A stretch of DNA of 64,000 bases, taken from positions 1 through 64,000 of the forward strand of contig JAKQNP010000032.1 in NCBI GenBank assembly GCA_029565675.1. The letters run 5' to 3'. The notes under the pieces were generated by a model, which was not told the DNA's origin, ran no database searches, and saw nothing but the letters and a program-made list of their open reading frames with translations. The first letter of the stretch is position 1, and each line of letters opens with the position of its first letter. Positions 1-64,000 of the stretch are shown one piece after another. This stretch comes from a bacterium. Lineage in GTDB: Bacteria; Zhuqueibacterota; Zhuqueibacteria; Residuimicrobiales; Oceaniaggregativiventaceae. Made by a program: the position numbers and the translations under genes.

Positions 1-2
1 TG

Positions 3-857
3 TATGGCATTCCGGAATTCCGACTCCCCAAGAAAATCGTCGAAATGGAAATCAATGCTTTGAAGGCCATGGGCGTTGAAATTCGAACCAATTTCGTGGT
101 GGGCCGCACCCGGAAATTGAAGGATTTAATGGCCAAGGACGGATATGATGCGGTCTTTATCGGGACCGGCGCCGGCCTACCCAAGTTCATGAATATCGAG
201 GGAGAAAACCTCGTCGGTGTATTTTCGGCGAATGAATATCTGACCCGGGCCAACTTGATGCGCGCCTATGCGGTCGGACAGGCGGACACCCCGATTTTTC
301 GCGGACGACGGGTGGCGGTATTGGGGGGGGGGAATGTGGCCATGGACGCGGCGCGGACGGCGGTTCGACTGGGGGCGGAAGAGGTTCACTTGATTTATCG
401 GCGAACCGAGGTCGAAATGCCTGCCCGTGTGGAAGAAGTGGCTCATGCCAAGGAGGAGGGGATCATCTTCCATTTCCTGGAAAACGCTCAACGCATTTTA
501 GGCGACGAATATGGAGTGGTCACCTCCATCGAATGTCTTCGGTATGAATTGGGGGCGCCGGACGACTCGGGACGGCGCCGGCCCGTGGAGATCAAAGGCA
601 GTGAATTCATCCTGCCGATGGATGCGGTGATCGTCGCCATCGGGAATGAGTCCAATCCGCTGATCCGACAGACCACGGACGGGCTGAAAACCAATAAATG
701 GGGCAATATCATCGTCGATGACAGCGGTAAAACATCGATCGATCGGGTCTATGCTGGGGGGGATATTGTGCTGGGAGCCGCCACCGTCATTTTGGCCATG
801 GGCGAAGGACGGCGAGCGGCGGCCAGCATCAACACTGAACTCGCCGCGCTTCCATGA
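3..857 (+). CDS. gltD: Glutamate synthase small-subunit-like FAD/NAD(P) oxidoreductase (5' end outside window)
   Basis: The reading frame is open from base 3 and begins with YGIPEFRLPK, a conserved stretch inside the family, so the start lies left of the window. The visible part has a second Rossmann fold with GGGNVAMDAARTA followed by an IYRR stretch for NAD(P)H binding, and a C-terminal FAD motif (YAGGDIVLGAATVILAMGEG). Enzymes of this family pass electrons from NAD(P)H to a glutamate synthase large subunit or to related partners; homologous modules also occur in dihydropyrimidine dehydrogenase-type and archaeal-type enzymes, so the exact substrate cannot be fixed from this fragment. The stop overlaps the next start in an ATGA at 854-857, which indicates translational coupling with the HAD gene. 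Confidence 0.85.
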   Translation, partial: YGIPEFRLPKKIVEMEINALKAMGVEIRTNFVVGRTRKLKDLMAKDGYDAVFIGTGAGLPKFMNIEGENLVGVFSANEYLTRANLMRAYAVGQADTPIFRGRRVAVLGGGNVAMDAARTAVRLGAEEVHLIYRRTEVEMPARVEEVAHAKEEGIIFHFLENAQRILGDEYGVVTSIECLRYELGAPDDSGRRRPVEIKGSEFILPMDAVIVAIGNESNPLIRQTTDGLKTNKWGNIIVDDSGKTSIDRVYAGGDIVLGAATVILAMGEGRRAAASINTELAALP

Positions 858-1459
858 CCTGTCGTCCCGTCCGGGCACATGACCATTGGCGCGGTGTGAT
901 TTTTGATATGGATGGCACCCTGACGGTGCCGGTCATCGATTTCGCCGCCATGCGATCCCGGCTGGGGATCCCCTCCGGCGACATCCTGCACACCGTCAAA
1001 AACTGGCCGGAAACCCGACGACGTTGGGCTTTTTCCATTATTGAAGAGATCGAAGAAGAAGCCCTCGCACGGATGATCATTCAGGAGGGGTGTAACGAAG
1101 TTTTGGATTTTCTGCAAGACACCGGATTACCCCGGGCCATTGTCACCCGCAACACCCGGCGGACGGTCGATCTCTTCATGGCGCGGATCGAACGTCATTT
1201 CGATGTGGTGATTACCCGGGATTTCGAGCCGGTCAAACCCGCCCCGGACAGCGTGTTACACATCTGCGCGAAGTGGAAGACGACTCCGGATCGGGTCATT
1301 GTCGTGGGGGATTATCGCGATGATTTGCTTTGTGGACGAGCCGCGGGAGCGCACACCTGTCTGCTGAAAAATGACCGGAATGCCGAGTTTTCCGCGCTGG
1401 CCGATTATGTGGTCGAGACTTTGCCGGAATTAATGTCAATTCTGGGCGATTATCGGTAG
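854..1459 (+). CDS. HAD-family phosphatase (subfamily IA)
   Basis: A 201-residue protein with HAD motif I FDMDGT (nucleophile Asp18, acid/base Asp20), motif II in IVTRN, a conserved Lys in KPAPDS, and motif IV VVGDYRDD. An alpha-helical cap lies between motifs I and II, as in phosphoglycolate phosphatase-like enzymes. The substrate is unknown; such enzymes hydrolyse small phosphate esters in the cytoplasm. It starts within the ATGA overlap with the glutamate synthase-like gene, and its last 10 bases overlap the convergent sigma-54 regulator. It could be a metabolite-repair phosphatase; no residue singles out a substrate. Confidence 0.85.
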   Translation: MTCRPVRAHDHWRGVIFDMDGTLTVPVIDFAAMRSRLGIPSGDILHTVKNWPETRRRWAFSIIEEIEEEALARMIIQEGCNEVLDFLQDTGLPRAIVTRNTRRTVDLFMARIERHFDVVITRDFEPVKPAPDSVLHICAKWKTTPDRVIVVGDYRDDLLCGRAAGAHTCLLKNDRNAEFSALADYVVETLPELMSILGDYR

Positions 1460-2988
1460 TTTCGCGGCTCAATGCCGAGCTGTGCGATGCGATAATTGAT
1501 GATGCGCTGGGTGGTATGAAGGAATCGGGCGGCGGCGGCGGCGTTGCCGCGATGTTTCTTGAGGGCATCCACGATCAGTTCCCGTTCATAGGATTCCACC
1601 ATCACCTTCAGGTTGGCGCCATCCTGCGGAATCAGGGCGGTGTTGGTTTCCTCGCTGGTCTGCAGTGAGGGCGGCAGACTGTAACCATGAATGACATCAT
1701 CGGTGGTGGTCAGGAGGGCGCGTTCTATGCAATTTTCGAGTTCCCGAACATTACCGGGCCAATGGTAGGCCATCATCATGTTGATGGCCGGTGTCGATAT
1801 GCGCTTCACGTTTTTGCCGTGAATCGTATTGTATTTTTGGAGGAAATGGTCGGCCAGGAGAATGATGTCGGTTCGGCGCTCACGCAGGGGGGGGATGTGA
1901 ATGGGGAAGACATTCAGCCGATAATACAAATCCTCACGAAATTTTCCGGTGCGCATGTAATCTTCCAGGTTGCGGCTGGTGGCGGCGATGATCCGGACAT
2001 TGACGGTGATCGATCGATCGCCGCCCACGCGTTCAAAGGTGCGCTCCTGCAAGACCCGCAGTAGACGGATTTGAACGGGGAGCGAGATGTCGCCAATTTC
2101 ATCGAGGAACAGGGTTCCGCCATTGGCCAACTCGAAGCGGCCTTTTCGTTGTTGGGCGGCGCCGGTGAAAGCGCCTTTTTCGTGGCCGAACAACTCGCTC
2201 TCGATCAGATGATCCGGCAAAGCAGCGCAGTTAATCGCCACCATCGGCCGGCTGCATCGGCGGCTCTGGCGATGTATGGCGCGGGCGATCAGTTCCTTGC
2301 CGGTGCCGCTCTCGCCGGTGATTAAAACCGGCACATCTTCGCCGGCGACCCGATCCACCATCTCGATAACCTGGTGGATGCTGTCTGATTCGCCGAGTAT
2401 CTCCTCATAATCATTGCGCCGAAAAAGGGGGAAAACCGGCCGAGGTACCGACTTTTGCCTGCTTTTTTCTTTGCCGCAGCGGATCGATCGCTCACCGCAG
2501 AGGACAAGCAAATTGTTCAACATGCGCAGCACATCGATTTCAGGAACCGTATAATCGGTTCCATCCGCCTTTTTGCCCAACAACAAGACCGCCAGATGGC
2601 TTTCGTCCAAAAAGAGAGGAATCCTGAACTCGATACACGCTTGATTTTCGAGTTCGGGATCCAAATAGAGGTAAAAACGATCGGTATGGCGCAAATCCGG
2701 GCCCAGAATCTCCCACCCGGAATCCAGCAGATCCTTCACCGAACCCGTGATCCGCAGTTGCGGTTTCTGTCGGCGGATCAAAGGATTACCGCGATGCGAT
2801 TCACAGATCAGCGTCTTTTTGTCGAGATCGAAGAGCATGAGGAAAACATCGCTCGGATTAACCAGGTCATCGACCACCTGGACCGCCAGTTCGCACAAGC
2901 TGGAAATATCGGAATCCGATATCAACCGGTCGCTCAAATTCGCCAAGCGCTCGAGCATCTTGGGGATATTCTGAGAGGATTTTTGCAC
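1450..2988 (-). CDS. Sigma-54-dependent transcriptional activator, NifA-like (GAF, AAA+, Fis HTH)
   Basis: This 512-residue activator has an N-terminal GAF-like sensory region (about 20-165), an AAA+ domain (about 195-420) with Walker A GESGTGKE at 225-232, the sigma-54 contact loop GAFTGA at 272-277 and Walker B in [11 protein letters not shown], and a C-terminal Fis-type helix-turn-helix ending in [14 protein letters not shown], which resembles NifA. It should remodel the RNA polymerase-sigma54 complex at enhancer-dependent promoters. Translation appears to start at GTG 2988 behind an AGAGGTG ribosome-binding site. It is the last gene of the MBL-TonB-ExbB-ExbD operon, so it may respond to envelope or nutrient status, but the targets are not visible. 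Nothing else here proves a nitrogen-fixation role. Confidence 0.9.
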
Positions 2989-3032
2989 AATACACCTCTT
3001 GGGTTTGCTGGCAAGGCAAAAGTCCCGGCCGA

Positions 3033-3440
3033 TCAGCGGCCCTCATCCATACGGGTGCCGATCACCATTTTTTTCAAGCCCACTGCCCTGGCTGTATCCA
3101 TCACCCGCACAACCAGTCCATGTTCGGCGGCCTGATCCGCTTTTAAAACCAGCGTTTTGTCTTCAATTTGAGGATATCGGCTTTTCAATGCTGCAGCGAG
3201 GCTGTCACGCTCCACCAGAACGTCGTTCAAGTAAATCTCCCCCGTACTGGTGATATAGACCGCCAGATTTTCCAATCGCGCCACTTCACTGGTTTGCGTC
3301 TGCGGCAATTCGAGTTTCATGCCCGGCTGCTCGATAAAACTCGAGGTGACCATAAAAAAAATCAACAAAATGAACATCACATCGATCAAGGAGGTGATGT
3401 TGATGCCGATGCGTTTCTGTTTTTTCTCTGTCAATCGCAC
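3033..3440 (-). CDS. exbD: ExbD/TolR family biopolymer transport protein
   Basis: A 135-residue protein with a short cytoplasmic N-terminus, one transmembrane helix (INITSLIDVMFILLIFFMVT) that carries the essential membrane Asp of the family, and a periplasmic alpha/beta domain. ExbD works with ExbB in the inner membrane to convert proton motive force into movement of a TonB or TolA partner. It starts at GTG 3440 behind a GAGGG stretch, three bases after the exbB stop, and sits directly after tonB-like and exbB genes. TolR is an alternative name, but no tolA, tolB or pal is present. Confidence 0.92.
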   Translation of the reverse strand: MRLTEKKQKRIGINITSLIDVMFILLIFFMVTSSFIEQPGMKLELPQTQTSEVARLENLAVYITSTGEIYLNDVLVERDSLAAALKSRYPQIEDKTLVLKADQAAEHGLVVRVMDTARAVGLKKMVIGTRMDEGR

Positions 3441-3443
3441 GTT

Positions 3444-4091
3444 TTATCCCTCGGTTGCGCTCAAGTCCTGTCGCTCGGTTGCATGCAAAGCACGGATACG
3501 CTGCAACATCGCATTGGAGTGTTTTTCGATATCGAGCACCAAATCCTCAGCGCGATGGGTATAAAAGTTATAGGCGACCAGAATCGGTATACCGATCACC
3601 AATCCGGTGGCGGTGGTGATCAGGGCTTCCGAGATGCCGCCGGCCAGCAAGCTCGCCTGGCCTGTGCCTTGCGCCGAAATTACAGTAAAGACCTTTATCA
3701 TGCCGATCACTGTTCCCAGCAGCCCCAACAGCGGCGCCACGCCGGCGATCATTTCCAGAACCGAAAGTCCTCTTTCCAGACTTCTGATTTCCTGGCGCCC
3801 CTGGTCCTCGATCAATTCCTTGATCTCAGCCTTGTCCAAATGACGGTTTTGCAGTCCCACCAGGATGATGTTGGCAAAGGGACCAGGCTGCTTTTTGCAC
3901 AGGCTTTTTGCCATTTGAATATCTTGTTCGCTGTCGATCGAATGGATCAAGCGAACGAGTTCAGGATGTAAAATGCGCCGTCGGTGCAGGTTGATCGATT
4001 TTTCCAGGATGATTGCCAAACCGAGTACCGAGCACAACAACAGCGGAATCATCACCACCCCGCCGCGAGTCAAATAAGCTAATGCGTCCAT
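3444..4091 (-). CDS. exbB: ExbB/TolQ/MotA family proton channel
   Basis: A 215-residue inner-membrane protein with the expected three hydrophobic helices: one near residues 10-30 (VVMIPLLLCSVLGLAIILE) and two in the C-terminal half around APLLGLLGTVIGMIKVF and ATGLVIGIPILVAYNFY. The GLLGTVIGM segment is the family hallmark. With ExbD it forms the proton-conducting motor that energises TonB. It lies 60 bases downstream of the tonB-like gene and 3 bases before exbD. As with ExbD, TolQ is the alternative name. Confidence 0.92.
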   Translation of the reverse strand: MDALAYLTRGGVVMIPLLLCSVLGLAIILEKSINLHRRRILHPELVRLIHSIDSEQDIQMAKSLCKKQPGPFANIILVGLQNRHLDKAEIKELIEDQGRQEIRSLERGLSVLEMIAGVAPLLGLLGTVIGMIKVFTVISAQGTGQASLLAGGISEALITTATGLVIGIPILVAYNFYTHRAEDLVLDIEKHSNAMLQRIRALHATERQDLSATEG

Positions 4092-4151
4092 AGACCTGCA
4101 AAATTTGGGTACAAAAACATGATCCGCCTGTTTGCGCAGGGAATCAACGGA

Positions 4152-5102
4152 TTAACGGAGAATCGAGTAAATAAAAGTCCAGGTCAATTCCAAATAGTCT
4201 TCCGGGAAAAAATCCGGCAGTTGTTTGAATGGATTCGAGGCCTTGACCGCATTGACACTGGTTTCCATCAATGCGGGGTGGCCGGAATAGGAAAGCACCG
4301 CCAGATCCTGCACACTCCCGTCCGGATAGACGCGAAATCTGAGCACGGTTTCGCCGCTGATCATGCCCATCTGGGAGAACGCCGGCGGCGGATAAACATT
4401 GCGGCGGATTTTATTCTTCATGGCCAACAAGTACGGAGCAAAATCCCAGGCGTAGGTATTCAGCGACACATCGCCGAGCGCATCGGCACTGAATTGCTGC
4501 TGATTGAAATCCACATCATCGCTGAAATCTCCCGGCGTCTGTTGGTCATTTCTCGCACTTTGACGCAGCATCGATGCATGAAACGGCTTGACCGCTTGCC
4601 GGCGATAGACTTGCTGCTCCAATCCGAGTTGCTGATCTTGAGGTTGCGGAGACTGCGGCTGTACAGAAGATTCCTGCGGAGTTGCTTCGCCGCCGCCCGA
4701 GAAAACGCGGTAGTCTGTCTGACCGGTTGAATAGGGCATACCCGAGACAAGATCATTCCGTTCCACGAGATCGCTAGCTCTGGCATTTTTGTCGGAGAAA
4801 AACCGGCTGTCGTTCTGCGGTTCGTCAACAGCCGCGTCAGCCGGTGTTTCGACCAATTCGAAAACGATCGGCTGGAAATCTTCCTGCAATTTCGGCGCTT
4901 CCGGGGTGGAAATCGGCAACAACAATGCGTTGAAAAATGGCCGATAGAGAAAGACAAAAACCAGATGGAACAACAGGGATAAACACAATGCCAGCCAAAA
5001 TCCTTTTCTGCCCTGTGGCGGCTGGACGGCCCAGGGCACAGGTATCGCATTGGCGCCTCTCGGTCGATTCTTGCGCAGAGTGGTGTCGTTAGGCAAATTC
5101 AC
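4152..5102 (-). CDS. tonB: TonB-like energy transducer
   Basis: The protein (about 316 residues) has a single N-terminal membrane helix (FWLALCLSLLFHLVFVFLY), including the His of the TonB SxxxH-type helix, a long low-complexity periplasmic linker rich in Gln, Pro and Ser, and a C-terminal TonB-type domain (SGETVLRFRVYPDGSVQDL ... AVKASNPFKQLP). It should carry ExbBD energy to outer-membrane receptors. I prefer the GTG at 5102, which sits behind GAGGAACCAC; GTG 5114 would add four residues. Either start overlaps the end of the upstream MBL gene, which suggests coupled translation. The substrate receptor is not in the window. Confidence 0.85.
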   Translation of the reverse strand: MNLPNDTTLRKNRPRGANAIPVPWAVQPPQGRKGFWLALCLSLLFHLVFVFLYRPFFNALLLPISTPEAPKLQEDFQPIVFELVETPADAAVDEPQNDSRFFSDKNARASDLVERNDLVSGMPYSTGQTDYRVFSGGGEATPQESSVQPQSPQPQDQQLGLEQQVYRRQAVKPFHASMLRQSARNDQQTPGDFSDDVDFNQQQFSADALGDVSLNTYAWDFAPYLLAMKNKIRRNVYPPPAFSQMGMISGETVLRFRVYPDGSVQDLAVLSYSGHPALMETSVNAVKASNPFKQLPDFFPEDYLELTWTFIYSILR

Positions 5103-5871
5103 GTGGTTCCTCACCGATAGCGACCGACATCAGATCAGCTGCAGCTTCGACGGGTCCGTCATAAATGCGGCGACAGCCGGCAATTGCCGCTGAAATATCG
5201 AGGCTTGGATAGAAATGGGTCAACAACAGGCGTCGGCATCCGGACTCCTGCGCAATTCGGCCGGCCAGAGAGGGAGTCAGGTGCTCATCAATGGCCAGCT
5301 CATCGGGGAAAGAACATTCCAATATCCCCAGATCGACATTCGCAAACAGCGCGACGACTTCCGGACAATATCCGGTATCCCCGGAATAAGCCAGAGTGCA
5401 TGAATTGCACTGTAATCTGTAGCCATAGCTGACTGGTTTATGCTTCATCGGTAGTGCGGAAATCAGGCATGAACCCAGCTGGATTTCGCTGTCGATTTCC
5501 TCGATCTGCAAGGTAAAGGGGGTCTGGCGCATGACCCAGTCGCCGTGCAACTCATGTTGGCCGCGCAGATAAGCGAGCAGACCAGGAGGGCCGAATAGTG
5601 AAAGGGTTTTCCGCCGGGTGAAATTGGGAGTAAAATGCAAAGCCATAAGCAAGGGGACCAGATCAGCGACATGGTCGGGATGAAGATGGCTGATCACCAC
5701 GGCGTCGATCGCGCGATAATTCAGCCCGGCTTCAGCGAGACGTCGGAGAGAGCCGAATCCGATGTCGAGCAGGAAAAATTGCTCGCCGATTTGCAGTGCG
5801 TACGAAGAGCAAGAGCGCTCTTTTGTCACCGCACAGGTGCCTGAGCCGAGGATCGTCACTTTAAAAAGCAT
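5089..5871 (-). CDS. Metallo-beta-lactamase fold hydrolase, RNase Z-like
   Basis: A 260-residue MBL-fold protein with metal-binding motif SHLHPDHVADL, a second metal site around YSGDTGYCPE, and a late His in LLLTHFYP. The N-terminal ILGSGTC start resembles the RNase Z/arylsulfatase-like branch, but the long exosite arm of tRNase Z is not apparent, so I do not call it rnz. It is the first gene of the tonB-exbB-exbD-regulator operon and overlaps tonB by 14-26 bases depending on the tonB start. Its substrate is unknown. Confidence 0.85.
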   Translation of the reverse strand: MLFKVTILGSGTCAVTKERSCSSYALQIGEQFFLLDIGFGSLRRLAEAGLNYRAIDAVVISHLHPDHVADLVPLLMALHFTPNFTRRKTLSLFGPPGLLAYLRGQHELHGDWVMRQTPFTLQIEEIDSEIQLGSCLISALPMKHKPVSYGYRLQCNSCTLAYSGDTGYCPEVVALFANVDLGILECSFPDELAIDEHLTPSLAGRIAQESGCRRLLLTHFYPSLDISAAIAGCRRIYDGPVEAAADLMSVAIGEEPREFA

Positions 5872-6182
5872 TTATGTGGTCTCGTTTTTGGTCCAGGCCA
5901 AGCAGGCGCTTCAACCGACCCGGATAAAAGAAAGCAAGGATATTTGCATTTTCAAGCACCGCGCAGACACTCTAGTGCAAAAGATCATGCTTGTCTTTTT
6001 TATCCACCTTCGTAGATTAACGCGAGGTGTCGTCCCGGGGTTCCTTTTGCAAGAGGGAATCCGGGCAGGGAACTTGCAATGGCAGTGCACCGTAAAATCG
6101 ATAACGTCGAACAACCGTGTTGCAGTCCGGCAATCCGAAACAATCGCCGACCAGCGCAATCCAACTTTCGCCGGCCCAAGCC
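5872..6182. other. Divergent intergenic region, 311 bp
   Basis: This stretch separates the MBL-TonB operon (minus) from the BlaI-like membrane protein (plus) and should hold both promoters. I could not identify a convincing -35/-10 pair on either strand. A GTG in frame at 6117 would extend the downstream protein by 22 polar residues. No repeat, RNA gene or other ORF is supported. Confidence 0.4.
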
Positions 6183-7154
6183 ATGAAAAAAGCGATCTTG
6201 ATTTCGATCGGTTTTCACTTGCTCCTTTTGGCAATCTCGGTTATTTATAAGCTCAATCCGCAAATTGCAGAAAAGGCGCTTTGGATCGAACTGGAATTCA
6301 AAACATCTGATCTCTCGGTGAAATCGCCGGTCGAACCTCCCCGCGCTGTCACCTCTGCCGCTGCTCGAGCAGCAATTTTATCACCATTTGCAGAACAAGT
6401 CCAGGCAAAAGAGACCGTGCCGGTCCCGACCGAGCCGCAGACAGAATCAGATTGGAGCTCGCTTTTTATGGACTCGCTGAGAATCCTGCAGTTTAGACCA
6501 TTGCAGACCTTTTCAGATTCCCTACCCGTGATGCCAAAAATCCAGCCATACCTTCCGCCTGCCGGCTATGGACCGCCGCTTGGCCGCAACACTTCTTTGA
6601 CTGATGCAATCAAACGCGAATTGAATGGCCCTTCCAGCGCCGCTGAGCCGGTGGTACCGCTGAGCCGAATCGTTGAAAGCGGCTTGCAGCTAGTGGCCGG
6701 CCAAAAATCGGATTCGCCAAAACCGCCAGAATTGGATTTTATCCCATCGATGGTCCAGATACAAGCGCTCAAGCTGTTATGGGAGACTGACAGTTTAAGC
6801 GGGCGCGACATCTATTCAGCCCTGGACCCGGCAACGCGAACCACGGCTCGTGATCTGGAACAGGAATTGGAGCTGCTGGTCAACAAACAACTTTTACAGC
6901 GTCAGATGATATCGCCGCGCAACGAATTGACTCTCGGGATACCTTTTGCAGCCCCGACGGTCGAGATGAGCGGCAAAAATCGGCGCAACCGCGAATACCG
7001 ATATCAGCCCCTCCTGCAAAAACAAGAACTGCTGGAATTTCTCAATGCGCTCGTCTATCGAAAACAGCAGGGATTGCCTTCTGACATTCAGCTGACCGCA
7101 GAAACAGTCGAGACGCTGCAAACGCGTGTGCTGCTTCTCACTGGCGACTTATAA
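6183..7154 (+). CDS. Membrane-anchored protein with C-terminal BlaI/MecI-like winged-helix region
   Basis: From ATG 6183 the protein is 323 residues. MKK is followed by one hydrophobic helix (AILISIGFHLLLLAISVIY) that resembles a TonB-type anchor, then about 170 residues of Pro- and Ser-rich linker. The C-terminal third contains ALKLLWETDSLSGRDIYSAL, a helical segment (RTTARDLEQELELLVNKQ) and REYRYQPLLQKQELL, in the order of the recognition and wing elements of BlaI/MecI/CopY repressors. The match is by eye. With the short positive N-terminus the anchor should leave the C-terminus periplasmic, which is odd for a DNA-binding fold; an inverted topology or protein-binding use is possible. The 3' end overlaps the convergent SDR gene by 6 bases. 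Confidence 0.6.
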   Translation: MKKAILISIGFHLLLLAISVIYKLNPQIAEKALWIELEFKTSDLSVKSPVEPPRAVTSAAARAAILSPFAEQVQAKETVPVPTEPQTESDWSSLFMDSLRILQFRPLQTFSDSLPVMPKIQPYLPPAGYGPPLGRNTSLTDAIKRELNGPSSAAEPVVPLSRIVESGLQLVAGQKSDSPKPPELDFIPSMVQIQALKLLWETDSLSGRDIYSALDPATRTTARDLEQELELLVNKQLLQRQMISPRNELTLGIPFAAPTVEMSGKNRRNREYRYQPLLQKQELLEFLNALVYRKQQGLPSDIQLTAETVETLQTRVLLLTGDL

Positions 7155-8129
7155 CCATCCGGTCCGCCTATACCAGTCGACGGTTTGGCGAAATCCGGGC
7201 TCCAACTCGATTTGCGGCCGGAAAGTCAATTCAGCCTTGGCACGCGCATTGGAGCAGAGCCAGTTGGGCTGTTTCATCTCCCTCACCTTATCGCTGTTGA
7301 GCAGTGCCGGTCTTTTTTTAATTGCAGCGGCCAGCCGATTGACCGCAGAAACCGCATCGAGCAGCCAGAACGGGATGAACAAGCGGATCGGCTTTTTATT
7401 AAGGGTCCTGGCGACCAGATCGCCGATTGCATGCCAATTCCACTCTTCATCGCCGCTGAGATAATAGACACGGCCGTTTGCTTCTTTAACCTGGGAAGCC
7501 AAAAAGATCCCTCGCACCAGATCCTCGACATGGATCATACTGATTTTTTGGCGGCCATCACCCAACAGGGGCAAAATCCCTCGGTTGGCGCTGGCAAAAT
7601 AGGTCAGGATGTCGCGATCCCGAGGTCCATATACCGAAGGGGGACGAATGATGGCAGCGTGGCGATGCTGGCTGTATTTGAGTACGAGATCTTCGGCTTG
7701 CAGTTTCGAGCGGCCGTAAAGAGAGATCGGATTTGCCGGATCGGCTTCGGTGATCGGCCGATCGTCTGGGCTGGGACCGCCAGCCGCCTGGCTGGAAACG
7801 AAAACAAATTTTTGTTCAGCCGGGCTGAATTTTTCACAAGCATCGAGCAAGTTTTTTGTTGTTTGCACGTTGCCGGCAAAATAGGCTTGGGCATCTCGTG
7901 CCTTGGTCACGCCTGCCAGGTGAAAAACCAGATCGGTTTTTTTGAGCACCTGAGCGAGAGATTCCGGACTCCGCAAATCACCATAAATGGTTTTGACGGC
8001 CAGCGGTTGCAGCCACCGCAGATCGCTGGTTTTGCGAACCAAACAAAGGACTTCAGATCCTTTAGACAAAAGATACTCGACCAGAGTACTGCCGATGAAT
8101 CCATTGCTGCCTGTCACCAGAGCTCTCAT
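7149..8129 (-). CDS. NAD(P)-dependent epimerase/dehydratase-type SDR; candidate ceramide-pathway reductase
   Basis: A 326-residue extended SDR with the nucleotide motif TGSNGFIGSTL at the N-terminus, the catalytic Ser in VFVSSQAAGG and the YxxxK pair Tyr138/Lys142 in YGRSK. Such proteins oxidise, reduce or epimerise sugar nucleotides, steroids or lipids. The gene is divergent from a serine palmitoyltransferase-like gene, and in Caulobacter and Bacteroides the reductase of the bacterial ceramide pathway (CerR) belongs to the same epimerase-like SDR family, so that role is a reasonable inference. A general NDP-sugar epimerase or 3-beta-hydroxysteroid dehydrogenase-like role cannot be excluded. 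A promoter is proposed at 8169-8197. Confidence 0.8.
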   Translation of the reverse strand: MRALVTGSNGFIGSTLVEYLLSKGSEVLCLVRKTSDLRWLQPLAVKTIYGDLRSPESLAQVLKKTDLVFHLAGVTKARDAQAYFAGNVQTTKNLLDACEKFSPAEQKFVFVSSQAAGGPSPDDRPITEADPANPISLYGRSKLQAEDLVLKYSQHRHAAIIRPPSVYGPRDRDILTYFASANRGILPLLGDGRQKISMIHVEDLVRGIFLASQVKEANGRVYYLSGDEEWNWHAIGDLVARTLNKKPIRLFIPFWLLDAVSAVNRLAAAIKKRPALLNSDKVREMKQPNWLCSNARAKAELTFRPQIELEPGFRQTVDWYRRTGWL

Positions 8130-8168
8130 CTTTTCTCCTTGTCCCGCTGTGCAGTCAGATTGTACTTG

Positions 8169-8197
8169 AACATAGTAAAAACTGGGATGAGAATCAA
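8169..8197 (-). promoter_or_regulatory. Putative sigma-70-type promoter for the SDR gene
   Basis: Read on the minus strand: -35 TTGATT (8197-8192), 17-nt spacer, -10 TATGTT (8174-8169), about 40 bases before the SDR start. The same two hexamers and spacing occur upstream of the OPT transporter. Confidence 0.5.
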
Positions 8198-8358
8198 TGA
8201 TCCAGTGGTGTTTAGGGTTGCGCCATAAATTTTCTTTGATCTGCAGAGATCATCCGGCAACGATGCAAGAATGGCAAAAGAGGTAAAGCCAAGCTTTTAT
8301 GAGCCAATCCTGTCGTTTTGCATTCTGCAAACAAATCTCTCGTCAGTCATGTTTGAAC

Positions 8359-8387
8359 TTGACTATCGTCGCCTGAATAGCTATATT
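8359..8387 (+). promoter_or_regulatory. Putative sigma-70-type promoter for the serine palmitoyltransferase-like gene
   Basis: -35 TTGACT (8359-8364), 17-nt spacer, -10 TATATT (8382-8387). The start codon is at 8464, giving a leader of about 70 nt. Confidence 0.6.
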
Positions 8388-8463
8388 TTTATTATTTCTG
8401 GCAGCAATTCAGGGTAGTGATTCGGCTGACCGCAAATCCACTCGAAAGCTTAGGAGGCAAAGA

Positions 8464-9657
8464 TTGGCAGATCTTTTTGATAAATGTTCCAAAGGAACTT
8501 CTGCTCGAGCACGAGAAGCGATGCAAAGCGGTTGGTACCCCTATTTCAAGGCCATCGAATCCGGCGCAGACACCGAGGTGGTCATCAACAACAAGAAGAT
8601 GATCATGATCGGATCCAACAACTATCTCGGATTAACACAAGACGAACGCGTCAAGCGAGCCGCCATTCAAGCGATCGAAAAATTCGGCAGCGGCTGCACC
8701 GGTTCGCGGTTTCTCAACGGCACCCTCGCCTTGCATGAAGAACTCGAAGCACGGCTTGCGGATTTTATGCAAACCGAGGCGGTGTTAATTTTTTCCACCG
8801 GATTCCAGACCAATCAGGGGACCATCGCCTCAATCATCGGCCGGCGCGATCTTGCTGTCGGAGACAATGAAAATCATGCCAGCATCGTGGATGGAACGCG
8901 GTTGGCTTTTGGCAAAGCGCTGAAATACCGCCACAACGACATGAAAGATCTCGACAAAATCTTAACGCTGAACAAGGGCAACAAACACGGCATATTGGTG
9001 GTCAGCGACGGGGTTTTCAGCATGGGTGGCGATATTGTCGACCTGCCCAACCTGGTGGAGGTGGCGCAAAAACACGGCGCCAAGGTGATGATCGATGACG
9101 CCCACTCGATCGGTGTTCTCGGCGCCCACGGTCGCGGAACCGCTGAGCATTTCGGTTTGCAGGACAAAGTCGATCTGGTCATGGGTACGTTTAGCAAATC
9201 TTTCGCTTCCATAGGTGGCTTCATCGCCGGCAAGGAAGAAGTGGTTCACTATATCAAGCATGTATCGCGGGCGCTGATCTTTTCCGCCAGCCCGCCACCC
9301 GCCGCAGTAGCGACGGTTATTGCAGCGCTGGACATTCTGCAAAAAGAGCCTGAGCGGCGTGAAAGATTGTGGGCGCATTACCACAAGATGAAAAACAGTT
9401 TTGACGATATGGGATTCAATACGGGTCTGTCGCAAACGCCGATCATCCCGATCATTCTCGGGGACGACACAAAGACCTTTACATTTTGGCGCCGACTTTT
9501 TGAGGAGGGTATTTTTTCCAATCCCATCATCAGTCCAGCTGTGCCGGCTGGACAGTCTTTGATCCGCACCAGTTATATGGCAACTCATACGGACAAAGAA
9601 CTCGATTTTGTTTTGGATGTTTTTTACAAAGTCGGCAAAGAGATGAAGTTAATCTAA
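8464..9657 (+). CDS. spt: Serine palmitoyltransferase-like alpha-oxoamine synthase
   Basis: A 397-residue PLP enzyme of the family that condenses an amino acid with an acyl-CoA. Visible are IGSNNYLGLT near the N-terminus, DDAHSIGVLG for cofactor binding, and the Schiff-base Lys245 in GTFSKSFASIGG. The N-terminal MADLFDKCSK and the GWYPYFKAIES region look closer to Bacteroidetes serine palmitoyltransferases than to KBL or BioF, and no thr dehydrogenase or bio gene is nearby. The start is a TTG at 8464, supported by AGGAGG six bases upstream. The divergent SDR would fit the later reduction step of dihydroceramide synthesis. KBL (2-amino-3-ketobutyrate CoA ligase) is the main alternative. A bidirectional terminator follows at 9662-9687. 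Confidence 0.8.
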   Translation: MADLFDKCSKGTSARAREAMQSGWYPYFKAIESGADTEVVINNKKMIMIGSNNYLGLTQDERVKRAAIQAIEKFGSGCTGSRFLNGTLALHEELEARLADFMQTEAVLIFSTGFQTNQGTIASIIGRRDLAVGDNENHASIVDGTRLAFGKALKYRHNDMKDLDKILTLNKGNKHGILVVSDGVFSMGGDIVDLPNLVEVAQKHGAKVMIDDAHSIGVLGAHGRGTAEHFGLQDKVDLVMGTFSKSFASIGGFIAGKEEVVHYIKHVSRALIFSASPPPAAVATVIAALDILQKEPERRERLWAHYHKMKNSFDDMGFNTGLSQTPIIPIILGDDTKTFTFWRRLFEEGIFSNPIISPAVPAGQSLIRTSYMATHTDKELDFVLDVFYKVGKEMKLI

Positions 9658-9661
9658 ACAA

Positions 9662-9687
9662 AAAGGGGCGGCAACCTACGCCCCTTT
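9662..9687. terminator. Bidirectional intrinsic terminator
   Basis: A 9-bp stem AAAGGGGCG / CGCCCCTTT with an 8-nt loop lies between the convergent serine palmitoyltransferase-like and zinc-ribbon genes. The A-rich left flank becomes a U-run for minus-strand transcripts; the plus-strand side ends in TTTCTC. Confidence 0.75.
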
Positions 9688-9688
9688 C

Positions 9689-10024
9689 TCAGTCCAACCA
9701 ATACAGCATTCTGCCGCAATTTTCGCAGGTAAAAATTTCTTCATCTTCTCGCCCGCGCGCCGCCAGAGAAGTCGGCTGGCGCAAAAAGCATCCCAAACAG
9801 ATATCGTTCTTGACCGGCACAATTGCGCGTTTTAACTTGGCGCGCAATCGCTCGTAGCGGGACAACAAGGGTCTGCTGATCTGATTGGCCAACTCTTCGC
9901 GCGCTTTCTGCAATTCATCATAGCCGGTCACGTTGAAGCCCAGTTTGGCGACCTCGTCAGTCTCCTGAATCATCAAGTCCAGATCCTGCAGAGAAACCAA
10001 TCTTTCCAAATCATTCATCGCCAT
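9689..10024 (-). CDS. C4-type zinc-ribbon coiled-coil protein
   Basis: About 111 residues from ATG 10024, chosen because GGAGA lies 8 bases upstream; a longer start would run into the upstream PTS gene. An N-terminal helical, probably coiled-coil region is followed by a zinc ribbon with CLGC and CENC pairs near the C-terminus (final MLYWLD). The layout matches the C-terminal half of the 'C4-type zinc ribbon' (DUF164/CdsZ-like) proteins, which are often associated with nucleic acid or regulatory functions, but this one is shorter than the usual 230-250 residues. Last gene of the manC-unknown-EIIA cluster. Confidence 0.7.
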   Translation of the reverse strand: MAMNDLERLVSLQDLDLMIQETDEVAKLGFNVTGYDELQKAREELANQISRPLLSRYERLRAKLKRAIVPVKNDICLGCFLRQPTSLAARGREDEEIFTCENCGRMLYWLD

Positions 10025-10028
10025 TTTG

Positions 10029-10490
10029 CTATTCTCCACGGATGACCTCAATAAACTCGTTATACTCTCGCACCGCTTTCATGCGTTGCAGATTTTCCGC
10101 ATCGCTCAAAATGGGCATCAGACTGCCCAAAATTTGCAGATAGACATTGCCTTCATCATTCGGTGGGGCGATGACCATAAAAAAGAGATGCACCGGTTTG
10201 CCGTCCATTGCATCAAAAGGGACTCCTGCAGTGGATTTACCAAAGGCAATCAAAACATCAGAAGCGGCGACTGTCCGCCCATGCGGGATGGCTACCCCTT
10301 TACCGATTCCTGTACTGCCCAATTTTTCACGCTGGTGCAACATCTCCAGAACGATTGCCGAATTGCGGATATGCTTTTCTTTGACAAACAGGTCCAACAG
10401 CTCTTTGAGAACCGCTTCCTTGTCCGTCGCTTTCAGTTCCGGGATAAACAGTGCAGGATTGAAATGAGATGCCAGCTCACTTTTTCTCAT
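10029..10490 (-). CDS. PTS EIIA domain protein, PtsN/fructose type
   Basis: A 153-residue EIIA domain of the fructose/mannitol class with the phosphoacceptor His70 in GIGKGVAIPHGR. No EIIB, EIIC, EI or HPr gene is adjacent, so a regulatory PtsN-like (nitrogen-PTS) role is more likely than sugar uptake; no rpoN or hpf gene is beside it. The gene begins one base after the stop of the unknown protein upstream and ends five bases before the zinc-ribbon start, so the three are almost certainly co-transcribed. Confidence 0.88.
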   Translation of the reverse strand: MRKSELASHFNPALFIPELKATDKEAVLKELLDLFVKEKHIRNSAIVLEMLHQREKLGSTGIGKGVAIPHGRTVAASDVLIAFGKSTAGVPFDAMDGKPVHLFFMVIAPPNDEGNVYLQILGSLMPILSDAENLQRMKAVREYNEFIEVIRGE

Positions 10491-10838
10491 TTATTCCTCC
10501 TCCAATAAAACAGAATCATTTGTATCTGAACTTACGCCGAAACGCATCATGACTTCGCGAACAGCCGGGGGCACATATATCCCTTCGAGAGAAACCTGGC
10601 TGAGGTAATGGCTGAGGGCAACAATTTTTTTCACTGTGCTGTCATTTTTTTGCAGGACAACCAAAGATTGATCGTAAATTCGGCAAGCTCCCCCCGAAAA
10701 ATCGCCTTTTTCATAGCGCAGTTCGACATTCAGCGCCTTGACCATGGTCTCCAGTGCTTGCAGCAGCTCTTCGTTGCTCAGCTGTTCGCTTAGAGGTATT
10801 TCTCTGACTTTTCGTGTCTTAGTTTTTCGACCACCCAT
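10491..10838 (-). CDS. Conserved-looking protein of unknown function
   Basis: A 115-residue soluble protein without signal peptide or membrane helix. The N-terminus is basic (KTKTRKVRE), the centre reads LNVELRYEKGDFSGGACR then YDQSLVVLQKNDS, and the C-terminus is acidic. The centre recalls a small mixed alpha/beta domain, but I cannot name a family. It overlaps the end of manC by 49 bases and abuts the EIIA gene, so it belongs to that transcription unit. A link to nucleotide-sugar synthesis or PTS regulation is contextual only. Confidence 0.65.
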   Translation of the reverse strand: MGGRKTKTRKVREIPLSEQLSNEELLQALETMVKALNVELRYEKGDFSGGACRIYDQSLVVLQKNDSTVKKIVALSHYLSQVSLEGIYVPPAVREVMMRFGVSSDTNDSVLLEEE

Positions 10839-11866
10839 TTGACTTCCTGTGCGCGAGAGCGATTGCAGATTAGCAGAATATCGGGTGTATCCACAACGAC
10901 AAGATCTTCAACCCCGATCAGAGCAACCAATTTTTCCGCCTCGATCAAATTTCCATGACTGTCTTTGGCAATAAGGGTTGCAGAACCGGCATTGTTGTTT
11001 TCATCCTTTGCTGACAGATTATAGGTTTCCTCCCAACCGCCCAAATCGCTCCAGCCAAAATCACCTTCAACCACCAAAACCTGGCTGGCATTCTCCATCA
11101 CCCCATAATCGATCGATTGTCCGTTCAAACGGTTATAAACCTGTTCAACCACCTGATCTTTTTGTCCGCTGTCGAGGGACTGTCTGATTTCCAGCAACCC
11201 GGCATAGAGATCCGGCATCAACTCTGCGATATAATTGAGAATGGTTTCTGCATACCAGGTAAAAATACCGCTATTCCATAGAAACTCGCCGCTGTGGTAA
11301 AATTGCCTGGCGACTTCCGCGTTTGGTTTTTCGGCAAAGGCGCGAACCCGAAACGCGTTGTCGCAACGATTATCGAGCTTTTCTCCGCGCTGGATATAGC
11401 CATAACCCGTTGCCGGATAGCTGGGTTGGATCCCAAGAGTGACCAAAGCCTGGCGGTTTTCATGCACCAGACCAACAGCCTGTTGCAGGAGTCGAGTGAA
11501 TTTCTTGCAATCGCTGATCAGGTGATCTGAAGGCATGACGACCATAACAGCCTCAGGATCGCGGTGATAAATATGCAAAGCTGCCAAACCAATGCATGGC
11601 GCAGTGTTGCGTGCAGTCGGCTCAAAAATGATGTTTTCGACAGGCAGATCAGGCAATTGCTGGAGCAAGAGATCGCGGTGTGATCTGCTTGCCACCACCC
11701 AAATGCGGTCAACCGGCAATAGATGCCGAATGCGGCTTTGCGAAGATTGAATCAGGGTTTCGTTGCCGATTAGCTGAAGAAATTGTTTGGGGATCGACTT
11801 GCGACTGCGCGGCCAAAAACGGCTGCCGAATCCGCCGGCCATGATCACAGCATGTGTCTGCTTCAT
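10790..11866 (-). CDS. manC: Mannose-1-phosphate guanylyltransferase
   Basis: A 358-residue nucleotidyltransferase that makes GDP-mannose from GTP and mannose-1-phosphate. It shows the signature VIMAGGFGSRFWPRSR with KQFLQL, PTARNTAPCIGLAA, MPSDHLI, FAEKPN and a late GWSDLGGWEE, all typical of ManC/RfbM. The length equals the single-domain (type without isomerase fusion) enzymes. GDP-mannose feeds glycan and lipopolysaccharide synthesis. The 3' end overlaps the next gene by 49 bases, an unusually long same-strand overlap. Confidence 0.93.
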   Translation of the reverse strand: MKQTHAVIMAGGFGSRFWPRSRKSIPKQFLQLIGNETLIQSSQSRIRHLLPVDRIWVVASRSHRDLLLQQLPDLPVENIIFEPTARNTAPCIGLAALHIYHRDPEAVMVVMPSDHLISDCKKFTRLLQQAVGLVHENRQALVTLGIQPSYPATGYGYIQRGEKLDNRCDNAFRVRAFAEKPNAEVARQFYHSGEFLWNSGIFTWYAETILNYIAELMPDLYAGLLEIRQSLDSGQKDQVVEQVYNRLNGQSIDYGVMENASQVLVVEGDFGWSDLGGWEETYNLSAKDENNNAGSATLIAKDSHGNLIEAEKLVALIGVEDLVVVDTPDILLICNRSRAQEVKWVVEKLRHEKSEKYL

Positions 11867-11921
11867 CGAGCGTTCATCCTGTATCCATGCACCTCATCCA
11901 TGCACGCGAATGAGATTAAAA

Positions 11922-11947
11922 AACCCGTCATGTGATAAGGACGGGTT
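11922..11947 (-). terminator. Intrinsic terminator after thioredoxin
   Basis: On the minus strand an 8-bp stem AACCCGTC / GACGGGTT with a 10-nt loop is followed by a run of T (A-tract 11918-11922 on plus), 12 bases past the trxA stop. It insulates trxA from manC. Confidence 0.75.
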
Positions 11948-11959
11948 GTTGGGTATTGT

Positions 11960-12295
11960 TTAAAACGATTGAGGCAGGTGGCGTTCCAATTTTTTTAACA
12001 GGCTGGCCTTATCAACAGCACCGATAATTTGTTCCACCACGGTGCCATTTTTGAATAGAAGCAAAGTCGGAATGCTGCGGATGCCGTACTGCTGTGCCAC
12101 GGTTTTGTGGTAATCCACATCCATTTTACCCACTTTGAGCTTGCCGGTCAGCTCAGCAGCCAGGGCTTCAACCACAGGAGCGATCATTTTGCACGGTCCA
12201 CACCAAACAGCCCAAAAATCGACCAAGACTGGAACAGTCGCGCTCAAAACCTCTTGTTTGAAATTGTCATCGGTCAATTCAACTGGTTTGCTCAT
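11960..12295 (-). CDS. trxA: Thioredoxin
   Basis: A 111-residue cytoplasmic thioredoxin with the active site WCGPCK (Cys32, Cys35), the buried cis-Pro in IRSIPTLLLF and the standard length. It reduces protein disulfides using electrons from thioredoxin reductase, which is not in the window. It has its own terminator, and the 71-bp repeat array lies upstream on the other side of about 125 bases of non-repetitive DNA. Confidence 0.95.
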   Translation of the reverse strand: MSKPVELTDDNFKQEVLSATVPVLVDFWAVWCGPCKMIAPVVEALAAELTGKLKVGKMDVDYHKTVAQQYGIRSIPTLLLFKNGTVVEQIIGAVDKASLLKKLERHLPQSF

Positions 12296-12421
12296 TTCAT
12301 TTTCTCCCTGTCCAGGTAATTGTGATCAAAATACAAATCCGATGAGCAAAAAGCAGCCAGCTCTCCCACCGCTTTTGTCTTTCCAAGCCGGCTGCATTTG
12401 GCTTTCAAGTATATTAATAAA
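12296..12421. other. Upstream region of thioredoxin
   Basis: AT-rich DNA between trxA and the repeat array. It should hold the trxA promoter, but I found no clear -35/-10 pair with the 17-nt spacing seen elsewhere in the window. Confidence 0.3.
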
Positions 12422-12847
12422 TTGCCTTATTTGCAACAAAAAAGGTCGAGGACGGCGGGGCTGTGGGCGCTGTGCAGCCCCGCCCGATTCATTTGCCTTA
12501 TCTGCAGCAAAAAAGATCGAGGCCGGCGGGGCTGTGGGCGCTGTGCAGCCCCGCCCGATTCATTTGCCTTGTCTGCAGCAAAAAAGGTCGAGGACGGCGG
12601 GGCCGCGGGCGCTGTGCCGCCCCGCCCGATTCATTTGCCTTATCTGCAGCAAAAAAGGTCGAGGCCGGCTGGGCCGGGGGCGCTGTGCAGCCCCGCCCGA
12701 TTCATTTGCCTTATCTGCAGCAAAAAAGATCGAGGCCGGCGGGGCCGCGGGCGCTGTGCAGCCCCGCCCGATTCATTTGCCTTATCTGCAGCAAAAAATG
12801 TCGAGGACGGCGGGGCCGGGGGCGCTGTGAGGCCAAGCCCGGTGCAC
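12422..12847. repeat. Six tandem copies of a 71-bp GC-rich repeat with an internal hairpin
   Basis: Units begin with TTGCC at 12422, 12493, 12564, 12635, 12706 and 12777, so the period is exactly 71 bp. Each unit carries an AT-richer half (TTATCTGCAGCAAAAAAG) and a GC-rich half that can fold: in copy 1 the arms GGCGGGGCTG (12454-12463) and CAGCCCCGCC (12475-12484) form a perfect 10-bp stem with an 11-nt loop. Later copies carry one or two arm mismatches, and the last copy decays at its 3' end. Because 71 is not a multiple of 3, all three plus-strand frames stay open with a repeating peptide, which is an artefact rather than a gene. The array sits between the DUF456 gene and trxA. Confidence 0.95.
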
Positions 12848-12854
12848 TTGTGGC

Positions 12855-13334
12855 TCAAAACATCGCCCGGATGTAGTAGAACAACATCAGGGCTGAGGCT
12901 GCGAGTTTGAGTCCAATTCCGGTCAGGTTGCCGACAAAGACTCCCCATCCTGCTCTGAATGCCTGCTGGCGTTCTTTGCCGGCCAGCAATTCACCGACAA
13001 TCGCCCCGAACAGCGCGCCGAAAAACATTCCCCAAGGCGGGAATAAAAACATGCCGACAAACATACCGATCACCGACGACCACATGCCAAGGCGTGAGGC
13101 GCCGTATTTTTTTGCGCCCCAGGCAGGTACGATATAATCCAACACCGTCACCACAATCGTCAAGGCCGCCATAGCCAAAAGAAATTCAGTGCTGAAGACT
13201 TGCCAATTGTGGGCAAGCGATAAAATAATGAGGGCAAGAAAACTAAGGGGGGTTCCCGGGAGAATCGGCAAAATGCAACCCAACAGCCCAATTATCGAGA
13301 CCAATAAACCCACAATCGTCCAAAACACTGTCAT
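12855..13334 (-). CDS. DUF456 family membrane protein
   Basis: A 159-residue, very hydrophobic inner-membrane protein with about five helices and Gly/Pro-rich turns (LGCILPILPGTPLSFLA near the N-terminus; FPPWGMFFGALFGAIVGELLAG in the middle). Order and length match the DUF456 family, whose function is unknown. The stop lies 8 bases from the end of the 71-bp repeat, so the repeat would form the 3' UTR of its transcript unless termination occurs first. Confidence 0.8.
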   Translation of the reverse strand: MTVFWTIVGLLVSIIGLLGCILPILPGTPLSFLALIILSLAHNWQVFSTEFLLAMAALTIVVTVLDYIVPAWGAKKYGASRLGMWSSVIGMFVGMFLFPPWGMFFGALFGAIVGELLAGKERQQAFRAGWGVFVGNLTGIGLKLAASALMLFYYIRAMF

Positions 13335-13428
13335 GTTTGACCTTTTCCAATCGTTTTTACATGGAATCGAGCCGGCTGGGTCGAGCTCGGGTCGGCACAG
13401 ATGTTCTTCAGTTGGCCTTCACCCGCCA

Positions 13429-14589
13429 TCAATCGATTAATTGCAGGATTTGCAGGACCTCGTCTTTGCCGATCGACTGATGCTCTCCGAGCCGTACACC
13501 TCGTCGGCCAAAACGGTCTGCAATTGCAGCGAAATGGAGATCGGTTATCCCAGTGCTGTGTCTGCTGACCGGCATACCGAGTGAGCGGAAAAAATTCTGT
13601 GTCCGCTCGATCGCCGCATCAGCGGCTTGATCGCGATTGGCCATGTGAATTTGCCAAATGCGTTCACCATATTGTACGAGTTTTTCAGCTTTGGCGGAGC
13701 GTTGGTGGCGCAAAACCGCGGGCAACACCAGCGCCAGAGACGGTGCGTGAGCGATACCGTAAAACGCGGTCAATTCATGGCCGATATCATGGGTTGACCA
13801 GTCTTGCGGTACTCCACAGCCGATCAATCCATTGAGAGCCTGGGTGGCACACCACATCAGATTCGCACGGGCATCGAGGTTGTCGGGTTGATTGAGAACC
13901 GCCGGAGCTTGTTCGATCAAGGTCAATAAAACCGCTTCAGCCTGGCGGTCCTGCAGCGGCGCATTGACCGGATAGGTCAGGTACTGCTCGATCACGTGCA
14001 CAAAAGAGTCGACAATACCGTTGGCCAGCTGTTCGCGAGGCAGGCTCAGAGTAACGGCCGGATCAAGGATAGAAAATTGTGGGGAGACTTGTTCACTGCC
14101 AAAAGCCAACTTTTCGCGGCTCGATTCACGCGTGATCACGGCATTGCCATTCATCTCTGAGCCAGTGGCCGGCAGGGTCAAAACCGCGCCGAGCGGCAGC
14201 GCCTTTTCCACTTTGGCCTTCTTGGCCAAAATATCCCAAGGGTCATCACCGGTAAAACAGACGGCTGCAGCGACAAATTTGCTGCCATCCAAAACCGAAC
14301 CGCCGCCGACGGCAAGCAGAAAATCGATTTGAGCCTCTTTGGCTTGTGCAACCGCACGCATCAGGGTTTCATAATGCGGGTTCGGCTCGATACCGCTGAA
14401 CTCTACGACATTGTGCGCCTTCAACGCATTTTTTACCTGTTCATAGACGCCGTTGGCATGAATCGAACCGCCCCCGTATAAAAGCATGATGCGTTTGTTT
14501 CGATCGATCAGATCGCTCAACCGAGCGATGCTATGCTGCCCGAATACAATCCTGACAGGATTGTGGTAAATAAAATTGAACATGCTCAC
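13429..14589 (-). CDS. Iron-containing alcohol dehydrogenase, YqhD/BDH-like
   Basis: A 386-residue group III alcohol dehydrogenase. It starts FNFIYHNPVRIVFG, has a nucleotide-binding GGGSVLDGSKF segment, LPATGSEMNGNAVIT, and metal-ligand His residues in the C-terminal half (DSFVHVIEQY, HDIGHELTAFYGIAHA). Members reduce aldehydes or oxidise primary alcohols with NADP(H) in the cytoplasm. The length and the N-terminal start match YqhD and NADPH-dependent butanol dehydrogenases. Its neighbours give no pathway clue. Confidence 0.9.
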   Translation of the reverse strand: MSMFNFIYHNPVRIVFGQHSIARLSDLIDRNKRIMLLYGGGSIHANGVYEQVKNALKAHNVVEFSGIEPNPHYETLMRAVAQAKEAQIDFLLAVGGGSVLDGSKFVAAAVCFTGDDPWDILAKKAKVEKALPLGAVLTLPATGSEMNGNAVITRESSREKLAFGSEQVSPQFSILDPAVTLSLPREQLANGIVDSFVHVIEQYLTYPVNAPLQDRQAEAVLLTLIEQAPAVLNQPDNLDARANLMWCATQALNGLIGCGVPQDWSTHDIGHELTAFYGIAHAPSLALVLPAVLRHQRSAKAEKLVQYGERIWQIHMANRDQAADAAIERTQNFFRSLGMPVSRHSTGITDLHFAAIADRFGRRGVRLGEHQSIGKDEVLQILQLID

Positions 14590-14629
14590 CTAAACCTTAA
14601 AGACTCTGTTGATGCCAACAACCGATCAG

Positions 14630-14663
14630 ACCGGCAGCATCGCCGTGCTTCCGTGCTGCCGGT
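14630..14663 (-). terminator. Hairpin between the OM barrel and alcohol dehydrogenase genes
   Basis: Perfect 10-bp arms ACCGGCAGCA / TGCTGCCGGT with a 14-nt loop, 37 bases past the stop of the barrel gene. No U-run follows on either strand, so it may stabilise the mRNA end or act as a weak terminator. Confidence 0.4.
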
Positions 14664-14699
14664 TTGAATAACGCCAATCGGGGATAAAGGTTTCCTGCA

Positions 14700-15305
14700 T
14701 CAGAAATAAATACGGACATAAAGCGCAGGACTCGGTGACAAAACAAGCGATTGCCGTGTGTAGCTGCTGCTAACGGTGGGGCTTCCGCTTTCATCTGTCT
14801 CCGTAGACATCGAAAACTGCAAAAAGCGGGAATGGATGGCAAAACTGAGCGCCTTGTTGAGATACAGCTCAGCTCCCAATGACATGCCAGCGCCAAAACT
14901 GATATCGCTACTGGTTGATTCAGAAGTGCCCCCGCCGCCTGTGGGTGTTTCCGTGGTGCCGGAACCGTACCCGGCAAAAACATAAACTCCCCAATAGGGC
15001 GAGACAGAGGACTGGGGCCGCAGATAGGTCCGGTATTCGGGCGACAGAGAAGCGTTCAAGTTTGAATTGGTCGGACCTTCGCTCGTGGATCCGCCAAACT
15101 CTGTCTCACTGGAAGTGCCGCTATAACCAATGCTTACGTTAAACAAGAGCATGTTTCGCGTGTTGAGCATTTTGGAAAAAGCGAATTCACCCGAGCTCAC
15201 ATTGGTGAATTGCGCAGCGATGGCATATTTGCCGGCGCGATCAGCGGCCAGGGAACTCGATACCATAAGCAGCATTAAAAGTGCAGCAAACCAAAAGCGT
15301 TTCAT
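14700..15305 (-). CDS. Small outer-membrane beta-barrel protein
   Basis: A 201-residue protein with a signal peptide (MKRFWFAALLMLLMVSSSLAA), alternating hydrophobic strands separated by Ser/Thr/Gly-rich loops, and a C-terminal aromatic ending (LYVRIYF) that fits recognition by the Bam machinery. It should form an 8-strand-type barrel such as OmpX/OmpA-N-like porins. One loop contains GTTETPTGGGGTSES, likely surface exposed. The specific family and function are not recognised. It is monocistronic and divergent from the ccm operon. Confidence 0.75.
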   Translation of the reverse strand: MKRFWFAALLMLLMVSSSLAADRAGKYAIAAQFTNVSSGEFAFSKMLNTRNMLLFNVSIGYSGTSSETEFGGSTSEGPTNSNLNASLSPEYRTYLRPQSSVSPYWGVYVFAGYGSGTTETPTGGGGTSESTSSDISFGAGMSLGAELYLNKALSFAIHSRFLQFSMSTETDESGSPTVSSSYTRQSLVLSPSPALYVRIYF

Positions 15306-15745
15306 TTTTCCCTCCCATAGTTGCTGAGTCCCTTTTCAGAGGATGTGCATGGGAATCCTCATGTCACACCCAACATTGAGTTTGAGAGGCAGTCACGCCC
15401 GACTGCATACAAACCACCGTCACCCCCGTTCTTCGCTGAACCGCCTTTACAATGACGACTTGTCAATAGAAGGTTTTTGCAGGGTTGATCAGTGCGGTGA
15501 GACTGCACAGCACTAAGGTAATATAATTATATCATTGAACAAGAAAAAAATGCAAAAACCGCGTTTTGCTCTTGCCCGTCTGCGCGCTTACCGCAACATC
15601 TTGAACCAGGGATACAAGAGGGCTTTTTTTGTTTGCACATGGGGGGTAAAATAAATATATTGCCCAAAGTGTTGCAGAAAGCCGTCTTTTCCAGGAACCT
15701 TGTGGCGACTGGCCACAAAAACGAATCAATTGCGGGTAAAGCGCT
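15306..15745. other. Divergent intergenic region upstream of the ccm operon, 440 bp
   Basis: Separates the outer-membrane barrel gene (minus) and ccmF (plus). A putative ccmF promoter is at 15633-15661. The segment around 15518-15534 is an AT-only palindrome-like stretch (TAATATAATTATAT) that could be an operator or a second -10. No gene is supported. Confidence 0.4.
15633..15661 (+). promoter_or_regulatory. Putative promoter of the ccm operon
   Basis: -35 TTGCAC (15633-15638), 17-nt spacer, -10 TATATT (15656-15661), 85 bases before the ccmF GTG. Confidence 0.5.
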
Positions 15746-17662
15746 GTGCCCATTGTGGGATTTTCTGCTCTGATCATCGCGTCCGTAATGAGCCTGTACG
15801 CCGGCGCGCTCATGCTGTTTGCCTGTCACCAGGACAGCTATCGTTTTTATCGCAGCGCTCGCCGCGCCAGTCAGGCAGTCTTTTTCTTCCTTTCGCTGGC
15901 CGCTATTGCCCTGTTGGTTGCCTTGTTGAGCCGAGATTTTACCATCGAGTATGTGGCTCACTATACCAACCGCTCTCTGAGTTTATTCTATACGATTGCC
16001 GCCTTTTGGGCGGGACAAGCCGGATCTCTGCTCCTGTGGGCCTGGTTGCTGGCGGCCTTTACCTGGTGGTTTACACGGCGACCCGCAACCGAATGGCTGG
16101 TTGCGCAGGCTGTGGCGCAATCTGTGCTCAACTTTTTACTTTTATTTTTTCTTTATCTATTGGTATTCAAATCAAATCCCTTCAAGCTGCTGGAGTTCCA
16201 GACCGCTGATGGCGTCGGACTCAATCCGCTGCTGCAAAATCCCGCCATGGTCTTTCATCCACCTGCTCTTTACATTGGTTTTGTCGCTTATTCTGTACCT
16301 TTTGCCCTGACGGCCGGAGCACTGTTGCAGCGATTGCCGGTCAGCAGGTGGATTGATTCCTTGCGCCGCTGGTCGTTGTTCGCCTGGATGTTTCTCACTC
16401 TCGGCAATCTTTTGGGGATGCAATGGGCTTATGTCGAACTCGGGTGGGGTGGGTATTGGGCCTGGGATCCGGTGGAAAATGCCTCGCTTTTGCCCTGGCT
16501 TACCGGCACCGCCATGTTGCATTCCATTCTTCTCCATAAACAGCGCCGCATGATGCCCGTTGGCATGTTTGTCCTGGTTTTTCTGACTTTTTCCCTGACC
16601 ATTTTCGGCACCTTTGTGACGCGCAGCGGCATGATCGCATCCGTACATGCCTTTGGAGTTTCCAACCTGGGGCCGGCTTTTCTGCTTTTTCTTTCTCTCA
16701 TCGTGTTGGGATCGGTATTTTTGTTGCTGTCCAGACGGCAGGTCTATAAAAGCGCACATGCGGTTGAGAGCTGGACCGGCAAGGAATCATCTTTTCTGGT
16801 CAGCACCGCGCTCTTGATCGCTCTGATGATCGGCGTTTTTATCGGCACTTTGATGCCGGCGATCAGCGAATGGTTGAATGGACGTCAAATCAATTTGACC
16901 ATGGATTTTTATAACCAGTTGGCCGCGTTGCTGGGACCGGCGATCGTTTTGCTGTTGGGATTGTGCCATTTGCTCTCATGGCATCGAACCCCCGGCAGGC
17001 AATTGTGGAAAAGGTCGGCTTTGCCGATCGCCATCGGCCTGGGTGTGGCTTTGTTCGCTTTCTTTTTGAGCCCGCATACCTTGCGAGCAAAGGTGGCATC
17101 GGCGATCTTTGCGTTTTCGCTGGCTGCTGTGGCAATCACCAAGCTGCGTCCTGTGTTCAGCTGCAACGCCTTGAGCAAAAAAGGGTTGCCGGCACTGGTC
17201 AGCCACATCGGCGTCTTGCTCTTTTTCATCGGCATCGTCGGTTCATCGAGCCACTACCGCGAGAAGACGGTGTCCATCAACAGAGGCGAGTGGATCGACT
17301 TTGCACCCTATCGCCTGAACTATCTGGGCTTGGAATCGCTCGAATGGCCGGATCGCCAAATAGATCGCGCGATTTTTGCGGTTTATAGCGGCAATGACTC
17401 GATTGGCACATTCTGCTCTGAAAAACAAAATTTTCTCAATTTTCAGCCAGCCACCGAAGTCGGCATTCGCACCACCCTGACCCATGATCTCTATCTGATT
17501 CTCGGCGCTGTCGATAAAGAAAATGACCGTGCAAGCATCAGCTTGTTGTACAATCCCCTAGTGGTGTGGATCTGGATCGGCGGTGGAATGATGGTCATCG
17601 GCACGCTGGCCTCGCTCTTTATGCGAAAACGATCGGATCCAAAACAAAAGGAAGAGATGTGA
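15746..17662 (+). CDS. ccmF: Cytochrome c maturation heme lyase subunit CcmF
   Basis: A 638-residue polytopic membrane protein, close to the usual CcmF length, with the WWD signature WGGYWAWDPVENASLLPW facing the periplasm, conserved His residues in the flanking helices, and a large periplasmic domain before the last membrane helix. CcmF attaches heme to apocytochrome c in system I maturation. I use GTG 15746; ATG 15788 is the alternative and lies inside the first helix. The stop overlaps the next gene in ATGTGA. It heads an operon with ccmA, B, C and D; ccmE, ccmG and a full ccmH are not in the window. Confidence 0.9.
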   Translation: MPIVGFSALIIASVMSLYAGALMLFACHQDSYRFYRSARRASQAVFFFLSLAAIALLVALLSRDFTIEYVAHYTNRSLSLFYTIAAFWAGQAGSLLLWAWLLAAFTWWFTRRPATEWLVAQAVAQSVLNFLLLFFLYLLVFKSNPFKLLEFQTADGVGLNPLLQNPAMVFHPPALYIGFVAYSVPFALTAGALLQRLPVSRWIDSLRRWSLFAWMFLTLGNLLGMQWAYVELGWGGYWAWDPVENASLLPWLTGTAMLHSILLHKQRRMMPVGMFVLVFLTFSLTIFGTFVTRSGMIASVHAFGVSNLGPAFLLFLSLIVLGSVFLLLSRRQVYKSAHAVESWTGKESSFLVSTALLIALMIGVFIGTLMPAISEWLNGRQINLTMDFYNQLAALLGPAIVLLLGLCHLLSWHRTPGRQLWKRSALPIAIGLGVALFAFFLSPHTLRAKVASAIFAFSLAAVAITKLRPVFSCNALSKKGLPALVSHIGVLLFFIGIVGSSSHYREKTVSINRGEWIDFAPYRLNYLGLESLEWPDRQIDRAIFAVYSGNDSIGTFCSEKQNFLNFQPATEVGIRTTLTHDLYLILGAVDKENDRASISLLYNPLVVWIWIGGGMMVIGTLASLFMRKRSDPKQKEEM

Positions 17663-17916
17663 TTTTCTTTATACTTTTGTTGGCGGTTGCTGCCGTCATC
17701 ACCGTGCTGGCACCGCTCTTCAGCGAGGCGCCGAACCTGCCGATCCGTTTCGCGGCCGAGCGTGAGCACCTCCAACGTTTGATGCATACGGCGAACTTGT
17801 CCAATGAGATGAAAGCAAACGCGGATCGACCGGGCTCAATAAAGCCATCGTCAGTTAAACAGCAATTGCGCGAACAATTCAATCTGGAAATCGACGAGTT
17901 GGAAGATGAGGCGTGA
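17659..17916 (+). CDS. Small membrane protein in the ccm operon, CcmI-N-like
   Basis: The 85-residue product starts at GTG 17659, inside the ccmF stop (GTGA overlap). It has one N-terminal membrane helix (IFFILLLAVAAVITVLAPLF) and a charged cytosolic or periplasmic tail of about 60 residues. Position and shape recall the membrane-anchored N-terminal part of CcmI/CycH, which helps deliver apocytochrome to CcmF, but no TPR domain follows and sequence identity cannot be judged by eye. The strict overlap with ccmF supports a function in cytochrome c maturation. Confidence 0.6.
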   Translation: MIFFILLLAVAAVITVLAPLFSEAPNLPIRFAAEREHLQRLMHTANLSNEMKANADRPGSIKPSSVKQQLREQFNLEIDELEDEA

Positions 17917-18013
17917 TCTCAGCACGACGAGCGATTGGGCTCCAAGTTGCTCGTGAATCTTCCCTCTGTTTTCGGTTAAATGCCAACCAATGCGGCTTAG
18001 GCAAAGAGAAAAG

Positions 18014-19135
18014 ATGAAGAGCTGTTTTAAAAATTCGGCGCTCGTTTTATGCCTGTCGGTGGTTTCCGTACAAAGCGCCGATCAGCTGCGCGGTAAAATT
18101 TACAACGGTTCGGCAGACAGCACCGCCGTCAGCAACCAGACGGTTGAATTGCTCGAATTCAAAGACGATCAGTCTCTCCCCTCTCGTGTGCAGGAGCGCC
18201 AAAGCCGACAGGACGGCTCTTTTACGTTTGCTGGTTTGCGAAAAGAATCGCCATCGCAGTTTCGCGCTGCCGTCGTCTATAAGGGCGTGCGTTATTTCAG
18301 CAAAGCAGTACAAATCTCCCCGAGTGTACCCTTACCTGACCTCGACATCGTGGTCTACGACACGCTCAACACAGCAGCGCCGATCGAACAGCAGATGCAT
18401 CATCTGTTCATTCAGGACAAAGGCGATCGGATTTCGATTCGCGAAATACGGGTGGTGGTCAATCCGACCGACCGAGCCATTCTCGATGTATGGCGAACCG
18501 ACGGGATCCACAAAGCCACGTTGCGTTACTCGCTACCTTCTGAGGCCATCCACCTAAAAATTCCGGTTGAATCGTCCGACCATCTGCAGGGCAGCGAAAA
18601 AACGGTCGACGACCTCAGCATCATCCTGCCGGGTTCGCATCGAGTGAGCTACGGCTATGAAATCCCATGGCAAAAAGACAGCGCGCAGATCGATTTTGTC
18701 CTCGACTATCCGACCTTGTCGTTCAATCTCTTCAACAGCAGCACAGAACTGACACTGCAATCCGAGCAGTTGATCGACCACGGCCGATTTGCGATGCGGG
18801 ACCAGGTCTTCCAACGCGTTGGCGCAGATTCACTGAGCCGTGGCACTCGAATTCAAGTATTGCTGCAAAAACCCTCCGCTTCCGCAATTTCGGGGTGGAC
18901 AATTGGCTGGATAACGGCAGGTTTGTTGGCGCTCGGTTTACTGATCTCCATTTGGTTGCAACCAAAAGACGGCTGGGAAAAATTTTCCGCGCTGACAAGA
19001 TTGCAGCAACAAAAGCAAAAGCTGCAGGAGAAAATCCGTACCGCCGGCGATTTGTCGAGTCAAAAACGACGGCAGCTTTTAGCAAAAAAAACAGCACTGG
19101 AAGCTGAAATCCAGCTGCGCAAACGCTATCGCTGA
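18014..19135 (+). CDS. Secreted, tail-anchored protein of unknown function in the ccm operon
   Basis: From ATG 18014 the protein is 373 residues: signal peptide (MKSCFKNSALVLCLSVVSVQSA), a beta-rich domain resembling a carboxypeptidase-regulatory/transthyretin-like fold (GKIYNG ... TVELLEF ... DGSFTFAGL), a second beta-rich domain, one membrane helix near residues 290-312 (GWTIGWITAGLLALGLLISIWL) and a basic coiled coil (LQQQKQKLQEKI ...). It therefore has a periplasmic body and a cytoplasmic coiled-coil tail. An upstream in-frame ATG at 17990 would prefix eight polar residues. It lies between ccmF and ccmA, so a role as assembly or chaperone subunit of cytochrome c maturation is inferred. 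Confidence 0.65.
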   Translation: MKSCFKNSALVLCLSVVSVQSADQLRGKIYNGSADSTAVSNQTVELLEFKDDQSLPSRVQERQSRQDGSFTFAGLRKESPSQFRAAVVYKGVRYFSKAVQISPSVPLPDLDIVVYDTLNTAAPIEQQMHHLFIQDKGDRISIREIRVVVNPTDRAILDVWRTDGIHKATLRYSLPSEAIHLKIPVESSDHLQGSEKTVDDLSIILPGSHRVSYGYEIPWQKDSAQIDFVLDYPTLSFNLFNSSTELTLQSEQLIDHGRFAMRDQVFQRVGADSLSRGTRIQVLLQKPSASAISGWTIGWITAGLLALGLLISIWLQPKDGWEKFSALTRLQQQKQKLQEKIRTAGDLSSQKRRQLLAKKTALEAEIQLRKRYR

Positions 19136-19156
19136 ACCAACCGCCAGACAGATTGT

Positions 19157-19873
19157 ATGGAAGCGACACAAAATCGCAATATCATCCTGTTGACCCAAAT
19201 CTGCAAGCGTTTTGGCTGGCTCGACGCTTTGCAGGGTATCGATTTGCAGGTTAAGCCGGGTGAGTGCATCGCATTGCTGGGACAAAACGGTGCCGGCAAA
19301 ACCACTCTGTTGAAAACAATCGCCGCCCTGATCGCGCCGACCAGCGGTCAAGTGCAAATTCAAGGTCAGAACCCGCGTCAAGCCAGATCGGCGATAAAAA
19401 GGCAAATCGGTTTTGCCGGCCACCAGACTTTCCTCTATGGAGGTCTGACCGCAGAAGAAAATATGCGCTTTTACGGGCGGCTATACAGCCTTGAATCTTT
19501 GCCGGAGCGTATCGAGCAGGTGCTGCAAACCGTGGGTTTGCGCCATCGCCGCAACGACAGGGTGAGTACTCTTTCAAGCGGTATGCAGCAGCGGTTGTCG
19601 ATCGCGCGAGCCATCCTCCATGCCCCCCCGATTTTGTTGCTCGACGAACCCTTCGCCGGGCTTGACCTGGGATTTACAGAGAAACTGCAAGAGTTGATCG
19701 CCAAACTCAACGCCAATCGAACGACCATCCTCCTGTCAACCCATGACCTCAACCTGGCACTCGATCTTTGCGATCGTCTTGTGCTCTTGCGAAACGGCCA
19801 GCTGCAAATCGATTGTGCGCCGAATCAATTGCCGCCGGAACAGTGGGCGGCTTACCTCAAAGGCACAGCATGA
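19157..19873 (+). CDS. ccmA: Heme exporter ATP-binding protein CcmA
   Basis: A 238-residue ABC ATPase with Walker A GQNGAGKT, Q-loop around GFAGHQT, signature LSSGMQQR and Walker B ILLLDEPFAGLD. With CcmB it forms the ABC unit that drives release of holo-CcmE from CcmC in system I. Identification rests on the immediately following ccmB and ccmC genes, since the ATPase alone is generic. The stop overlaps the ccmB start as ATGA at 19870-19873. Confidence 0.9.
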   Translation: MEATQNRNIILLTQICKRFGWLDALQGIDLQVKPGECIALLGQNGAGKTTLLKTIAALIAPTSGQVQIQGQNPRQARSAIKRQIGFAGHQTFLYGGLTAEENMRFYGRLYSLESLPERIEQVLQTVGLRHRRNDRVSTLSSGMQQRLSIARAILHAPPILLLDEPFAGLDLGFTEKLQELIAKLNANRTTILLSTHDLNLALDLCDRLVLLRNGQLQIDCAPNQLPPEQWAAYLKGTA

Positions 19874-20550
19874 GAGCAATCATCCAACAGATGGCCGCTC
19901 TGATCGGCAAAGATCTGCGAATTGAAAGCCGCGGCAAAGATCTGCTGCTCACCATGACGATGTTCAGCCTGACCCTGATCGTTGTTTTCAATTTTACATT
20001 TGATGCCGAGTCTGCGCAAGCCTATCTTGTTGCCCCGGGCATTCTGTGGGCGGCTATCGCATTTGCCAGTTCCACCGGCATGAACCGTACCTTTAACCGT
20101 GAACAGGAAGAGTCGTGCATCCAGGGCTTGATCCTCAGTCCCATCGACCCTGGTACGCTCTATTGCGCCAAATTTGTGAGCAATCTCATCTTTTTGTTGC
20201 TCTGCGAAACGATATTTTTACCGGTTTTTTGGGTGCTTTTTGATTTGCCCTGGCGGGTCCTGCAACCACCTTTCTGGTTGTTGCTGTTCTTCGGCAGTGC
20301 CGGTTTCGCGGTTGTCGGCACCATTTTTTCCGCTATCGCTGCCGAATCCAGGGCCAAAGAGCTGATGCTGCCGATTCTCATGCTGCCGATTCTTGTCCCG
20401 GTCATTCTGGCAGCCATCAACGGTACGCAGGCGATTTTCGAATCCGGCAACCCGACAAACTGGCAGCCGTGGATCCGCTTGCTGGTCGGATTCGATGTGA
20501 TCTTTTTTGTCCTTGCCTTTTTGCTCTATCCCTTTGTCGTTGGAGAGTGA
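19870..20550 (+). CDS. ccmB: Heme exporter membrane protein CcmB
   Basis: A 226-residue inner-membrane protein with six predicted helices. The start MRAIIQQMAALIGKDLRIE, then FNREQEESCIQGLILSP and the central AESRAKELMLPILMLPILVP match CcmB. It partners with CcmA in the CcmABCD complex. The start was set at ATG 19870 because it overlaps the ccmA stop; a longer frame would begin inside ccmA. ccmC begins three bases after its stop. Confidence 0.92.
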   Translation: MRAIIQQMAALIGKDLRIESRGKDLLLTMTMFSLTLIVVFNFTFDAESAQAYLVAPGILWAAIAFASSTGMNRTFNREQEESCIQGLILSPIDPGTLYCAKFVSNLIFLLLCETIFLPVFWVLFDLPWRVLQPPFWLLLFFGSAGFAVVGTIFSAIAAESRAKELMLPILMLPILVPVILAAINGTQAIFESGNPTNWQPWIRLLVGFDVIFFVLAFLLYPFVVGE

Positions 20551-20553
20551 GAC

Positions 20554-21255
20554 ATGCCCCACAAGCCGAATAAAAGATTTTGGCTCCTTCCGGCCATCGC
20601 CGCAAGCGCTGTTCTGATGGCATTCGCCGGATGGATGGCACTGATCTTTGCGCCTACCGAGCAGAGCATGGGCGATCTTCAGCGCATTTTTTACTTTCAT
20701 GTCCCTTCCGCCTGGATCTCCTTTCTGGCTTTTTTTATCGTCTGCATGGCCAGCATCGCCTATCTGGTCAACAGAAACCCCAAATGGGACTTGTTGGCGG
20801 CCAGTTCAGCGGAAATTGGCGTCCTGTTCATCACCCTGGTGTTGATCACCGGCCCCTTGTGGGCCAAACCGAGATGGAACACCTATTGGACCTGGGATGC
20901 CAGATTGACCACTTCCCTCATCCTGTGGATGATCTACATCGGTTACCTCTTCATCCGTTCTTTCACCAAAATGCAGGCGCGCGGGAGCACCCTGGCTGCT
21001 GTTTATGGCATCATCGGTTTTGTCGATGTGCCGATCGTCTATTTTTCTATCCGCTGGTGGCGCAACTTGCACCCCGGTGCGGTCATCGCCTCATCCTCCG
21101 GCGGTCTCGCAACGGAGATGTTGATTGCCCTGTTGGCCGCTTTGTTGGCGTTTACCAGCCTCTATGCTGTTTTGCTCTATTTGTGGTATCAATACCTTCA
21201 CCTGGAACATCAACTCTATGCCTGGAAATCCAACCGTTCAGGAGGGTTCGAATGA
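20554..21255 (+). CDS. ccmC: Heme transfer protein CcmC
   Basis: A 233-residue six-helix membrane protein of the heme-handling family. It carries the FHVPSAW segment with a conserved heme-ligand His and the WWD-type motif PRWNTYWTWDARLTTS, which presents heme to CcmE. A second His lies in LHPGAVI. It directly follows ccmB and overlaps the ccmD start in ATGA (21252-21255). The length is normal for CcmC. Confidence 0.93.
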   Translation: MPHKPNKRFWLLPAIAASAVLMAFAGWMALIFAPTEQSMGDLQRIFYFHVPSAWISFLAFFIVCMASIAYLVNRNPKWDLLAASSAEIGVLFITLVLITGPLWAKPRWNTYWTWDARLTTSLILWMIYIGYLFIRSFTKMQARGSTLAAVYGIIGFVDVPIVYFSIRWWRNLHPGAVIASSSGGLATEMLIALLAALLAFTSLYAVLLYLWYQYLHLEHQLYAWKSNRSGGFE

Positions 21256-21395
21256 ATTCTCTGGTTTATCTGTTCGCTGCCTATCTGGTCTTTTTGGCCG
21301 CTCTCTTTATCTTTATCATGCGCCTTGCCATCAAATTGAACCACCTGGAAAAAACAATCCGCTCTCTGCACGACCAGGGTCTTTCCGGGAACTGA
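21252..21395 (+). CDS. ccmD: CcmD-like small membrane protein
   Basis: A 47-residue protein starting in the ccmC stop overlap. It has one membrane helix (LVYLFAAYLVFLAALFIFIM) followed by a short charged tail (KLNHLEKTIRSLHDQ), the topology and size of CcmD, which stabilises CcmC-CcmE and ABC interactions. Sequence conservation in CcmD is weak, so the call depends on gene order. Confidence 0.75.
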   Translation: MNSLVYLFAAYLVFLAALFIFIMRLAIKLNHLEKTIRSLHDQGLSGN

Positions 21396-21417
21396 AATCC
21401 CCAAACATGCATTGCAC

Positions 21418-21446
21418 TTGATTCTTTGTTCAACTTGTCGTATATT
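21418..21446 (+). promoter_or_regulatory. Putative promoter of the prfB-alr-lysS-lol operon
   Basis: -35 TTGATT (21418-21423), 17-nt spacer, -10 TATATT (21441-21446), 94 bases before the prfB ATG. It lies in the only sizeable gap between ccmD and prfB. Confidence 0.6.
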
Positions 21447-21539
21447 TAATTTCGTAATTTTTACCCGCGAAATGCAGCAAGGGTTTGACCCATGAAAAAA
21501 AGAGGGGCTGAACAGATTTTTCAATCGAGAGGAAAGACG

Positions 21540-22644
21540 ATGCTGGAAAACATGCATACAGCCATAGATGATTTCAATGAACGTCTGGCAGTTTTGCGGA
21601 GGTCTCTTTGACCTCGAGAAAAAAGAAACAGAACTGCAAGAGTTGCAGGCCAAAACCCAGGCAGCCAATTTTTGGAACGACAACGAAAAAGCGCAGCAGG
21701 TGATGCGCGAGATCAGTTCCCGCCAGGGGTGGATCGAATTATGGAATAAACTACATAAGAATAGTGTGGATCTCGAAGAGTTGCTCCAGCTGGCGGCTGA
21801 AGAAGAGGATGCCGAGATCGCGGCTGAGATACAAAGATTGGCTGATGCTCTGGAAAAAGAGATCGCCGACCTCGAATTTCGCAAGATGCTCGGCGATCCC
21901 CTTGACAGCAAAAGCGCCATCCTGACCATTCACCCGGGCGCCGGGGGCACGGAATCACAGGATTGGGCACAAATGTTGATGCGCATGTATTTGCGCTATT
22001 GTGAACGCCAGGGGTACTCGACTGATATTCTCGACTTTCAGGCTGGAGATGAAGCCGGCATCAAATCGGTCAGCATCGAGGTCAGCGGCGAATACGCGTA
22101 CGGCTACTTGAAAGCCGAAGCAGGGGTTCATCGGCTGGTGCGCATCTCGCCTTTTGATTCCAACAAAAGGCGGCATACTTCATTTGCTTCGGTTTTCGTC
22201 TATCCAGAAATCGATGATGCGATTGAAGTGGATGTCGAAGAAAAAGATCTGCGGATCGACACCTTTCGCGCCAGCGGCGCTGGAGGACAGCACGTCAACA
22301 AGACCAGTTCCGCCATTCGCATCACCCACATCCCCACCGGAATTGTTGTCCAGTGCCAAAACGAACGCTCGCAGCATCGCAACCGCGATGCAGCGATGAA
22401 GATTCTCCTTTCGCGTCTCTATCAGCTCAAGATGGAGGAAGAAGAGGAGAAACGGCAAAAACTCGAGAGCACCAAAAAAGAGATCGCCTGGGGCAGCCAG
22501 ATTCGTTCCTATGTTTTTCATCCTTACAATCTGGTGAAGGACCATCGCACCGGGCATGAAACCGGCAATACCATTGCGGTGATGGATGGTGATCTGGATG
22601 AATTTATCCATGCCTATTTGGTGATGCGCAGCGAGACCCATTGA
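21540..22644 (+). CDS. prfB: Peptide chain release factor 2, made by programmed +1 frameshift
   Basis: Translation starts at ATG 21540 behind GAGGAAAG and runs 23 codons to an in-frame TGA at 21609-21611. Skipping base 21609 joins this to the +1 frame (GAC at 21610) and gives a full RF2 of about 367 residues (join 21540-21608 and 21610-22644). The protein has the stop-codon-recognition motif SPF in VRISPFDSNKR and the peptidyl-hydrolysis GGQ in SGAGGQHVNKTSSA. RF2 reads UGA and UAA; readthrough by frameshift when RF2 is scarce is the known autoregulation. It is followed by alr after 15 bases, and heads a six-gene operon. Confidence 0.95.
21598..21611 (+). promoter_or_regulatory. prfB programmed frameshift site
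   Basis: GGAGG (21598-21602), three bases, CTT, then TGA C. This reproduces the classical layout of an internal Shine-Dalgarno-like element three bases before the slippery CUU and the poorly terminated UGAC. The Leu tRNA would slip from CUU to UUU. Confidence 0.93.
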
Positions 22645-22659
22645 GCGGAGACGGCATAG

Positions 22660-23799
22660 GTGCCAACGACGGTTGCGGAAATCGATCTGGATGCGATACG
22701 GGCCAATTATTCAGCCGTTGCTGCACGAGTCAAGCCAGCCCGGGTCATGGCGGTGGTCAAAGCGAACGCCTACGGCCACGGTGCGGTACCAGTCGCCCGC
22801 GCTCTGCTGCAAGAAGGTGCCGCGTGCCTGGGAGTGGCGCTGATCGACGAAGGTATTGAACTGCGCCGACACGGCATCACCGCGCCGATACTGGTTTTTG
22901 GCGGTTTTTTAGCTGCAGATGCAGCGCGGCTGGTCGCCAACGATTTGCAGGCCACTCTTTACACGGATGAGCAGTTCCAGGCCCTGGCATCGAGCGCTCA
23001 ACGGGCCAAAAAAACAGCTGCCGTTCATATCAAGATCGATACCGGCATGGGTCGGGTTGGTATCGGGTGGGAAAAGGCAGCGGATTTTGTCGAGAAAGTC
23101 ACCGCCAAATCGAACATCGATTTGCAGGGTGTTTTTACCCATCTGGCCACTTCGGATGAGGTGGATAAATCGTTTGCGCGCAAGCAGCTGCAGCGTTTCA
23201 ATCTTGCGCTTGAAAGCATGCGGCGAAAAGGGATCGAACCGCCGGCTGTTCATGCCGCCAACAGCGGAGCGATTCTCGATCTTCCCGAATCCTGGTATAA
23301 TCTGGTGCGGCCGGGAGTGATGCTCTACGGTTACTATCCATCGCCGGAAACCAGTAAAAGCGTGCTGTTGCGGCCGGCAATGACCCTCAAAACAAGGGTG
23401 TTGCATGTCAAGACCGTTGCGCCGGGCACCTCTTTGAGTTACGGTCGCAAATATATCGTCGAGCGGTCCACCCGTATCGCGACTCTGGCGGTTGGCTATG
23501 CAGATGGCTACAACCGGCTGTTGTCAAACCGCGGCGAGGTGCTGATCCGCGGCAAAGTGTGTCCTGTGCGCGGCCGGGTTTGTATGGATTTGATTTTGGC
23601 CGACATCGGTCCGGACGGCGATGCGGCGGCAGGCGACGAGGCCATTCTCTTCGGCACGGATGGAGAACACTGCATATCCGTAGATTCGCTGTGCGAAAAA
23701 CTGCAAACCATTCCCTACGAAGTCACCTGCTGGGTTTCCAAACGAGTGGAACGGATCTATCGGTCGTCTGAACCGATTTTCAGCGCGGCCAATCGATAA
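22660..23799 (+). CDS. alr: Alanine racemase
   Basis: A 379-residue fold-III PLP racemase that makes D-alanine for peptidoglycan. It has the cofactor Lys in MAVVKANAYGHG, the catalytic Tyr in TSLSYGRKYIV region, VGYADGYNR and RGRVCMDLILADI. The start is GTG 22660, with GCGGAG about 9 bases upstream. It lies between prfB and lysS in the same transcription unit; there is no obvious functional link beyond growth coupling. Confidence 0.95.
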   Translation: MPTTVAEIDLDAIRANYSAVAARVKPARVMAVVKANAYGHGAVPVARALLQEGAACLGVALIDEGIELRRHGITAPILVFGGFLAADAARLVANDLQATLYTDEQFQALASSAQRAKKTAAVHIKIDTGMGRVGIGWEKAADFVEKVTAKSNIDLQGVFTHLATSDEVDKSFARKQLQRFNLALESMRRKGIEPPAVHAANSGAILDLPESWYNLVRPGVMLYGYYPSPETSKSVLLRPAMTLKTRVLHVKTVAPGTSLSYGRKYIVERSTRIATLAVGYADGYNRLLSNRGEVLIRGKVCPVRGRVCMDLILADIGPDGDAAAGDEAILFGTDGEHCISVDSLCEKLQTIPYEVTCWVSKRVERIYRSSEPIFSAANR

Positions 23800-23813
23800 C
23801 CTGGAGACAATAA

Positions 23814-25316
23814 ATGAGCGAAGAATTACTCGATCTCAACGAGGTCATGAAAATCCGCCGGGCGAAATTGCTCAAATTGCGCGAGGCCAATATCGAACCT
23901 TTTGCCTATGCCTACAGCCGCACGAACATGACCGAAGAGATTCGCAGCGATTATGCCGGGTACGAAGGTAAAACGGTGTCGCTGGCCGGCCGCCTGATGT
24001 CCTTGCGGCCGATGGGCAAAGTGACTTTCTGCGATTTGATGGATGCCAGCGGCCGCATTCAACTCTATGTCGGGCAAAAACAGATCGGCGAGCAAGCCTA
24101 TGAAGTGTTTAAACTTTTCGATATCGGCGATATCGTCGGAATCAAAGGCCAGGTTTTCAAGACCCATGCCGGCGAGATCACGGTTTCTGCTGCAGAGATC
24201 ACCCTGTTGACCAAAAATCTGCGACCGCTGCCCATCGTCAAACAGGCAGAAAAAGACGGCGAAAAAATCGTCTACGACGCCTTTGCCGACACTGAACAGC
24301 GATATCGCCAGCGCTATATCGATCTGAACGTCAATCCGCAAGTCCGAGAAGTCTTTATCAAGCGTTCCCGGGTCATCTCCGCCATGCGCGAATACCTCGA
24401 TGCGCGGGGCTATCTGGAAGTGGAAACACCGATTTTACAACCGATCTACGGCGGCGCTGCAGCGCGACCGTTCACCACCCACCACAACGCTCTTGATATC
24501 ACTTTGTACATGCGCATCGCCGATGAACTCTATCTCAAACGTTTGATCGCCGGCGGATTTGAAGGTGTCTACGAGATCAGCAAAGACTTTCGCAACGAAG
24601 GCATCGACCGCACGCACAATCCGGAATTCACCATGATGGAACTCTATGTCGCTTACCAGGATTACACATTCATGATGAATCTGGTGGAAGAGATGGTCTG
24701 CACCATCAGCGAAAAGCTGAACGGCACTCTGCAGCTGACCTATCAGGGCGAGAAGATCGATTTGACTCCGCCGTGGCGGCGATTGCCGATGTTCGAAGCC
24801 CTGCAGCAGTACAGCGGCATCAACCTCTACGGCAAGGAACGCGAAGAGTTGGCCGCCGCAGCAAAACAGCTGCATATCCCCGTGGAGAAAAGCTGGAGCG
24901 CCGGAAAAATCATCGACGAAATATTCAAGGAAAAGGTCGAACCCAATTTGATCCAGCCCACGTTCATATGCGATTATCCGGTGGAATTGTCGCCGTTGGC
25001 CAAACGGCACCGTTCCGACTCGCGCCTGGTTGAGCGGTTTGAACCGTTTGTGGTTGGCAGGGAAATCGGCAATGCTTTTACCGAGCTGAACGATCCGATC
25101 GACCAACGCGAGCGCTTTGAAACCCAGCGCGCCGCCTTTGAAGCCGGCGATGAAGAAGCGCATCAATTGGACGACGACTTTATCCGTGCTCTGGAAGTCG
25201 GCATGCCGCCAACCGCCGGGCTGGGGATGGGCGTCGACCGCCTGGTGATGCTGCTCACCGACTCGGCATCGATTCGCGATGTGATCTTTTTCCCAACCAT
25301 GAGACCGGAACAATAG
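23814..25316 (+). CDS. lysS: Lysyl-tRNA synthetase, class II
   Basis: A 500-residue enzyme with an N-terminal OB-fold (VSLAGRLMSLRPMGKVTFCDLMD) that binds the anticodon, class II motif 2 FRNEGIDRTHNPEFTMME, and motif 3 GLGMGVDRLVMLLTDS. The length and order are standard. Its TAG stop is immediately followed by the ATG of the first LolC/E gene without a gap, which is tight coupling to lipoprotein transport. Confidence 0.97.
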   Translation: MSEELLDLNEVMKIRRAKLLKLREANIEPFAYAYSRTNMTEEIRSDYAGYEGKTVSLAGRLMSLRPMGKVTFCDLMDASGRIQLYVGQKQIGEQAYEVFKLFDIGDIVGIKGQVFKTHAGEITVSAAEITLLTKNLRPLPIVKQAEKDGEKIVYDAFADTEQRYRQRYIDLNVNPQVREVFIKRSRVISAMREYLDARGYLEVETPILQPIYGGAAARPFTTHHNALDITLYMRIADELYLKRLIAGGFEGVYEISKDFRNEGIDRTHNPEFTMMELYVAYQDYTFMMNLVEEMVCTISEKLNGTLQLTYQGEKIDLTPPWRRLPMFEALQQYSGINLYGKEREELAAAAKQLHIPVEKSWSAGKIIDEIFKEKVEPNLIQPTFICDYPVELSPLAKRHRSDSRLVERFEPFVVGREIGNAFTELNDPIDQRERFETQRAAFEAGDEEAHQLDDDFIRALEVGMPPTAGLGMGVDRLVMLLTDSASIRDVIFFPTMRPEQ

Positions 25317-26555
25317 ATGCTGCCTTTTGAGGTTACTATCGCCTCGCGTTATCTGAAATCGACACGCAGAGGCTTTTTGCTCTCCAGGGTCGCGATGATC
25401 TCGATAGCCGGATTCATCATCGGAGTCGCCGCCCTGGTGATCGCCCTGTCGGTCATGAACGGTTACGAAACCGAAGTGCGCGAGAGTTTTATCGGTGTCT
25501 TTGCACACGGCCGGGTGCGCGCTTATCTCGACCGCGGCATCGATGACCCCGCGGCTCTGGCCGATAGTCTGCGACGCCAGCCTGAAGTGCAGGCCTTTAC
25601 CCCTTATATTTCGGACAAAGGTTTGCTGCGCACCAAAGACGATCAAACCGCTGTTTTTGTCCGCGGCGTCGAACCCGAGACCAGCCACGAGGTCACCCGG
25701 CTGGGGGAAAATCTGGCCAGCGGCAATCTCGATTTCACTGAAAAAGTGAACGCCAGCGGGCGTATGCTGCCCGGCGCCATCGTCGGGACGCGCCTGGCGG
25801 AACGCATGGGCATCGAGATCAACGATGAATTCACCCTGGTGAGTCTTTCACAAGGATCATCGCTATCCGACCTGCCGCAAATGATGAAATTCATAATGCA
25901 GGGCACCCTCAAGACCGGATTTCACGACCTCGACAACAACTATGTCTACATCTCTGTTCCATCTGCACAAAAACTGGTCAACATGCCCAACCGCGTCACC
26001 GGCTTTGAGTTCAAAACAACGAATTACAATCTCGCCCCGGCTGTAGCCGATTCGCTGAATCAGCGCATCGGTTATCCCTTTATCGCTGAATCATGGGGAG
26101 ATATGAATCCGGATCTCTTTGCCTGGGTGCAGATCCAAAAATGGGCGTTTTTCATCGTTCTCAGTCTGATCATCCTGGTGGCCAGTTTCAACATCGCCAG
26201 CACCCAGATCATGATCTCGATGGAAAAAACCCGTGAAATTGGCATTCTCAAAGCCATGGGCGCAACCCATTTGAGTATTTTTCTTGTATTCACCTTTTCC
26301 GGACTTTTGGTCGGTTTGTTGGGCGCATTGGCCGGCAATGTGCTTGGCTTCCTGATCTGCTATGCGCAACAGACCTGGCGCATTCTCGCACTGCCTGCAG
26401 ATGTCTATATCGTCGATTGGTTGCCGGTGCTGATGCGAGAGTCCGATTTCGTAAAAGTGACCATAGCTTCACTGCTCATCGCCTTTTTGGCTTCAGTGGT
26501 GCCCGCTTTGCGAGCAGCGAGAATGGCGCCAGCAGATGCGATCCGCCACGATTGA
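25317..26555 (+). CDS. lolC: Lipoprotein-releasing ABC permease, LolC/LolE family (first copy)
   Basis: A 412-residue inner-membrane protein with the four-helix LolC/E layout: helix 1 near residues 20-45 (ISIAGFIIGVAALVIALSVMNGYE), a large periplasmic domain, then three helices, with the ATPase-coupling segment MEKTREIGILKAMGA. LolCDE extracts outer-membrane lipoproteins to the periplasmic carrier LolA. It starts directly after lysS, and a second, different permease and LolD follow. Which copy corresponds to LolC or LolE cannot be decided here. Confidence 0.9.
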   Translation: MLPFEVTIASRYLKSTRRGFLLSRVAMISIAGFIIGVAALVIALSVMNGYETEVRESFIGVFAHGRVRAYLDRGIDDPAALADSLRRQPEVQAFTPYISDKGLLRTKDDQTAVFVRGVEPETSHEVTRLGENLASGNLDFTEKVNASGRMLPGAIVGTRLAERMGIEINDEFTLVSLSQGSSLSDLPQMMKFIMQGTLKTGFHDLDNNYVYISVPSAQKLVNMPNRVTGFEFKTTNYNLAPAVADSLNQRIGYPFIAESWGDMNPDLFAWVQIQKWAFFIVLSLIILVASFNIASTQIMISMEKTREIGILKAMGATHLSIFLVFTFSGLLVGLLGALAGNVLGFLICYAQQTWRILALPADVYIVDWLPVLMRESDFVKVTIASLLIAFLASVVPALRAARMAPADAIRHD

Positions 26556-26572
26556 CAAACTGCGACGGTAAA

Positions 26573-27805
26573 ATGAAAACCGAACTTTTTATAGCCCGCC
26601 GTTATATGGCATCCAAACGCAAGACCGGTTTTATCTCCCTGGTCAGCTATATCTCCATCAGCGGCGTGGTCATCGGCGTGGCGGCGCTGATCATTGTCCT
26701 CTCCGTGATGAACGGCTTCGAAGCAGAAGTGCGTTCGAGGTTTCTGAGCGCAGATGCGCACATCCATGTGCGCACGGTTCACGAATCGGGAATGAAAAAC
26801 TACGGTTTTATCAGCGATCAAATCCGTGCACTGCGCGGAGTCAATACAGTTTCCCCCTATATCGAAAACAAGGGGCTGGTGAAATCGCGCGCCGCGCAGG
26901 CCGGCATCATCATCCGCGGCATCGAAACCGAATCCGCCAAAGAGGTTGTCGAGCTCGAGAAAAACCTGATCTATGGGACTCTGAATCTCGATCCCATGCC
27001 GTACGAAGGCAATCCCGCACAACCCGGGATCATCCTCGGTTTTGAATTGTCGAAACGCCTGCAGGTCATTGTCGGAGATGAAGTCACACTCATCAGCCTG
27101 AGCGGTGTGCGCACCTTGCAGGATACTCCGATGATGCGCAAATTCCGCGTCGTGGGCTACTTTGAAACCGGTTTGTACGAGTTTGACGACAATCTGGCCT
27201 ATATTTCCTTGCCGTCGGCACAAAGACTTTTCAAGCTGGGAGAGAATGTCAGCGGCATCTGGGTCAAACTGCACGATTTCGATCAGGCAGGAAAATACGC
27301 AAAAAGAATCCAGGCAAAACTCGGACCTCCCTACGAAGCGATCAGCTGGCGGGAATTGAATCCCAACCTGTTCGCCTGGATGGAAATCGAGAAATGGGCT
27401 GCTTTTGTCGTCCTCAGCCTGATCATCACCGTGGCGGCTTTTAACATCATCAGCACCCTGATCATGGTGACCATGGAAAAAACCCGTGAAATCGGTATTC
27501 TAAAATCGATGGGAGCGGATGCTGACTGCATTCGCCGCATCTTTACTCTGCAAGGTGCCATCGTGGGGGTGATCGGCACCCTCATCGGCATCGCAATCGG
27601 CGTCGGATTTTGCCTTGCCCAGGATCATTTTAAATTCTTCTCGCTTCCACAAGTTTATATTGTTGGATGGTTACCCGTGCTGATCAAATGGACCGACGTG
27701 GCGTTGATCGGCATTGTGGCCATTGTTATTACCTTTTTATCGGCAGTCTATCCAGCTGCCAAAGCCGCCAAACTCGATCCGGTTGCGGCCATTCGTTATG
27801 AATAG
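26573..27805 (+). CDS. lolE: Lipoprotein-releasing ABC permease, LolC/LolE family (second copy)
   Basis: A 410-residue paralogue of the preceding gene, starting at ATG 26573 with KTELFIARRYMASKRKTGF. It keeps the helix 1 segment VVIGVAALIIVLSVMNGFE and the coupling motif MEKTREIGILKSMGADAD. Having two distinct permeases suggests a heterodimeric LolCE-type transporter rather than the LolF homodimer seen in some bacteria. It ends 17 bases before lolD. Confidence 0.9.
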   Translation: MKTELFIARRYMASKRKTGFISLVSYISISGVVIGVAALIIVLSVMNGFEAEVRSRFLSADAHIHVRTVHESGMKNYGFISDQIRALRGVNTVSPYIENKGLVKSRAAQAGIIIRGIETESAKEVVELEKNLIYGTLNLDPMPYEGNPAQPGIILGFELSKRLQVIVGDEVTLISLSGVRTLQDTPMMRKFRVVGYFETGLYEFDDNLAYISLPSAQRLFKLGENVSGIWVKLHDFDQAGKYAKRIQAKLGPPYEAISWRELNPNLFAWMEIEKWAAFVVLSLIITVAAFNIISTLIMVTMEKTREIGILKSMGADADCIRRIFTLQGAIVGVIGTLIGIAIGVGFCLAQDHFKFFSLPQVYIVGWLPVLIKWTDVALIGIVAIVITFLSAVYPAAKAAKLDPVAAIRYE

Positions 27806-27822
27806 TCCTCTCTGGAGAATCG

Positions 27823-28533
27823 ATGAAAGAGACGAATCCAATTCTGCAAATCAGAGACCTGCATAAAAACTACCATCTTGACGGCGCGCAAGATGTCGCG
27901 GTTCTCAAAGGCATCGATCTGGATGTCGCCGCCGGCGAAATCGTCACCATTCTTGGGCCGTCGGGAGTGGGCAAAAGCACCTTGCTGCACCTGATCGGCA
28001 CCCTGGACAGACCGACTCGCGGCAAAATCCAGATCGACGGACACAATGTGATGAGCTTTGAAGAATCGCGTCTGGCGGCTTTTCGCAATCAGACCATCGG
28101 CTTTATCTTTCAATTCCACCACTTGCTGCCGGAGTTCAACGCTGTGGAAAATGTCATGATGCCGGGCTTGATCGCCAGACGCGATAGCGATCAAGTGCGC
28201 CAAGCCAGCCTCGACCTGTTGGCAGAAGTGGGTCTCAGTCACCGCTCTTTGCACCGACCCCGCGAGCTGTCCGGCGGCGAACAACAGCGCGTGGCAGTGG
28301 CGCGTGCACTGATCAACCGCCCGAAAATTGTTCTCGCCGACGAACCTTCTGGAAACCTCGATGTGCACACCGCCGATGCTTTGCACAAGCTTCTGTGGCA
28401 GATCAGCCGCAACCATCGACAAACATTGATCATCGTCACCCATAACCTCACTCTTGCCGAGCAATCGGATCGAGTCATCGAATTGTACGATGGCAAGATC
28501 AAGAGCAATTCTTCAACGCATCGGTTGGCGTAA
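27823..28533 (+). CDS. lolD: Lipoprotein-releasing ABC transporter ATPase LolD
   Basis: A 236-residue ABC ATPase of the MacB/LolD group with Walker A GPSGVGKS, signature LSGGEQQR and Walker B VLADEPSGNLD, plus FQFHHLLPEFNAVENVMMPG, the LolD-typical Q-loop region. It powers the two preceding permeases. It is the last gene of the prfB-alr-lysS-lol unit; no clear terminator follows directly. Confidence 0.93.
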   Translation: MKETNPILQIRDLHKNYHLDGAQDVAVLKGIDLDVAAGEIVTILGPSGVGKSTLLHLIGTLDRPTRGKIQIDGHNVMSFEESRLAAFRNQTIGFIFQFHHLLPEFNAVENVMMPGLIARRDSDQVRQASLDLLAEVGLSHRSLHRPRELSGGEQQRVAVARALINRPKIVLADEPSGNLDVHTADALHKLLWQISRNHRQTLIIVTHNLTLAEQSDRVIELYDGKIKSNSSTHRLA

Positions 28534-28695
28534 AAAACCGCATCTCTTCCCAAGGAATCGATCCCAGCCATTCAACAGGCCCTATTGGGTGGCATGGTAT
28601 TTGTATTTGAACAGGCAGATCTCCCTTCGCCGCGCTTGAGTTTTTGTGCAATTTATTTTATTTCAATAATTTATATCATGAACCATTCCAAACAG

Positions 28696-28724
28696 TTGTC
28701 ACAAACTTGCACATTTTGTAATAA
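28696..28724 (+). promoter_or_regulatory. Putative promoter upstream of clpC
   Basis: -35 TTGTCA (28696-28701), 17-nt spacer, -10 TAATAA (28719-28724). If used for clpC, the leader would be about 480 nt, which is long. Confidence 0.35.
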
Positions 28725-29059
28725 TTTCGTATTGCATAGCGAAATCCATTTCAACAAAAACGGAATAGAGTATTTGAGGCACATTGTTGGAAAAATGGGT
28801 TGAAACAACAACGCCGTCAGTGGGTTTAACAGATAGTAAAAATGGCGGCAGAAGCAAGTTTCTGTCAACCGCTCGGATGGAGCTGGACAGTGGCAGCGAG
28901 CCACAAGAAGGCTGTTGCAATTTGGTAAAAAAAGACTTACCTTTTTATATGCACGTTTGGTGCGAAGTGCCAGATCTTTAACAATATCAGTCGGATAGCG
29001 GTTGCTCAAAGTTTAATGAACACAGTTCGACAGGTGGTTTGAGATTTTTGCTTTGTGCG

Positions 29060-29086
29060 GGGTGGTGATTCGGTTAACACCGAATC
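29060..29086 (+). promoter_or_regulatory. Hairpin/shared motif in the clpC leader
   Basis: GGGTGGTGATTCGGTTAACA (29060-29079 approx.) matches GGGTAGTGATTCGGCTGACC at about 8412-8431 at 16 to 17 of 20 positions. Here the motif is completed to an inverted repeat with 8-bp arms at 29067-29074 and 29079-29086. Confidence 0.4.
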
Positions 29087-29208
29087 TGAATTATAGCTTT
29101 TGGGCACACATTTAGGCACCTGCAAACGAAGGTGCGCCGGAGGATTTGAAGCGGAAATTTGCTTTGCCAATGGATGTGAACCCAGCAGAGAAATGGCCAG
29201 GAGTGATT

Positions 29209-31707
29209 ATGAAAAACAATTTTTCAAGTCGCGTTCAAATGGTGATTCAATTTGCCCGCGATGAAGCGCTGCGGCTTGGACACGATTATATCGGCACCGA
29301 GCATTTGCTCTTGGGCTTGATCCGCGAAGGCGAGGGAGTTGCAATCGAAATTTTGCAGTCATTGGGTTGCGATTTGGATGAGATCAGAGCTGCCATCGAA
29401 GAAGCGGGGCGTGCCGCAAATGAAACCATGACCATCGGCAATATTCCATTTACCAAGCGCGCCGAAAAAATACTGAAAACCGCATACATGGAAGCCGATC
29501 GCCACAAGTCCGACATAATCGGCACTGAGCATCTGCTGTTGGCGCTGGTCAAAGAAAAAGAGGGGTTGGCCTCGCAGATCCTCAGCAGTTTCGAGATTAG
29601 CTACGAAGCGGTAAGCGAGGAGTTGGATCGCATAACGCAGGGTGCGCAAGAAACCCGTGCGAGCGCCGAACCAGAAGCAGCGCCGGGCAAGTCGCAGACT
29701 CCGGCGTTGGATCATTTTGGTCGCGATTTGACCGAGTTGGCGCGCAAAAATGAGCTCGATCCGATCATCGGGCGAGACAAGGAAATCGAGCGGGTTGCCC
29801 AGATTCTGAGCCGGCGCAAGAAAAACAATCCCGTGTTGATCGGTGAACCCGGGGTAGGCAAAACCGCGATCGCCGAAGGATTGGCTTTGCGGATTGTCGA
29901 GAAAAAAGTTCCGCGCATTCTCTTCAACAAGCGTCTGGTCACTCTGGACCTCGGTGCAATCGTGGCCGGCACCAAATACCGCGGTCAGTTCGAAGAGCGC
30001 ATGAAAGCCATCATGAATGAACTGGTAAAAACCCGCGACGTCATTCTGTTTATCGACGAGTTGCATACGATTGTCGGCGCCGGCGGCGCTTCGGGATCAC
30101 TCGATGCATCGAACATGTTTAAACCCGCGCTGTCCCGAGGCGAGCTCCAATGTATCGGGGCCACCACCCTTGATGAATTTCGGCAGTTTATCGAAAAAGA
30201 CGGTGCACTCGAACGCCGTTTTCAAAAAGTGATTGTCGATCCGCCCTCATTGCCGGAAACCTATGAGATCGTCCGCGGTTTACAGCTGCGTTACGAATCG
30301 CATCATCGAGTCAGATTTACCCCTGAAGCGATCGATGCCATCGTGAGGCTTTCTGATCGCTACATCTCTGATCGTTTTCAGCCGGACAAAGCGATCGACG
30401 TGTTGGATGAAACCGGCGCACGCGTGCATTTGGCCAATATTGTTGTGCCCAAAGAAATCACGGCGTTGGAGGAACAGATCAAAAAAGCACGTTCTGAAAA
30501 AGACACCGTGGTGCGCTCACAAAACTTTGAAAAAGCAGCCGTGCTTCGCGACCAGGAAAAGCGCCTGTTGGCCGAATTGGAAGATGCCAAAACCCGCTGG
30601 AATGAAGACGAAGAAAGCTCTTTTGCCGAAGCGACGATCGAAGATGTATCGGAAGTGGTGTCGATGATGACCGGCATCCCGGTGACGCGAGTGGCGCAAG
30701 CGGAATCGAACCGGCTGTTGAAAATCAGCGAAGAACTGAAAAGACGGATTATTGGCCAAGACCAGGTCATCGATTTGCTGAGCAAGGCGATTCAGCGCAC
30801 GCGTGCGGGATTGAAAGATCCGAATCGTCCGATCGGCTCCTTTATCTTTCTTGGGCCGACGGGGGTGGGAAAAACGCAATTGGCAAAAGAACTAGCGCAG
30901 TTCCTCTTCGACAGCGAAAATGCGCTGATCCGCATCGACATGTCGGAGTTTATGGAAAAATTTGCTGTTTCTCGTTTGACCGGAGCGCCTCCAGGTTATG
31001 TCGGCTACGAAGAAGGCGGCCAACTGACTGAAAAGGTGAGGCGCCATCCTTACTCGGTGGTGCTGTTCGATGAAATCGAAAAAGCCCATCCCGATGTGTT
31101 CAACATTCTTTTGCAGATTCTTGATGAGGGACACTTGACCGATGGGCTCGGGCGCAAAGTCGATTTCAAGAACACAGTCTTGATCATGACCAGCAACATC
31201 GGTGCCCGGCAGATCAGCCGCACCTCGGGCGTTGGCTTTGAAATGAGCACCAGATCAACATCAGCTGATTATGACACCATGCGCGCCCGAATTATCGAAG
31301 AAGTCAAGCGCTTGTTCAACCCTGAATTTCTCAACCGGGTGGACGAGATTGTCGTTTTCAATCAACTGCTGCGCGAAGACATGGTTAAAATTATCGACAT
31401 CGTACTCTTGGAAACCCTGTCCAAACTCAAAGACCGCAATATCGGCATCGAGTTGTCAAAAGGGGCAAAAGAATTCCTCGCGGACAAAGGATTTGATCCG
31501 GTCTTTGGCGCTCGGCCGCTCAAACGGACGATTCAACGCTATTTGGAAGATCCCATCGCTGAAGAACTTTTAAAAGGCCGTTTTACGGATGGCAGTCAAA
31601 TCCGCGTTAAAAGACGCGGCGACAAACTCGAATTCATCGAAGGGAAAAAGTCTTCCATCGGCTTTGATTCCGATGGGCCGAGTCAACCGCAAGCTCTGAA
31701 CAACTAA
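29209..31707 (+). CDS. clpC: ATP-dependent Clp protease ATPase ClpC
   Basis: About 832 residues from ATG 29209, which has AGGAG five to six bases upstream; an in-frame TTG at 29146 is less likely. Layout: two N-terminal Clp repeats ([16 protein letters not shown] ... and [16 protein letters not shown] ...), AAA+ module 1 with GEPGVGKT, a middle region with a UVR-like motif ([18 protein letters not shown]) that marks ClpC rather than ClpA or ClpB, AAA+ module 2 with GPTGVGKT, and a C-terminal D2-small domain. It unfolds substrates for ClpP. No mcsA/mcsB/ctsR genes are adjacent. Two hairpins follow the stop. Confidence 0.95.
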
Positions 31708-31723
31708 TCAGAAAAATGCATAG

Positions 31724-31750
31724 ACTGGTGTCCGGTAACCGGACACCAGT
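31724..31750. terminator. Strong perfect hairpin after clpC
   Basis: Two 12-bp arms ACTGGTGTCCGG / CCGGACACCAGT flank a TAA loop. There is no T-run directly after it, but a classical terminator follows 13 bases later. It may protect the mRNA 3' end or act as a first pause element. Confidence 0.6.
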
Positions 31751-31762
31751 GAAATGCACAAC

Positions 31763-31797
31763 AAAAAAAGCGGATCAGAATCTGATCCGCTTTTTTT
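31763..31797. terminator. Bidirectional intrinsic terminator between clpC and the M48 peptidase
   Basis: GCGGATCA / TGATCCGC stem with 5-nt loop, preceded by seven A (31763-31769) and followed by seven T (31791-31797), so it works for both convergent genes. Confidence 0.9.
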
Positions 31798-31813
31798 ATC
31801 TTCCTGCCTTCTT

Positions 31814-33268
31814 TTATTTGCTTGTCACTTTGATCATCCTGCCGACGGGTACCTGCTGATCCAAGGTCAAACCATTCATCAGAGCCGCACTCTCCAAATC
31901 CGCTTGTGCCACACCCAATGACTGGAGAACGGTGCGCGCCGTCCCGGTGCGTTGCGTTTTTTTGACTATCAGTTTTGTGGGAGACACATTGATGCGATTG
32001 GCATCGGTGAGGGTGGTGAAACTTCTCATCGTTCTTTCAAAGGTTGTTTGGTATCCCGAGAATTGTGGCTCGGTGGTGTAGCCGTGAAAGACATAGATGT
32101 TGTTGTCCTTTTCGATAAAGAACGACTGAAAACCAAGGGCCTGGCTCTCATTCTGCAAGGAAGCGACCAAACGATGAGCCGTCAAGCTGTTGATCGAAAC
32201 GGCATCCAGTTGCTTGACCGTCACACCGCTTTCGCTGACAAATGCCCTGGCGGCTTCGGCTGAATTGGTGCCGCCGCTCAAGCCAAAAATAATGACCGCA
32301 TCTTGCTGATTGGAGATCATCTGCACTTGTGCCGGCGTATTGTTGACGGTCCATCCGGAAGGTACGGGGAAACTGAATTTCATGGTGGGATGATAAAAAG
32401 CGTTGCCGTCGACATATCCCTGACGCGGATCATCACCAAAGATCAGGCCATTCAGTTTGGCCAGATATTCGCTTTCATTAATGGCGAAATTGGTGCCTGC
32501 CATCTCTTTTTTCTTCTTTGCGGTTCGATCGATGACCGCCTGGATGCGATTGTCCGGATTCGGATGGGTGGAAAACCATTCCGGCAAGCTGGCGCCACCG
32601 GAAGCCGGATTCATGCGTTCCAGAGTGACGAAAAATGAAGCCATCCCGTTCGAGTCGTATCCGGATTTGAGAGAATAGTCCACACCCAGGTCATCGGCTT
32701 CTCGCTCATCTGCCCGGCTGAAGCTCAAAAACAACATTTGGACGCCGAATTGGGCAAGATCTGAATATTGCCGCATTTTTTCCGAAAGGATCAATCCAAC
32801 TCCCAACCCCAGACTGGCCAGGCTCTGTTGGGTATATTGCTGAGCGGAATGGCGCATGTTGACGTGTCCGAGTTCGTGGCCGATGACTCCGGCCAGTTCG
32901 GCTTCGTTGTTCATATAGGCCAGGATGCCTCGCGTCAGGTAGACATAGCCGCCTGGCACGGCAAAGGCATTGACCACCGGCGTGTCGAGCACCTTAAAGG
33001 TGTAGGGCAAATTGGGGCGATGGGTGATAGCTGCTATCCGTTGCCCCAGATTGTTGACATAGGCATTGAGCGCGGCGTCTTCGTAGACTCCATAGGTCTG
33101 CACGATTTCTTGATCGGTTTGCTGTCCCAGCGAAATTTCATCCGCCTCGGACAACAGCATGAGCTCCCGCTTGCCAGTCACTGGATTTACCGCACAAGAA
33201 ATTACCCATGCCATCAGGATAATAACCAGCAATGCGGAAAAACCGACCGCGATCTGTCTGCGTTTCAT
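31814..33268 (-). CDS. M48 family metalloprotease lipoprotein, BepA-like, with C-terminal LysM-like segment
   Basis: About 484 residues from ATG 33268, which has GGGAGAAGA directly upstream; an in-frame extension to 33316 would place polar residues before the signal. A lipobox (WVISC, Cys25) is followed by CAVNPVTGKREL, as in periplasmic M48 peptidases. The zinc site is HELGH at 131-135, with the third ligand in ADEREADDLG. The C-terminus (TVLQSLGVAQADLESAALMNGL ... PVGRMIKV) resembles a LysM-type or related repeat. BepA-like enzymes control outer-membrane protein assembly quality. It follows the 5'-nucleotidase gene and shares a terminator with clpC. Confidence 0.9.
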   Translation of the reverse strand: MKRRQIAVGFSALLVIILMAWVISCAVNPVTGKRELMLLSEADEISLGQQTDQEIVQTYGVYEDAALNAYVNNLGQRIAAITHRPNLPYTFKVLDTPVVNAFAVPGGYVYLTRGILAYMNNEAELAGVIGHELGHVNMRHSAQQYTQQSLASLGLGVGLILSEKMRQYSDLAQFGVQMLFLSFSRADEREADDLGVDYSLKSGYDSNGMASFFVTLERMNPASGGASLPEWFSTHPNPDNRIQAVIDRTAKKKKEMAGTNFAINESEYLAKLNGLIFGDDPRQGYVDGNAFYHPTMKFSFPVPSGWTVNNTPAQVQMISNQQDAVIIFGLSGGTNSAEAARAFVSESGVTVKQLDAVSINSLTAHRLVASLQNESQALGFQSFFIEKDNNIYVFHGYTTEPQFSGYQTTFERTMRSFTTLTDANRINVSPTKLIVKKTQRTGTARTVLQSLGVAQADLESAALMNGLTLDQQVPVGRMIKVTSK

Positions 33269-33346
33269 TTCTTCTCCCTCCCTGAATAAATGTGGATTCT
33301 TCAGCCTGCTGATCAAGGCAGCAGGATGTTCATCATCATCGATGAG

Positions 33347-34870
33347 CTATCGGCGCTGCATGCGTCCTTCAATAAAAGATCGGATCTCGGTCTGCTGCAG
33401 GATTCTTTCGATGACCGCATCGGCGAGCAAGATTCCGATCTCGGAATGTTTTTGCGGTTCAAAGCCGAAATAGCGCTGGCTTTGTCCAAAAAGAACAAAA
33501 TCAACCGTCGCTCCGCGGTAAACAGCCTGAGGATCAATGGGGTTAGCGCCCACATTGGCCGACAAGATTGCCACATCATCAGCAGATATTTTTCGGAAGC
33601 TATAGTCGATGCCCGACACCTGCAGCACACTGTGCTTTTCCAAAGCAGCGGCGCGGGCGTTTGTCTTGATCAAGGTGAGCAAATCTTTGCCTGTACATTC
33701 AAAGGTGACGAGATAGTTTGAAAATGGCAGAATTTCGTTGATATCCAGTTTGGTGATCGGGCCGGCGGGCAAATCCTTGCGAATGCCGCCGCCGTTGATC
33801 ACTGCGAAATCAGATCGCGCTTGATCGCGAATGGCGTCGGTGACAAAGTTGCCAAGGTTGCTCTCGGCATAATCCGTCCGCACCCAATCGGTCAACAGGG
33901 TACCGATCGTTTTGCCGTATTCATCATCGATCTGTCGTCGATAGAGCTCGACTCGTTCTGTCAACAGCTTCGACGGCTCCCTCACCTGGTCTACCCAGGT
34001 CGATATCAGTTCATAGTCATAGTCGGCGATTGAATCGCCAGCTACCGAGCAGGTCAACACACCAAGGCTGGTCGTCTTCGAACCGGTCTGAACGATGAGG
34101 ACGCCGTTTTCTTTCACCGGCTTGGGCAAACGAGTATGGCTGTGTCCACCAATGATGACATCTGCGCCGCGGATTTGCTGAGCGAGTTGCAGGTCCTGTT
34201 CATAGCCCTGGTGGCTCAACAAGACAATCAGGTCGGTTTTGCGATCCAGCCGGTTGATGGCGTTCTGGGCTGTGCGAACCGGATCGAGCACTTCTACCCC
34301 GGCAAGATTTTTTACTGCAGTGACGTCAGCGAGGTCACTGAGGATCAAACCCACCACACCCACTTTGAGATTGCCGACTTGATAGATTTTTTCGCCCAAG
34401 GGCGCCAACAGTTTGCCATTGACCAGCAGATTGGCGGACAGCACATCGAAATCAGCCAGCTCGATGAGACGGCGCAAATTTTCCTGCCCCTCATCGAATT
34501 CATGATTGCCGATGGTCATCACATCGTAGCCCATCAAATTCATCATTTCGACGAATCCGCCCCCTTTGGCACCGTTGACGGCGATCTTGGACAAGGGAGT
34601 TCCGGTAAGAATGTCGCCGGCATCGAGAAGGAGTGAGGCGGGTCGGTGTTGACGTATCCGGCGGATCTGTTCTTCCAGAGCAACTGCTCCGCCGATCAAC
34701 GGTCTTGGCTTGGTATCGACCCAGGTCGCAGCCATCGGGATATATTGCGAATGCATGTCATTGGTATGCAACAGCGTGATTGCACCTTGCTGCTGAGTCC
34801 TTTTGCAGCCGACCACACAAAAAACAACGGCAGCCGATAAAGCCCACCGCATCCATCTACCATCTTGCAT
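33347..34870 (-). CDS. 5'-nucleotidase/UshA-like metallophosphatase lipoprotein
   Basis: A 507-residue protein with a lipobox (CVVGC, Cys22). The N-terminal calcineurin-like domain has LLHTNDMHSQ, DAGDILTG, IGNHEFD and GGHSHTR as metal-binding motifs, and the C-terminal 5'-nucleotidase domain has INGGGIRKDLPAG and a FGFEP end. It should hydrolyse extracytoplasmic nucleotides for salvage. The M48 gene follows after about 80 bases, probably in the same transcript. The lipid anchor distinguishes it from soluble UshA. Confidence 0.92.
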   Translation of the reverse strand: MQDGRWMRWALSAAVVFCVVGCKRTQQQGAITLLHTNDMHSQYIPMAATWVDTKPRPLIGGAVALEEQIRRIRQHRPASLLLDAGDILTGTPLSKIAVNGAKGGGFVEMMNLMGYDVMTIGNHEFDEGQENLRRLIELADFDVLSANLLVNGKLLAPLGEKIYQVGNLKVGVVGLILSDLADVTAVKNLAGVEVLDPVRTAQNAINRLDRKTDLIVLLSHQGYEQDLQLAQQIRGADVIIGGHSHTRLPKPVKENGVLIVQTGSKTTSLGVLTCSVAGDSIADYDYELISTWVDQVREPSKLLTERVELYRRQIDDEYGKTIGTLLTDWVRTDYAESNLGNFVTDAIRDQARSDFAVINGGGIRKDLPAGPITKLDINEILPFSNYLVTFECTGKDLLTLIKTNARAAALEKHSVLQVSGIDYSFRKISADDVAILSANVGANPIDPQAVYRGATVDFVLFGQSQRYFGFEPQKHSEIGILLADAVIERILQQTEIRSFIEGRMQRR

Positions 34871-35159
34871 TCCGGACTCCTTTTATCTGTGCTTTCGTCT
34901 GTCCGATAGTCTCGAGCAAAACTTGGCTTTCTCAGCCATTCATGCTGTGCATTTCGCGGCCAGTTCTGAACGAATTAGTTGGACTTGAGAAGAGTGTGCA
35001 ACCCTGTTTTGTTCAATTCTCATAAGTATAGCGATTTAGTGAATCAGTATCAAGAGAATTTCAAGCCGTCGGGTATACGCTTCAGGGTTGAATCTATGCC
35101 GAAATTTACCTATCTTAAAAAAATCCAGTCAAATTCGATTGCCAAGCAGGAAACCAGCG
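34871..35159. other. Divergent intergenic region, 289 bp
   Basis: Lies between the 5'-nucleotidase (minus) and Nudix (plus) genes. A good plus-strand promoter is at 35088-35116. I see no clear minus-strand promoter or other element. Confidence 0.4.
35088..35116 (+). promoter_or_regulatory. Putative promoter of the Nudix hydrolase gene
   Basis: -35 TTGAAT (35088-35093), 17-nt spacer, -10 TATCTT (35111-35116), 44 bases before the ATG. Confidence 0.5.
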
Positions 35160-35756
35160 ATGAAAGTCCAAATCCAAAACGTGCAACAAATCTACAAAGG
35201 ATTTATCCAGCTCGATGAAGCGACTCTGCAGTTCGAAAAATTCAATGGAACGATGAGCCGAGCCGTGCGGCGCATCAATGTCTATCGCGGCGATGCCGTG
35301 GCGGTTTTGTTATTTGATTCGCTTCGCAGCTGTTGTTATTTTGTCCGCCAGTTCCGCTATCCGGTTTTTACAGTGGAGCCCCAGAATGCCTGGCCGCTTG
35401 AGGTCGTTGCCGGATCGGTCGAGAGCAACGACGGACTCCTCGTAACAGCGATAAGGGAGGTCGAAGAAGAGGCCGGATTTCGCATCACCGGCGATCAATT
35501 GGTGGCCATCGGCCGATGCTACCCAAGCCCCGGCGGTACATCGGAACGCATTTTCCTCTATGCGGTCGACGTAGCGAACGCCACGCGCGTCAACGACGGG
35601 GGTGGACTGACAGCAGAAGAAGAAGATATCCAGGTCATCGAACTCTCGGAATCGCAAGTTCATCAGCGGTTCATCAACAACGAATTTTGTGATGCCAAAA
35701 CCTTGCTCTGCCTGCATTGGTATTTTAGCCGGCAGCCAAACCGCTCTGAGGTTTGA
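35160..35756 (+). CDS. Nudix hydrolase, ADP-ribose/NDP-sugar pyrophosphatase type
   Basis: A 198-residue protein from ATG 35160. The Nudix box runs from VAGSVESND to AIREVEEEAGF; the usual mid-box Glu is an Asp here, as in some GDP-mannose pyrophosphatases, and the REVEEEAG core is intact. The GGTSERIFLYAV segment C-terminal to the box is typical of the ADP-ribose/GDP-mannose pyrophosphatase branch. It should cleave nucleotide sugars to a sugar phosphate and NMP. The gene converges on a nucleotidyltransferase. Confidence 0.88.
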   Translation: MKVQIQNVQQIYKGFIQLDEATLQFEKFNGTMSRAVRRINVYRGDAVAVLLFDSLRSCCYFVRQFRYPVFTVEPQNAWPLEVVAGSVESNDGLLVTAIREVEEEAGFRITGDQLVAIGRCYPSPGGTSERIFLYAVDVANATRVNDGGGLTAEEEDIQVIELSESQVHQRFINNEFCDAKTLLCLHWYFSRQPNRSEV

Positions 35757-35784
35757 AGGTGGTTCGCTCGATCGCGAGGTATGA

Positions 35785-36996
35785 TCAACCCCAAACAGCG
35801 GGATCGGGCATGCTGTCGATGACAAGTTCGGAGTCGGCAGCAACTCGCTGATTCGGCCAGATTTTAACACCTGCATTCACAGTGCATCGATCGCCAATAA
35901 CCGAATCGTCGGCAATAATCGCCCCCAGATACCGGCGCTTGCTGTCGATCGCTTTGCCCTTGATCACCGATTGGATCGTGGAACCATCGCTGTTTGCGGA
36001 AACGGTCGTTACCCGGGAACCGATGCTGCAACGGCTGCCGACCACCGAATGCAAAAGCCGTGCGTTTGCGCCTACCCTGACGCCATCCATCACGAGCGAC
36101 CCTTCGATCTGAGCACCTTTTTCCAGACAAACATCAGCACCGATGACCGTGCCGCTGCCGATTCTGCACCCTTGCGCGATACGACATCGATCCCCGATCA
36201 AGGCTGGTCCTTCGATTGAAACAGTGGGATGAATTCGAGCGTCAGAACCGATCCGCACTGTGCCTTGCAGTCGCGCCCCAGCGGTTGTGGTTTTCCGGTT
36301 ATCGTTCTGCAGATCCTGGAGAAAAAAATCCTGATGCTCGAGCAGATCCCACGCATAGCCGGTCGGCAGCCAAAAACTGCTGATCGGCACGGTATAAAAC
36401 GGCTTTTCCCTGGCGATGCCCAAAATGCCATCGACGATTTCGATCTCGCCCCGCACACTTAGCGGAGCCTTGCGGAGTTTATCAAAGACCTCGGGCAGAA
36501 AAATGTAACAGCCAATATTGGCCAGATCGCCCAAATCCCTATCGGGTTTTTCGACCAGATCGAGCACCAAACCCTGAGCATTCACCTGATAGACACCATA
36601 CAGAGAGGGATCGGGCACCCGTTTGACCAATGCCCCGTTTTCCACCTGCAACAGTTTTTCGAGATCGACGCGGCTGAAAAGGTCATCGCCGTTCATGGCG
36701 ACAAATCTCCCGCGGATGTGCGGCTCAGCCTGCAAGACGGCATGACCAGTCCCCAATTGTTCTTTTTGTTCTTGATAGATCAGACGAATACCGCGATAAG
36801 ATTCGCCAAGTCGGCCATGGATCATCTCCTGCCGATAGCCGACAATCAGGATGACCTGATCAAACAACCCGACCATTTGATCAAGGCTATGCTCGATCAA
36901 CGGCCGATTCAATATCGGCAACAGGGGTTTGGGACGCGTCAGAGTGAGAGGATAGGTGCGGGTGCTTTTCCCTGCCACCATCAATACCGCTTGCAT
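35785..36996 (-). CDS. NDP-sugar nucleotidyltransferase with left-handed beta-helix, GlmU-like
   Basis: A 403-residue two-domain protein. The N-terminal nucleotidyltransferase domain starts MQAVLMVAGKSTRTYPLTLTR, with a Ser in place of a signature Gly, and has MNGDDLF, a LVEKP Lys and ANIGCYIF. The C-terminal third is a left-handed beta-helix of hexapeptide repeats (IGSDARIHPTVSIEGPALIG ...), often an acyltransferase or trimerisation module. It may make UDP-GlcNAc, dTDP-glucose or a related sugar; archaeal-type bifunctional GlmU enzymes have the same order, but the substrate is not readable. Confidence 0.85.
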   Translation of the reverse strand: MQAVLMVAGKSTRTYPLTLTRPKPLLPILNRPLIEHSLDQMVGLFDQVILIVGYRQEMIHGRLGESYRGIRLIYQEQKEQLGTGHAVLQAEPHIRGRFVAMNGDDLFSRVDLEKLLQVENGALVKRVPDPSLYGVYQVNAQGLVLDLVEKPDRDLGDLANIGCYIFLPEVFDKLRKAPLSVRGEIEIVDGILGIAREKPFYTVPISSFWLPTGYAWDLLEHQDFFLQDLQNDNRKTTTAGARLQGTVRIGSDARIHPTVSIEGPALIGDRCRIAQGCRIGSGTVIGADVCLEKGAQIEGSLVMDGVRVGANARLLHSVVGSRCSIGSRVTTVSANSDGSTIQSVIKGKAIDSKRRYLGAIIADDSVIGDRCTVNAGVKIWPNQRVAADSELVIDSMPDPAVWG

Positions 36997-37193
36997 AGAC
37001 CTCCTTTTTCCCTTGCGTTTTACGATCTAATTCGAAATCTTTATGTCATCCGGCTCGCCCTGCAAAGATGCAATCGGAAGAATGGGTACCAGACACCAGC
37101 TCCCCCACACCCGACCCCAGAAGATTCTTGATGTCCAGATGGGTGACATCGCTGATAGAAAATATACTCCAATGATTTGACTATTTCAAGGCA
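36997..37193. other. Intergenic region upstream of the EVE remnant
   Basis: 197 bp between the nucleotidyltransferase start and the EVE-domain remnant. It must hold the nucleotidyltransferase promoter, but I see no good hexamer pair. It may include decayed 5' sequence of the EVE gene. Confidence 0.3.
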
Positions 37194-37542
37194 ATGTTGG
37201 AGTTGAGATGCATAGATCCTGAAGTTGTTATCGATAAAATGTCGTGGAAAATCGACGATAGCAATTCAAACACATTGCTCGCAAGCCGAAAGGTTCATGA
37301 CATGAAAGACCAGATCGGAGTTTGGCAGATAAAAGATCCCAAATCGACACCCGACAATCCGCGCTGGTTTAATGGTCGACATCGAGTCTGTCAAAACCTT
37401 TGAGCCGCTTTTCACGCTGGAAGACTTGCGCCGGCAGCAAAACCTTGCCGATTTGTTGGCTTTGCGCCGCGGCAACCGTTTCTCGGTTATGCCGGTGACC
37501 ATTGAATATTATCAGCAGATAATCAGATTGCGGTCTGCATAG
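37194..37542 (+). pseudogene. Remnant of an EVE-domain (DUF55) gene with a frameshift
   Basis: Two adjacent frames together give the C-terminal end of an EVE-domain protein. The first frame ends with DPKSTPDNPRWF at 37335-37370; one extra base (A at 37371) shifts to the second frame, MVDIESVKTFEPLFTLEDLR ... LLALRRGNRFSVMPVTIEYY, which stops at 37542. In intact EVE proteins these two blocks are contiguous (PRWFMVDI). The N-terminal half of the family, with YWLLKSEP and a WDGVRNYQARN-like block, is not visible, and the residues before DPKS look unrelated. EVE domains bind modified bases and often sit in restriction or RNA-modification contexts. Confidence 0.75.
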
Positions 37543-37586
37543 ACCAAGAATCTGATCGTTTCGCCTAGCACAAAGGAGGCACTCGC

Positions 37587-38651
37587 ATGAGAGCCGGGTT
37601 AATCGGGCGAATCGCTGCTGCATCAGCAATCGTGGGGCTTTGCCATTGTTCACCAGGGCCGTCCATCGACCTCGAACTCAAGCTGGCCAAAGGAAAAACT
37701 TTGATTCATAAGCGTTGCAGCTCTGCAAAACTAGAGAAAGGGACACCGATGAAAAGATCTCGATGGATTATGGTGTTGAGTCTGACCGCAATCCTGCTCG
37801 GATTCACTATCAGCCGGTCGGCCGAAAAAACAAACCCAGCGACTCTTTTGATTCGCTGCGATGATATCGGCATGTGCCACGCGGTCAACATGGCGTGCAA
37901 GCAATTGATCGAAAGCGGTGTTGTCTTTTCAGCATCAGTCATGTTTCCCTGCCCCTGGTACCAGGAAGCGGTTGACTTGCTAAAGGAGAATCCGCAAATC
38001 TCGGTCGGAGTCCATCTGACCCTCAATGCCGAATGGACCAATTATCGCTGGGGTCCGATCATCGGGCGGCAAGCGGCGGCCAGCCTCATCGACAGCTGCG
38101 GTCATTTCTGGCCCTCGCGCGCCAGTTTTATCGCCCACTCGCCAAAAATTGAAGAGGTGGAAGCAGAAATGCGCGCCCAGATCGAGCGGGCATTGACTTC
38201 GGGGCTGCGGATCGATTACCTCGACCACCACATGAGCACAATTGTCGAGACACCGGAATTGCGTGAATTGTTGGAAAAACTGGCCAAAGAATATAACCTC
38301 GGCATTTCGCGCTACTTTGGCGAAAACACCTTACAAGGGATCTATGCGGTACCGATCGAAGAAAAATCGGACAGTTTGCTGACGATCATCGACAGGCTGC
38401 AACCGGGCGGCACTTATTTGCTGGTTTTTCATATTGGCCGCGACGAACCTGAGCTGCAGGCGATGAAAGACCTCAACTCCTTTGGTTTGCCGCAGATGAG
38501 CCGTCATCGGCAGGCCGAACTGCATGCCCTCTGCTCGCCGGATTGGCGCGAAAAAGCCAAACAGAACCAGATCGAGCTTATAACCTATCGCGATTTGATC
38601 GCGCAGAAAACGACAGCCGGCATGAGCCGGCCACAAGTCCAACAGGATTGA
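37587..38651 (+). CDS. ChbG/YdjC-like polysaccharide deacetylase-type protein with two N-terminal hydrophobic leaders
   Basis: The strongest start is ATG 37587, seven bases after AGGAGG. It yields a leader with a possible lipobox (IVGLCHC), 30 hydrophilic residues, and then a second signal-like stretch from ATG 37749 (MKRSRWIMVLSLTAILLGF). Translation from 37749 alone gives a normal secreted protein of 300 residues. The catalytic domain has the YdjC metal motif RCDDIGMCHAVN, HLTLNAEW and YLDHHMSTI. Family members deacetylate chito-oligosaccharides or related glycans. It precedes a NodB-type deacetylase gene by five bases and penicillin-binding protein 1C, suggesting cell-wall or glycan work. 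Confidence 0.75.
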   Translation: MRAGLIGRIAAASAIVGLCHCSPGPSIDLELKLAKGKTLIHKRCSSAKLEKGTPMKRSRWIMVLSLTAILLGFTISRSAEKTNPATLLIRCDDIGMCHAVNMACKQLIESGVVFSASVMFPCPWYQEAVDLLKENPQISVGVHLTLNAEWTNYRWGPIIGRQAAASLIDSCGHFWPSRASFIAHSPKIEEVEAEMRAQIERALTSGLRIDYLDHHMSTIVETPELRELLEKLAKEYNLGISRYFGENTLQGIYAVPIEEKSDSLLTIIDRLQPGGTYLLVFHIGRDEPELQAMKDLNSFGLPQMSRHRQAELHALCSPDWREKAKQNQIELITYRDLIAQKTTAGMSRPQVQQD

Positions 38652-38656
38652 AAAAG

Positions 38657-39679
38657 ATGCAATCCAGACCGCAGCGGCGCGATTTTATTGTCTTGCTCCT
38701 GATGGTGAGTATGATGTTTGTGTTTTGTCGCCAAGATCCAGGCGCACAATCGCAAGGGTGCAAACAGCTGCCGGTTCACCTCAGCCATCTGGGCGCAATC
38801 GTGCGCGGCGATACCACCCGACCAGAGTTGGCGCTGATCTTCACCGGCGGGGATTACAGCGACGGCGGCAACACGATTCGAACCGTTTTACAAAAAAAAC
38901 AGATCTTGGCGGGTTTCTTTTTTACCGGACAGTTCTATCGCCAACCGCAGAATACCGCCTTGATACGCGGATTGATCGCTGACGGCCATTATCTCGGGCC
39001 ACATTCGGATCAACATCTGCTCTATTGTGACTGGTCAAATCGCGACTCTCTTTTGGTCAACCGCGAGGAATTTTTTGCCGACCTCGATGCCAATTACGCG
39101 GCGATGGCCATGTTCGGCATCGAGCGGAATAAAGCCAGCGTCTTTATTCCGCCTTATGAATGGTATAACGCAACAATTGCTGACTGGGCAAAGGATGCCG
39201 GGGCAGTGCTGATCAATTTCACTCCCGGCACCCTGTCGCATGCAGACTATACCACTCCCGAAATGACATCCTACCGCTCCTCGGCAGAAATTCTGAATTC
39301 GATTTATTGCCATGAAAAAAAGTCGCCAAGCGGATTGAATGGTTTTATTCTCTTGATGCACATCGGCACGGCTCCGCAGCGAACAGACAAACTCTATAAC
39401 CACCTGTCAAGCTTGATCGACGCCCTGGGGAAAAACGGATATCGCTTCACGAGAATCGATCGGATGCTGCCATATGAATCGATTGTTCCTAAAAATTGCG
39501 CTCATTTTCATTTTTCTTCTCAGTGCCGGCGTCGCGCTCTTTTTTCTCCAACCCCTGGATCAAGAGCGTTTGGCAAAGGAACCGGTTCTTTCACGGGTCA
39601 TTCAAGACCGGAATGGACTGTTGTTGCGACAAACCCTTTCCAGTCAACAGGGGCGTGCGGCTTGGGTAAAAATCGATGA
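38657..39679 (+). CDS. NodB-type polysaccharide deacetylase-like lipoprotein with extended C-terminus
   Basis: 340 residues from ATG 38657, with a lipobox-like segment (MVSMMFVFC). The domain has FTGGDYSDGG at the first NodB motif position, GFFFTGQFYR, the His pair LGPHSDQH, and PPYEWYN. The family usually ends near YRFTRIDRML, which falls at about 39469, five bases before the penicillin-binding protein start. Here the frame has no stop there and reads on for 70 residues inside the next gene, giving an unrelated-looking Cys- and Arg-rich tail. The stop codon may have been lost by mutation or sequence error. Exact substrate unknown. Confidence 0.75.
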   Translation: MQSRPQRRDFIVLLLMVSMMFVFCRQDPGAQSQGCKQLPVHLSHLGAIVRGDTTRPELALIFTGGDYSDGGNTIRTVLQKKQILAGFFFTGQFYRQPQNTALIRGLIADGHYLGPHSDQHLLYCDWSNRDSLLVNREEFFADLDANYAAMAMFGIERNKASVFIPPYEWYNATIADWAKDAGAVLINFTPGTLSHADYTTPEMTSYRSSAEILNSIYCHEKKSPSGLNGFILLMHIGTAPQRTDKLYNHLSSLIDALGKNGYRFTRIDRMLPYESIVPKNCAHFHFSSQCRRRALFSPTPGSRAFGKGTGSFTGHSRPEWTVVATNPFQSTGACGLGKNR

Positions 39680-41801
39680 ATTTTCCCCGATTATTCCGCA
39701 GATCTTTATCGTTCTGGAGGACAAGCGGTTTCGTTCGCATTGCGGTATCGATCAACTGGCCTTGTTGCGTGCCGCGTGGAGCAATGTCAAAAATCGGCGA
39801 ATCGTCTCCGGAGGCTCCACGATCACCCAACAATTGGCCGAAACAATCTATGATTTGCCGCAAAATGCGCTTTGCAAACCGCTCGAGGCGCTTTTGGCCA
39901 TCCGCCTTGAGAACTGGCTGAGCAAAGACGAAATCCTCGAGCACTATCTCAACCGCATTCCATTTGGCAATCAGGCTTTTGGCATTGAAACAGCTGCGCA
40001 AACCTATTTTGATAAACCGGCGTCTCACCTTTCTTTGCCGGAGCTTGCCTATCTGGCCGGGCTGCCGCGTGCACCGAGTCTCTATGATCCTTTTCGCCAT
40101 CCCCAGCGCGCGATCGAGCGTCAGAATCAGGTGCTCAATCGATTGTACCGGACCGGTATCATCGATTCCATGCAGCTGCAAACCGCTCTGCAAGCGCGGA
40201 TCGAGCTGAGCAAACCCCAACGGCTCTTTCGAGCCCCACATTTCAGCCGCTGGGTATTATCGAAAATAACAATCGATGAACGTGAAATTCTTACATCCCT
40301 CGATTTGCCGCTGCAACAGCAAATCGAGATTTTGGTGGACGATCATCTAAAAAATCTCGAACCTTATCACGCCACCAATGCCGCAGTTTTGGTGGTTGAC
40401 AACCGCACAGGCGAAATTCGGGTTTGGATAGGGTCGCGCGATTTTTTTTCTGAACAACAGCAGGGCCAAGTCGATGGTGTCCTGGCGTTGCGGCAGCCCG
40501 GATCGACACTCAAACCCTTCACCTACGGTCTGGCACTGGAAAGAGGGCTAACACCGTCTTCTATTCTGCCGGATATTGAGACCCATGCGGCAACCGCCGG
40601 CGGCGATTTTACCGTGCACAATTACGACGAAACTTATCACGGGCCGGTGCGCTTGCGAACCGCTCTGGCATGTTCCTATAATGTACCCGCCGTCCGCGTG
40701 CTCGAAAGCCTGGGTAGCGATCTGTTGCTCGATCGGTTGCACCGCGCAGGCTTTGCTGGTCTGGACAAACCCGCATCCCATTATGGGCTGGCCCTCACCC
40801 TGGGCAGCGGTGAGGTGCGTTTGTTCGAATTGGTCAGGGCGTATCGAGCTCTGGCAACCGGCGGTCTGGTCCAACCGTTGCGTTATTCGGCAACCAGCGA
40901 TAAAAGCGATGAACAGGATAACAAACCGCTTTTTTCCCCGCAAGTCTGTTTTCTATTAAACGACATGCTCAGCGATGCTGCTGCCCGAGCACCGGCTTTT
41001 GGCTATCAAGGCCCCCTCAACTTGCCTTTCCCCTGCGCCGCTAAAACCGGCACGTCAAAGGATTATCGGGACAACTGGACAATCGGCTATACGAGTGACT
41101 ATACCGCAGGGGTTTGGGTCGGCAATTTCGACGGCAGCCCAATGCAACGCGTCAGCGGCATCAGCGGTGCCGGGCCGCTTTTTCGTCAAATCATGCTTGT
41201 TCTGCATCAAAAGAAAGATCCAGCACCCTTTAATCAACCGGCCGGCCTGATCCGCTGCAAAATTTGTTCACAATCGGGTGAAATTCCTGGCCCGGCATGC
41301 GAACAAAAGATGGAGGAATGGTTTCTCGCCTCGCAAGTTCCTCAGGATACCTGCTCGGTTCATCGCTGGGTGGACATCGACTCCCGCACCGACCTGCCCG
41401 CTAAAGCCGGGACCTTGCCCCAATTTGTGGTCAAACAAAAAATCGAGCTCTGGCCGCCGGAATACACGCCATGGTTGGTTGCCAACCAGCGCTCATTGCC
41501 CTTTCGCGTCAACAGCCTTTCACCCCAAGCAACAACCGGATCTCTGCGTATTGCGTTTCCCGACGAAGGCGATATTTTTAAAATCGATCCGATTCTGAGA
41601 CCCGAGTACCAGATCCTGCACCTCGAAGCGAATGTCTCTGAAGGAATCGATACGGTTTACTGGTTCGTCGATGACAGCCTGATTGGATGGAACACCCATC
41701 CCTTTTCCCGCCAATGGACCTTGCAGCCCGGTGAACACACGATCTCTTTATCCGAAAAAGATTCCTCATCAGCAGACAGGATTCGCATACAAGTTTATTG
41801 A
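39474..41801 (+). CDS. pbpC: Penicillin-binding protein 1C
   Basis: A 775-residue bifunctional class A enzyme: N-terminal membrane anchor (KIALIFIFLLSAGVALFFL), glycosyltransferase domain with EDKRFRSHCGID and GGSTITQQLAE, transpeptidase domain with the nucleophile Ser344 in QPGSTLKPFTY, SxN in CSYNVP and KTGTS in CAAKTGTSKDYRD, and a C-terminal PBP1C-specific beta domain (from about 650). It polymerises and crosslinks peptidoglycan. Most PBP1C genes sit next to an alpha-2-macroglobulin gene; here two deacetylase-like genes precede it instead. Its first 206 bases overlap the deacetylase frame. Confidence 0.95.
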   Translation: MNRLFLKIALIFIFLLSAGVALFFLQPLDQERLAKEPVLSRVIQDRNGLLLRQTLSSQQGRAAWVKIDEFSPIIPQIFIVLEDKRFRSHCGIDQLALLRAAWSNVKNRRIVSGGSTITQQLAETIYDLPQNALCKPLEALLAIRLENWLSKDEILEHYLNRIPFGNQAFGIETAAQTYFDKPASHLSLPELAYLAGLPRAPSLYDPFRHPQRAIERQNQVLNRLYRTGIIDSMQLQTALQARIELSKPQRLFRAPHFSRWVLSKITIDEREILTSLDLPLQQQIEILVDDHLKNLEPYHATNAAVLVVDNRTGEIRVWIGSRDFFSEQQQGQVDGVLALRQPGSTLKPFTYGLALERGLTPSSILPDIETHAATAGGDFTVHNYDETYHGPVRLRTALACSYNVPAVRVLESLGSDLLLDRLHRAGFAGLDKPASHYGLALTLGSGEVRLFELVRAYRALATGGLVQPLRYSATSDKSDEQDNKPLFSPQVCFLLNDMLSDAAARAPAFGYQGPLNLPFPCAAKTGTSKDYRDNWTIGYTSDYTAGVWVGNFDGSPMQRVSGISGAGPLFRQIMLVLHQKKDPAPFNQPAGLIRCKICSQSGEIPGPACEQKMEEWFLASQVPQDTCSVHRWVDIDSRTDLPAKAGTLPQFVVKQKIELWPPEYTPWLVANQRSLPFRVNSLSPQATTGSLRIAFPDEGDIFKIDPILRPEYQILHLEANVSEGIDTVYWFVDDSLIGWNTHPFSRQWTLQPGEHTISLSEKDSSSADRIRIQVY

Positions 41802-41806
41802 AACTA

Positions 41807-41967
41807 CGGGTGTCACCCAACCGCTGCAAACACCCGGATTCGGTGCGAAGCACCGAGTCCCACAGAAGATCAATCTGCCAGAAACAAGAAGGGCGAAAAA
41901 CACAATTTTCACAACCCTGTAAAGAACAAGCGATTGAATGTATTTTGAACCGGTCAGCACCGAATCC
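41807..41967 (+). repeat. Cluster of inverted repeats after pbpC
   Basis: CGGGTGT (41807-41813) pairs with ACACCCG (41830-41836). GGATTCGGTGC (41836-41846) pairs locally with GCACCGAGTCC (41850-41860) across a GAA loop with one G-U pair, and perfectly with GCACCGAATCC at 41957-41967. The first two form the 3' end of the pbpC transcript; no T-run follows. Confidence 0.6.
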
Positions 41968-41997
41968 AGGATGAAAAAATGGAACAGGAGAAAAACA

Positions 41998-42026
41998 TTG
42001 CTTGTTGAACATTAAATGCCTAATTT
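41998..42026 (+). promoter_or_regulatory. Putative weak promoter of the RseC-like gene
   Basis: -35 TTGCTT (41998-42003), 17-nt spacer, -10 TAATTT (42021-42026), about 70 bases before ATG 42095. The -10 is a poorer match than others in the window. Confidence 0.35.
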
Positions 42027-42094
42027 TTTGAGTAGTCAATGCCGAACAGGCGTTGCAAAGAAAAGAGTTGGCGTCAAGGCAAGTGGAGCGAGTC

Positions 42095-42577
42095 ATGCAA
42101 GAAAGCGGCATTGTGCTTGCAGTGGAGGGGAATCGGGCTCGAGTTCGTCTGAACCGAAGCGAAAAATGCGGGGAGTGCGGCCTTTGCGATTGCTTTGGCG
42201 ATGGCGGCATGCGCCTGACAGCGGAAAATACGCTTGGTGCCAAAATTGGTGACCAGGTGACGGTATTTGTCCAGCCAAAACAGTTGATCGGCCACAGTTT
42301 TTTGTTGTTTCTCTTTCCCATCGCCGCCCTGATTGCAGGTTATTTTGTCGGCCGTTCTGTTTTGGCGTCACCAGATTCTGCCGAAGGGCCGGGCATTTTA
42401 GGCGCATTCGTCGGTTTGCTCGCCGCTGCCGGAGTGATCAAATGGTTTGATTCCCGACGGACTGCAGCCCCCTTTGCCGCCCGCATCATCGCCAAAAACG
42501 AAGATGTTCTGCAAGCACAAGCGGATCGGCCTGCAGGCGAAGAGGCGCCAAGCACCAATTCATTTAACCGAGGATGA
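42095..42577 (+). CDS. RseC/MucC-family membrane protein
   Basis: 160 residues from ATG 42095 (TTG 42053 would add 14). The N-terminal half is a small beta domain with a cysteine cluster CGECGLCDCF, followed by two membrane helices (SFLLFLFPIAALIAGYFVG and ILGAFVGLLAAAGVIKWF). This is the RseC layout. In E. coli RseC takes part in SoxR reduction together with the Rsx (Rnf) complex; the Cys cluster suggests iron-sulfur binding. No rnf genes are in the window. The PorU-like gene follows after 13 bases. Confidence 0.85.
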   Translation: MQESGIVLAVEGNRARVRLNRSEKCGECGLCDCFGDGGMRLTAENTLGAKIGDQVTVFVQPKQLIGHSFLLFLFPIAALIAGYFVGRSVLASPDSAEGPGILGAFVGLLAAAGVIKWFDSRRTAAPFAARIIAKNEDVLQAQADRPAGEEAPSTNSFNRG

Positions 42578-42590
42578 AAGCGGTTTCTTG

Positions 42591-45500
42591 ATGAAAAAAA
42601 TCGGATCGCTCTTTGTACCTGTTTTGCTTTTTTCTCTGGCTGCCCTCAGGGGAGCCCCTGTCCAGGACATGCAATTGTTGTCGACATCGAACCAGGAATT
42701 GACAATCGAGTTTCGCCCGCAAAACTGGCAAATCATCAAGATGTCCGACAAGGATGAGTCAATCATCCAGTTTGACCGCTGCGAACAAGTTGCCGAAATC
42801 GGCATGCCGATTCTACCCGTCCGCACAATCACCGTTGGAATTCCTATGCACGGTGATGTTGCCATAGAAACAATCGATTCCGAGCATGGAGAAAAAAGCG
42901 ATATCCGGCTGCTTCCGGCTGCGGCGCCCGCAAGAGATGAGCTCGGCATGATGGCGACTGCACAGAGTACGGCTATCGATTCTGTCTATTCGACTGCCAA
43001 TTTCTTCCCTGCGCAGTTGGTGCGGTCAGAGGAACCGACCTATTTTCGCAATCAGCGAATCATCCGCTTGACTTTTTACCCGCTGCAGGTCGCACCCGAA
43101 AAGCGATTGGTCCGGCAATATCAGCGTATTGTTGTACGAGTGCGGTTCAACGCTGCTGCTGCTGCTGCGCCACCGGCTCGCCCGGGCCGGGACGAAGAGT
43201 TGTATCGCCGGCTGTTGTTGAATTATGAACAGGCAAAAGACTGGCGGCGTTCGCCTGCAGCGCTGCGCAAGACAAGCCAAAGCACCTTTGAGGGCAACAA
43301 CTGGTATCAGCTGGTGATTCGGCAAAAAAACGGTATCCAGCACGAAGGAATCTACAAAGTCGATGGCGAAACGCTGGCAAAGGCAGGAGTTCCGCTGGGC
43401 AGCATCACCCCATCCACGTTGCAGCTGTTCAACAACGGCGGGCGGGAGTTGCCGATGGATCTGAAAACTGCGCGCCCCGACAGCTTGATAGAAAACCCCA
43501 TCACTCTGGTCGGCATGGAAGACGGCCGCTTCGACAACGCAGATTACATTCTCTTTTATGGTCGCGGGCTGCAGGGTGCAACCTATGACGCCCAAACCGG
43601 CAAATATAGCCACTCTATCAACCATTTTACCGACGAAAACATTTATTGGCTGACCTTCAATTCTGCGCCCGGCAAACGGATGGAGAACAAAATATCGCTG
43701 CCGGAGACCGATCTGACTCCCGAGCCCAGTTTTTCCGATTTGGTCTTTGAAGAAAAAGAGCAGCACAATGTCCTCAATTCCGGATTTGTCTGGTTCGGAC
43801 AGCAGCTGACCAAAGACAAACCGTCCTTTTCGCTCAGCTTAAACATGCCCGGCGCCATTCCCGATTCGACCGCCGAGTTGCGCGTCCAAATGGCAGCCAC
43901 CACTTCCGGCACGCATTCGTTTCGGCTGCAACTGAATGGATTCTTTATTCAACAAACCAACATCAACGGCATTTCCAGCGGCTATGGACTGGGCGGTTCG
44001 TCCTCGCTTTTCAAGGGTATTCTGCTCGACGGACCCAACACCCTGAACGTGCAGTATCAATCGACTTCTGACATCTCGATGGCCTATGTCGATTGGATTG
44101 AAATCGAATACAAACGCCGGTTTCGCGCGGTCAGCGACCAACTGGCCTTCAACGCGCCCAAGCGGCAAGGGGCTGTTCTCTATCAGATCCAGGGATTCAG
44201 CCGCAACGATATTCAGATTTTCGATGTGAGCAACGCTGGGCAAATCAGCCGCATCGGCAATCCGCCGGTCAGCACCGGTTCGGTGCGTTTCGTCGACGAT
44301 GCAGACCCTCTGGTTCCAAAACGCTATTTGGCCCTGACTCCCGGCGCTTATCGAACGGTGGATGCGATTCGACAGCGCACGGTGACCAATTTGCGCGCTC
44401 CCCGGACCGTTGACTATATCATCATCACCGCAGACGACTTTTACCAGCAAGCGGCACAGTTGGAAAGTCTTTATGAAACCTATCTGCAAAACGATCGCCT
44501 GGCAACTGAAGTCGTGCGGATTTCCGACGTCTACAATCAATTCAGCTGGGGACTGGTCGACGTCACCGCAGTGCGTGATTTTCTCGTCTATGCCGAGACC
44601 CATTGGGGTAGTCCCCGCTATGTGCTGCTCTTCGGTGATGGTCATTTCGATTATCGCAACATCCTCGCTTATCAGACACCCAACTTGATTTTGCCGTACG
44701 AGACCACCGACCGTTATGAAACCACCAGCCGGGCGACCGACGACTGGTTTACCTACACAAAACCCACCGCCGGCATGCAGATGGCAATCGGCAGAATACC
44801 GGTACAAAATGTCAACGAAGCCCAAAGCACTGTCGATAAACTGATTCGCTACGTTGCACAAGCCGAATTTGGGGAGTGGAGGAAAAAGGTTACACTGGTC
44901 AGCGACGACGAACTGATCGCTGGAGGGCAGGGCAACTTATCGGACGTCATCCACACTTTGCAGACCGAAACACTGGCAGAAGGCTTTATCCCCGATTTGC
45001 TCGATCGAAAAAAAATCTATCTCATGGAATACCCGGCGGTTCGCAATGCCAGCGTTTCCGGGGTAACCAAACCGGATGCCACCGAGGATTTGCTCAACCA
45101 GATCAATCAGGGATCGTTGTTGATCAACTATATCGGCCATGGCAATGACGATCTGTGGAGTCATGAACGGGTATTGAACAGTTCGAGTGATTTCGAGCGC
45201 ATTCAAAACGGTGACCGCATGGCGGTGTGGGTGGCAGCGACTTGCGAATTTGCCTTCTGGGACCAGCCGCAGAAGCAGAGTCTTGCAGAACGCATTCTCA
45301 ATGCCGCCAACCGCGGCGCAGTCGCCATGATCTCGTCATCGAGATTGGCTTATTCCAATTACAATGCCGACTTTAACTATGCGCTCTATGAGAATCTCTT
45401 TGCAGACTATGCCAAAACCGGGCTGACCCTACGCCTGGGCGATGCGGTGCTGTTGGCCAAACAATCGTCCAGCAACATGAACAACAGTGAAAAGTATATT

Positions 45501-46586
45501 TTGCTTGGCGATCCGGCCATGCGGCTGGGAGCACCACAATATCGCGCGATTTTTGATCAAATCGAGCCCGACAGCATACAGGCACTCAGCCGGGTCAGAG
45601 TGAGCGGCCATGTGGAACGCGATGGGCAACTCTGGAGCGATTACGACGGGAAAATCATGGTGCGCATGGTTGACTCACGACGAAACCGCACCTATACAAC
45701 GGATTTCGGTTCCAATGTCAACTATACATTGCCCGGCAACACCATATTCCGCGGAGTGGCTTCGATCGACAACGGACAATTCGAAAGTCGGCTGATTGTG
45801 CCCAAAGACATTTCATACGGTGGGCTGGATGGACGGATCACGGCCTATTTTTGGAGTGACCATGCCGAAGGCACAGGCAATCGGGAAAACCTGCCGGTCG
45901 GCGGCACTGCCGCGGCGCTAGTCGATCATGAAGGGCCAGAAATCAAAATCCATTTCGGTGACCCCGGATTTTCGCCCGGTGACTATGCATCGACCAAACC
46001 GGTCTTGCATGTCAATATCGCTGACTCGCTCAGCGGCGTCAATATTGCCGGCGATATCGGACATCAAATCACCCTGATTCTGGACGGGAACGATGCCGAA
46101 ATCAAAGACTTGACCGAATTTTTTGAATATGATGAAGGAAGCTATACACAAGGGTCGCTGAAATACCCGATCTACAATCTCGCCCCCGGCAGACATGATT
46201 TGCGCATCAAAGCCTGGGATAATTCCAACAACTCCTCGATCGAAGAGACCTATTTGTTTGCCGTGGCCGATTCGACTCTGCAAATCAGGAATTTGCTGAC
46301 TTGGCCCAATCCAATGGTTGAACAAACAGCCTTCACCTACGAAATCAGCCACGATGCCACTGTCTGGCTGAAAATCTTTACCCTGTCCGGAAGACTGGTG
46401 CGCCAATTCGATCCGCAGCCGGCCAACATCGGATTCAATATTTTCCCGGTCATCTGGGATGGAAGCGATCAGGACGGTGATCCACTGGCGAACGGCGTTT
46501 ACCTTTACAAACTGCAGGTGCGCAGCGATACCGACGGCAAAGTGCAAAACAGCGAAACCATAGGCAAACTGGTTATTGCGCGCTGA
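42591..46586 (+). CDS. porU: PorU-like C25 peptidase, T9SS sortase
   Basis: 1331 residues from ATG 42591, with a signal peptide (KKIGSLFVPVLLFSLAALRG). A long beta-rich N-terminal region contains GNNWYQLVIRQKNGIQHEGIYKVD, common to PorU proteins. The gingipain-type C25 domain has the catalytic His850 in YIGHGNDDLWSHE and Cys885 in VAATCEFAFWD. An Ig-like region and a FlgD-type C-terminal beta domain (KIFTLSGRLVRQF ... NGVYLYKL) follow. PorU cleaves the C-terminal signal of T9SS cargo and attaches the cargo to a surface glycolipid. The next gene is such a cargo. Another secreted C25 protease is the alternative. Confidence 0.85.
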   Translation: MKKIGSLFVPVLLFSLAALRGAPVQDMQLLSTSNQELTIEFRPQNWQIIKMSDKDESIIQFDRCEQVAEIGMPILPVRTITVGIPMHGDVAIETIDSEHGEKSDIRLLPAAAPARDELGMMATAQSTAIDSVYSTANFFPAQLVRSEEPTYFRNQRIIRLTFYPLQVAPEKRLVRQYQRIVVRVRFNAAAAAAPPARPGRDEELYRRLLLNYEQAKDWRRSPAALRKTSQSTFEGNNWYQLVIRQKNGIQHEGIYKVDGETLAKAGVPLGSITPSTLQLFNNGGRELPMDLKTARPDSLIENPITLVGMEDGRFDNADYILFYGRGLQGATYDAQTGKYSHSINHFTDENIYWLTFNSAPGKRMENKISLPETDLTPEPSFSDLVFEEKEQHNVLNSGFVWFGQQLTKDKPSFSLSLNMPGAIPDSTAELRVQMAATTSGTHSFRLQLNGFFIQQTNINGISSGYGLGGSSSLFKGILLDGPNTLNVQYQSTSDISMAYVDWIEIEYKRRFRAVSDQLAFNAPKRQGAVLYQIQGFSRNDIQIFDVSNAGQISRIGNPPVSTGSVRFVDDADPLVPKRYLALTPGAYRTVDAIRQRTVTNLRAPRTVDYIIITADDFYQQAAQLESLYETYLQNDRLATEVVRISDVYNQFSWGLVDVTAVRDFLVYAETHWGSPRYVLLFGDGHFDYRNILAYQTPNLILPYETTDRYETTSRATDDWFTYTKPTAGMQMAIGRIPVQNVNEAQSTVDKLIRYVAQAEFGEWRKKVTLVSDDELIAGGQGNLSDVIHTLQTETLAEGFIPDLLDRKKIYLMEYPAVRNASVSGVTKPDATEDLLNQINQGSLLINYIGHGNDDLWSHERVLNSSSDFERIQNGDRMAVWVAATCEFAFWDQPQKQSLAERILNAANRGAVAMISSSRLAYSNYNADFNYALYENLFADYAKTGLTLRLGDAVLLAKQSSSNMNNSEKYILLGDPAMRLGAPQYRAIFDQIEPDSIQALSRVRVSGHVERDGQLWSDYDGKIMVRMVDSRRNRTYTTDFGSNVNYTLPGNTIFRGVASIDNGQFESRLIVPKDISYGGLDGRITAYFWSDHAEGTGNRENLPVGGTAAALVDHEGPEIKIHFGDPGFSPGDYASTKPVLHVNIADSLSGVNIAGDIGHQITLILDGNDAEIKDLTEFFEYDEGSYTQGSLKYPIYNLAPGRHDLRIKAWDNSNNSSIEETYLFAVADSTLQIRNLLTWPNPMVEQTAFTYEISHDATVWLKIFTLSGRLVRQFDPQPANIGFNIFPVIWDGSDQDGDPLANGVYLYKLQVRSDTDGKVQNSETIGKLVIAR

Positions 46587-46703
46587 TCGCAGCACCGCGA
46601 TTGTGCCAGTCGACCGCAAACGGCTACAAACTTGGCCGAATAGAAACAGCAGCAATTTACATAAAAACCGATCGAGACCGAGAGCAATCGAAAGGGTTCT
46701 TTT

Positions 46704-49610
46704 ATGAAATGGTTAAAATTGTTTTTTTTCGGGCTATTTTTTGCTCTGCCGCTGACCGCTGCAAACAACACTGAATTCCGCGCCACCTGGGTCATCACCT
46801 GGGAAATTTACAGCAGTGACAGAAATCCGGAACAAGCCAAGGCGCGCATCCGCAAGATATTGGATGACCACGTCGCGGCCAATATGAACGCCGTGCTGTG
46901 GCAAGCCAGACAGGGAGGTACGGCTTATTATCAATCATCCTATGAACCCTGGGGTAATTATCTCGGCGACCGCTATCCCGGATTCGACCCCCTGGCCTAT
47001 GCCGTCGAACAAGCGCATCTGCGCGGACTCGAGATCCATGCCTGGGTCAATTGCTTTCACACGTCGCGCATGGTTCCCGGCACCCCGGCTTATGAACACC
47101 CCGAATGGGTCTGCACCAACCAGGACGGTGCTTATATGACCAGCAATCGTTGCCTCTCCCCGGGCATCGCTGCTGTCCGCCAATATACCGTCGATATCTG
47201 CAAAGAAATAGCCGAAAACTATGACGTCGACGGCATACATCTCGATTTTTGTCGTTGGAATGAATACGATGAAGATGACATGAGCAGCATCATGTCCGAA
47301 GAAGAGGAGCTTCGCGTCCTCGACGGCATGGTGACAGAAAAAAAGCAGCTGCAAAAACCAAACAGCATAGCCGGGAGCAAGCCCTACCTGTATGACTCTG
47401 AACACCCTTACAGCGCCGGCATTCCGGACGGATTCAGCAGTTGGCCGCAATGGCGCCGTTGGGCAGTCACGGAATTCATGCGGATGCTTTCGGAGACCTT
47501 GCATCCGCTTAAACCGTGGGTGCGCATCTCCGTCGCTGCCCTGGGCAATTATAATTGGGGCGGGTGGAACGGCTACAATTCCGTTTTTCAAGATGCGGCT
47601 CTTTTGTTCAATGAAGGCTATGCCGATCAGCTGACCCCCATGCATTACCACTGGTACAACGAATCACCTGCTTCCTATAACGTCACTGAATTTGTCAACA
47701 TGCTCTGGGGCCCGGACAAAGACAACGCATCCGGCTCCTGTTGGGGACGCTACATTCAGCCCGGCATCCAGGCAGGAGGCCTTTACACCTGTGGGCCCAA
47801 CTCGGTCACCCTTGGCAACACCTCTTCCTGGATCGATCCGACAAGCTTGATCAATCAGGTTCGCAATGTTCCATGGGTCGATGGATTTCAATTCTTCAGC
47901 TATGGCATTTGGGAAAGCTCCAACAGTTTTCAGACAGCAGCAAAGACCTATTTCAACAATCGCAGCAAAATTCGCGCTTTGCCTATCCGCGATGCACAGC
48001 CTCCGGCAGCGCCGCAACTATCGGTTGCCATGCTCGACACCTTTACCTATCAGATAACGGTCACGCCGATTGCGCAAGAGACTGAAGGTGGCTGGATTGC
48101 GCTCTACCGCGCCCCGGTGCAACCGGTCAATCTCGATCTTGCCCCCATCCTGACCGTTCGTTTCGGCTCGGAGGCGTTTACCGTGACCGACACCATCCGG
48201 ATTGGATTCAACAACACTTTCACCTATGCGGCAACCGCATTCGACCGCTCGTGGAACGAGTCCGAACTTTCGAATCTCTATGAAACCCCGCGTATTCCAG
48301 CCTTCTCCTATACGCCGAATCCGATCGCACTGAACTATATTCGCCGGGTGACAGACGGTTATGAAATCAGCTGGATGCCCGCCGACAACCTCTCCATTAT
48401 TTCCGGATACCGTCTCTACGGTCGCAAATCTGGAGGCGAGTGGGAACTGCTGCGCAACGAACGCATGCTGCGCTCCACTGCGACATCGGTCACGGTTACA
48501 GGGCTGGGGGGCGATGAATGGTTTTTCAGCGTACGCCCTGTTGGACAGGGGCCGCTCAAAATCGAGGCAACTGAGCAGACCATCTACGGTGCCGGAGGTG
48601 TCGGGCAAAATCGGGTGCTGATCGTCGATGCATTTACCCGCCGCAATGGCGCCTGGACTTTAGCCGCACAGCCGTTTACTTCCCAGGTCTGTGAAGTCCT
48701 TCATTCCCTGGATGTTTCCTTTGATTGTGCAAGCCGCGATGTGGTCATCAGCAACCAGATAAACCTGAACCAGTACGCGGCAATTTTTTGGCTATGCGGT
48801 GACAACGACAACGTCAGCGATACGATCGATCTCTCCTCGATAAACAAAGTGACGGCCTATCTGCGCAACGGCGGTTGTATGCTCCTCTCCGGCAGCAACA
48901 TCGGTCTCGATTTGTACGAATACGGTACCCGCAACCAACAGGCCTTTTTCAATACCTATCTGAAAGCTGCCTATCTGGGCAACGGCGCAAACGGCAACGG
49001 TTATCTTGTCGATGGAACTGAAGACGGAATTTTTAATGATTTGACTTTGCATTTGGACGACGGCGGGCAGGGATTCGATGTGTCAGCGCCTGACATCTAT
49101 AATGCCAACGACGGGAGCATTGCCTGTCTTACCTATAGCGATGATTCAGGTGCTGCTGGAATCCAATATCAAGGTGCAATCGGCGGCGGTACAGCCGTTT
49201 CTCACCTGCTGCATTTCGCTTTTCCAATCGAAACCCTCTATGCAGCCGATGAGTTGCAGGCGCTGATCGAGCGCTCCCTGACTTTTTTCAATATCGAGCA
49301 TGTCGCCTTTGTTGCCGAAGAACATCCGGTAGCACCGGATTTTGTGCTGGCGCAGAACTATCCCAATCCGTTCAACAGCCAAACGACCTTTGCCTACACA
49401 CTGCCGAAGGCGGGACCAGTCAAACTCGAGATTTTCAATCTGAACGGCCAAAGAGTTGCCTCGCTGGTCGATGCGAAACAGGCAGCCGGCTATCACCGAA
49501 TCCAATGGAATGCAGCAGAGATGGCGACCGGGCTCTATACCTATCGTCTCACCTTGAACAGCGATGGGCGGACCTATTCGCAAACCGGCAAGATGCTCTA
49601 TCTGAAATAG
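46704..49610 (+). CDS. Secreted glycosyl-hydrolase-like protein (GHL10/DUF187) with T9SS sorting tail
   Basis: 968 residues: signal peptide (KWLKLFFFGLFFALPLTAA), a TIM-barrel of the GHL10 type starting FRATWVITWEIYS and including GIHLDFCRWNEYD with carboxylate candidates, a fibronectin-III-like region around residues 535-625, a middle alpha/beta segment, and a C-terminal type A T9SS tail (LAQNYPNPFNSQTTF ... VKLEIFNLNGQRVASL ... GLYTYRLTL). GHL10 proteins are thought to act on polysaccharides or peptidoglycan-like glycans. The tail and the PorU-like neighbour together indicate export by T9SS. Enzyme specificity is unknown. Confidence 0.88.
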   Translation: MKWLKLFFFGLFFALPLTAANNTEFRATWVITWEIYSSDRNPEQAKARIRKILDDHVAANMNAVLWQARQGGTAYYQSSYEPWGNYLGDRYPGFDPLAYAVEQAHLRGLEIHAWVNCFHTSRMVPGTPAYEHPEWVCTNQDGAYMTSNRCLSPGIAAVRQYTVDICKEIAENYDVDGIHLDFCRWNEYDEDDMSSIMSEEEELRVLDGMVTEKKQLQKPNSIAGSKPYLYDSEHPYSAGIPDGFSSWPQWRRWAVTEFMRMLSETLHPLKPWVRISVAALGNYNWGGWNGYNSVFQDAALLFNEGYADQLTPMHYHWYNESPASYNVTEFVNMLWGPDKDNASGSCWGRYIQPGIQAGGLYTCGPNSVTLGNTSSWIDPTSLINQVRNVPWVDGFQFFSYGIWESSNSFQTAAKTYFNNRSKIRALPIRDAQPPAAPQLSVAMLDTFTYQITVTPIAQETEGGWIALYRAPVQPVNLDLAPILTVRFGSEAFTVTDTIRIGFNNTFTYAATAFDRSWNESELSNLYETPRIPAFSYTPNPIALNYIRRVTDGYEISWMPADNLSIISGYRLYGRKSGGEWELLRNERMLRSTATSVTVTGLGGDEWFFSVRPVGQGPLKIEATEQTIYGAGGVGQNRVLIVDAFTRRNGAWTLAAQPFTSQVCEVLHSLDVSFDCASRDVVISNQINLNQYAAIFWLCGDNDNVSDTIDLSSINKVTAYLRNGGCMLLSGSNIGLDLYEYGTRNQQAFFNTYLKAAYLGNGANGNGYLVDGTEDGIFNDLTLHLDDGGQGFDVSAPDIYNANDGSIACLTYSDDSGAAGIQYQGAIGGGTAVSHLLHFAFPIETLYAADELQALIERSLTFFNIEHVAFVAEEHPVAPDFVLAQNYPNPFNSQTTFAYTLPKAGPVKLEIFNLNGQRVASLVDAKQAAGYHRIQWNAAEMATGLYTYRLTLNSDGRTYSQTGKMLYLK

Positions 49611-49743
49611 TCTTTTTATGCGGTGGCCGGGTTTTGTCTGGTTTCTGTCAGCGATGAATTTGCCACGCTTGTCCACTCTTGGAGAATGATGCTTTTAGCG
49701 GGTTTTAGTCGGCCTGCTTGACAAGTCACTGGTGACAATAAAA

Positions 49744-49770
49744 GGGCAGTTCAGAAAATTTGAACTGCCC
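49744..49770. terminator. Bidirectional terminator between T9SS cargo and histidine kinase
   Basis: 10-bp arms GGGCAGTTCA / TGAACTGCCC with a 7-nt loop; A-run to the left (49738-49743) and TTT to the right. It ends the minus-strand yggS-lspA-kinase unit most strongly. Confidence 0.85.
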
Positions 49771-49791
49771 TTTCCCTATTCGGTGCGCCCG

Positions 49792-52044
49792 TCAAACCGA
49801 GCCGTCCAGCACCTGGCGGACATGATGAGATATCTGCTGCAGGGTAAATGGTTTGGGCATAAAAGCCAATTGCTTTTTATCGGGGTAATCTTTGGCGAGA
49901 ATACTGCCGGCATAGCCGGACATATAGAGCACCTTCATCGCCGGCTTGAGTTTTTGCAGGCGTATGGCGAGGTCAACGCCTGACATCTGCGGCATAATCA
50001 CATCCGTAATCAACAGATGGATCGGCCCGGCATACTGTTCACAGGTCAACAAAGCTTCGCCGCCGTGCTGTGCTTCCAGAACGGTATAACCTTGCAATCG
50101 CAGCATTCGTGCCGCCAGACTTTTTACATCTTCTTCATCTTCGACCAACAGGATCGTCTCATCACCGCGTGGTAGACTCTGCAACGCAGATTTTGCCGGC
50201 AATTCTTCAACAGGTTCAGCAACTTGAGGTAAATAAATATTAAAGATGGTGCCCTTGTCCGGTTCGCTTTCACATTCAATATGTCCACCATATTGAGTGA
50301 CGATGCCAAAAACGGTTGAAAGGCCGAGACCAGTGCCTGTTTTTTTGGTGGTAAAAAAAGGATCAAAAATCTTGAGCTTTACTTCTTCGGTCATACCCAC
50401 GCCTGTGTCGCTGATCGAAAAAAGCACATGTGCCCCTGATTGAGCGTTGAGATGGGTTTTGCAATAGGTTTCATCGAGAAAAACCGGTTTGGTGCGCAGC
50501 ACAAGTTTACCGCCATCAACCATTGCATCGCGGGCGTTGATCGCCATATTGACGACTATCTGTTCGATTTGGCCGGGATCTGCCTTGATGTTGCCTGCCT
50601 TTGGGTCGAGGTGGATTTCCAATTCGATATCTTCGCCCAAAATTCGTTTCATCAACTTGCCCATTTCAGCAATACTGCGGTTGAGGTCGATTACTTTGGC
50701 TTCCAGGGGTTCCTGCCTGCTGAAGGCGAGCAATTGGCGGGTGAGGTTGGCGCCTTTTTGTACCGATTTGTCGATCTGCTCGATATTTTTGCGCAATGGG
50801 TCATGCACATCGATCTGGCTCAACATCAGCTCGCAATAGCCGTTGATAACCGTCAATAAATTGTTAAAATCGTGCGCCACACCGCCGGCCAGCCGTCCGA
50901 TCGCTTCCATTTTTTGTGCCTGAATAAACTGCTTTTCCAGGTCCACTTCATGCGTCACATCGCGCTTGACGGCGACAAAATTGATCGTTTGCCCCTGTTG
51001 ATTTTTGATAGGCGAAATCGTCGCCTCTTCCTCAAACAGAGACCCATCCTTGCGCCGATTGATAAAGTGACCATGCCAACTTTCGCCGCTGGTCAAGGTG
51101 GACCACAGCTCGTTATAGAAAATTCTCGGATGTCTGCCGCTTTTAAGGATATTGGCATTTTTGCCCGCGACCTCATTGCGCGAGTAACCTGCAATGCGCT
51201 CAAAGGCAGGATTTACATATAGAATATGTCCTTTGACATCGGTAATCATGATACTCTCGGCCGCTTGCTCGACCGCGGTGACCAACCGGCTGTTTTCTGC
51301 TTCTGCATTCTTGCGCTTGGCGTTATCCAAAGCGAAGAGGAGGAGGTATTCCCGTCCATCGCTCTCGAATAAATTCGCGGTCACTTCCACAGACAGAGAA
51401 CGACCCGACTTGTGCTGAAACCGCATTTCGGCCATCTGCGACTTTTTATCGCGCAAGGTAGTGACAAATTCCCGCCAAACACTCGCGGTCAAGCCCGGAT
51501 CGATTTTATCAATGGAAATCTGATCGATTTCTTTAATGCTATAGCCCAGCAATTTTAGACCAGCGTCGTTGGCCCACATCAATCTGCCGTCCAAACTCAT
51601 CCAGTACATTGCCATGGCAGCATGATCCACGGCAAGCTTGGTGATCAAGAGAGCTTTTTCCATCCGTTTCTGCTGGCTGCGTTCCGATGCCTTTTGCCAT
51701 GCCGATTTGAAAGCAGCAGGCAAACGGTCGAGCTGATCGCGATAGACGCAATCATCAGCCCCCCTTTTCAAACACTCGATCGCCACCTGGTGATTCTGCT
51801 GCACGGTCAACAGAATAAAGAGAATATCCAATTGGCGCAAACGCACCATCTTCAGGGCCTGCAAACAGGAGAGATCAACAGCCGATTCGCTGCTCAGAAT
51901 GCCATCCAGCGGTAATTCCAAAGCCTCTTCCAATTGCCTGAGGTCGGAAACCTGGCGCCAGCTGTCAATCATTTTATTTTGCAGCAATACCCTGGCGATC
52001 GCCTCCGCAATCTTTTGCTCTTCTTCGATTATGATCACGTGCAT
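49792..52044 (-). CDS. Hybrid sensor histidine kinase with degenerate N-terminal receiver, two PAS domains and C-terminal receiver
   Basis: 750 residues from ATG 52044, which follows AAGGA by seven bases. Order: receiver-like domain (1-125), PAS (about 145-265), PAS (about 270-395), HisKA with phosphoacceptor His in GGVAHDFNNLLTVINGY, HATPase with NAINARDAM-type N box and DTGVGM G1 box, and a C-terminal receiver with LLVEDEE and phosphoacceptor Asp in LLITDVIMPQMSG. The N-terminal receiver has Ser-Ser where the phosphoacceptor Asp should be (GILSSESAV) and lacks the usual Lys-Pro end, so it is probably a docking or sensor module. No membrane helix is seen, so it senses cytosolic signals. It follows lspA in the same direction. 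Confidence 0.9.
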   Translation of the reverse strand: MHVIIIEEEQKIAEAIARVLLQNKMIDSWRQVSDLRQLEEALELPLDGILSSESAVDLSCLQALKMVRLRQLDILFILLTVQQNHQVAIECLKRGADDCVYRDQLDRLPAAFKSAWQKASERSQQKRMEKALLITKLAVDHAAMAMYWMSLDGRLMWANDAGLKLLGYSIKEIDQISIDKIDPGLTASVWREFVTTLRDKKSQMAEMRFQHKSGRSLSVEVTANLFESDGREYLLLFALDNAKRKNAEAENSRLVTAVEQAAESIMITDVKGHILYVNPAFERIAGYSRNEVAGKNANILKSGRHPRIFYNELWSTLTSGESWHGHFINRRKDGSLFEEEATISPIKNQQGQTINFVAVKRDVTHEVDLEKQFIQAQKMEAIGRLAGGVAHDFNNLLTVINGYCELMLSQIDVHDPLRKNIEQIDKSVQKGANLTRQLLAFSRQEPLEAKVIDLNRSIAEMGKLMKRILGEDIELEIHLDPKAGNIKADPGQIEQIVVNMAINARDAMVDGGKLVLRTKPVFLDETYCKTHLNAQSGAHVLFSISDTGVGMTEEVKLKIFDPFFTTKKTGTGLGLSTVFGIVTQYGGHIECESEPDKGTIFNIYLPQVAEPVEELPAKSALQSLPRGDETILLVEDEEDVKSLAARMLRLQGYTVLEAQHGGEALLTCEQYAGPIHLLITDVIMPQMSGVDLAIRLQKLKPAMKVLYMSGYAGSILAKDYPDKKQLAFMPKPFTLQQISHHVRQVLDGSV

Positions 52045-52186
52045 GACAAGTCCTTCATAGGGTTTGCTCCCATCCTCATACCATGTGGCGGGATGGTTCG
52101 ACCTTGGCGCGCATTGCCCGCGCTCACCGTTCAGGAAATGAGCTCTGGTCAACGCTTTTCAACCGCGCCCTGCGTCAGGAGAAGGT

Positions 52187-52759
52187 TCAATGAATGAATT
52201 CGGATTCCGATTCGAGGTGGGATTTTTCTTGCAGTTGCGGTTCAAAAAGCACGATAATGAACAACAGCATCATGCCGATCGTGATGGCCATATCGGCCAC
52301 ATTAAAGACCGGCCATCGATCGAGTTGATAACCCGGAAAATTAAAAAAAAGAAAGCGAAAAGACGGTATGCTGATATCTAAAAATTCAAAATCGAGAAAG
52401 TCGGTAACTCGACCACGGATGAGTCTGTCCAGAAGATTGCCAATTGCGCCGCCGAATATCATAGCCAGACCAAACCGGCTGATCCAATGTTCTCCCTGCA
52501 TTCGGAGCAGATAAAAGAGTATGGCGATGCTGGCGACAATTGCAAAAACGGTAAAAAACCAATTGTTGCCGAACCTTATCCCAAAAGCCATACCCCGGTT
52601 TTCGATATAGGTCAGACGAAAAAAGTCGCCCAGCACAGGAATCGAATCATATAAATTCATCGATAACCTTACAATCATTTTGCTGATTTGATCGAGCAAC
52701 ACGATAAAGCTGGACACCAAAAAAATGCGATTTGTAGATTCCATTTTCATCCTAATCAC
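52187..52759 (-). CDS. lspA: Lipoprotein signal peptidase II
   Basis: A 190-residue, four-helix inner-membrane aspartic peptidase. The catalytic regions are visible: GNLLDRLIRGRVTDFLDF with the first Asp and VFNVADMAITIG with the second. Helix 1 contains LDQISK. It removes prolipoprotein signal peptides. GTG 52759 overlaps the DksA-like stop in GTGA, which implies coupling; ATG 52750 is an alternative. Several predicted lipoproteins are encoded in this window. Confidence 0.93.
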   Translation of the reverse strand: MIRMKMESTNRIFLVSSFIVLLDQISKMIVRLSMNLYDSIPVLGDFFRLTYIENRGMAFGIRFGNNWFFTVFAIVASIAILFYLLRMQGEHWISRFGLAMIFGGAIGNLLDRLIRGRVTDFLDFEFLDISIPSFRFLFFNFPGYQLDRWPVFNVADMAITIGMMLLFIIVLFEPQLQEKSHLESESEFIH

Positions 52760-53172
52760 TCGCTTATCGATTCATCACTTTGGTGATCTGGTGAAGCACT
52801 CCGCATTCGCTTGGTGCGCTCTTCTTTGGCTTTGCATTTGATGCAAAGACGCGCATGAGGAACAGCCAGCAGTCTCTCAAAGCCGATTTCCTTTTTGCAT
52901 TGAATGCAGATACCATACTCACCCGATTGCAGGCGTTCAAGAGCCATTTCCAGGTGGAACAAAAAGTTGCCTTCCCGAGAAGCAAAAATATATTTTTGCT
53001 CCATCTCCATGGTATCAGAACCCTGATCGGCCATATGAAATGAGTAGTTGGCGTGCTCGCCGCTGCTGGTGCTGGAATTCTGGTTGGTCTTGCGACGGTC
53101 TGCTTCCTGGCGCAGCTGATCGCGCTTTTCGACGATCACTGCTTTAATCTGTTCGAGCTGTTCTTTTGTCAT
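52756..53172 (-). CDS. TraR/DksA-family zinc-finger protein
   Basis: 138 residues from ATG 53172 (a longer frame lacks support). An N-terminal helical coiled coil (KEQLEQIKAVIVEKRDQLR) is followed by the four-cysteine finger CIQC ... CIKC with the DksA-type FERLLAVPHAR between the pairs. Such proteins enter the RNA polymerase secondary channel or are small relatives of unknown role. The ileS-dksA-lspA order is seen in Bacteroidetes and, with ylyA, in Bacillus. Confidence 0.88.
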   Translation of the reverse strand: MTKEQLEQIKAVIVEKRDQLRQEADRRKTNQNSSTSSGEHANYSFHMADQGSDTMEMEQKYIFASREGNFLFHLEMALERLQSGEYGICIQCKKEIGFERLLAVPHARLCIKCKAKEERTKRMRSASPDHQSDESISE

Positions 53173-53321
53173 ACTCTCCTCCGCTGCATGCAGGAGTAAT
53201 GCATCCGATCTGGTGGAGATCGAACACTGATTTTTGTGTGCCGGACTCCACTTGCTGCTTTTTGCAGCTTGCAGGACCGGATTTGCCCGGTGAAACATTT
53301 AACCCAACAAACGAACCGTTC

Positions 53322-56474
<3,153 letters not shown>

Positions 56475-56525
56475 TCTTTTAAGTTTCAATGTCTTCGGTG
56501 TTTGGGGGCCAAACACCCCTGATAA

Positions 56526-57386
56526 TCAGAGATAGTTTTGCAGAATCGGCCTGAGCTTGTCAACGGTTTTTTCAGGCCAAATTTTCTTGTCGGTAACAAT
56601 CGCATTTTGCAGGGCGTGATGGCAAGAGCAGTCACAAGATAAATCGATGTGGGCAACTGCATGTTTGACCAGTGCGCGCGCATTTGCCACGCTTTTATGC
56701 AAATTGTCCAAAATGAGCTCGACGGATACGTTTTGGTCAATCTCTTCATGCCAACAATCGTAATCCGTTACCATCGCGAGAGTGGCATAGCAAATTTCCG
56801 CTTCGCGCGCCAATCGCGCCTCATTCATCTGCGTCATGCCGACCACGCTCATGCCCAGTTGGCGGTGAATCTGCGATTCGGCCAGAGTGGAAAACGCCGG
56901 GCCTTCCATATTCACATAGGTACCGCCGACATGAGCTGTCACCCCCACTGCCCTTGCCGCCTGCTGCAACACGCCGCCCAGTTGTGGACAAACCGGATGG
57001 GCAAAAGAGATATGGGCAACTATGCCGTCGCCAAAAAAGGTGCATCCTCTGGCTTGATTGGTGCGATCATAAAATTGATCGACGATGACAAAATCCATCG
57101 GCCGCAGTTCAGGCTTGAGCGATCCCACCGCTGAAACCGATATTATCCAGTTTACACCCAAAGTCTTGAGTGCATAGATATTGGCCCGCGCATTGACTTC
57201 GGTGGGCAACAACCGATGGCCGCGCCCATGCCGCGCCAGAAATACGACCTCGCGATCGCCCATCCTGCCAACGACCAATTCATCAGACGGAAGACCGAAT
57301 GGCGTATCCATGGAAACCGAGCGTATCAGTTTAACTTCATCCATTGCGTATAGACCGGAACCACCGATTATTCCGATTGCGGCCAT
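56526..57386 (-). CDS. mtnP: S-methyl-5'-thioadenosine phosphorylase-like
   Basis: A 286-residue family 2 nucleoside phosphorylase with IGIIGGSGLYAMD, ARHGRGHRLLPTEVNARANIYALK, SAVGSLKPELRPMDFVIVDQ, NMEGPAFSTLAES and MTQMNEARLAREAE. These are the MTAP group features; MTAP releases adenine from methylthioadenosine made during polyamine synthesis. It directly follows a purine nucleoside phosphorylase gene, one base apart, suggesting a purine salvage pair. Confidence 0.9.
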   Translation of the reverse strand: MAAIGIIGGSGLYAMDEVKLIRSVSMDTPFGLPSDELVVGRMGDREVVFLARHGRGHRLLPTEVNARANIYALKTLGVNWIISVSAVGSLKPELRPMDFVIVDQFYDRTNQARGCTFFGDGIVAHISFAHPVCPQLGGVLQQAARAVGVTAHVGGTYVNMEGPAFSTLAESQIHRQLGMSVVGMTQMNEARLAREAEICYATLAMVTDYDCWHEEIDQNVSVELILDNLHKSVANARALVKHAVAHIDLSCDCSCHHALQNAIVTDKKIWPEKTVDKLRPILQNYL

Positions 57387-57387
57387 C

Positions 57388-58218
57388 TTATTTCTCCCGT
57401 TCTAACTTGGCAAGAAATCCAAGGATCAGTCGGGTAACCTGAGGATTCACCTGCCGCGAAATATCCGACACCATCTGATGAGAAATGGGCTGCATCGCCT
57501 CGGGCAAGGATTGATCGGTAAGAACCGATAGACCAACCACTTGCATGCCCAACTGTCTGGCCACCAGAACTTCGGGCACTGTCGACATGCCTACTGCATC
57601 AGCACCGATCATCTGCAGCATGTGAATCTCAGCGGCAGTCTCGTAACTCGGGCCGCTTACCGCCGCGTAAACCACCCTGGGCAAGTCGATGTTCTCTTCA
57701 CTGGCTGTCAGTCGCAACAATTGGCGCAACGCAACGCTATAAGGTTCGCTCATATCCGGGAATCGTTCACCCAGAAATGGATCATGGGGACCGATCAATG
57801 GGTTGTCACCCATCAAATTGATATGATCTGCAATTTCAGCTATTGTGCCCGGCAGCAAATGCGGACGAATACTGCCTGCAGCATTGGTGATCATAACCTT
57901 GCGGATGCCGAGTTGATGCATCACACGCACCGGCAAGGTAATCTCCTGCATCGAATAACCTTCATAGAAATGGAATCGCCCTTGCATAAGAAAAACAGCT
58001 TGTCCTGCAAGATTTCCCAGGACAAGCTTTCCCGCATGAAAGGCGACGGTTGATTGTGGAAAGTGCGGTATCTCGCTATAGGGAATGATCACCGGCTTAT
58101 CGACTGCTGCCGCAATATCGCCCAAGCCGGTTCCGAGAATGAGACCACAATCCAATGGCCTCGGAAAGCGCGCTGCGACATGGGCAGAGGCCTGCAAAAC
58201 CCTATTCTTTACTGTCAA
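57388..58218 (-). CDS. Purine nucleoside phosphorylase (trimeric, PNP-I type)
   Basis: A 276-residue nucleoside phosphorylase with GLILGTGLGDIA, FHAGKLVLGNLAG, MQGRFHFYEGYSMQEITLPVRVM, TNAAGSIRPHLLPGTI and SGPSYETAAEIHMLQMIGADAVGMSTVPEV. It should cleave inosine and guanosine. The nearby MTAP and the 5'-nucleotidase elsewhere fit purine salvage. It sits after the small lipoprotein gene in the long minus-strand run. Confidence 0.93.
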   Translation of the reverse strand: MTVKNRVLQASAHVAARFPRPLDCGLILGTGLGDIAAAVDKPVIIPYSEIPHFPQSTVAFHAGKLVLGNLAGQAVFLMQGRFHFYEGYSMQEITLPVRVMHQLGIRKVMITNAAGSIRPHLLPGTIAEIADHINLMGDNPLIGPHDPFLGERFPDMSEPYSVALRQLLRLTASEENIDLPRVVYAAVSGPSYETAAEIHMLQMIGADAVGMSTVPEVLVARQLGMQVVGLSVLTDQSLPEAMQPISHQMVSDISRQVNPQVTRLILGFLAKLEREK

Positions 58219-58238
58219 CCCTTAAACCGCTCAAATCG

Positions 58239-58856
58239 TTATTGTATTTGCTTTTTCAATGCTTCAATTTGCTGCTGCAGGGATTCGGTTTTCTCTTTTT
58301 CCAGCAGAATTTCTTCTTTCACTGTATCACGGCGCTGAGCGTTTACGGTTGCAATTGCTGCCTGGCGATCTTTGCGCGCACCGAGGCGGCTAAAAAGAAA
58401 GGCGCCAACAGCGGTTCCCGCTGCAGTTCCACCGATGAGAACCGGGTTTCGGTCATCGCTATCGATCGAGCGGGAGGCCATGCTGGTGATGAAAAAACTT
58501 GTCCCCATGCTGAGCAATGCGCCGCTGATCGTATAGGTCCACATATTCTTGTTGCCTTTTGCTGCTGCAATGTCGCGTTCGCCGATGATAGTGCCCCAAT
58601 CGTCTCGCACCGGTTCGGGGCCGGTTATGGCGGCGATGGATTCTTTGCGAGCCCGCCAGCTGTTGTTGGTCTCATCGACAACGACCAGGACATCGTTTTC
58701 AATCCGTACAACCGTTCCCTCGACCGAGCGGCCATTTGTCATCTGGATACTCACCGTCTGACCCTGGCTCACTTCATCAGGGCGAAACGCCGCTTGATGA
58801 CCACACCCCGCCACTACAACAAGCAACCCGATAATCACAGCCATACACCTGGCCAT
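58239..58856 (-). CDS. Putative lipoprotein with a central hydrophobic hairpin
   Basis: 205 residues from ATG 58856, chosen because GAGGAGG lies six bases upstream. A lipobox (LVVVAGC) gives a lipidated Cys. A small beta domain (GQTVSIQMTNGRSVEGTVVRIENDVLVVVD), SH3- or Sm-like in strand pattern, is followed by two hydrophobic Gly-rich stretches (YTISGALLSMGTSFFITSM and NPVLIGGTAAGTAVGAFLF) and a C-terminal coiled coil (EKEKTESLQQQIEALKKQ). I do not recognise the family. It sits between divIVA and PNP; that position suggests an envelope role, nothing firmer. Confidence 0.7.
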   Translation of the reverse strand: MARCMAVIIGLLVVVAGCGHQAAFRPDEVSQGQTVSIQMTNGRSVEGTVVRIENDVLVVVDETNNSWRARKESIAAITGPEPVRDDWGTIIGERDIAAAKGNKNMWTYTISGALLSMGTSFFITSMASRSIDSDDRNPVLIGGTAAGTAVGAFLFSRLGARKDRQAAIATVNAQRRDTVKEEILLEKEKTESLQQQIEALKKQIQ

Positions 58857-58927
58857 ACGACCTCCTCGCATCCCCTGATTGACCCTCATAGATTTGCGGC
58901 GATTTTCGCGATGACAATTCTGCACAA

Positions 58928-59659
58928 CTAAATGATCACCTGATCGGACAGAGTTTGATTATCATCTTCACGGCGCGAGATGATGTCTTCTTCGCTGTCT
59001 GCATCCGGAACATGGCGCGTCAAGGTCTCATCGCGTATGATGCGGGGTTCAGCTCGCTCGCCCCTGAAGGATTCTTCGTCAAAGAGGTCCGAAGCGGGTT
59101 TGGGCTGCGGTCGGTTAATCGGCATGCGTTCGGCAGCAGCAGGGGTTCGGTTGCTCGGCTCAGATGGCGGCGGCTCTTCCAGGTCCTTTTCCAGATCCTC
59201 GAATCCGACATCATCCATGTTCATCACTTTGAGCAACTCGATCTGCGACTCGAGCAAATGATGCAGCCGCTTCGCAAAGGATTCTTTCTGCAGACGCAAC
59301 ATGTGCAAGTCGTTTCGCATCTCCACAAGCGATTCTTTGGCTTCTTTGATGATGTGCTCACCCTGCAATTCTGCCTCGTGGATGATGATTTCAGCTTCGC
59401 GACGGGAGTTTGTCCGCGATTCTTCGACTGTGTTTTGCGCTTTGACCAGAGTGTCGCGCAAAGTGCTCTCGACCTGTTGATAGTCCTGGAGCTGCGTGCG
59501 CAATTTGATCAGTTCATCGTTCAGCTGATTCTTTTCCCGAATCAGCATCTCGAATTCATCCGCCATCATGCCCAAAAAGGCTTCCACTTCATCAGGGTCC
59601 AGTCCGCGAAGAACCCTTTTGAATTCCTGTTTGCGGATATCCAGAGGCGTCAGCTTCAC
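58928..59659 (-). CDS. divIVA: DivIVA-domain protein
   Basis: A 243-residue protein with the DivIVA N-terminal signature LTPLDIRKQEFKRVLRGLDPDEVEAFL, a coiled coil to about residue 150 (EKNQLNDELIKLRTQLQDYQ ... EAKESLVEMRNDL) and a Pro- and acid-rich C-terminal tail that is likely disordered. DivIVA proteins bind curved membranes at poles and septa in Gram-positives; relatives in diderms are less studied. It follows yggT in an order shared with Bacillus (ylmG, divIVA, ileS). Confidence 0.9.
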   Translation of the reverse strand: MKLTPLDIRKQEFKRVLRGLDPDEVEAFLGMMADEFEMLIREKNQLNDELIKLRTQLQDYQQVESTLRDTLVKAQNTVEESRTNSRREAEIIIHEAELQGEHIIKEAKESLVEMRNDLHMLRLQKESFAKRLHHLLESQIELLKVMNMDDVGFEDLEKDLEEPPPSEPSNRTPAAAERMPINRPQPKPASDLFDEESFRGERAEPRIIRDETLTRHVPDADSEEDIISRREDDNQTLSDQVII

Positions 59660-59689
59660 GACAAATCTCCGACTTTATTGACTGATGAA

Positions 59690-59971
59690 TTACGTCAACG
59701 CCAACTGGCGCAGCGTTCCAACCAAAAAGCGATCCAAAAAATGAATCAGCAAAATCACTGCGGCTGGCGACAGGTCCAACCCTGCGACAGGTGGGATCAG
59801 CTTCCGAATCGGCGCCAGCACCGGCTCGGTGATTTTATACAAATAGGCGACAAGTGATGAGTCGTGTCGCACCGACAACCAGGACACCAACACGCGGGCA
59901 ATAACCGCATAGGTAAAAAGGGTGAACAACAAATGCAAAAGATCTGCCAGAGCAATAAAGAGTGAACCCAT
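59690..59971 (-). CDS. YggT-family membrane protein
   Basis: 93 residues with two hydrophobic segments (LADLLHLLFTLFTYAVIARVLVSW; LDLSPAAVILLIHFLDRFL) on either side of the conserved loop YLYKITEPVLAPIRKLIPP, the YggT/YlmG hallmark. Bacterial relatives sit near division genes and yggS; chloroplast YlmG affects nucleoid distribution. It is 21 bases downstream of yggS. Confidence 0.9.
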   Translation of the reverse strand: MGSLFIALADLLHLLFTLFTYAVIARVLVSWLSVRHDSSLVAYLYKITEPVLAPIRKLIPPVAGLDLSPAAVILLIHFLDRFLVGTLRQLALT

Positions 59972-59992
59972 CAGTTTCGATCCTTTAGTCGG

Positions 59993-60676
59993 TTATCTTT
60001 CGCCAAAGATGGCACGGCCGATGCGCACATGGGTGGCCCCCTCTTCAACCGCGACCGTATAGTCGTTGGTCATTCCCATTGACAAAAACGGAATCTGCGA
60101 TTTGTTGCCGCGTTGGGAATTGATCGAGTCGCGCAATTTGCGCAAAAGTTGAAAAGACGGCCTTGCTTTTTCTGCATCGCCGACCAACTGAGCGATCGTC
60201 ATGAGTCCAATCACCCGCACACGATCAAAGGCCGTCAGTCGACCGATAAACTCGCCAACCTGGTCAGGCGCAAGCCCAAATTTTGTCTCTTCGCCTGACG
60301 TGTTGACCTGGACAAACACATCGATCGTTCGATCGAGCAGTTCGGCTTGTTGCTGAATAGCTGCCGCCAAACGCAATGAGTCCAGGGTTTCGATAACTGC
60401 GGCAAACTCAAGAGCTCGTCTGACCTTGTTGGTCTGCAGGTGCCCGATCAAGTGCCAGCTGACCGGTTCGTGGATGGATCGGGATTTTTCAACCGCCTCC
60501 TGGACGCGATTCTCACCGATTATCGTCACTCCGGCTGCAATCGCCTCGATGATTTTCGGAACGGCAACCGTTTTGCTGACCGCCACCACCTGAACGTCTG
60601 CCGACTTGCGGTTCGATCGCTCACAAGCTGCTGCGATCTCCAGTCGAACTCTTTCTATATTTTTCGCAATGGTCAT
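59993..60676 (-). CDS. YggS/YlmE-family PLP homeostasis protein
   Basis: 227 residues from ATG 60676; the open frame extends further but those residues do not match the family. Visible are the PLP Lys in VVAVSKTV, IGENRVQEAVEK, WHLIGHLQTNK, and the phosphate-binding SMGMTNDYTVAVEEGATHVRIGRAIFG. The protein controls free pyridoxal phosphate and amino-acid pools. It is the first gene of the minus-strand ten-gene run and has a good promoter at 60737-60765. Confidence 0.93.
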   Translation of the reverse strand: MTIAKNIERVRLEIAAACERSNRKSADVQVVAVSKTVAVPKIIEAIAAGVTIIGENRVQEAVEKSRSIHEPVSWHLIGHLQTNKVRRALEFAAVIETLDSLRLAAAIQQQAELLDRTIDVFVQVNTSGEETKFGLAPDQVGEFIGRLTAFDRVRVIGLMTIAQLVGDAEKARPSFQLLRKLRDSINSQRGNKSQIPFLSMGMTNDYTVAVEEGATHVRIGRAIFGER

Positions 60677-60736
60677 ATCAAGCTGTTTTGCATTGTCGGC
60701 AAACCGGAACGGATTACCCGATGTTAATGAATGTAA

Positions 60737-60765
60737 AATATAGCCTTTCCCATGATAAAATGCAA
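60737..60765 (-). promoter_or_regulatory. Putative promoter of the yggS-divIVA-ileS-lspA run
   Basis: Minus strand: -35 TTGCAT (60765-60760), 17-nt spacer, -10 TATATT (60742-60737), about 60 bases before the yggS ATG. This supports the shorter yggS start at 60676. Confidence 0.55.
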
Positions 60766-60891
60766 TTAAAATCTCCAATGTTCAGCGAGCACCCTTGATG
60801 TCTTGCCGGCCCAAAAGGGCTGCCAAAGCCAACCGTTTTCATTCCCGGCTGCAAATTTTATAACGCCTTTGCGCCCTCATGTGGTTTACCC

Positions 60892-60920
60892 TTGATTAAA
60901 CTGATCAAAATGCTTATGTT
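60892..60920 (+). promoter_or_regulatory. Putative promoter of the OPT transporter gene
   Basis: -35 TTGATT (60892-60897), 17-nt spacer, -10 TATGTT (60915-60920), 190 bases before the ATG. The hexamers equal those of the SDR promoter. Confidence 0.45.
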
Positions 60921-61109
60921 ATTGAACGAACATTCGCTTGTACAGTTTCTCGTTCACTAAACCACAGCAGAGCAGCCATCGCAATCGATCCGGCGGAAAT
61001 CGCGCTGTGGATCAGGTTTGGTCAACTCTGTAAAAATCGATACCCTTGACGATCCGGTGCACAACAGCAAAAGACGATTTGGCCACCAACGCTTAAGAAA
61101 GGTTCATCT

Positions 61110-63023
61110 ATGTCAGAGCACAAACCCTATATTGCACCGGAGGTGCACCTCAGGGATTTTACCTTTAGAGCAGTTATTGCCGGCATTCTTTTCGGCATTA
61201 TCTTTGGTTCTGCCAACGCCTATCTGGGTTTGCGGGTTGGTTTGACCATCAGCACCGCCATCCCGCTGGCAATCGTGGCAGTAGCTGCTTTTCGCCTGCT
61301 CAAGCCGCTCTTTGGCGAAGCCAACATTCTCGAACAGAACATCACCCAGACCACCGGTTCAGCCAGTTCATCGCTCGCTTCGGGCATCATCTTTACGATT
61401 CCGGCACTGTTTTTATGGGGTTTTGACCCATCGCTGCTGCAGATCGGCGTGTTGGCGGTTCTTGGCGGCGTCCTGGGTGTGATGTTCATGATTCCGCTGC
61501 GCCGATTTCTTATTGTTAAAGAACATGGGACTTTGCCATATCCCGAAGGCACTGCCGCGGCGCAAGTGCTGATGGCCGCCGACGAAGGCGGTGCCCGGGC
61601 GCAGAATGTTTTTCTGGGATTGGGAGTCGGAGCGGTATACAAATTATTTACCGGATTTCTCCACCTCTGGCCAGAAACGCTGAGTCTTAAATTGCCCGTG
61701 CCGCGCAAGGCGGAAATCGGCCTCGAGGCGGGGCCGGCGCTGCTGGGCGTCGGCTATATTCTCGGCTATCGCATCGCCGCTATCATGGTGGCCGGTGGTT
61801 TGCTCTCCTGGATCGGCATCATCCCGCTGATCGAGCTGTTCGGCCACGGGCTGGAGCAACCGCTGTTTCCAGAAAGCGAGATGTTGATACGCGACATGTC
61901 GGCGCAGCAGATTTGGACCCGCTATATCCGCTACATCGGAGCGGGGGCGGTGGCGTTTGCCGGCATCATAACCGTAATCAAAGCGCTGCCGACGATGTTC
62001 GACTCTCTCCGCATCGGTCTGGGTGAATTGCGTCGCAAGAATGGTGCAACTGCGACCGCAGTGCTCCGCACCGATCGCGATCTGCCCATGGTTGTCGTGG
62101 CTATCGGCGCCTTGGCGGTGGTATTGGCGATCGTCTTTACCCCGCATGTTCTTGGAATCGGTTCCCATATCCTGGTCAGAATAATCGGCGCTCTGTGTAT
62201 CGCTGTCTTTTCGTTCATGTTCGTCACCGTGTCCTCGCGCATCGTTGGTCTGGTCGGTGTTTCCTCGAATCCGACTTCAGGAATGACGATCGTGACTTTG
62301 TTGGGAACCAGCCTCATTTTTTACGCTTTGGGCTGGACCGATGACTTCGGCAAAGCCGCCGCCCTCACAGTCGGGACGGTGGTCTGTGTTGCCTCATCCA
62401 TCGCTGGTGACATCTCACAGGACCTCAAATGCGGCTACATCATCGGCGCCACACCGCGCAAGCAGCAGCTGGCCGAAATCATCGGTGCCACCACTTCAGC
62501 TTTTTTTATCGCCGCCGCAGTGTGGCTGTTGGGCCGGGCATTTTCTTTTGGTTCACAAGAACTGCCGGCGCCGCAGGCAACCCTGATGAAGACCGTGATC
62601 GAAGGGGTATTGCAAGCCGACCTGCCGTGGGGCCTGGTGCTCACCGGTGCGGCACTGGCAGGCACATCGGAGTTGCTCGGCATACCGTCTTTGCCATTCG
62701 CCGTCGGCATTTATCTGCCCCTGTCGACCATGACCCCGGTTTTTATCGGCGGCACGATTCGCTATTTCATCGAAAAAAAGGCTCGCCCGGATGAGGAAAT
62801 GGTGCGAAAACGCAACGAGCAGGGTATCCTCCTCGGATCCGGATTGATCGCCGGCGAGGGCATCATCGGCGTGCTGATCGCTGCCTATGCCTTTTTTGCC
62901 GGCCTGCCAAAAGGCATCGGACTGCACTGGGGCGAGGTCAGCGGTCAGCTCGTTTCCCTGGCGGTTTTTGCCCTGCTGGCGCTCTTTTTGGTGCGAAAGA
63001 CCAGATTAAAGGGGGGTGTATAA
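61110..63023 (+). CDS. OPT-family oligopeptide/metal-chelate transporter
   Basis: A 637-residue polytopic membrane protein with about 14-16 helices. Visible are a first helix ending IIFGSANAYLGLRVGLTIS, the conserved NITQTTGSASSSLASGI, PYPEGTAAAQVL and SSNPTSGMTIVTLLGTS. OPT proteins import oligopeptides or metal-siderophore complexes with protons. The prokaryotic 'OPT superfamily' branch matches in length. The stop is only two bases before the next ATG, so both are co-transcribed. Confidence 0.93.
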   Translation: MSEHKPYIAPEVHLRDFTFRAVIAGILFGIIFGSANAYLGLRVGLTISTAIPLAIVAVAAFRLLKPLFGEANILEQNITQTTGSASSSLASGIIFTIPALFLWGFDPSLLQIGVLAVLGGVLGVMFMIPLRRFLIVKEHGTLPYPEGTAAAQVLMAADEGGARAQNVFLGLGVGAVYKLFTGFLHLWPETLSLKLPVPRKAEIGLEAGPALLGVGYILGYRIAAIMVAGGLLSWIGIIPLIELFGHGLEQPLFPESEMLIRDMSAQQIWTRYIRYIGAGAVAFAGIITVIKALPTMFDSLRIGLGELRRKNGATATAVLRTDRDLPMVVVAIGALAVVLAIVFTPHVLGIGSHILVRIIGALCIAVFSFMFVTVSSRIVGLVGVSSNPTSGMTIVTLLGTSLIFYALGWTDDFGKAAALTVGTVVCVASSIAGDISQDLKCGYIIGATPRKQQLAEIIGATTSAFFIAAAVWLLGRAFSFGSQELPAPQATLMKTVIEGVLQADLPWGLVLTGAALAGTSELLGIPSLPFAVGIYLPLSTMTPVFIGGTIRYFIEKKARPDEEMVRKRNEQGILLGSGLIAGEGIIGVLIAAYAFFAGLPKGIGLHWGEVSGQLVSLAVFALLALFLVRKTRLKGGV

Positions 63024-63025
63024 CC

Positions 63026-64000
63026 ATGAATGCAAAACCTTTTGTGCTGCTGATATTGGTCGCACTTTGCCTGCCCTTGGCCGGCATCAGTCAAACAACG
63101 CCGTGGAAACAACAGAACATTTTAATCGGCGGCGTCGGCATTGGCAATGTCAACAATGCGGAATTCTACCTGCAAATCGATCGTGCGGACATCGACTTTG
63201 TGATCAACTTCGACCGCGGCAGCCGCTATGAGGCAAGCCGAATGCGCCAGATGCTCGACAGTCTGCGCGCTGCCAGGCAAATCAATCTGCAGGCCATCCT
63301 GCATTATGAGGGTTGGCCAACCCCGGCCAACGACCGCACATTTAAAAATCTGGCGGCCAAGAATCAACAGCATGCGATTATCCGCACACTGCGAGAAATG
63401 GAGCAACCAGAGATCATCGGCTACTTTGTCTGGGATGAACCGTGCAGCGATGACGAGTTTGCCAATATCAAAGAGATGAGCAAGATGATCCGCACGCAAT
63501 TCCCGGACAAATTGGCCTATGTCAATCTTTTTCCCCTCTATGCCGCAGACGACAGTCCATGCTTTATAGAAAAGTATGGCAGTGACGAGCAATCTTACGA
63601 ACGCTATCTCGATCGCTATCTATCGATGGTCGACGATCAGGTGCTCAGCGTCGATTTTTATCCGTTCATTCACCGCGGCGTGCGCAACAATTTCTATCAC
63701 AACCTGCAGATGCTCAAAAACAAGATCGACCAATACAGCACCCCGCAACACCGCATTCCATTCTGGCTGATCGTTCAAATGTCCGAATCACGGAGTTTTA
63801 AAATAAAAAAACCGACCATGCCGGAAATCAGCTGGCAGGTCTATTCGGCAATTGCTTACGGCGCCAAAGGCATTGTCTATTACACCCTGGTGGAAACCCC
63901 AGCCCTGGAGTGCCAGGAGGGAATTCTCAATGCTGCCGCCCAACCAACATCGATCTTTACCAAAGTTCGCTCCCTCAATCTGACGCTGCATCGTCTGGGA
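63026..64000 (+). CDS. Secreted TIM-barrel glycoside-hydrolase-like protein (3' end outside window)
   Basis: The frame starts at ATG 63026, behind a run of G at 63011-63016, and stays open for 325 codons to the window edge. Signal peptide (NAKPFVLLILVALCLPLAG), then a TIM-barrel pattern with IGGVGIGNVNNAEFY, INLQAILHYEGWP, the GYFVWDEP strand end with an acidic pair, LSVDFYPF and AYGAKGIVYYTL. GYFVWDEP-like motifs mark putative beta-glycosidase-type proteins of FCB bacteria. Substrate unknown; co-transcription with an OPT transporter suggests outward scavenging. A T9SS tail, if present, would lie beyond the window. Confidence 0.75.
   Translation, partial: MNAKPFVLLILVALCLPLAGISQTTPWKQQNILIGGVGIGNVNNAEFYLQIDRADIDFVINFDRGSRYEASRMRQMLDSLRAARQINLQAILHYEGWPTPANDRTFKNLAAKNQQHAIIRTLREMEQPEIIGYFVWDEPCSDDEFANIKEMSKMIRTQFPDKLAYVNLFPLYAADDSPCFIEKYGSDEQSYERYLDRYLSMVDDQVLSVDFYPFIHRGVRNNFYHNLQMLKNKIDQYSTPQHRIPFWLIVQMSESRSFKIKKPTMPEISWQVYSAIAYGAKGIVYYTLVETPALECQEGILNAAAQPTSIFTKVRSLNLTLHRLG

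Follow-up and report, generated by a model that had tools for sequence, protein, structure and literature searches.

Architecture of the locus

The window (64,000 nucleotides) comes from an uncultured member of candidate division KSB1 (Zhuqueibacterota). It appears to carry two of the three genes that are known to be required for bacterial ceramide-type (sphingo) lipids, and a likely third lies elsewhere in the genome. The two genes, spt and a gene for a CerR-like SDR, are found exactly where the first-pass annotation had placed them and are transcribed divergently (Table 1). The gaps flanking spt measure 334 bases, between the divergent genes, and 31 bases.

Table 1. Predicted genes and expression signals of the spt/SDR locus, in window coordinates.
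Feature	Position	Strand	Basis or remarks
cerR-like extended SDR, putative ceramide / 3-ketosphinganine reductase	7149..8129	-	326 aa, ATG start; GxxGxxG, YxxxK
SDR-gene Shine-Dalgarno-like AAGGAG	8135..8140	-	five bases ahead of ATG start
Second sigma-70-like site	8277-8249	-	consensus scan, 9/12
spt promoter TTGACT-17-TATATT	8359..8387	+	consensus scan and conservation
spt Shine-Dalgarno AGGAGG	8452..8457	+	six bases ahead of TTG start
spt, serine palmitoyltransferase (alpha-oxoamine synthase)	8464..9657	+	397 aa, TTG start; PDB ranking, tree, residues

A consensus scan of positions 8100-8500 returned two sigma-70-like sites, compared with 0.7 ± 0.9 in shuffled sequences. The earlier description of these sites as two good promoters holds for the spt site: when 21 loci of the window's order are compared, the window itself counted, 17 have a counterpart ahead of spt, and all 17 keep the 17-base spacing and the TATATT element. 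The chance level was 52 matches in 12,000 mononucleotide shuffles, made from the 700-base upstream stretches of six loci of the order. The description does not carry over to the minus-strand site, for which the evidence is the consensus match. A search of 16 loci with looser criteria, for a different -35/-10 pair ahead of the SDR gene, turned up matches whose distances were scattered.

Identity of the two enzymes

Assignment of the 8464-9657 product as a serine palmitoyltransferase is supported by structural matches, residues and phylogeny. Its top matches in the PDB are Sphingobacterium SPT (416.5 bits), and it contains a PLP lysine (K245) within GTFSKS, a histidine (His138) within HAS, and a PAVP acyl-chain motif from residue 358. 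All ten Spt-diagnostic residues, defined as the columns that separate six Spt rows from nine KBL/BioF/HemA rows, are present, and the best match outside the Spts stands at 42%. The phylogeny with KBL, BioF and HemA references that the first-pass annotation had proposed groups the enzyme with SPTs and away from KBL and BioF: it falls in a 61-row clade (support 100/99) with 3a2b and 2x8u, which includes the crystallised Sphingobacterium and Sphingomonas SPTs and leaves KBL, BioF and HemA outside. With 37 rows and support of 99/98, the KSB1 Spts form a clade of their own, which lies outside that of the Bacteroidota. This tree was calculated without L011 (same genome as L070), L009 (a same-genus relative), the rows shorter than 330 aa (L026, L030), and L073, L082, L086 and L096, for which the ORF caller retained a different frame. 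Against NF047600, the CFB-type Spt equivalog, the product scores 538.6 bits, compared with at most 431.7 for any KBL, BioF or HemA model; because this score lies under the curated cut-off of 640, the enzyme is classed as a Spt of a neighbouring clade and not as CFB-type.

The divergent SDR is supported as CerR-like by its position in a tree and by best hits. In a search of the genome with Rahnella CerR, the window SDR ranks first at 1e-25, with the runner-up at 5e-14, at an identity of only 29%; the names of the CerR and bCerS references come from gene order on plasmids and not from assays. In the SDR tree, which drew on 21 of the 30 cluster members, a 26-row clade (98/94) unites the window SDR with the CerRs and with Spt-linked SDRs, and seven paralogs from the same genome fall outside. 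CerR is periplasmic in Caulobacter. A different reductase, KdsR (3-ketodihydrosphingosine reductase, NF049977), was dropped as the genome's own enzyme: it has no clear match in the genome, the best reaching 108.3 bits against a cut-off of 400, and sub-cut-off matches also occur in 13 of 14 control genomes.

Candidates for the acyltransferase

The genome search for a bCerS-like GNAT, also proposed in the first-pass annotation, did retrieve such genes, though away from the locus. Three tandem-GNAT homologs match the GNAT in the Rahnella bCerS position at 5e-57, 1e-53 and 1e-40, and the best of them corresponds to the spt-adjacent GNAT of most other KSB1 lineages. The genes in the bCerS position of Sphingomonas and Rahnella are likewise homologous to the spt-adjacent GNATs. 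In the GNAT tree (31 of 33 members, two contig-end fragments having been removed) the three own paralogs sit on long branches, and the tree does not tell which of them belongs with the spt-linked GNATs; best hits were therefore used instead, and these favour the C62 gene (G000:C62:248799-249962) as the best bCerS candidate, the other two being the C4 and C2 genes. A sequence search of the PDB with the own GNAT gave no meaningful match. The model of a Spt-linked homolog (L012) has a predicted tandem-GNAT fold (mean pLDDT 73.7; Z 22.2 to the tandem GNAT 7q3a), a fold that tells nothing of function. PF04339 (FemAB-like) was rejected as the bCerS family, as the genome has only a sub-threshold match (20.7 versus 27 bits) and the genes in the bCerS position of Sphingomonas and Rahnella have no PF04339 match. 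The most unusual side finding is that one relative (G023) carries a FemAB-Spt fusion.

Gene order and occurrence in the phylum

Within the window's order, 16 of 21 loci (the window among them) have the SDR gene next to spt in divergent orientation, and the same holds for 17 of the 31 KSB1 loci compared from outside the order and for the Ignavibacterium and Aminicenantes loci; because the divergent pair recurs so widely, the arrangement is not due to chance. Of the 31 KSB1 loci from outside the order, 28 carry a GNAT gene immediately downstream of spt, and bCerS stands beside spt in none of the 21 loci within it (one of which has only 102 bases downstream). Other arrangements include a co-directional SDR-spt-GNAT order in L013, L014 and L016 and spt-GNAT-SDR on a Streptomyces plasmid. 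No ACP gene was detected among the 16 neighbour proteins scanned. Loci L026-L029 did not enter the locus comparison, nor did one genome of the window's order (G038) and 14 genomes from outside it that carry Spt.

Across the phylum, spt, CerR and GNAT are all present in 62 of 79 genomes. In the same 79 genomes spt and CerR occur together in 62 and are both absent from seven (one-sided Fisher 1.6e-4, calculated without correction for phylogeny and with thresholds set after the results were known). Seven genomes have no GNAT match, every one among the 12 that lack spt, and joint loss of the three genes is seen within one family. Mismatches run in both directions: of the 12 spt-less genomes, five still match CerR at the 1e-60 level and five still match the GNAT at the 1e-30 level, and five spt-bearing genomes have no CerR at 1e-60; several of the genomes with mismatched presence are incomplete assemblies. 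A broader evolutionary reading, which we offer tentatively and regard as rather doubtful as a whole, is that ceramide-type lipids are ancestral to and vertically kept in the whole of KSB1/Zhuqueibacterota, that spt, cerR and bcerS were lost as a unit in part of one family, and that in G023 a FemAB-type N-acyltransferase, joined in one chain to a second Spt, took the place of the usual GNAT ceramide synthase, so that a single polypeptide would serve the first two steps.

Alternative explanations

The Spt-like enzyme might instead be a central-metabolic alpha-oxoamine synthase of the KBL/BioF kind, acting in threonine breakdown or biotin synthesis beside an unrelated SDR. These enzymes share one superfamily, and the product reaches 395 bits against the glycine C-acetyltransferase model and 386 bits against BioF; nevertheless, the well-supported Spt clade, the complete set of diagnostic columns, and the way in which spt is linked to, and lost together with, the SDR and GNAT genes make this explanation extremely improbable, and the genome has its own KBL (L002), which shares 58% identity with E. 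coli Kbl and falls in the KBL clade. A related, non-ceramide base deserves somewhat more weight, though it too is unlikely: cysteate (as in capnine/sulfonolipid synthesis), alanine, glycine or another amino acid would be condensed with an acyl thioester to give a sulfonolipid or a 1-deoxysphingolipid. A solved cysteate C-fatty acyltransferase (28eh) is a homolog, and the Black Sea study (PMC11334938) states that Spt can use alanine and itself proposes other amino acids; 28eh nevertheless ranks far below SPT (241.5 versus 416.5 bits), a comparison of sequences that does not settle the choice of amino acid.

For the SDR, the competing explanation is an HpnA-like epimerase, either of sugar nucleotides or associated with hopanoids, that is divergent from spt by coincidence. 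HpnA is the top NCBIfam model of the window SDR, yet its 138.4 bits are far under the HpnA cut-off of 367.65, and both of the proteobacterial CerR references likewise have HpnA as their top model, at 83 and 86 bits. The genome has no hopene cyclase match, a weak test in that no control genome passed the cut-off. With the SDR grouping among CerRs and the spt linkage spanning several phyla, we consider an epimerase highly unlikely. It is very probable that the locus specifies two enzymes of a bacterial ceramide pathway, the one for the first step and the reductase; the candidate ceramide locus of the first-pass annotation is thus supported, since the enzyme did not group with KBL or BioF and bCerS-like genes were found.

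Proposed pathway and relation to known systems

The gene identities rest on phylogeny, linkage and co-occurrence, and we infer what the enzymes catalyse, on which substrates and in what order, and which lipid results. Spt would condense L-serine with a long acyl thioester to 3-ketosphinganine. The acyl donor is probably acyl-CoA, since acyl-CoA is reported as the donor of Bacteroidetes Spts and the scanned neighbours include no ACP gene. The tandem-GNAT N-acyltransferase (bCerS), encoded away from the locus, would attach the second acyl chain. Reduction of the 3-keto group, before or after this acylation, would fall to the divergent SDR (CerR), and the outcome of these steps would be dihydroceramide.

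The Caulobacter/Rhodobacteria pathway (Spt, CerR and bCerS, with AcpR and AasR), compared here through Sphingomonas and Rahnella clusters and not Caulobacter itself, has homologs of all three enzymes (Spt, the SDR reductase and the GNAT acyltransferase). In contrast to that pathway, the window has no ACP gene among the scanned neighbours, its spt and SDR genes are divergent with the GNAT unlinked, and its Spt lies on a different branch of the Spt clade. Among the Bacteroidota Spts (Sphingobacterium 3a2b; Parabacteroides, Bacteroides), 3a2b is the closest solved relative and shares the PAVP motif, whereas the KSB1 Spts keep to their own clade and the window Spt scores below the NF047600 cut-off. 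Spt-like clade B of the Black Sea MAGs (PMC11334938) was described by a like approach and has a like broad phylum distribution. As that paper places Spt-like proteins in MAGs of 38 bacterial phyla, the first-pass view of sphingolipid production outside Bacteroidetes and Alphaproteobacteria as sparsely documented is outdated at the gene level; its main text does not name KSB1. The kind of pathway and the broad occurrence of Spt-like proteins are already known, and what is new is the near phylum-wide presence, which we did not find in print.

These results add a predicted ceramide pathway that is gene-complete and nearly phylum-wide in KSB1, an uncultured phylum in the neighbourhood of Bacteroidota. 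The recurrent linkage of spt, GNAT and SDR genes across phyla gives comparative support for a three-enzyme bacterial pathway, and the gene set for testing it is now named, including candidates for the unlinked bCerS. If the enzymes act as proposed, KSB1 bacteria would be a further environmental source of sphingolipids.

Organization of the spt Locus

The two divergent genes on which a ceramide locus had been proposed in the first-pass annotation, spt and a short-chain dehydrogenase/reductase (SDR) gene, were confirmed as open reading frames with the coordinates listed in the table. They lie on contig C42 (window 1-64000) of a 4.43-Mb genome (64 contigs, 95.1% complete). The nearest KSB1-labelled relatives of the spt product share 85%, 79%, and 68% identity with it, and from these relatives the genome probably belongs to candidate division KSB1. 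The spt gene starts with TTG, and an AGGAGG motif is found six bases 5' of the start codon. A promoter scan returned two sites against an expectation of 0.7 ± 0.9. Of the two good promoters that had been claimed, the spt promoter (TTGACT-17-TATATT) was upheld, since 17 of 21 loci within the same taxonomic order (the window counted) have a counterpart, and the SDR promoter was not confirmed; mononucleotide shuffles of six upstream stretches gave matches of the spt-promoter type in 52 of 12,000. In many KSB1 loci, the gene block placed 3' of spt in the table (clusters 5, 4, 6, 3) again adjoins spt.

Coordinates of genes and gene blocks at the window locus and in other genomes
Feature	Location	Strand	Remark
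NifA-like sigma-54 activator	window 1450-2988		near ExbD/TolQ/TonB-like block
ExbD-, TolQ/ExbB-, and TonB-C-terminal-like proteins	window 3033-5114	-	adjoining genes
RNase Z-like metallo-beta-lactamase	window 5089-5871		near ExbD/TolQ/TonB-like block
CerR-like SDR	window 7149-8129	-	326 aa
Spt	window 8464-9657	+	397 aa
Zinc-ribbon protein, PTS EIIA-type, 115-aa protein, mannose-1-phosphate guanylyltransferase-like	window 9689-11866	-	block 3' of spt
PTS EIIA-type protein	window 10029-10490		within the 9689-11866 block
FemAB-like/Acetyltransf_6 region joined to Spt	L088:7871-10234 (G023:C18)		787 aa
PAP2-family gene	L013:5800-6669		adjoins SDR-spt-GNAT operon
GNAT and CerR-like SDR	G063:C94:330822-333220		adjoining, divergent; spt on C153

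Identity of the Serine Palmitoyltransferase

The top NCBIfam model for the window Spt is the CFB serine palmitoyltransferase (538.6 bits, cut-off 640), followed by TIGR01825 (431.7) and the beta-proteobacterial Spt (406.1 bits), with 395.1 bits against the glycine C-acetyltransferase model and 385.9 bits against the BioF model. In the PDB, the top matches are to SPT of Sphingobacterium (416.5 bits), the source organism of both 3a2b and 8guh; E. coli KBL scored 251.5 bits and cysteate C-fatty acyltransferase 241.5 bits. The phylogeny called for in the annotation, a 74-row tree rooted at its midpoint with BioF and HemA as long branches, assigns the window Spt to a clade of 61 rows (100/99) that also includes the crystallized SPTs 3a2b and 2x8u and the Spts of Sphingomonas, Rahnella, Diaphorobacter, Roseomonas, Streptomyces, Bacteroides, and Parabacteroides, leaving KBL, BioF, and HemA outside. 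A KBL paralog from the same genome (58% identity to E. coli Kbl) groups with KBL. Besides the window, 39 rows bear a KSB1 or KSB1-phylum label, and all of them join it in a 37-row clade (99/98) except L088 and L089, which are second Spts from G023 and G060. At ten diagnostic columns, in which six Spt references are identical and the residue occurs in none of nine KBL, BioF, or HemA rows, the window carries the Spt residue throughout. Both the window Spt and 3a2b have PAVP where the Sphingomonas Spt has PATP; the PATP of human SPTLC2 is suggested to bind the acyl chain, and the B. thetaiotaomicron Spt has PACA at this position (PMC10865984). The window Spt would use acyl-CoA, since Bacteroidetes Spts are reported to do so (PMC11324152) and a Pfam scan of 16 neighbor proteins of the window, smaller ORFs lying outside it, found no acyl carrier protein (ACP).

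Enzymes of the Spt clade at about 45% identity to the window Spt are also present in Asgard archaea (Promethearchaeaceae; L023, L024, L025), one of them on a 4.36-Mb contig. No SDR or GNAT homologs stand beside spt in these three loci, and a literature search for Asgard with serine palmitoyltransferase found no report. Plasmid homologs with 48-50% identity to the Sphingomonas wittichii Spt occur in Diaphorobacter, Klebsiella, and E. coli (including H16 and H18); the Diaphorobacter plasmid is the conjugative IncP plasmid pDCB2 (L115, NZ_CP065408.1).

The CerR-Like SDR and bCerS Candidates

References for ceramide reductase (CerR) and the tandem-GNAT ceramide synthase (bCerS) were drawn from Rahnella and Sphingomonas plasmid clusters and named through gene order. 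The Rahnella cluster (fatty acyl-AMP ligase, epimerase-family SDR, ACP, Spt) has the order aasR-cerR-acpR-spt of Caulobacter (CC_1165 to CC_1162; PMC11324152). The Sphingomonas cluster comprises SDR, ACP, Spt, ATP-binding protein, lptF, lptG, desaturase, and N-acetyltransferase; the Caulobacter LptF2/LptG2 genes CC_1156 and CC_1155 adjoin the N-acyltransferase CC_1154 (PMC11324152). The window SDR is of the extended type (Epimerase, PF01370) with GxxGxxG and YGRSK motifs. It was the first match of the Rahnella CerR in the whole genome (1e-25, 29% identity; second best 5e-14), and a 33-row tree places it in a 26-row clade (98/94) with both reference CerRs, the SDRs of Streptomyces and Diaphorobacter, and the 21 Spt-linked SDRs in the tree, while seven SDR paralogs of the same genome fall outside. 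Whether reduction or acylation comes first is disputed: data from Caulobacter put CerR in the periplasm, acting after bCerS (PMC11087976), while a 3-ketosphinganine reductase is present in B. thetaiotaomicron (PMC9278070).

A gene of about 375 aa lies 3' of spt in many loci and was GNAT-like in two of the three scanned with Pfam. The proteins at the bCerS position in Rahnella and Sphingomonas are homologous to one such GNAT, that of L078 (39% and 36% identity). The genome search for bCerS-like genes, also proposed at first pass, yielded three homologs of the Rahnella GNAT, on contigs C62 (5e-57), C4 (1e-53), and C2 (1e-40), none at the window locus. C62 was also the top match of the L078 query (1.9e-98 vs 1.6e-80). 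With C62 as the query, the best match lay at most 450 bases from spt in 35 of 45 Spt-bearing genomes outside the order, as tallied from the coordinates of the Spt and GNAT searches. Structure prediction from six homologs, with L012 as the first row, gave a tandem-GNAT model (mean pLDDT 73.7) whose best Z is 22.2 (7q3a, rmsd 3.9 over 305 residues); against N-myristoyltransferases, Z is about 14-15.

Linkage and Co-Occurrence of the Three Genes

Within the order, 21 loci were compared, the window counted, from 22 genomes (G038 left out). The SDR is divergent beside spt in 16; of the remaining five, two carry the SDR at another place in the genome, and in three the upstream DNA is at most 355 bases long. 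A GNAT adjoins spt in none of the 21, the downstream DNA being 102 bases in one and ~1,500 in several. Outside the order, where 45 KSB1 genomes bear Spt, 31 loci were compared: a GNAT lies directly 3' of spt in 28 and an SDR match upstream in 20, of which 17 are divergent and three, weak and co-directional (24-27%), are probably another SDR. The adjoining GNAT/SDR pair of G063, away from spt, is a further link between the two genes.

Among 21 loci chosen outside the phylum, an SDR was found in nine and a GNAT in six. In L013, L014, and L016 the three genes run co-directionally as SDR-spt-GNAT; the PAP2-family protein adjoining this operon in L013 is a candidate head-group enzyme, its match to the phosphoinositol dihydroceramide synthase model being weak at 34.4 bits (cut-off 480). 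The SDR adjoining spt in L018 and L022 belongs to another type, the one scanned (L018) having KdsR as its top model (309.5 bits vs a cut-off of 400). The complete cassette of three genes also occurs on a plasmid of an actinobacterium, Streptomyces (L135, NZ_CP108712.1), where spt, the GNAT gene, and the gene of an epimerase-family SDR are consecutive and are joined by a condensation-domain gene.

Co-occurrence was scored in 79 of the 82 phylum genomes. An Spt match of at least 60% identity is present in 67 (one split across two contigs), ten have matches of at most 42% only, and two have none at 1e-60. CerR matches at 1e-60 or better were likewise found in 67; 62 genomes carry both genes, seven carry neither, and ten carry just one of them (Fisher test, one-sided, 1.6e-4). 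Seven genomes have no GNAT match at 1e-30, and each of them is one of the 12 that lack spt (2.7e-7); five of the seven are of one family, so the seven are not independent events. All three genes are therefore present in 62 of 79 genomes, any GNAT paralog being counted. Against this pattern, CerR matches persist in five genomes that lack spt (G021, G028, G034, G072, G073), and GNAT matches likewise in five (G028, G034, G067, G068, G073). In family f9, Spt and GNAT are missing from three genomes, G013 (98% complete, 20 contigs), G035, and G045, which also have no CerR at 1e-60, and G033 and G054 carry all three.

G023 encodes a fusion protein whose FemAB-like/Acetyltransf_6 region scores 52.9 bits with PF04339 and 43.9 bits with PF13480 and whose Spt part shares about 48% identity with the window Spt; at 1e-40 the partner region was found in one of 82 genomes. 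As a guess, the fused acyltransferase may stand in place of bCerS; this would fit the other G023 locus, which has a normal spt and divergent SDR with no adjoining GNAT, and the top GNAT match in this genome, only 4e-36.

Occurrence of the Predicted Ceramide Pathway in KSB1

Spt-like proteins have been described in MAGs of 38 phyla, taking the phylum count from 9 to 40 (PMC11334938); the word KSB1 is absent from the main text of that study, supplements apart. Phyla named in a sediment study include Chloroflexota (PMC12619533). In the Zhuqueibacterota paper, no word starts with "lipid" or "sphingo", and a literature search for KSB1 with sphingolipid found no report. The predicted pathway is of a known kind, and within the literature searched its gene set has no earlier report for KSB1.
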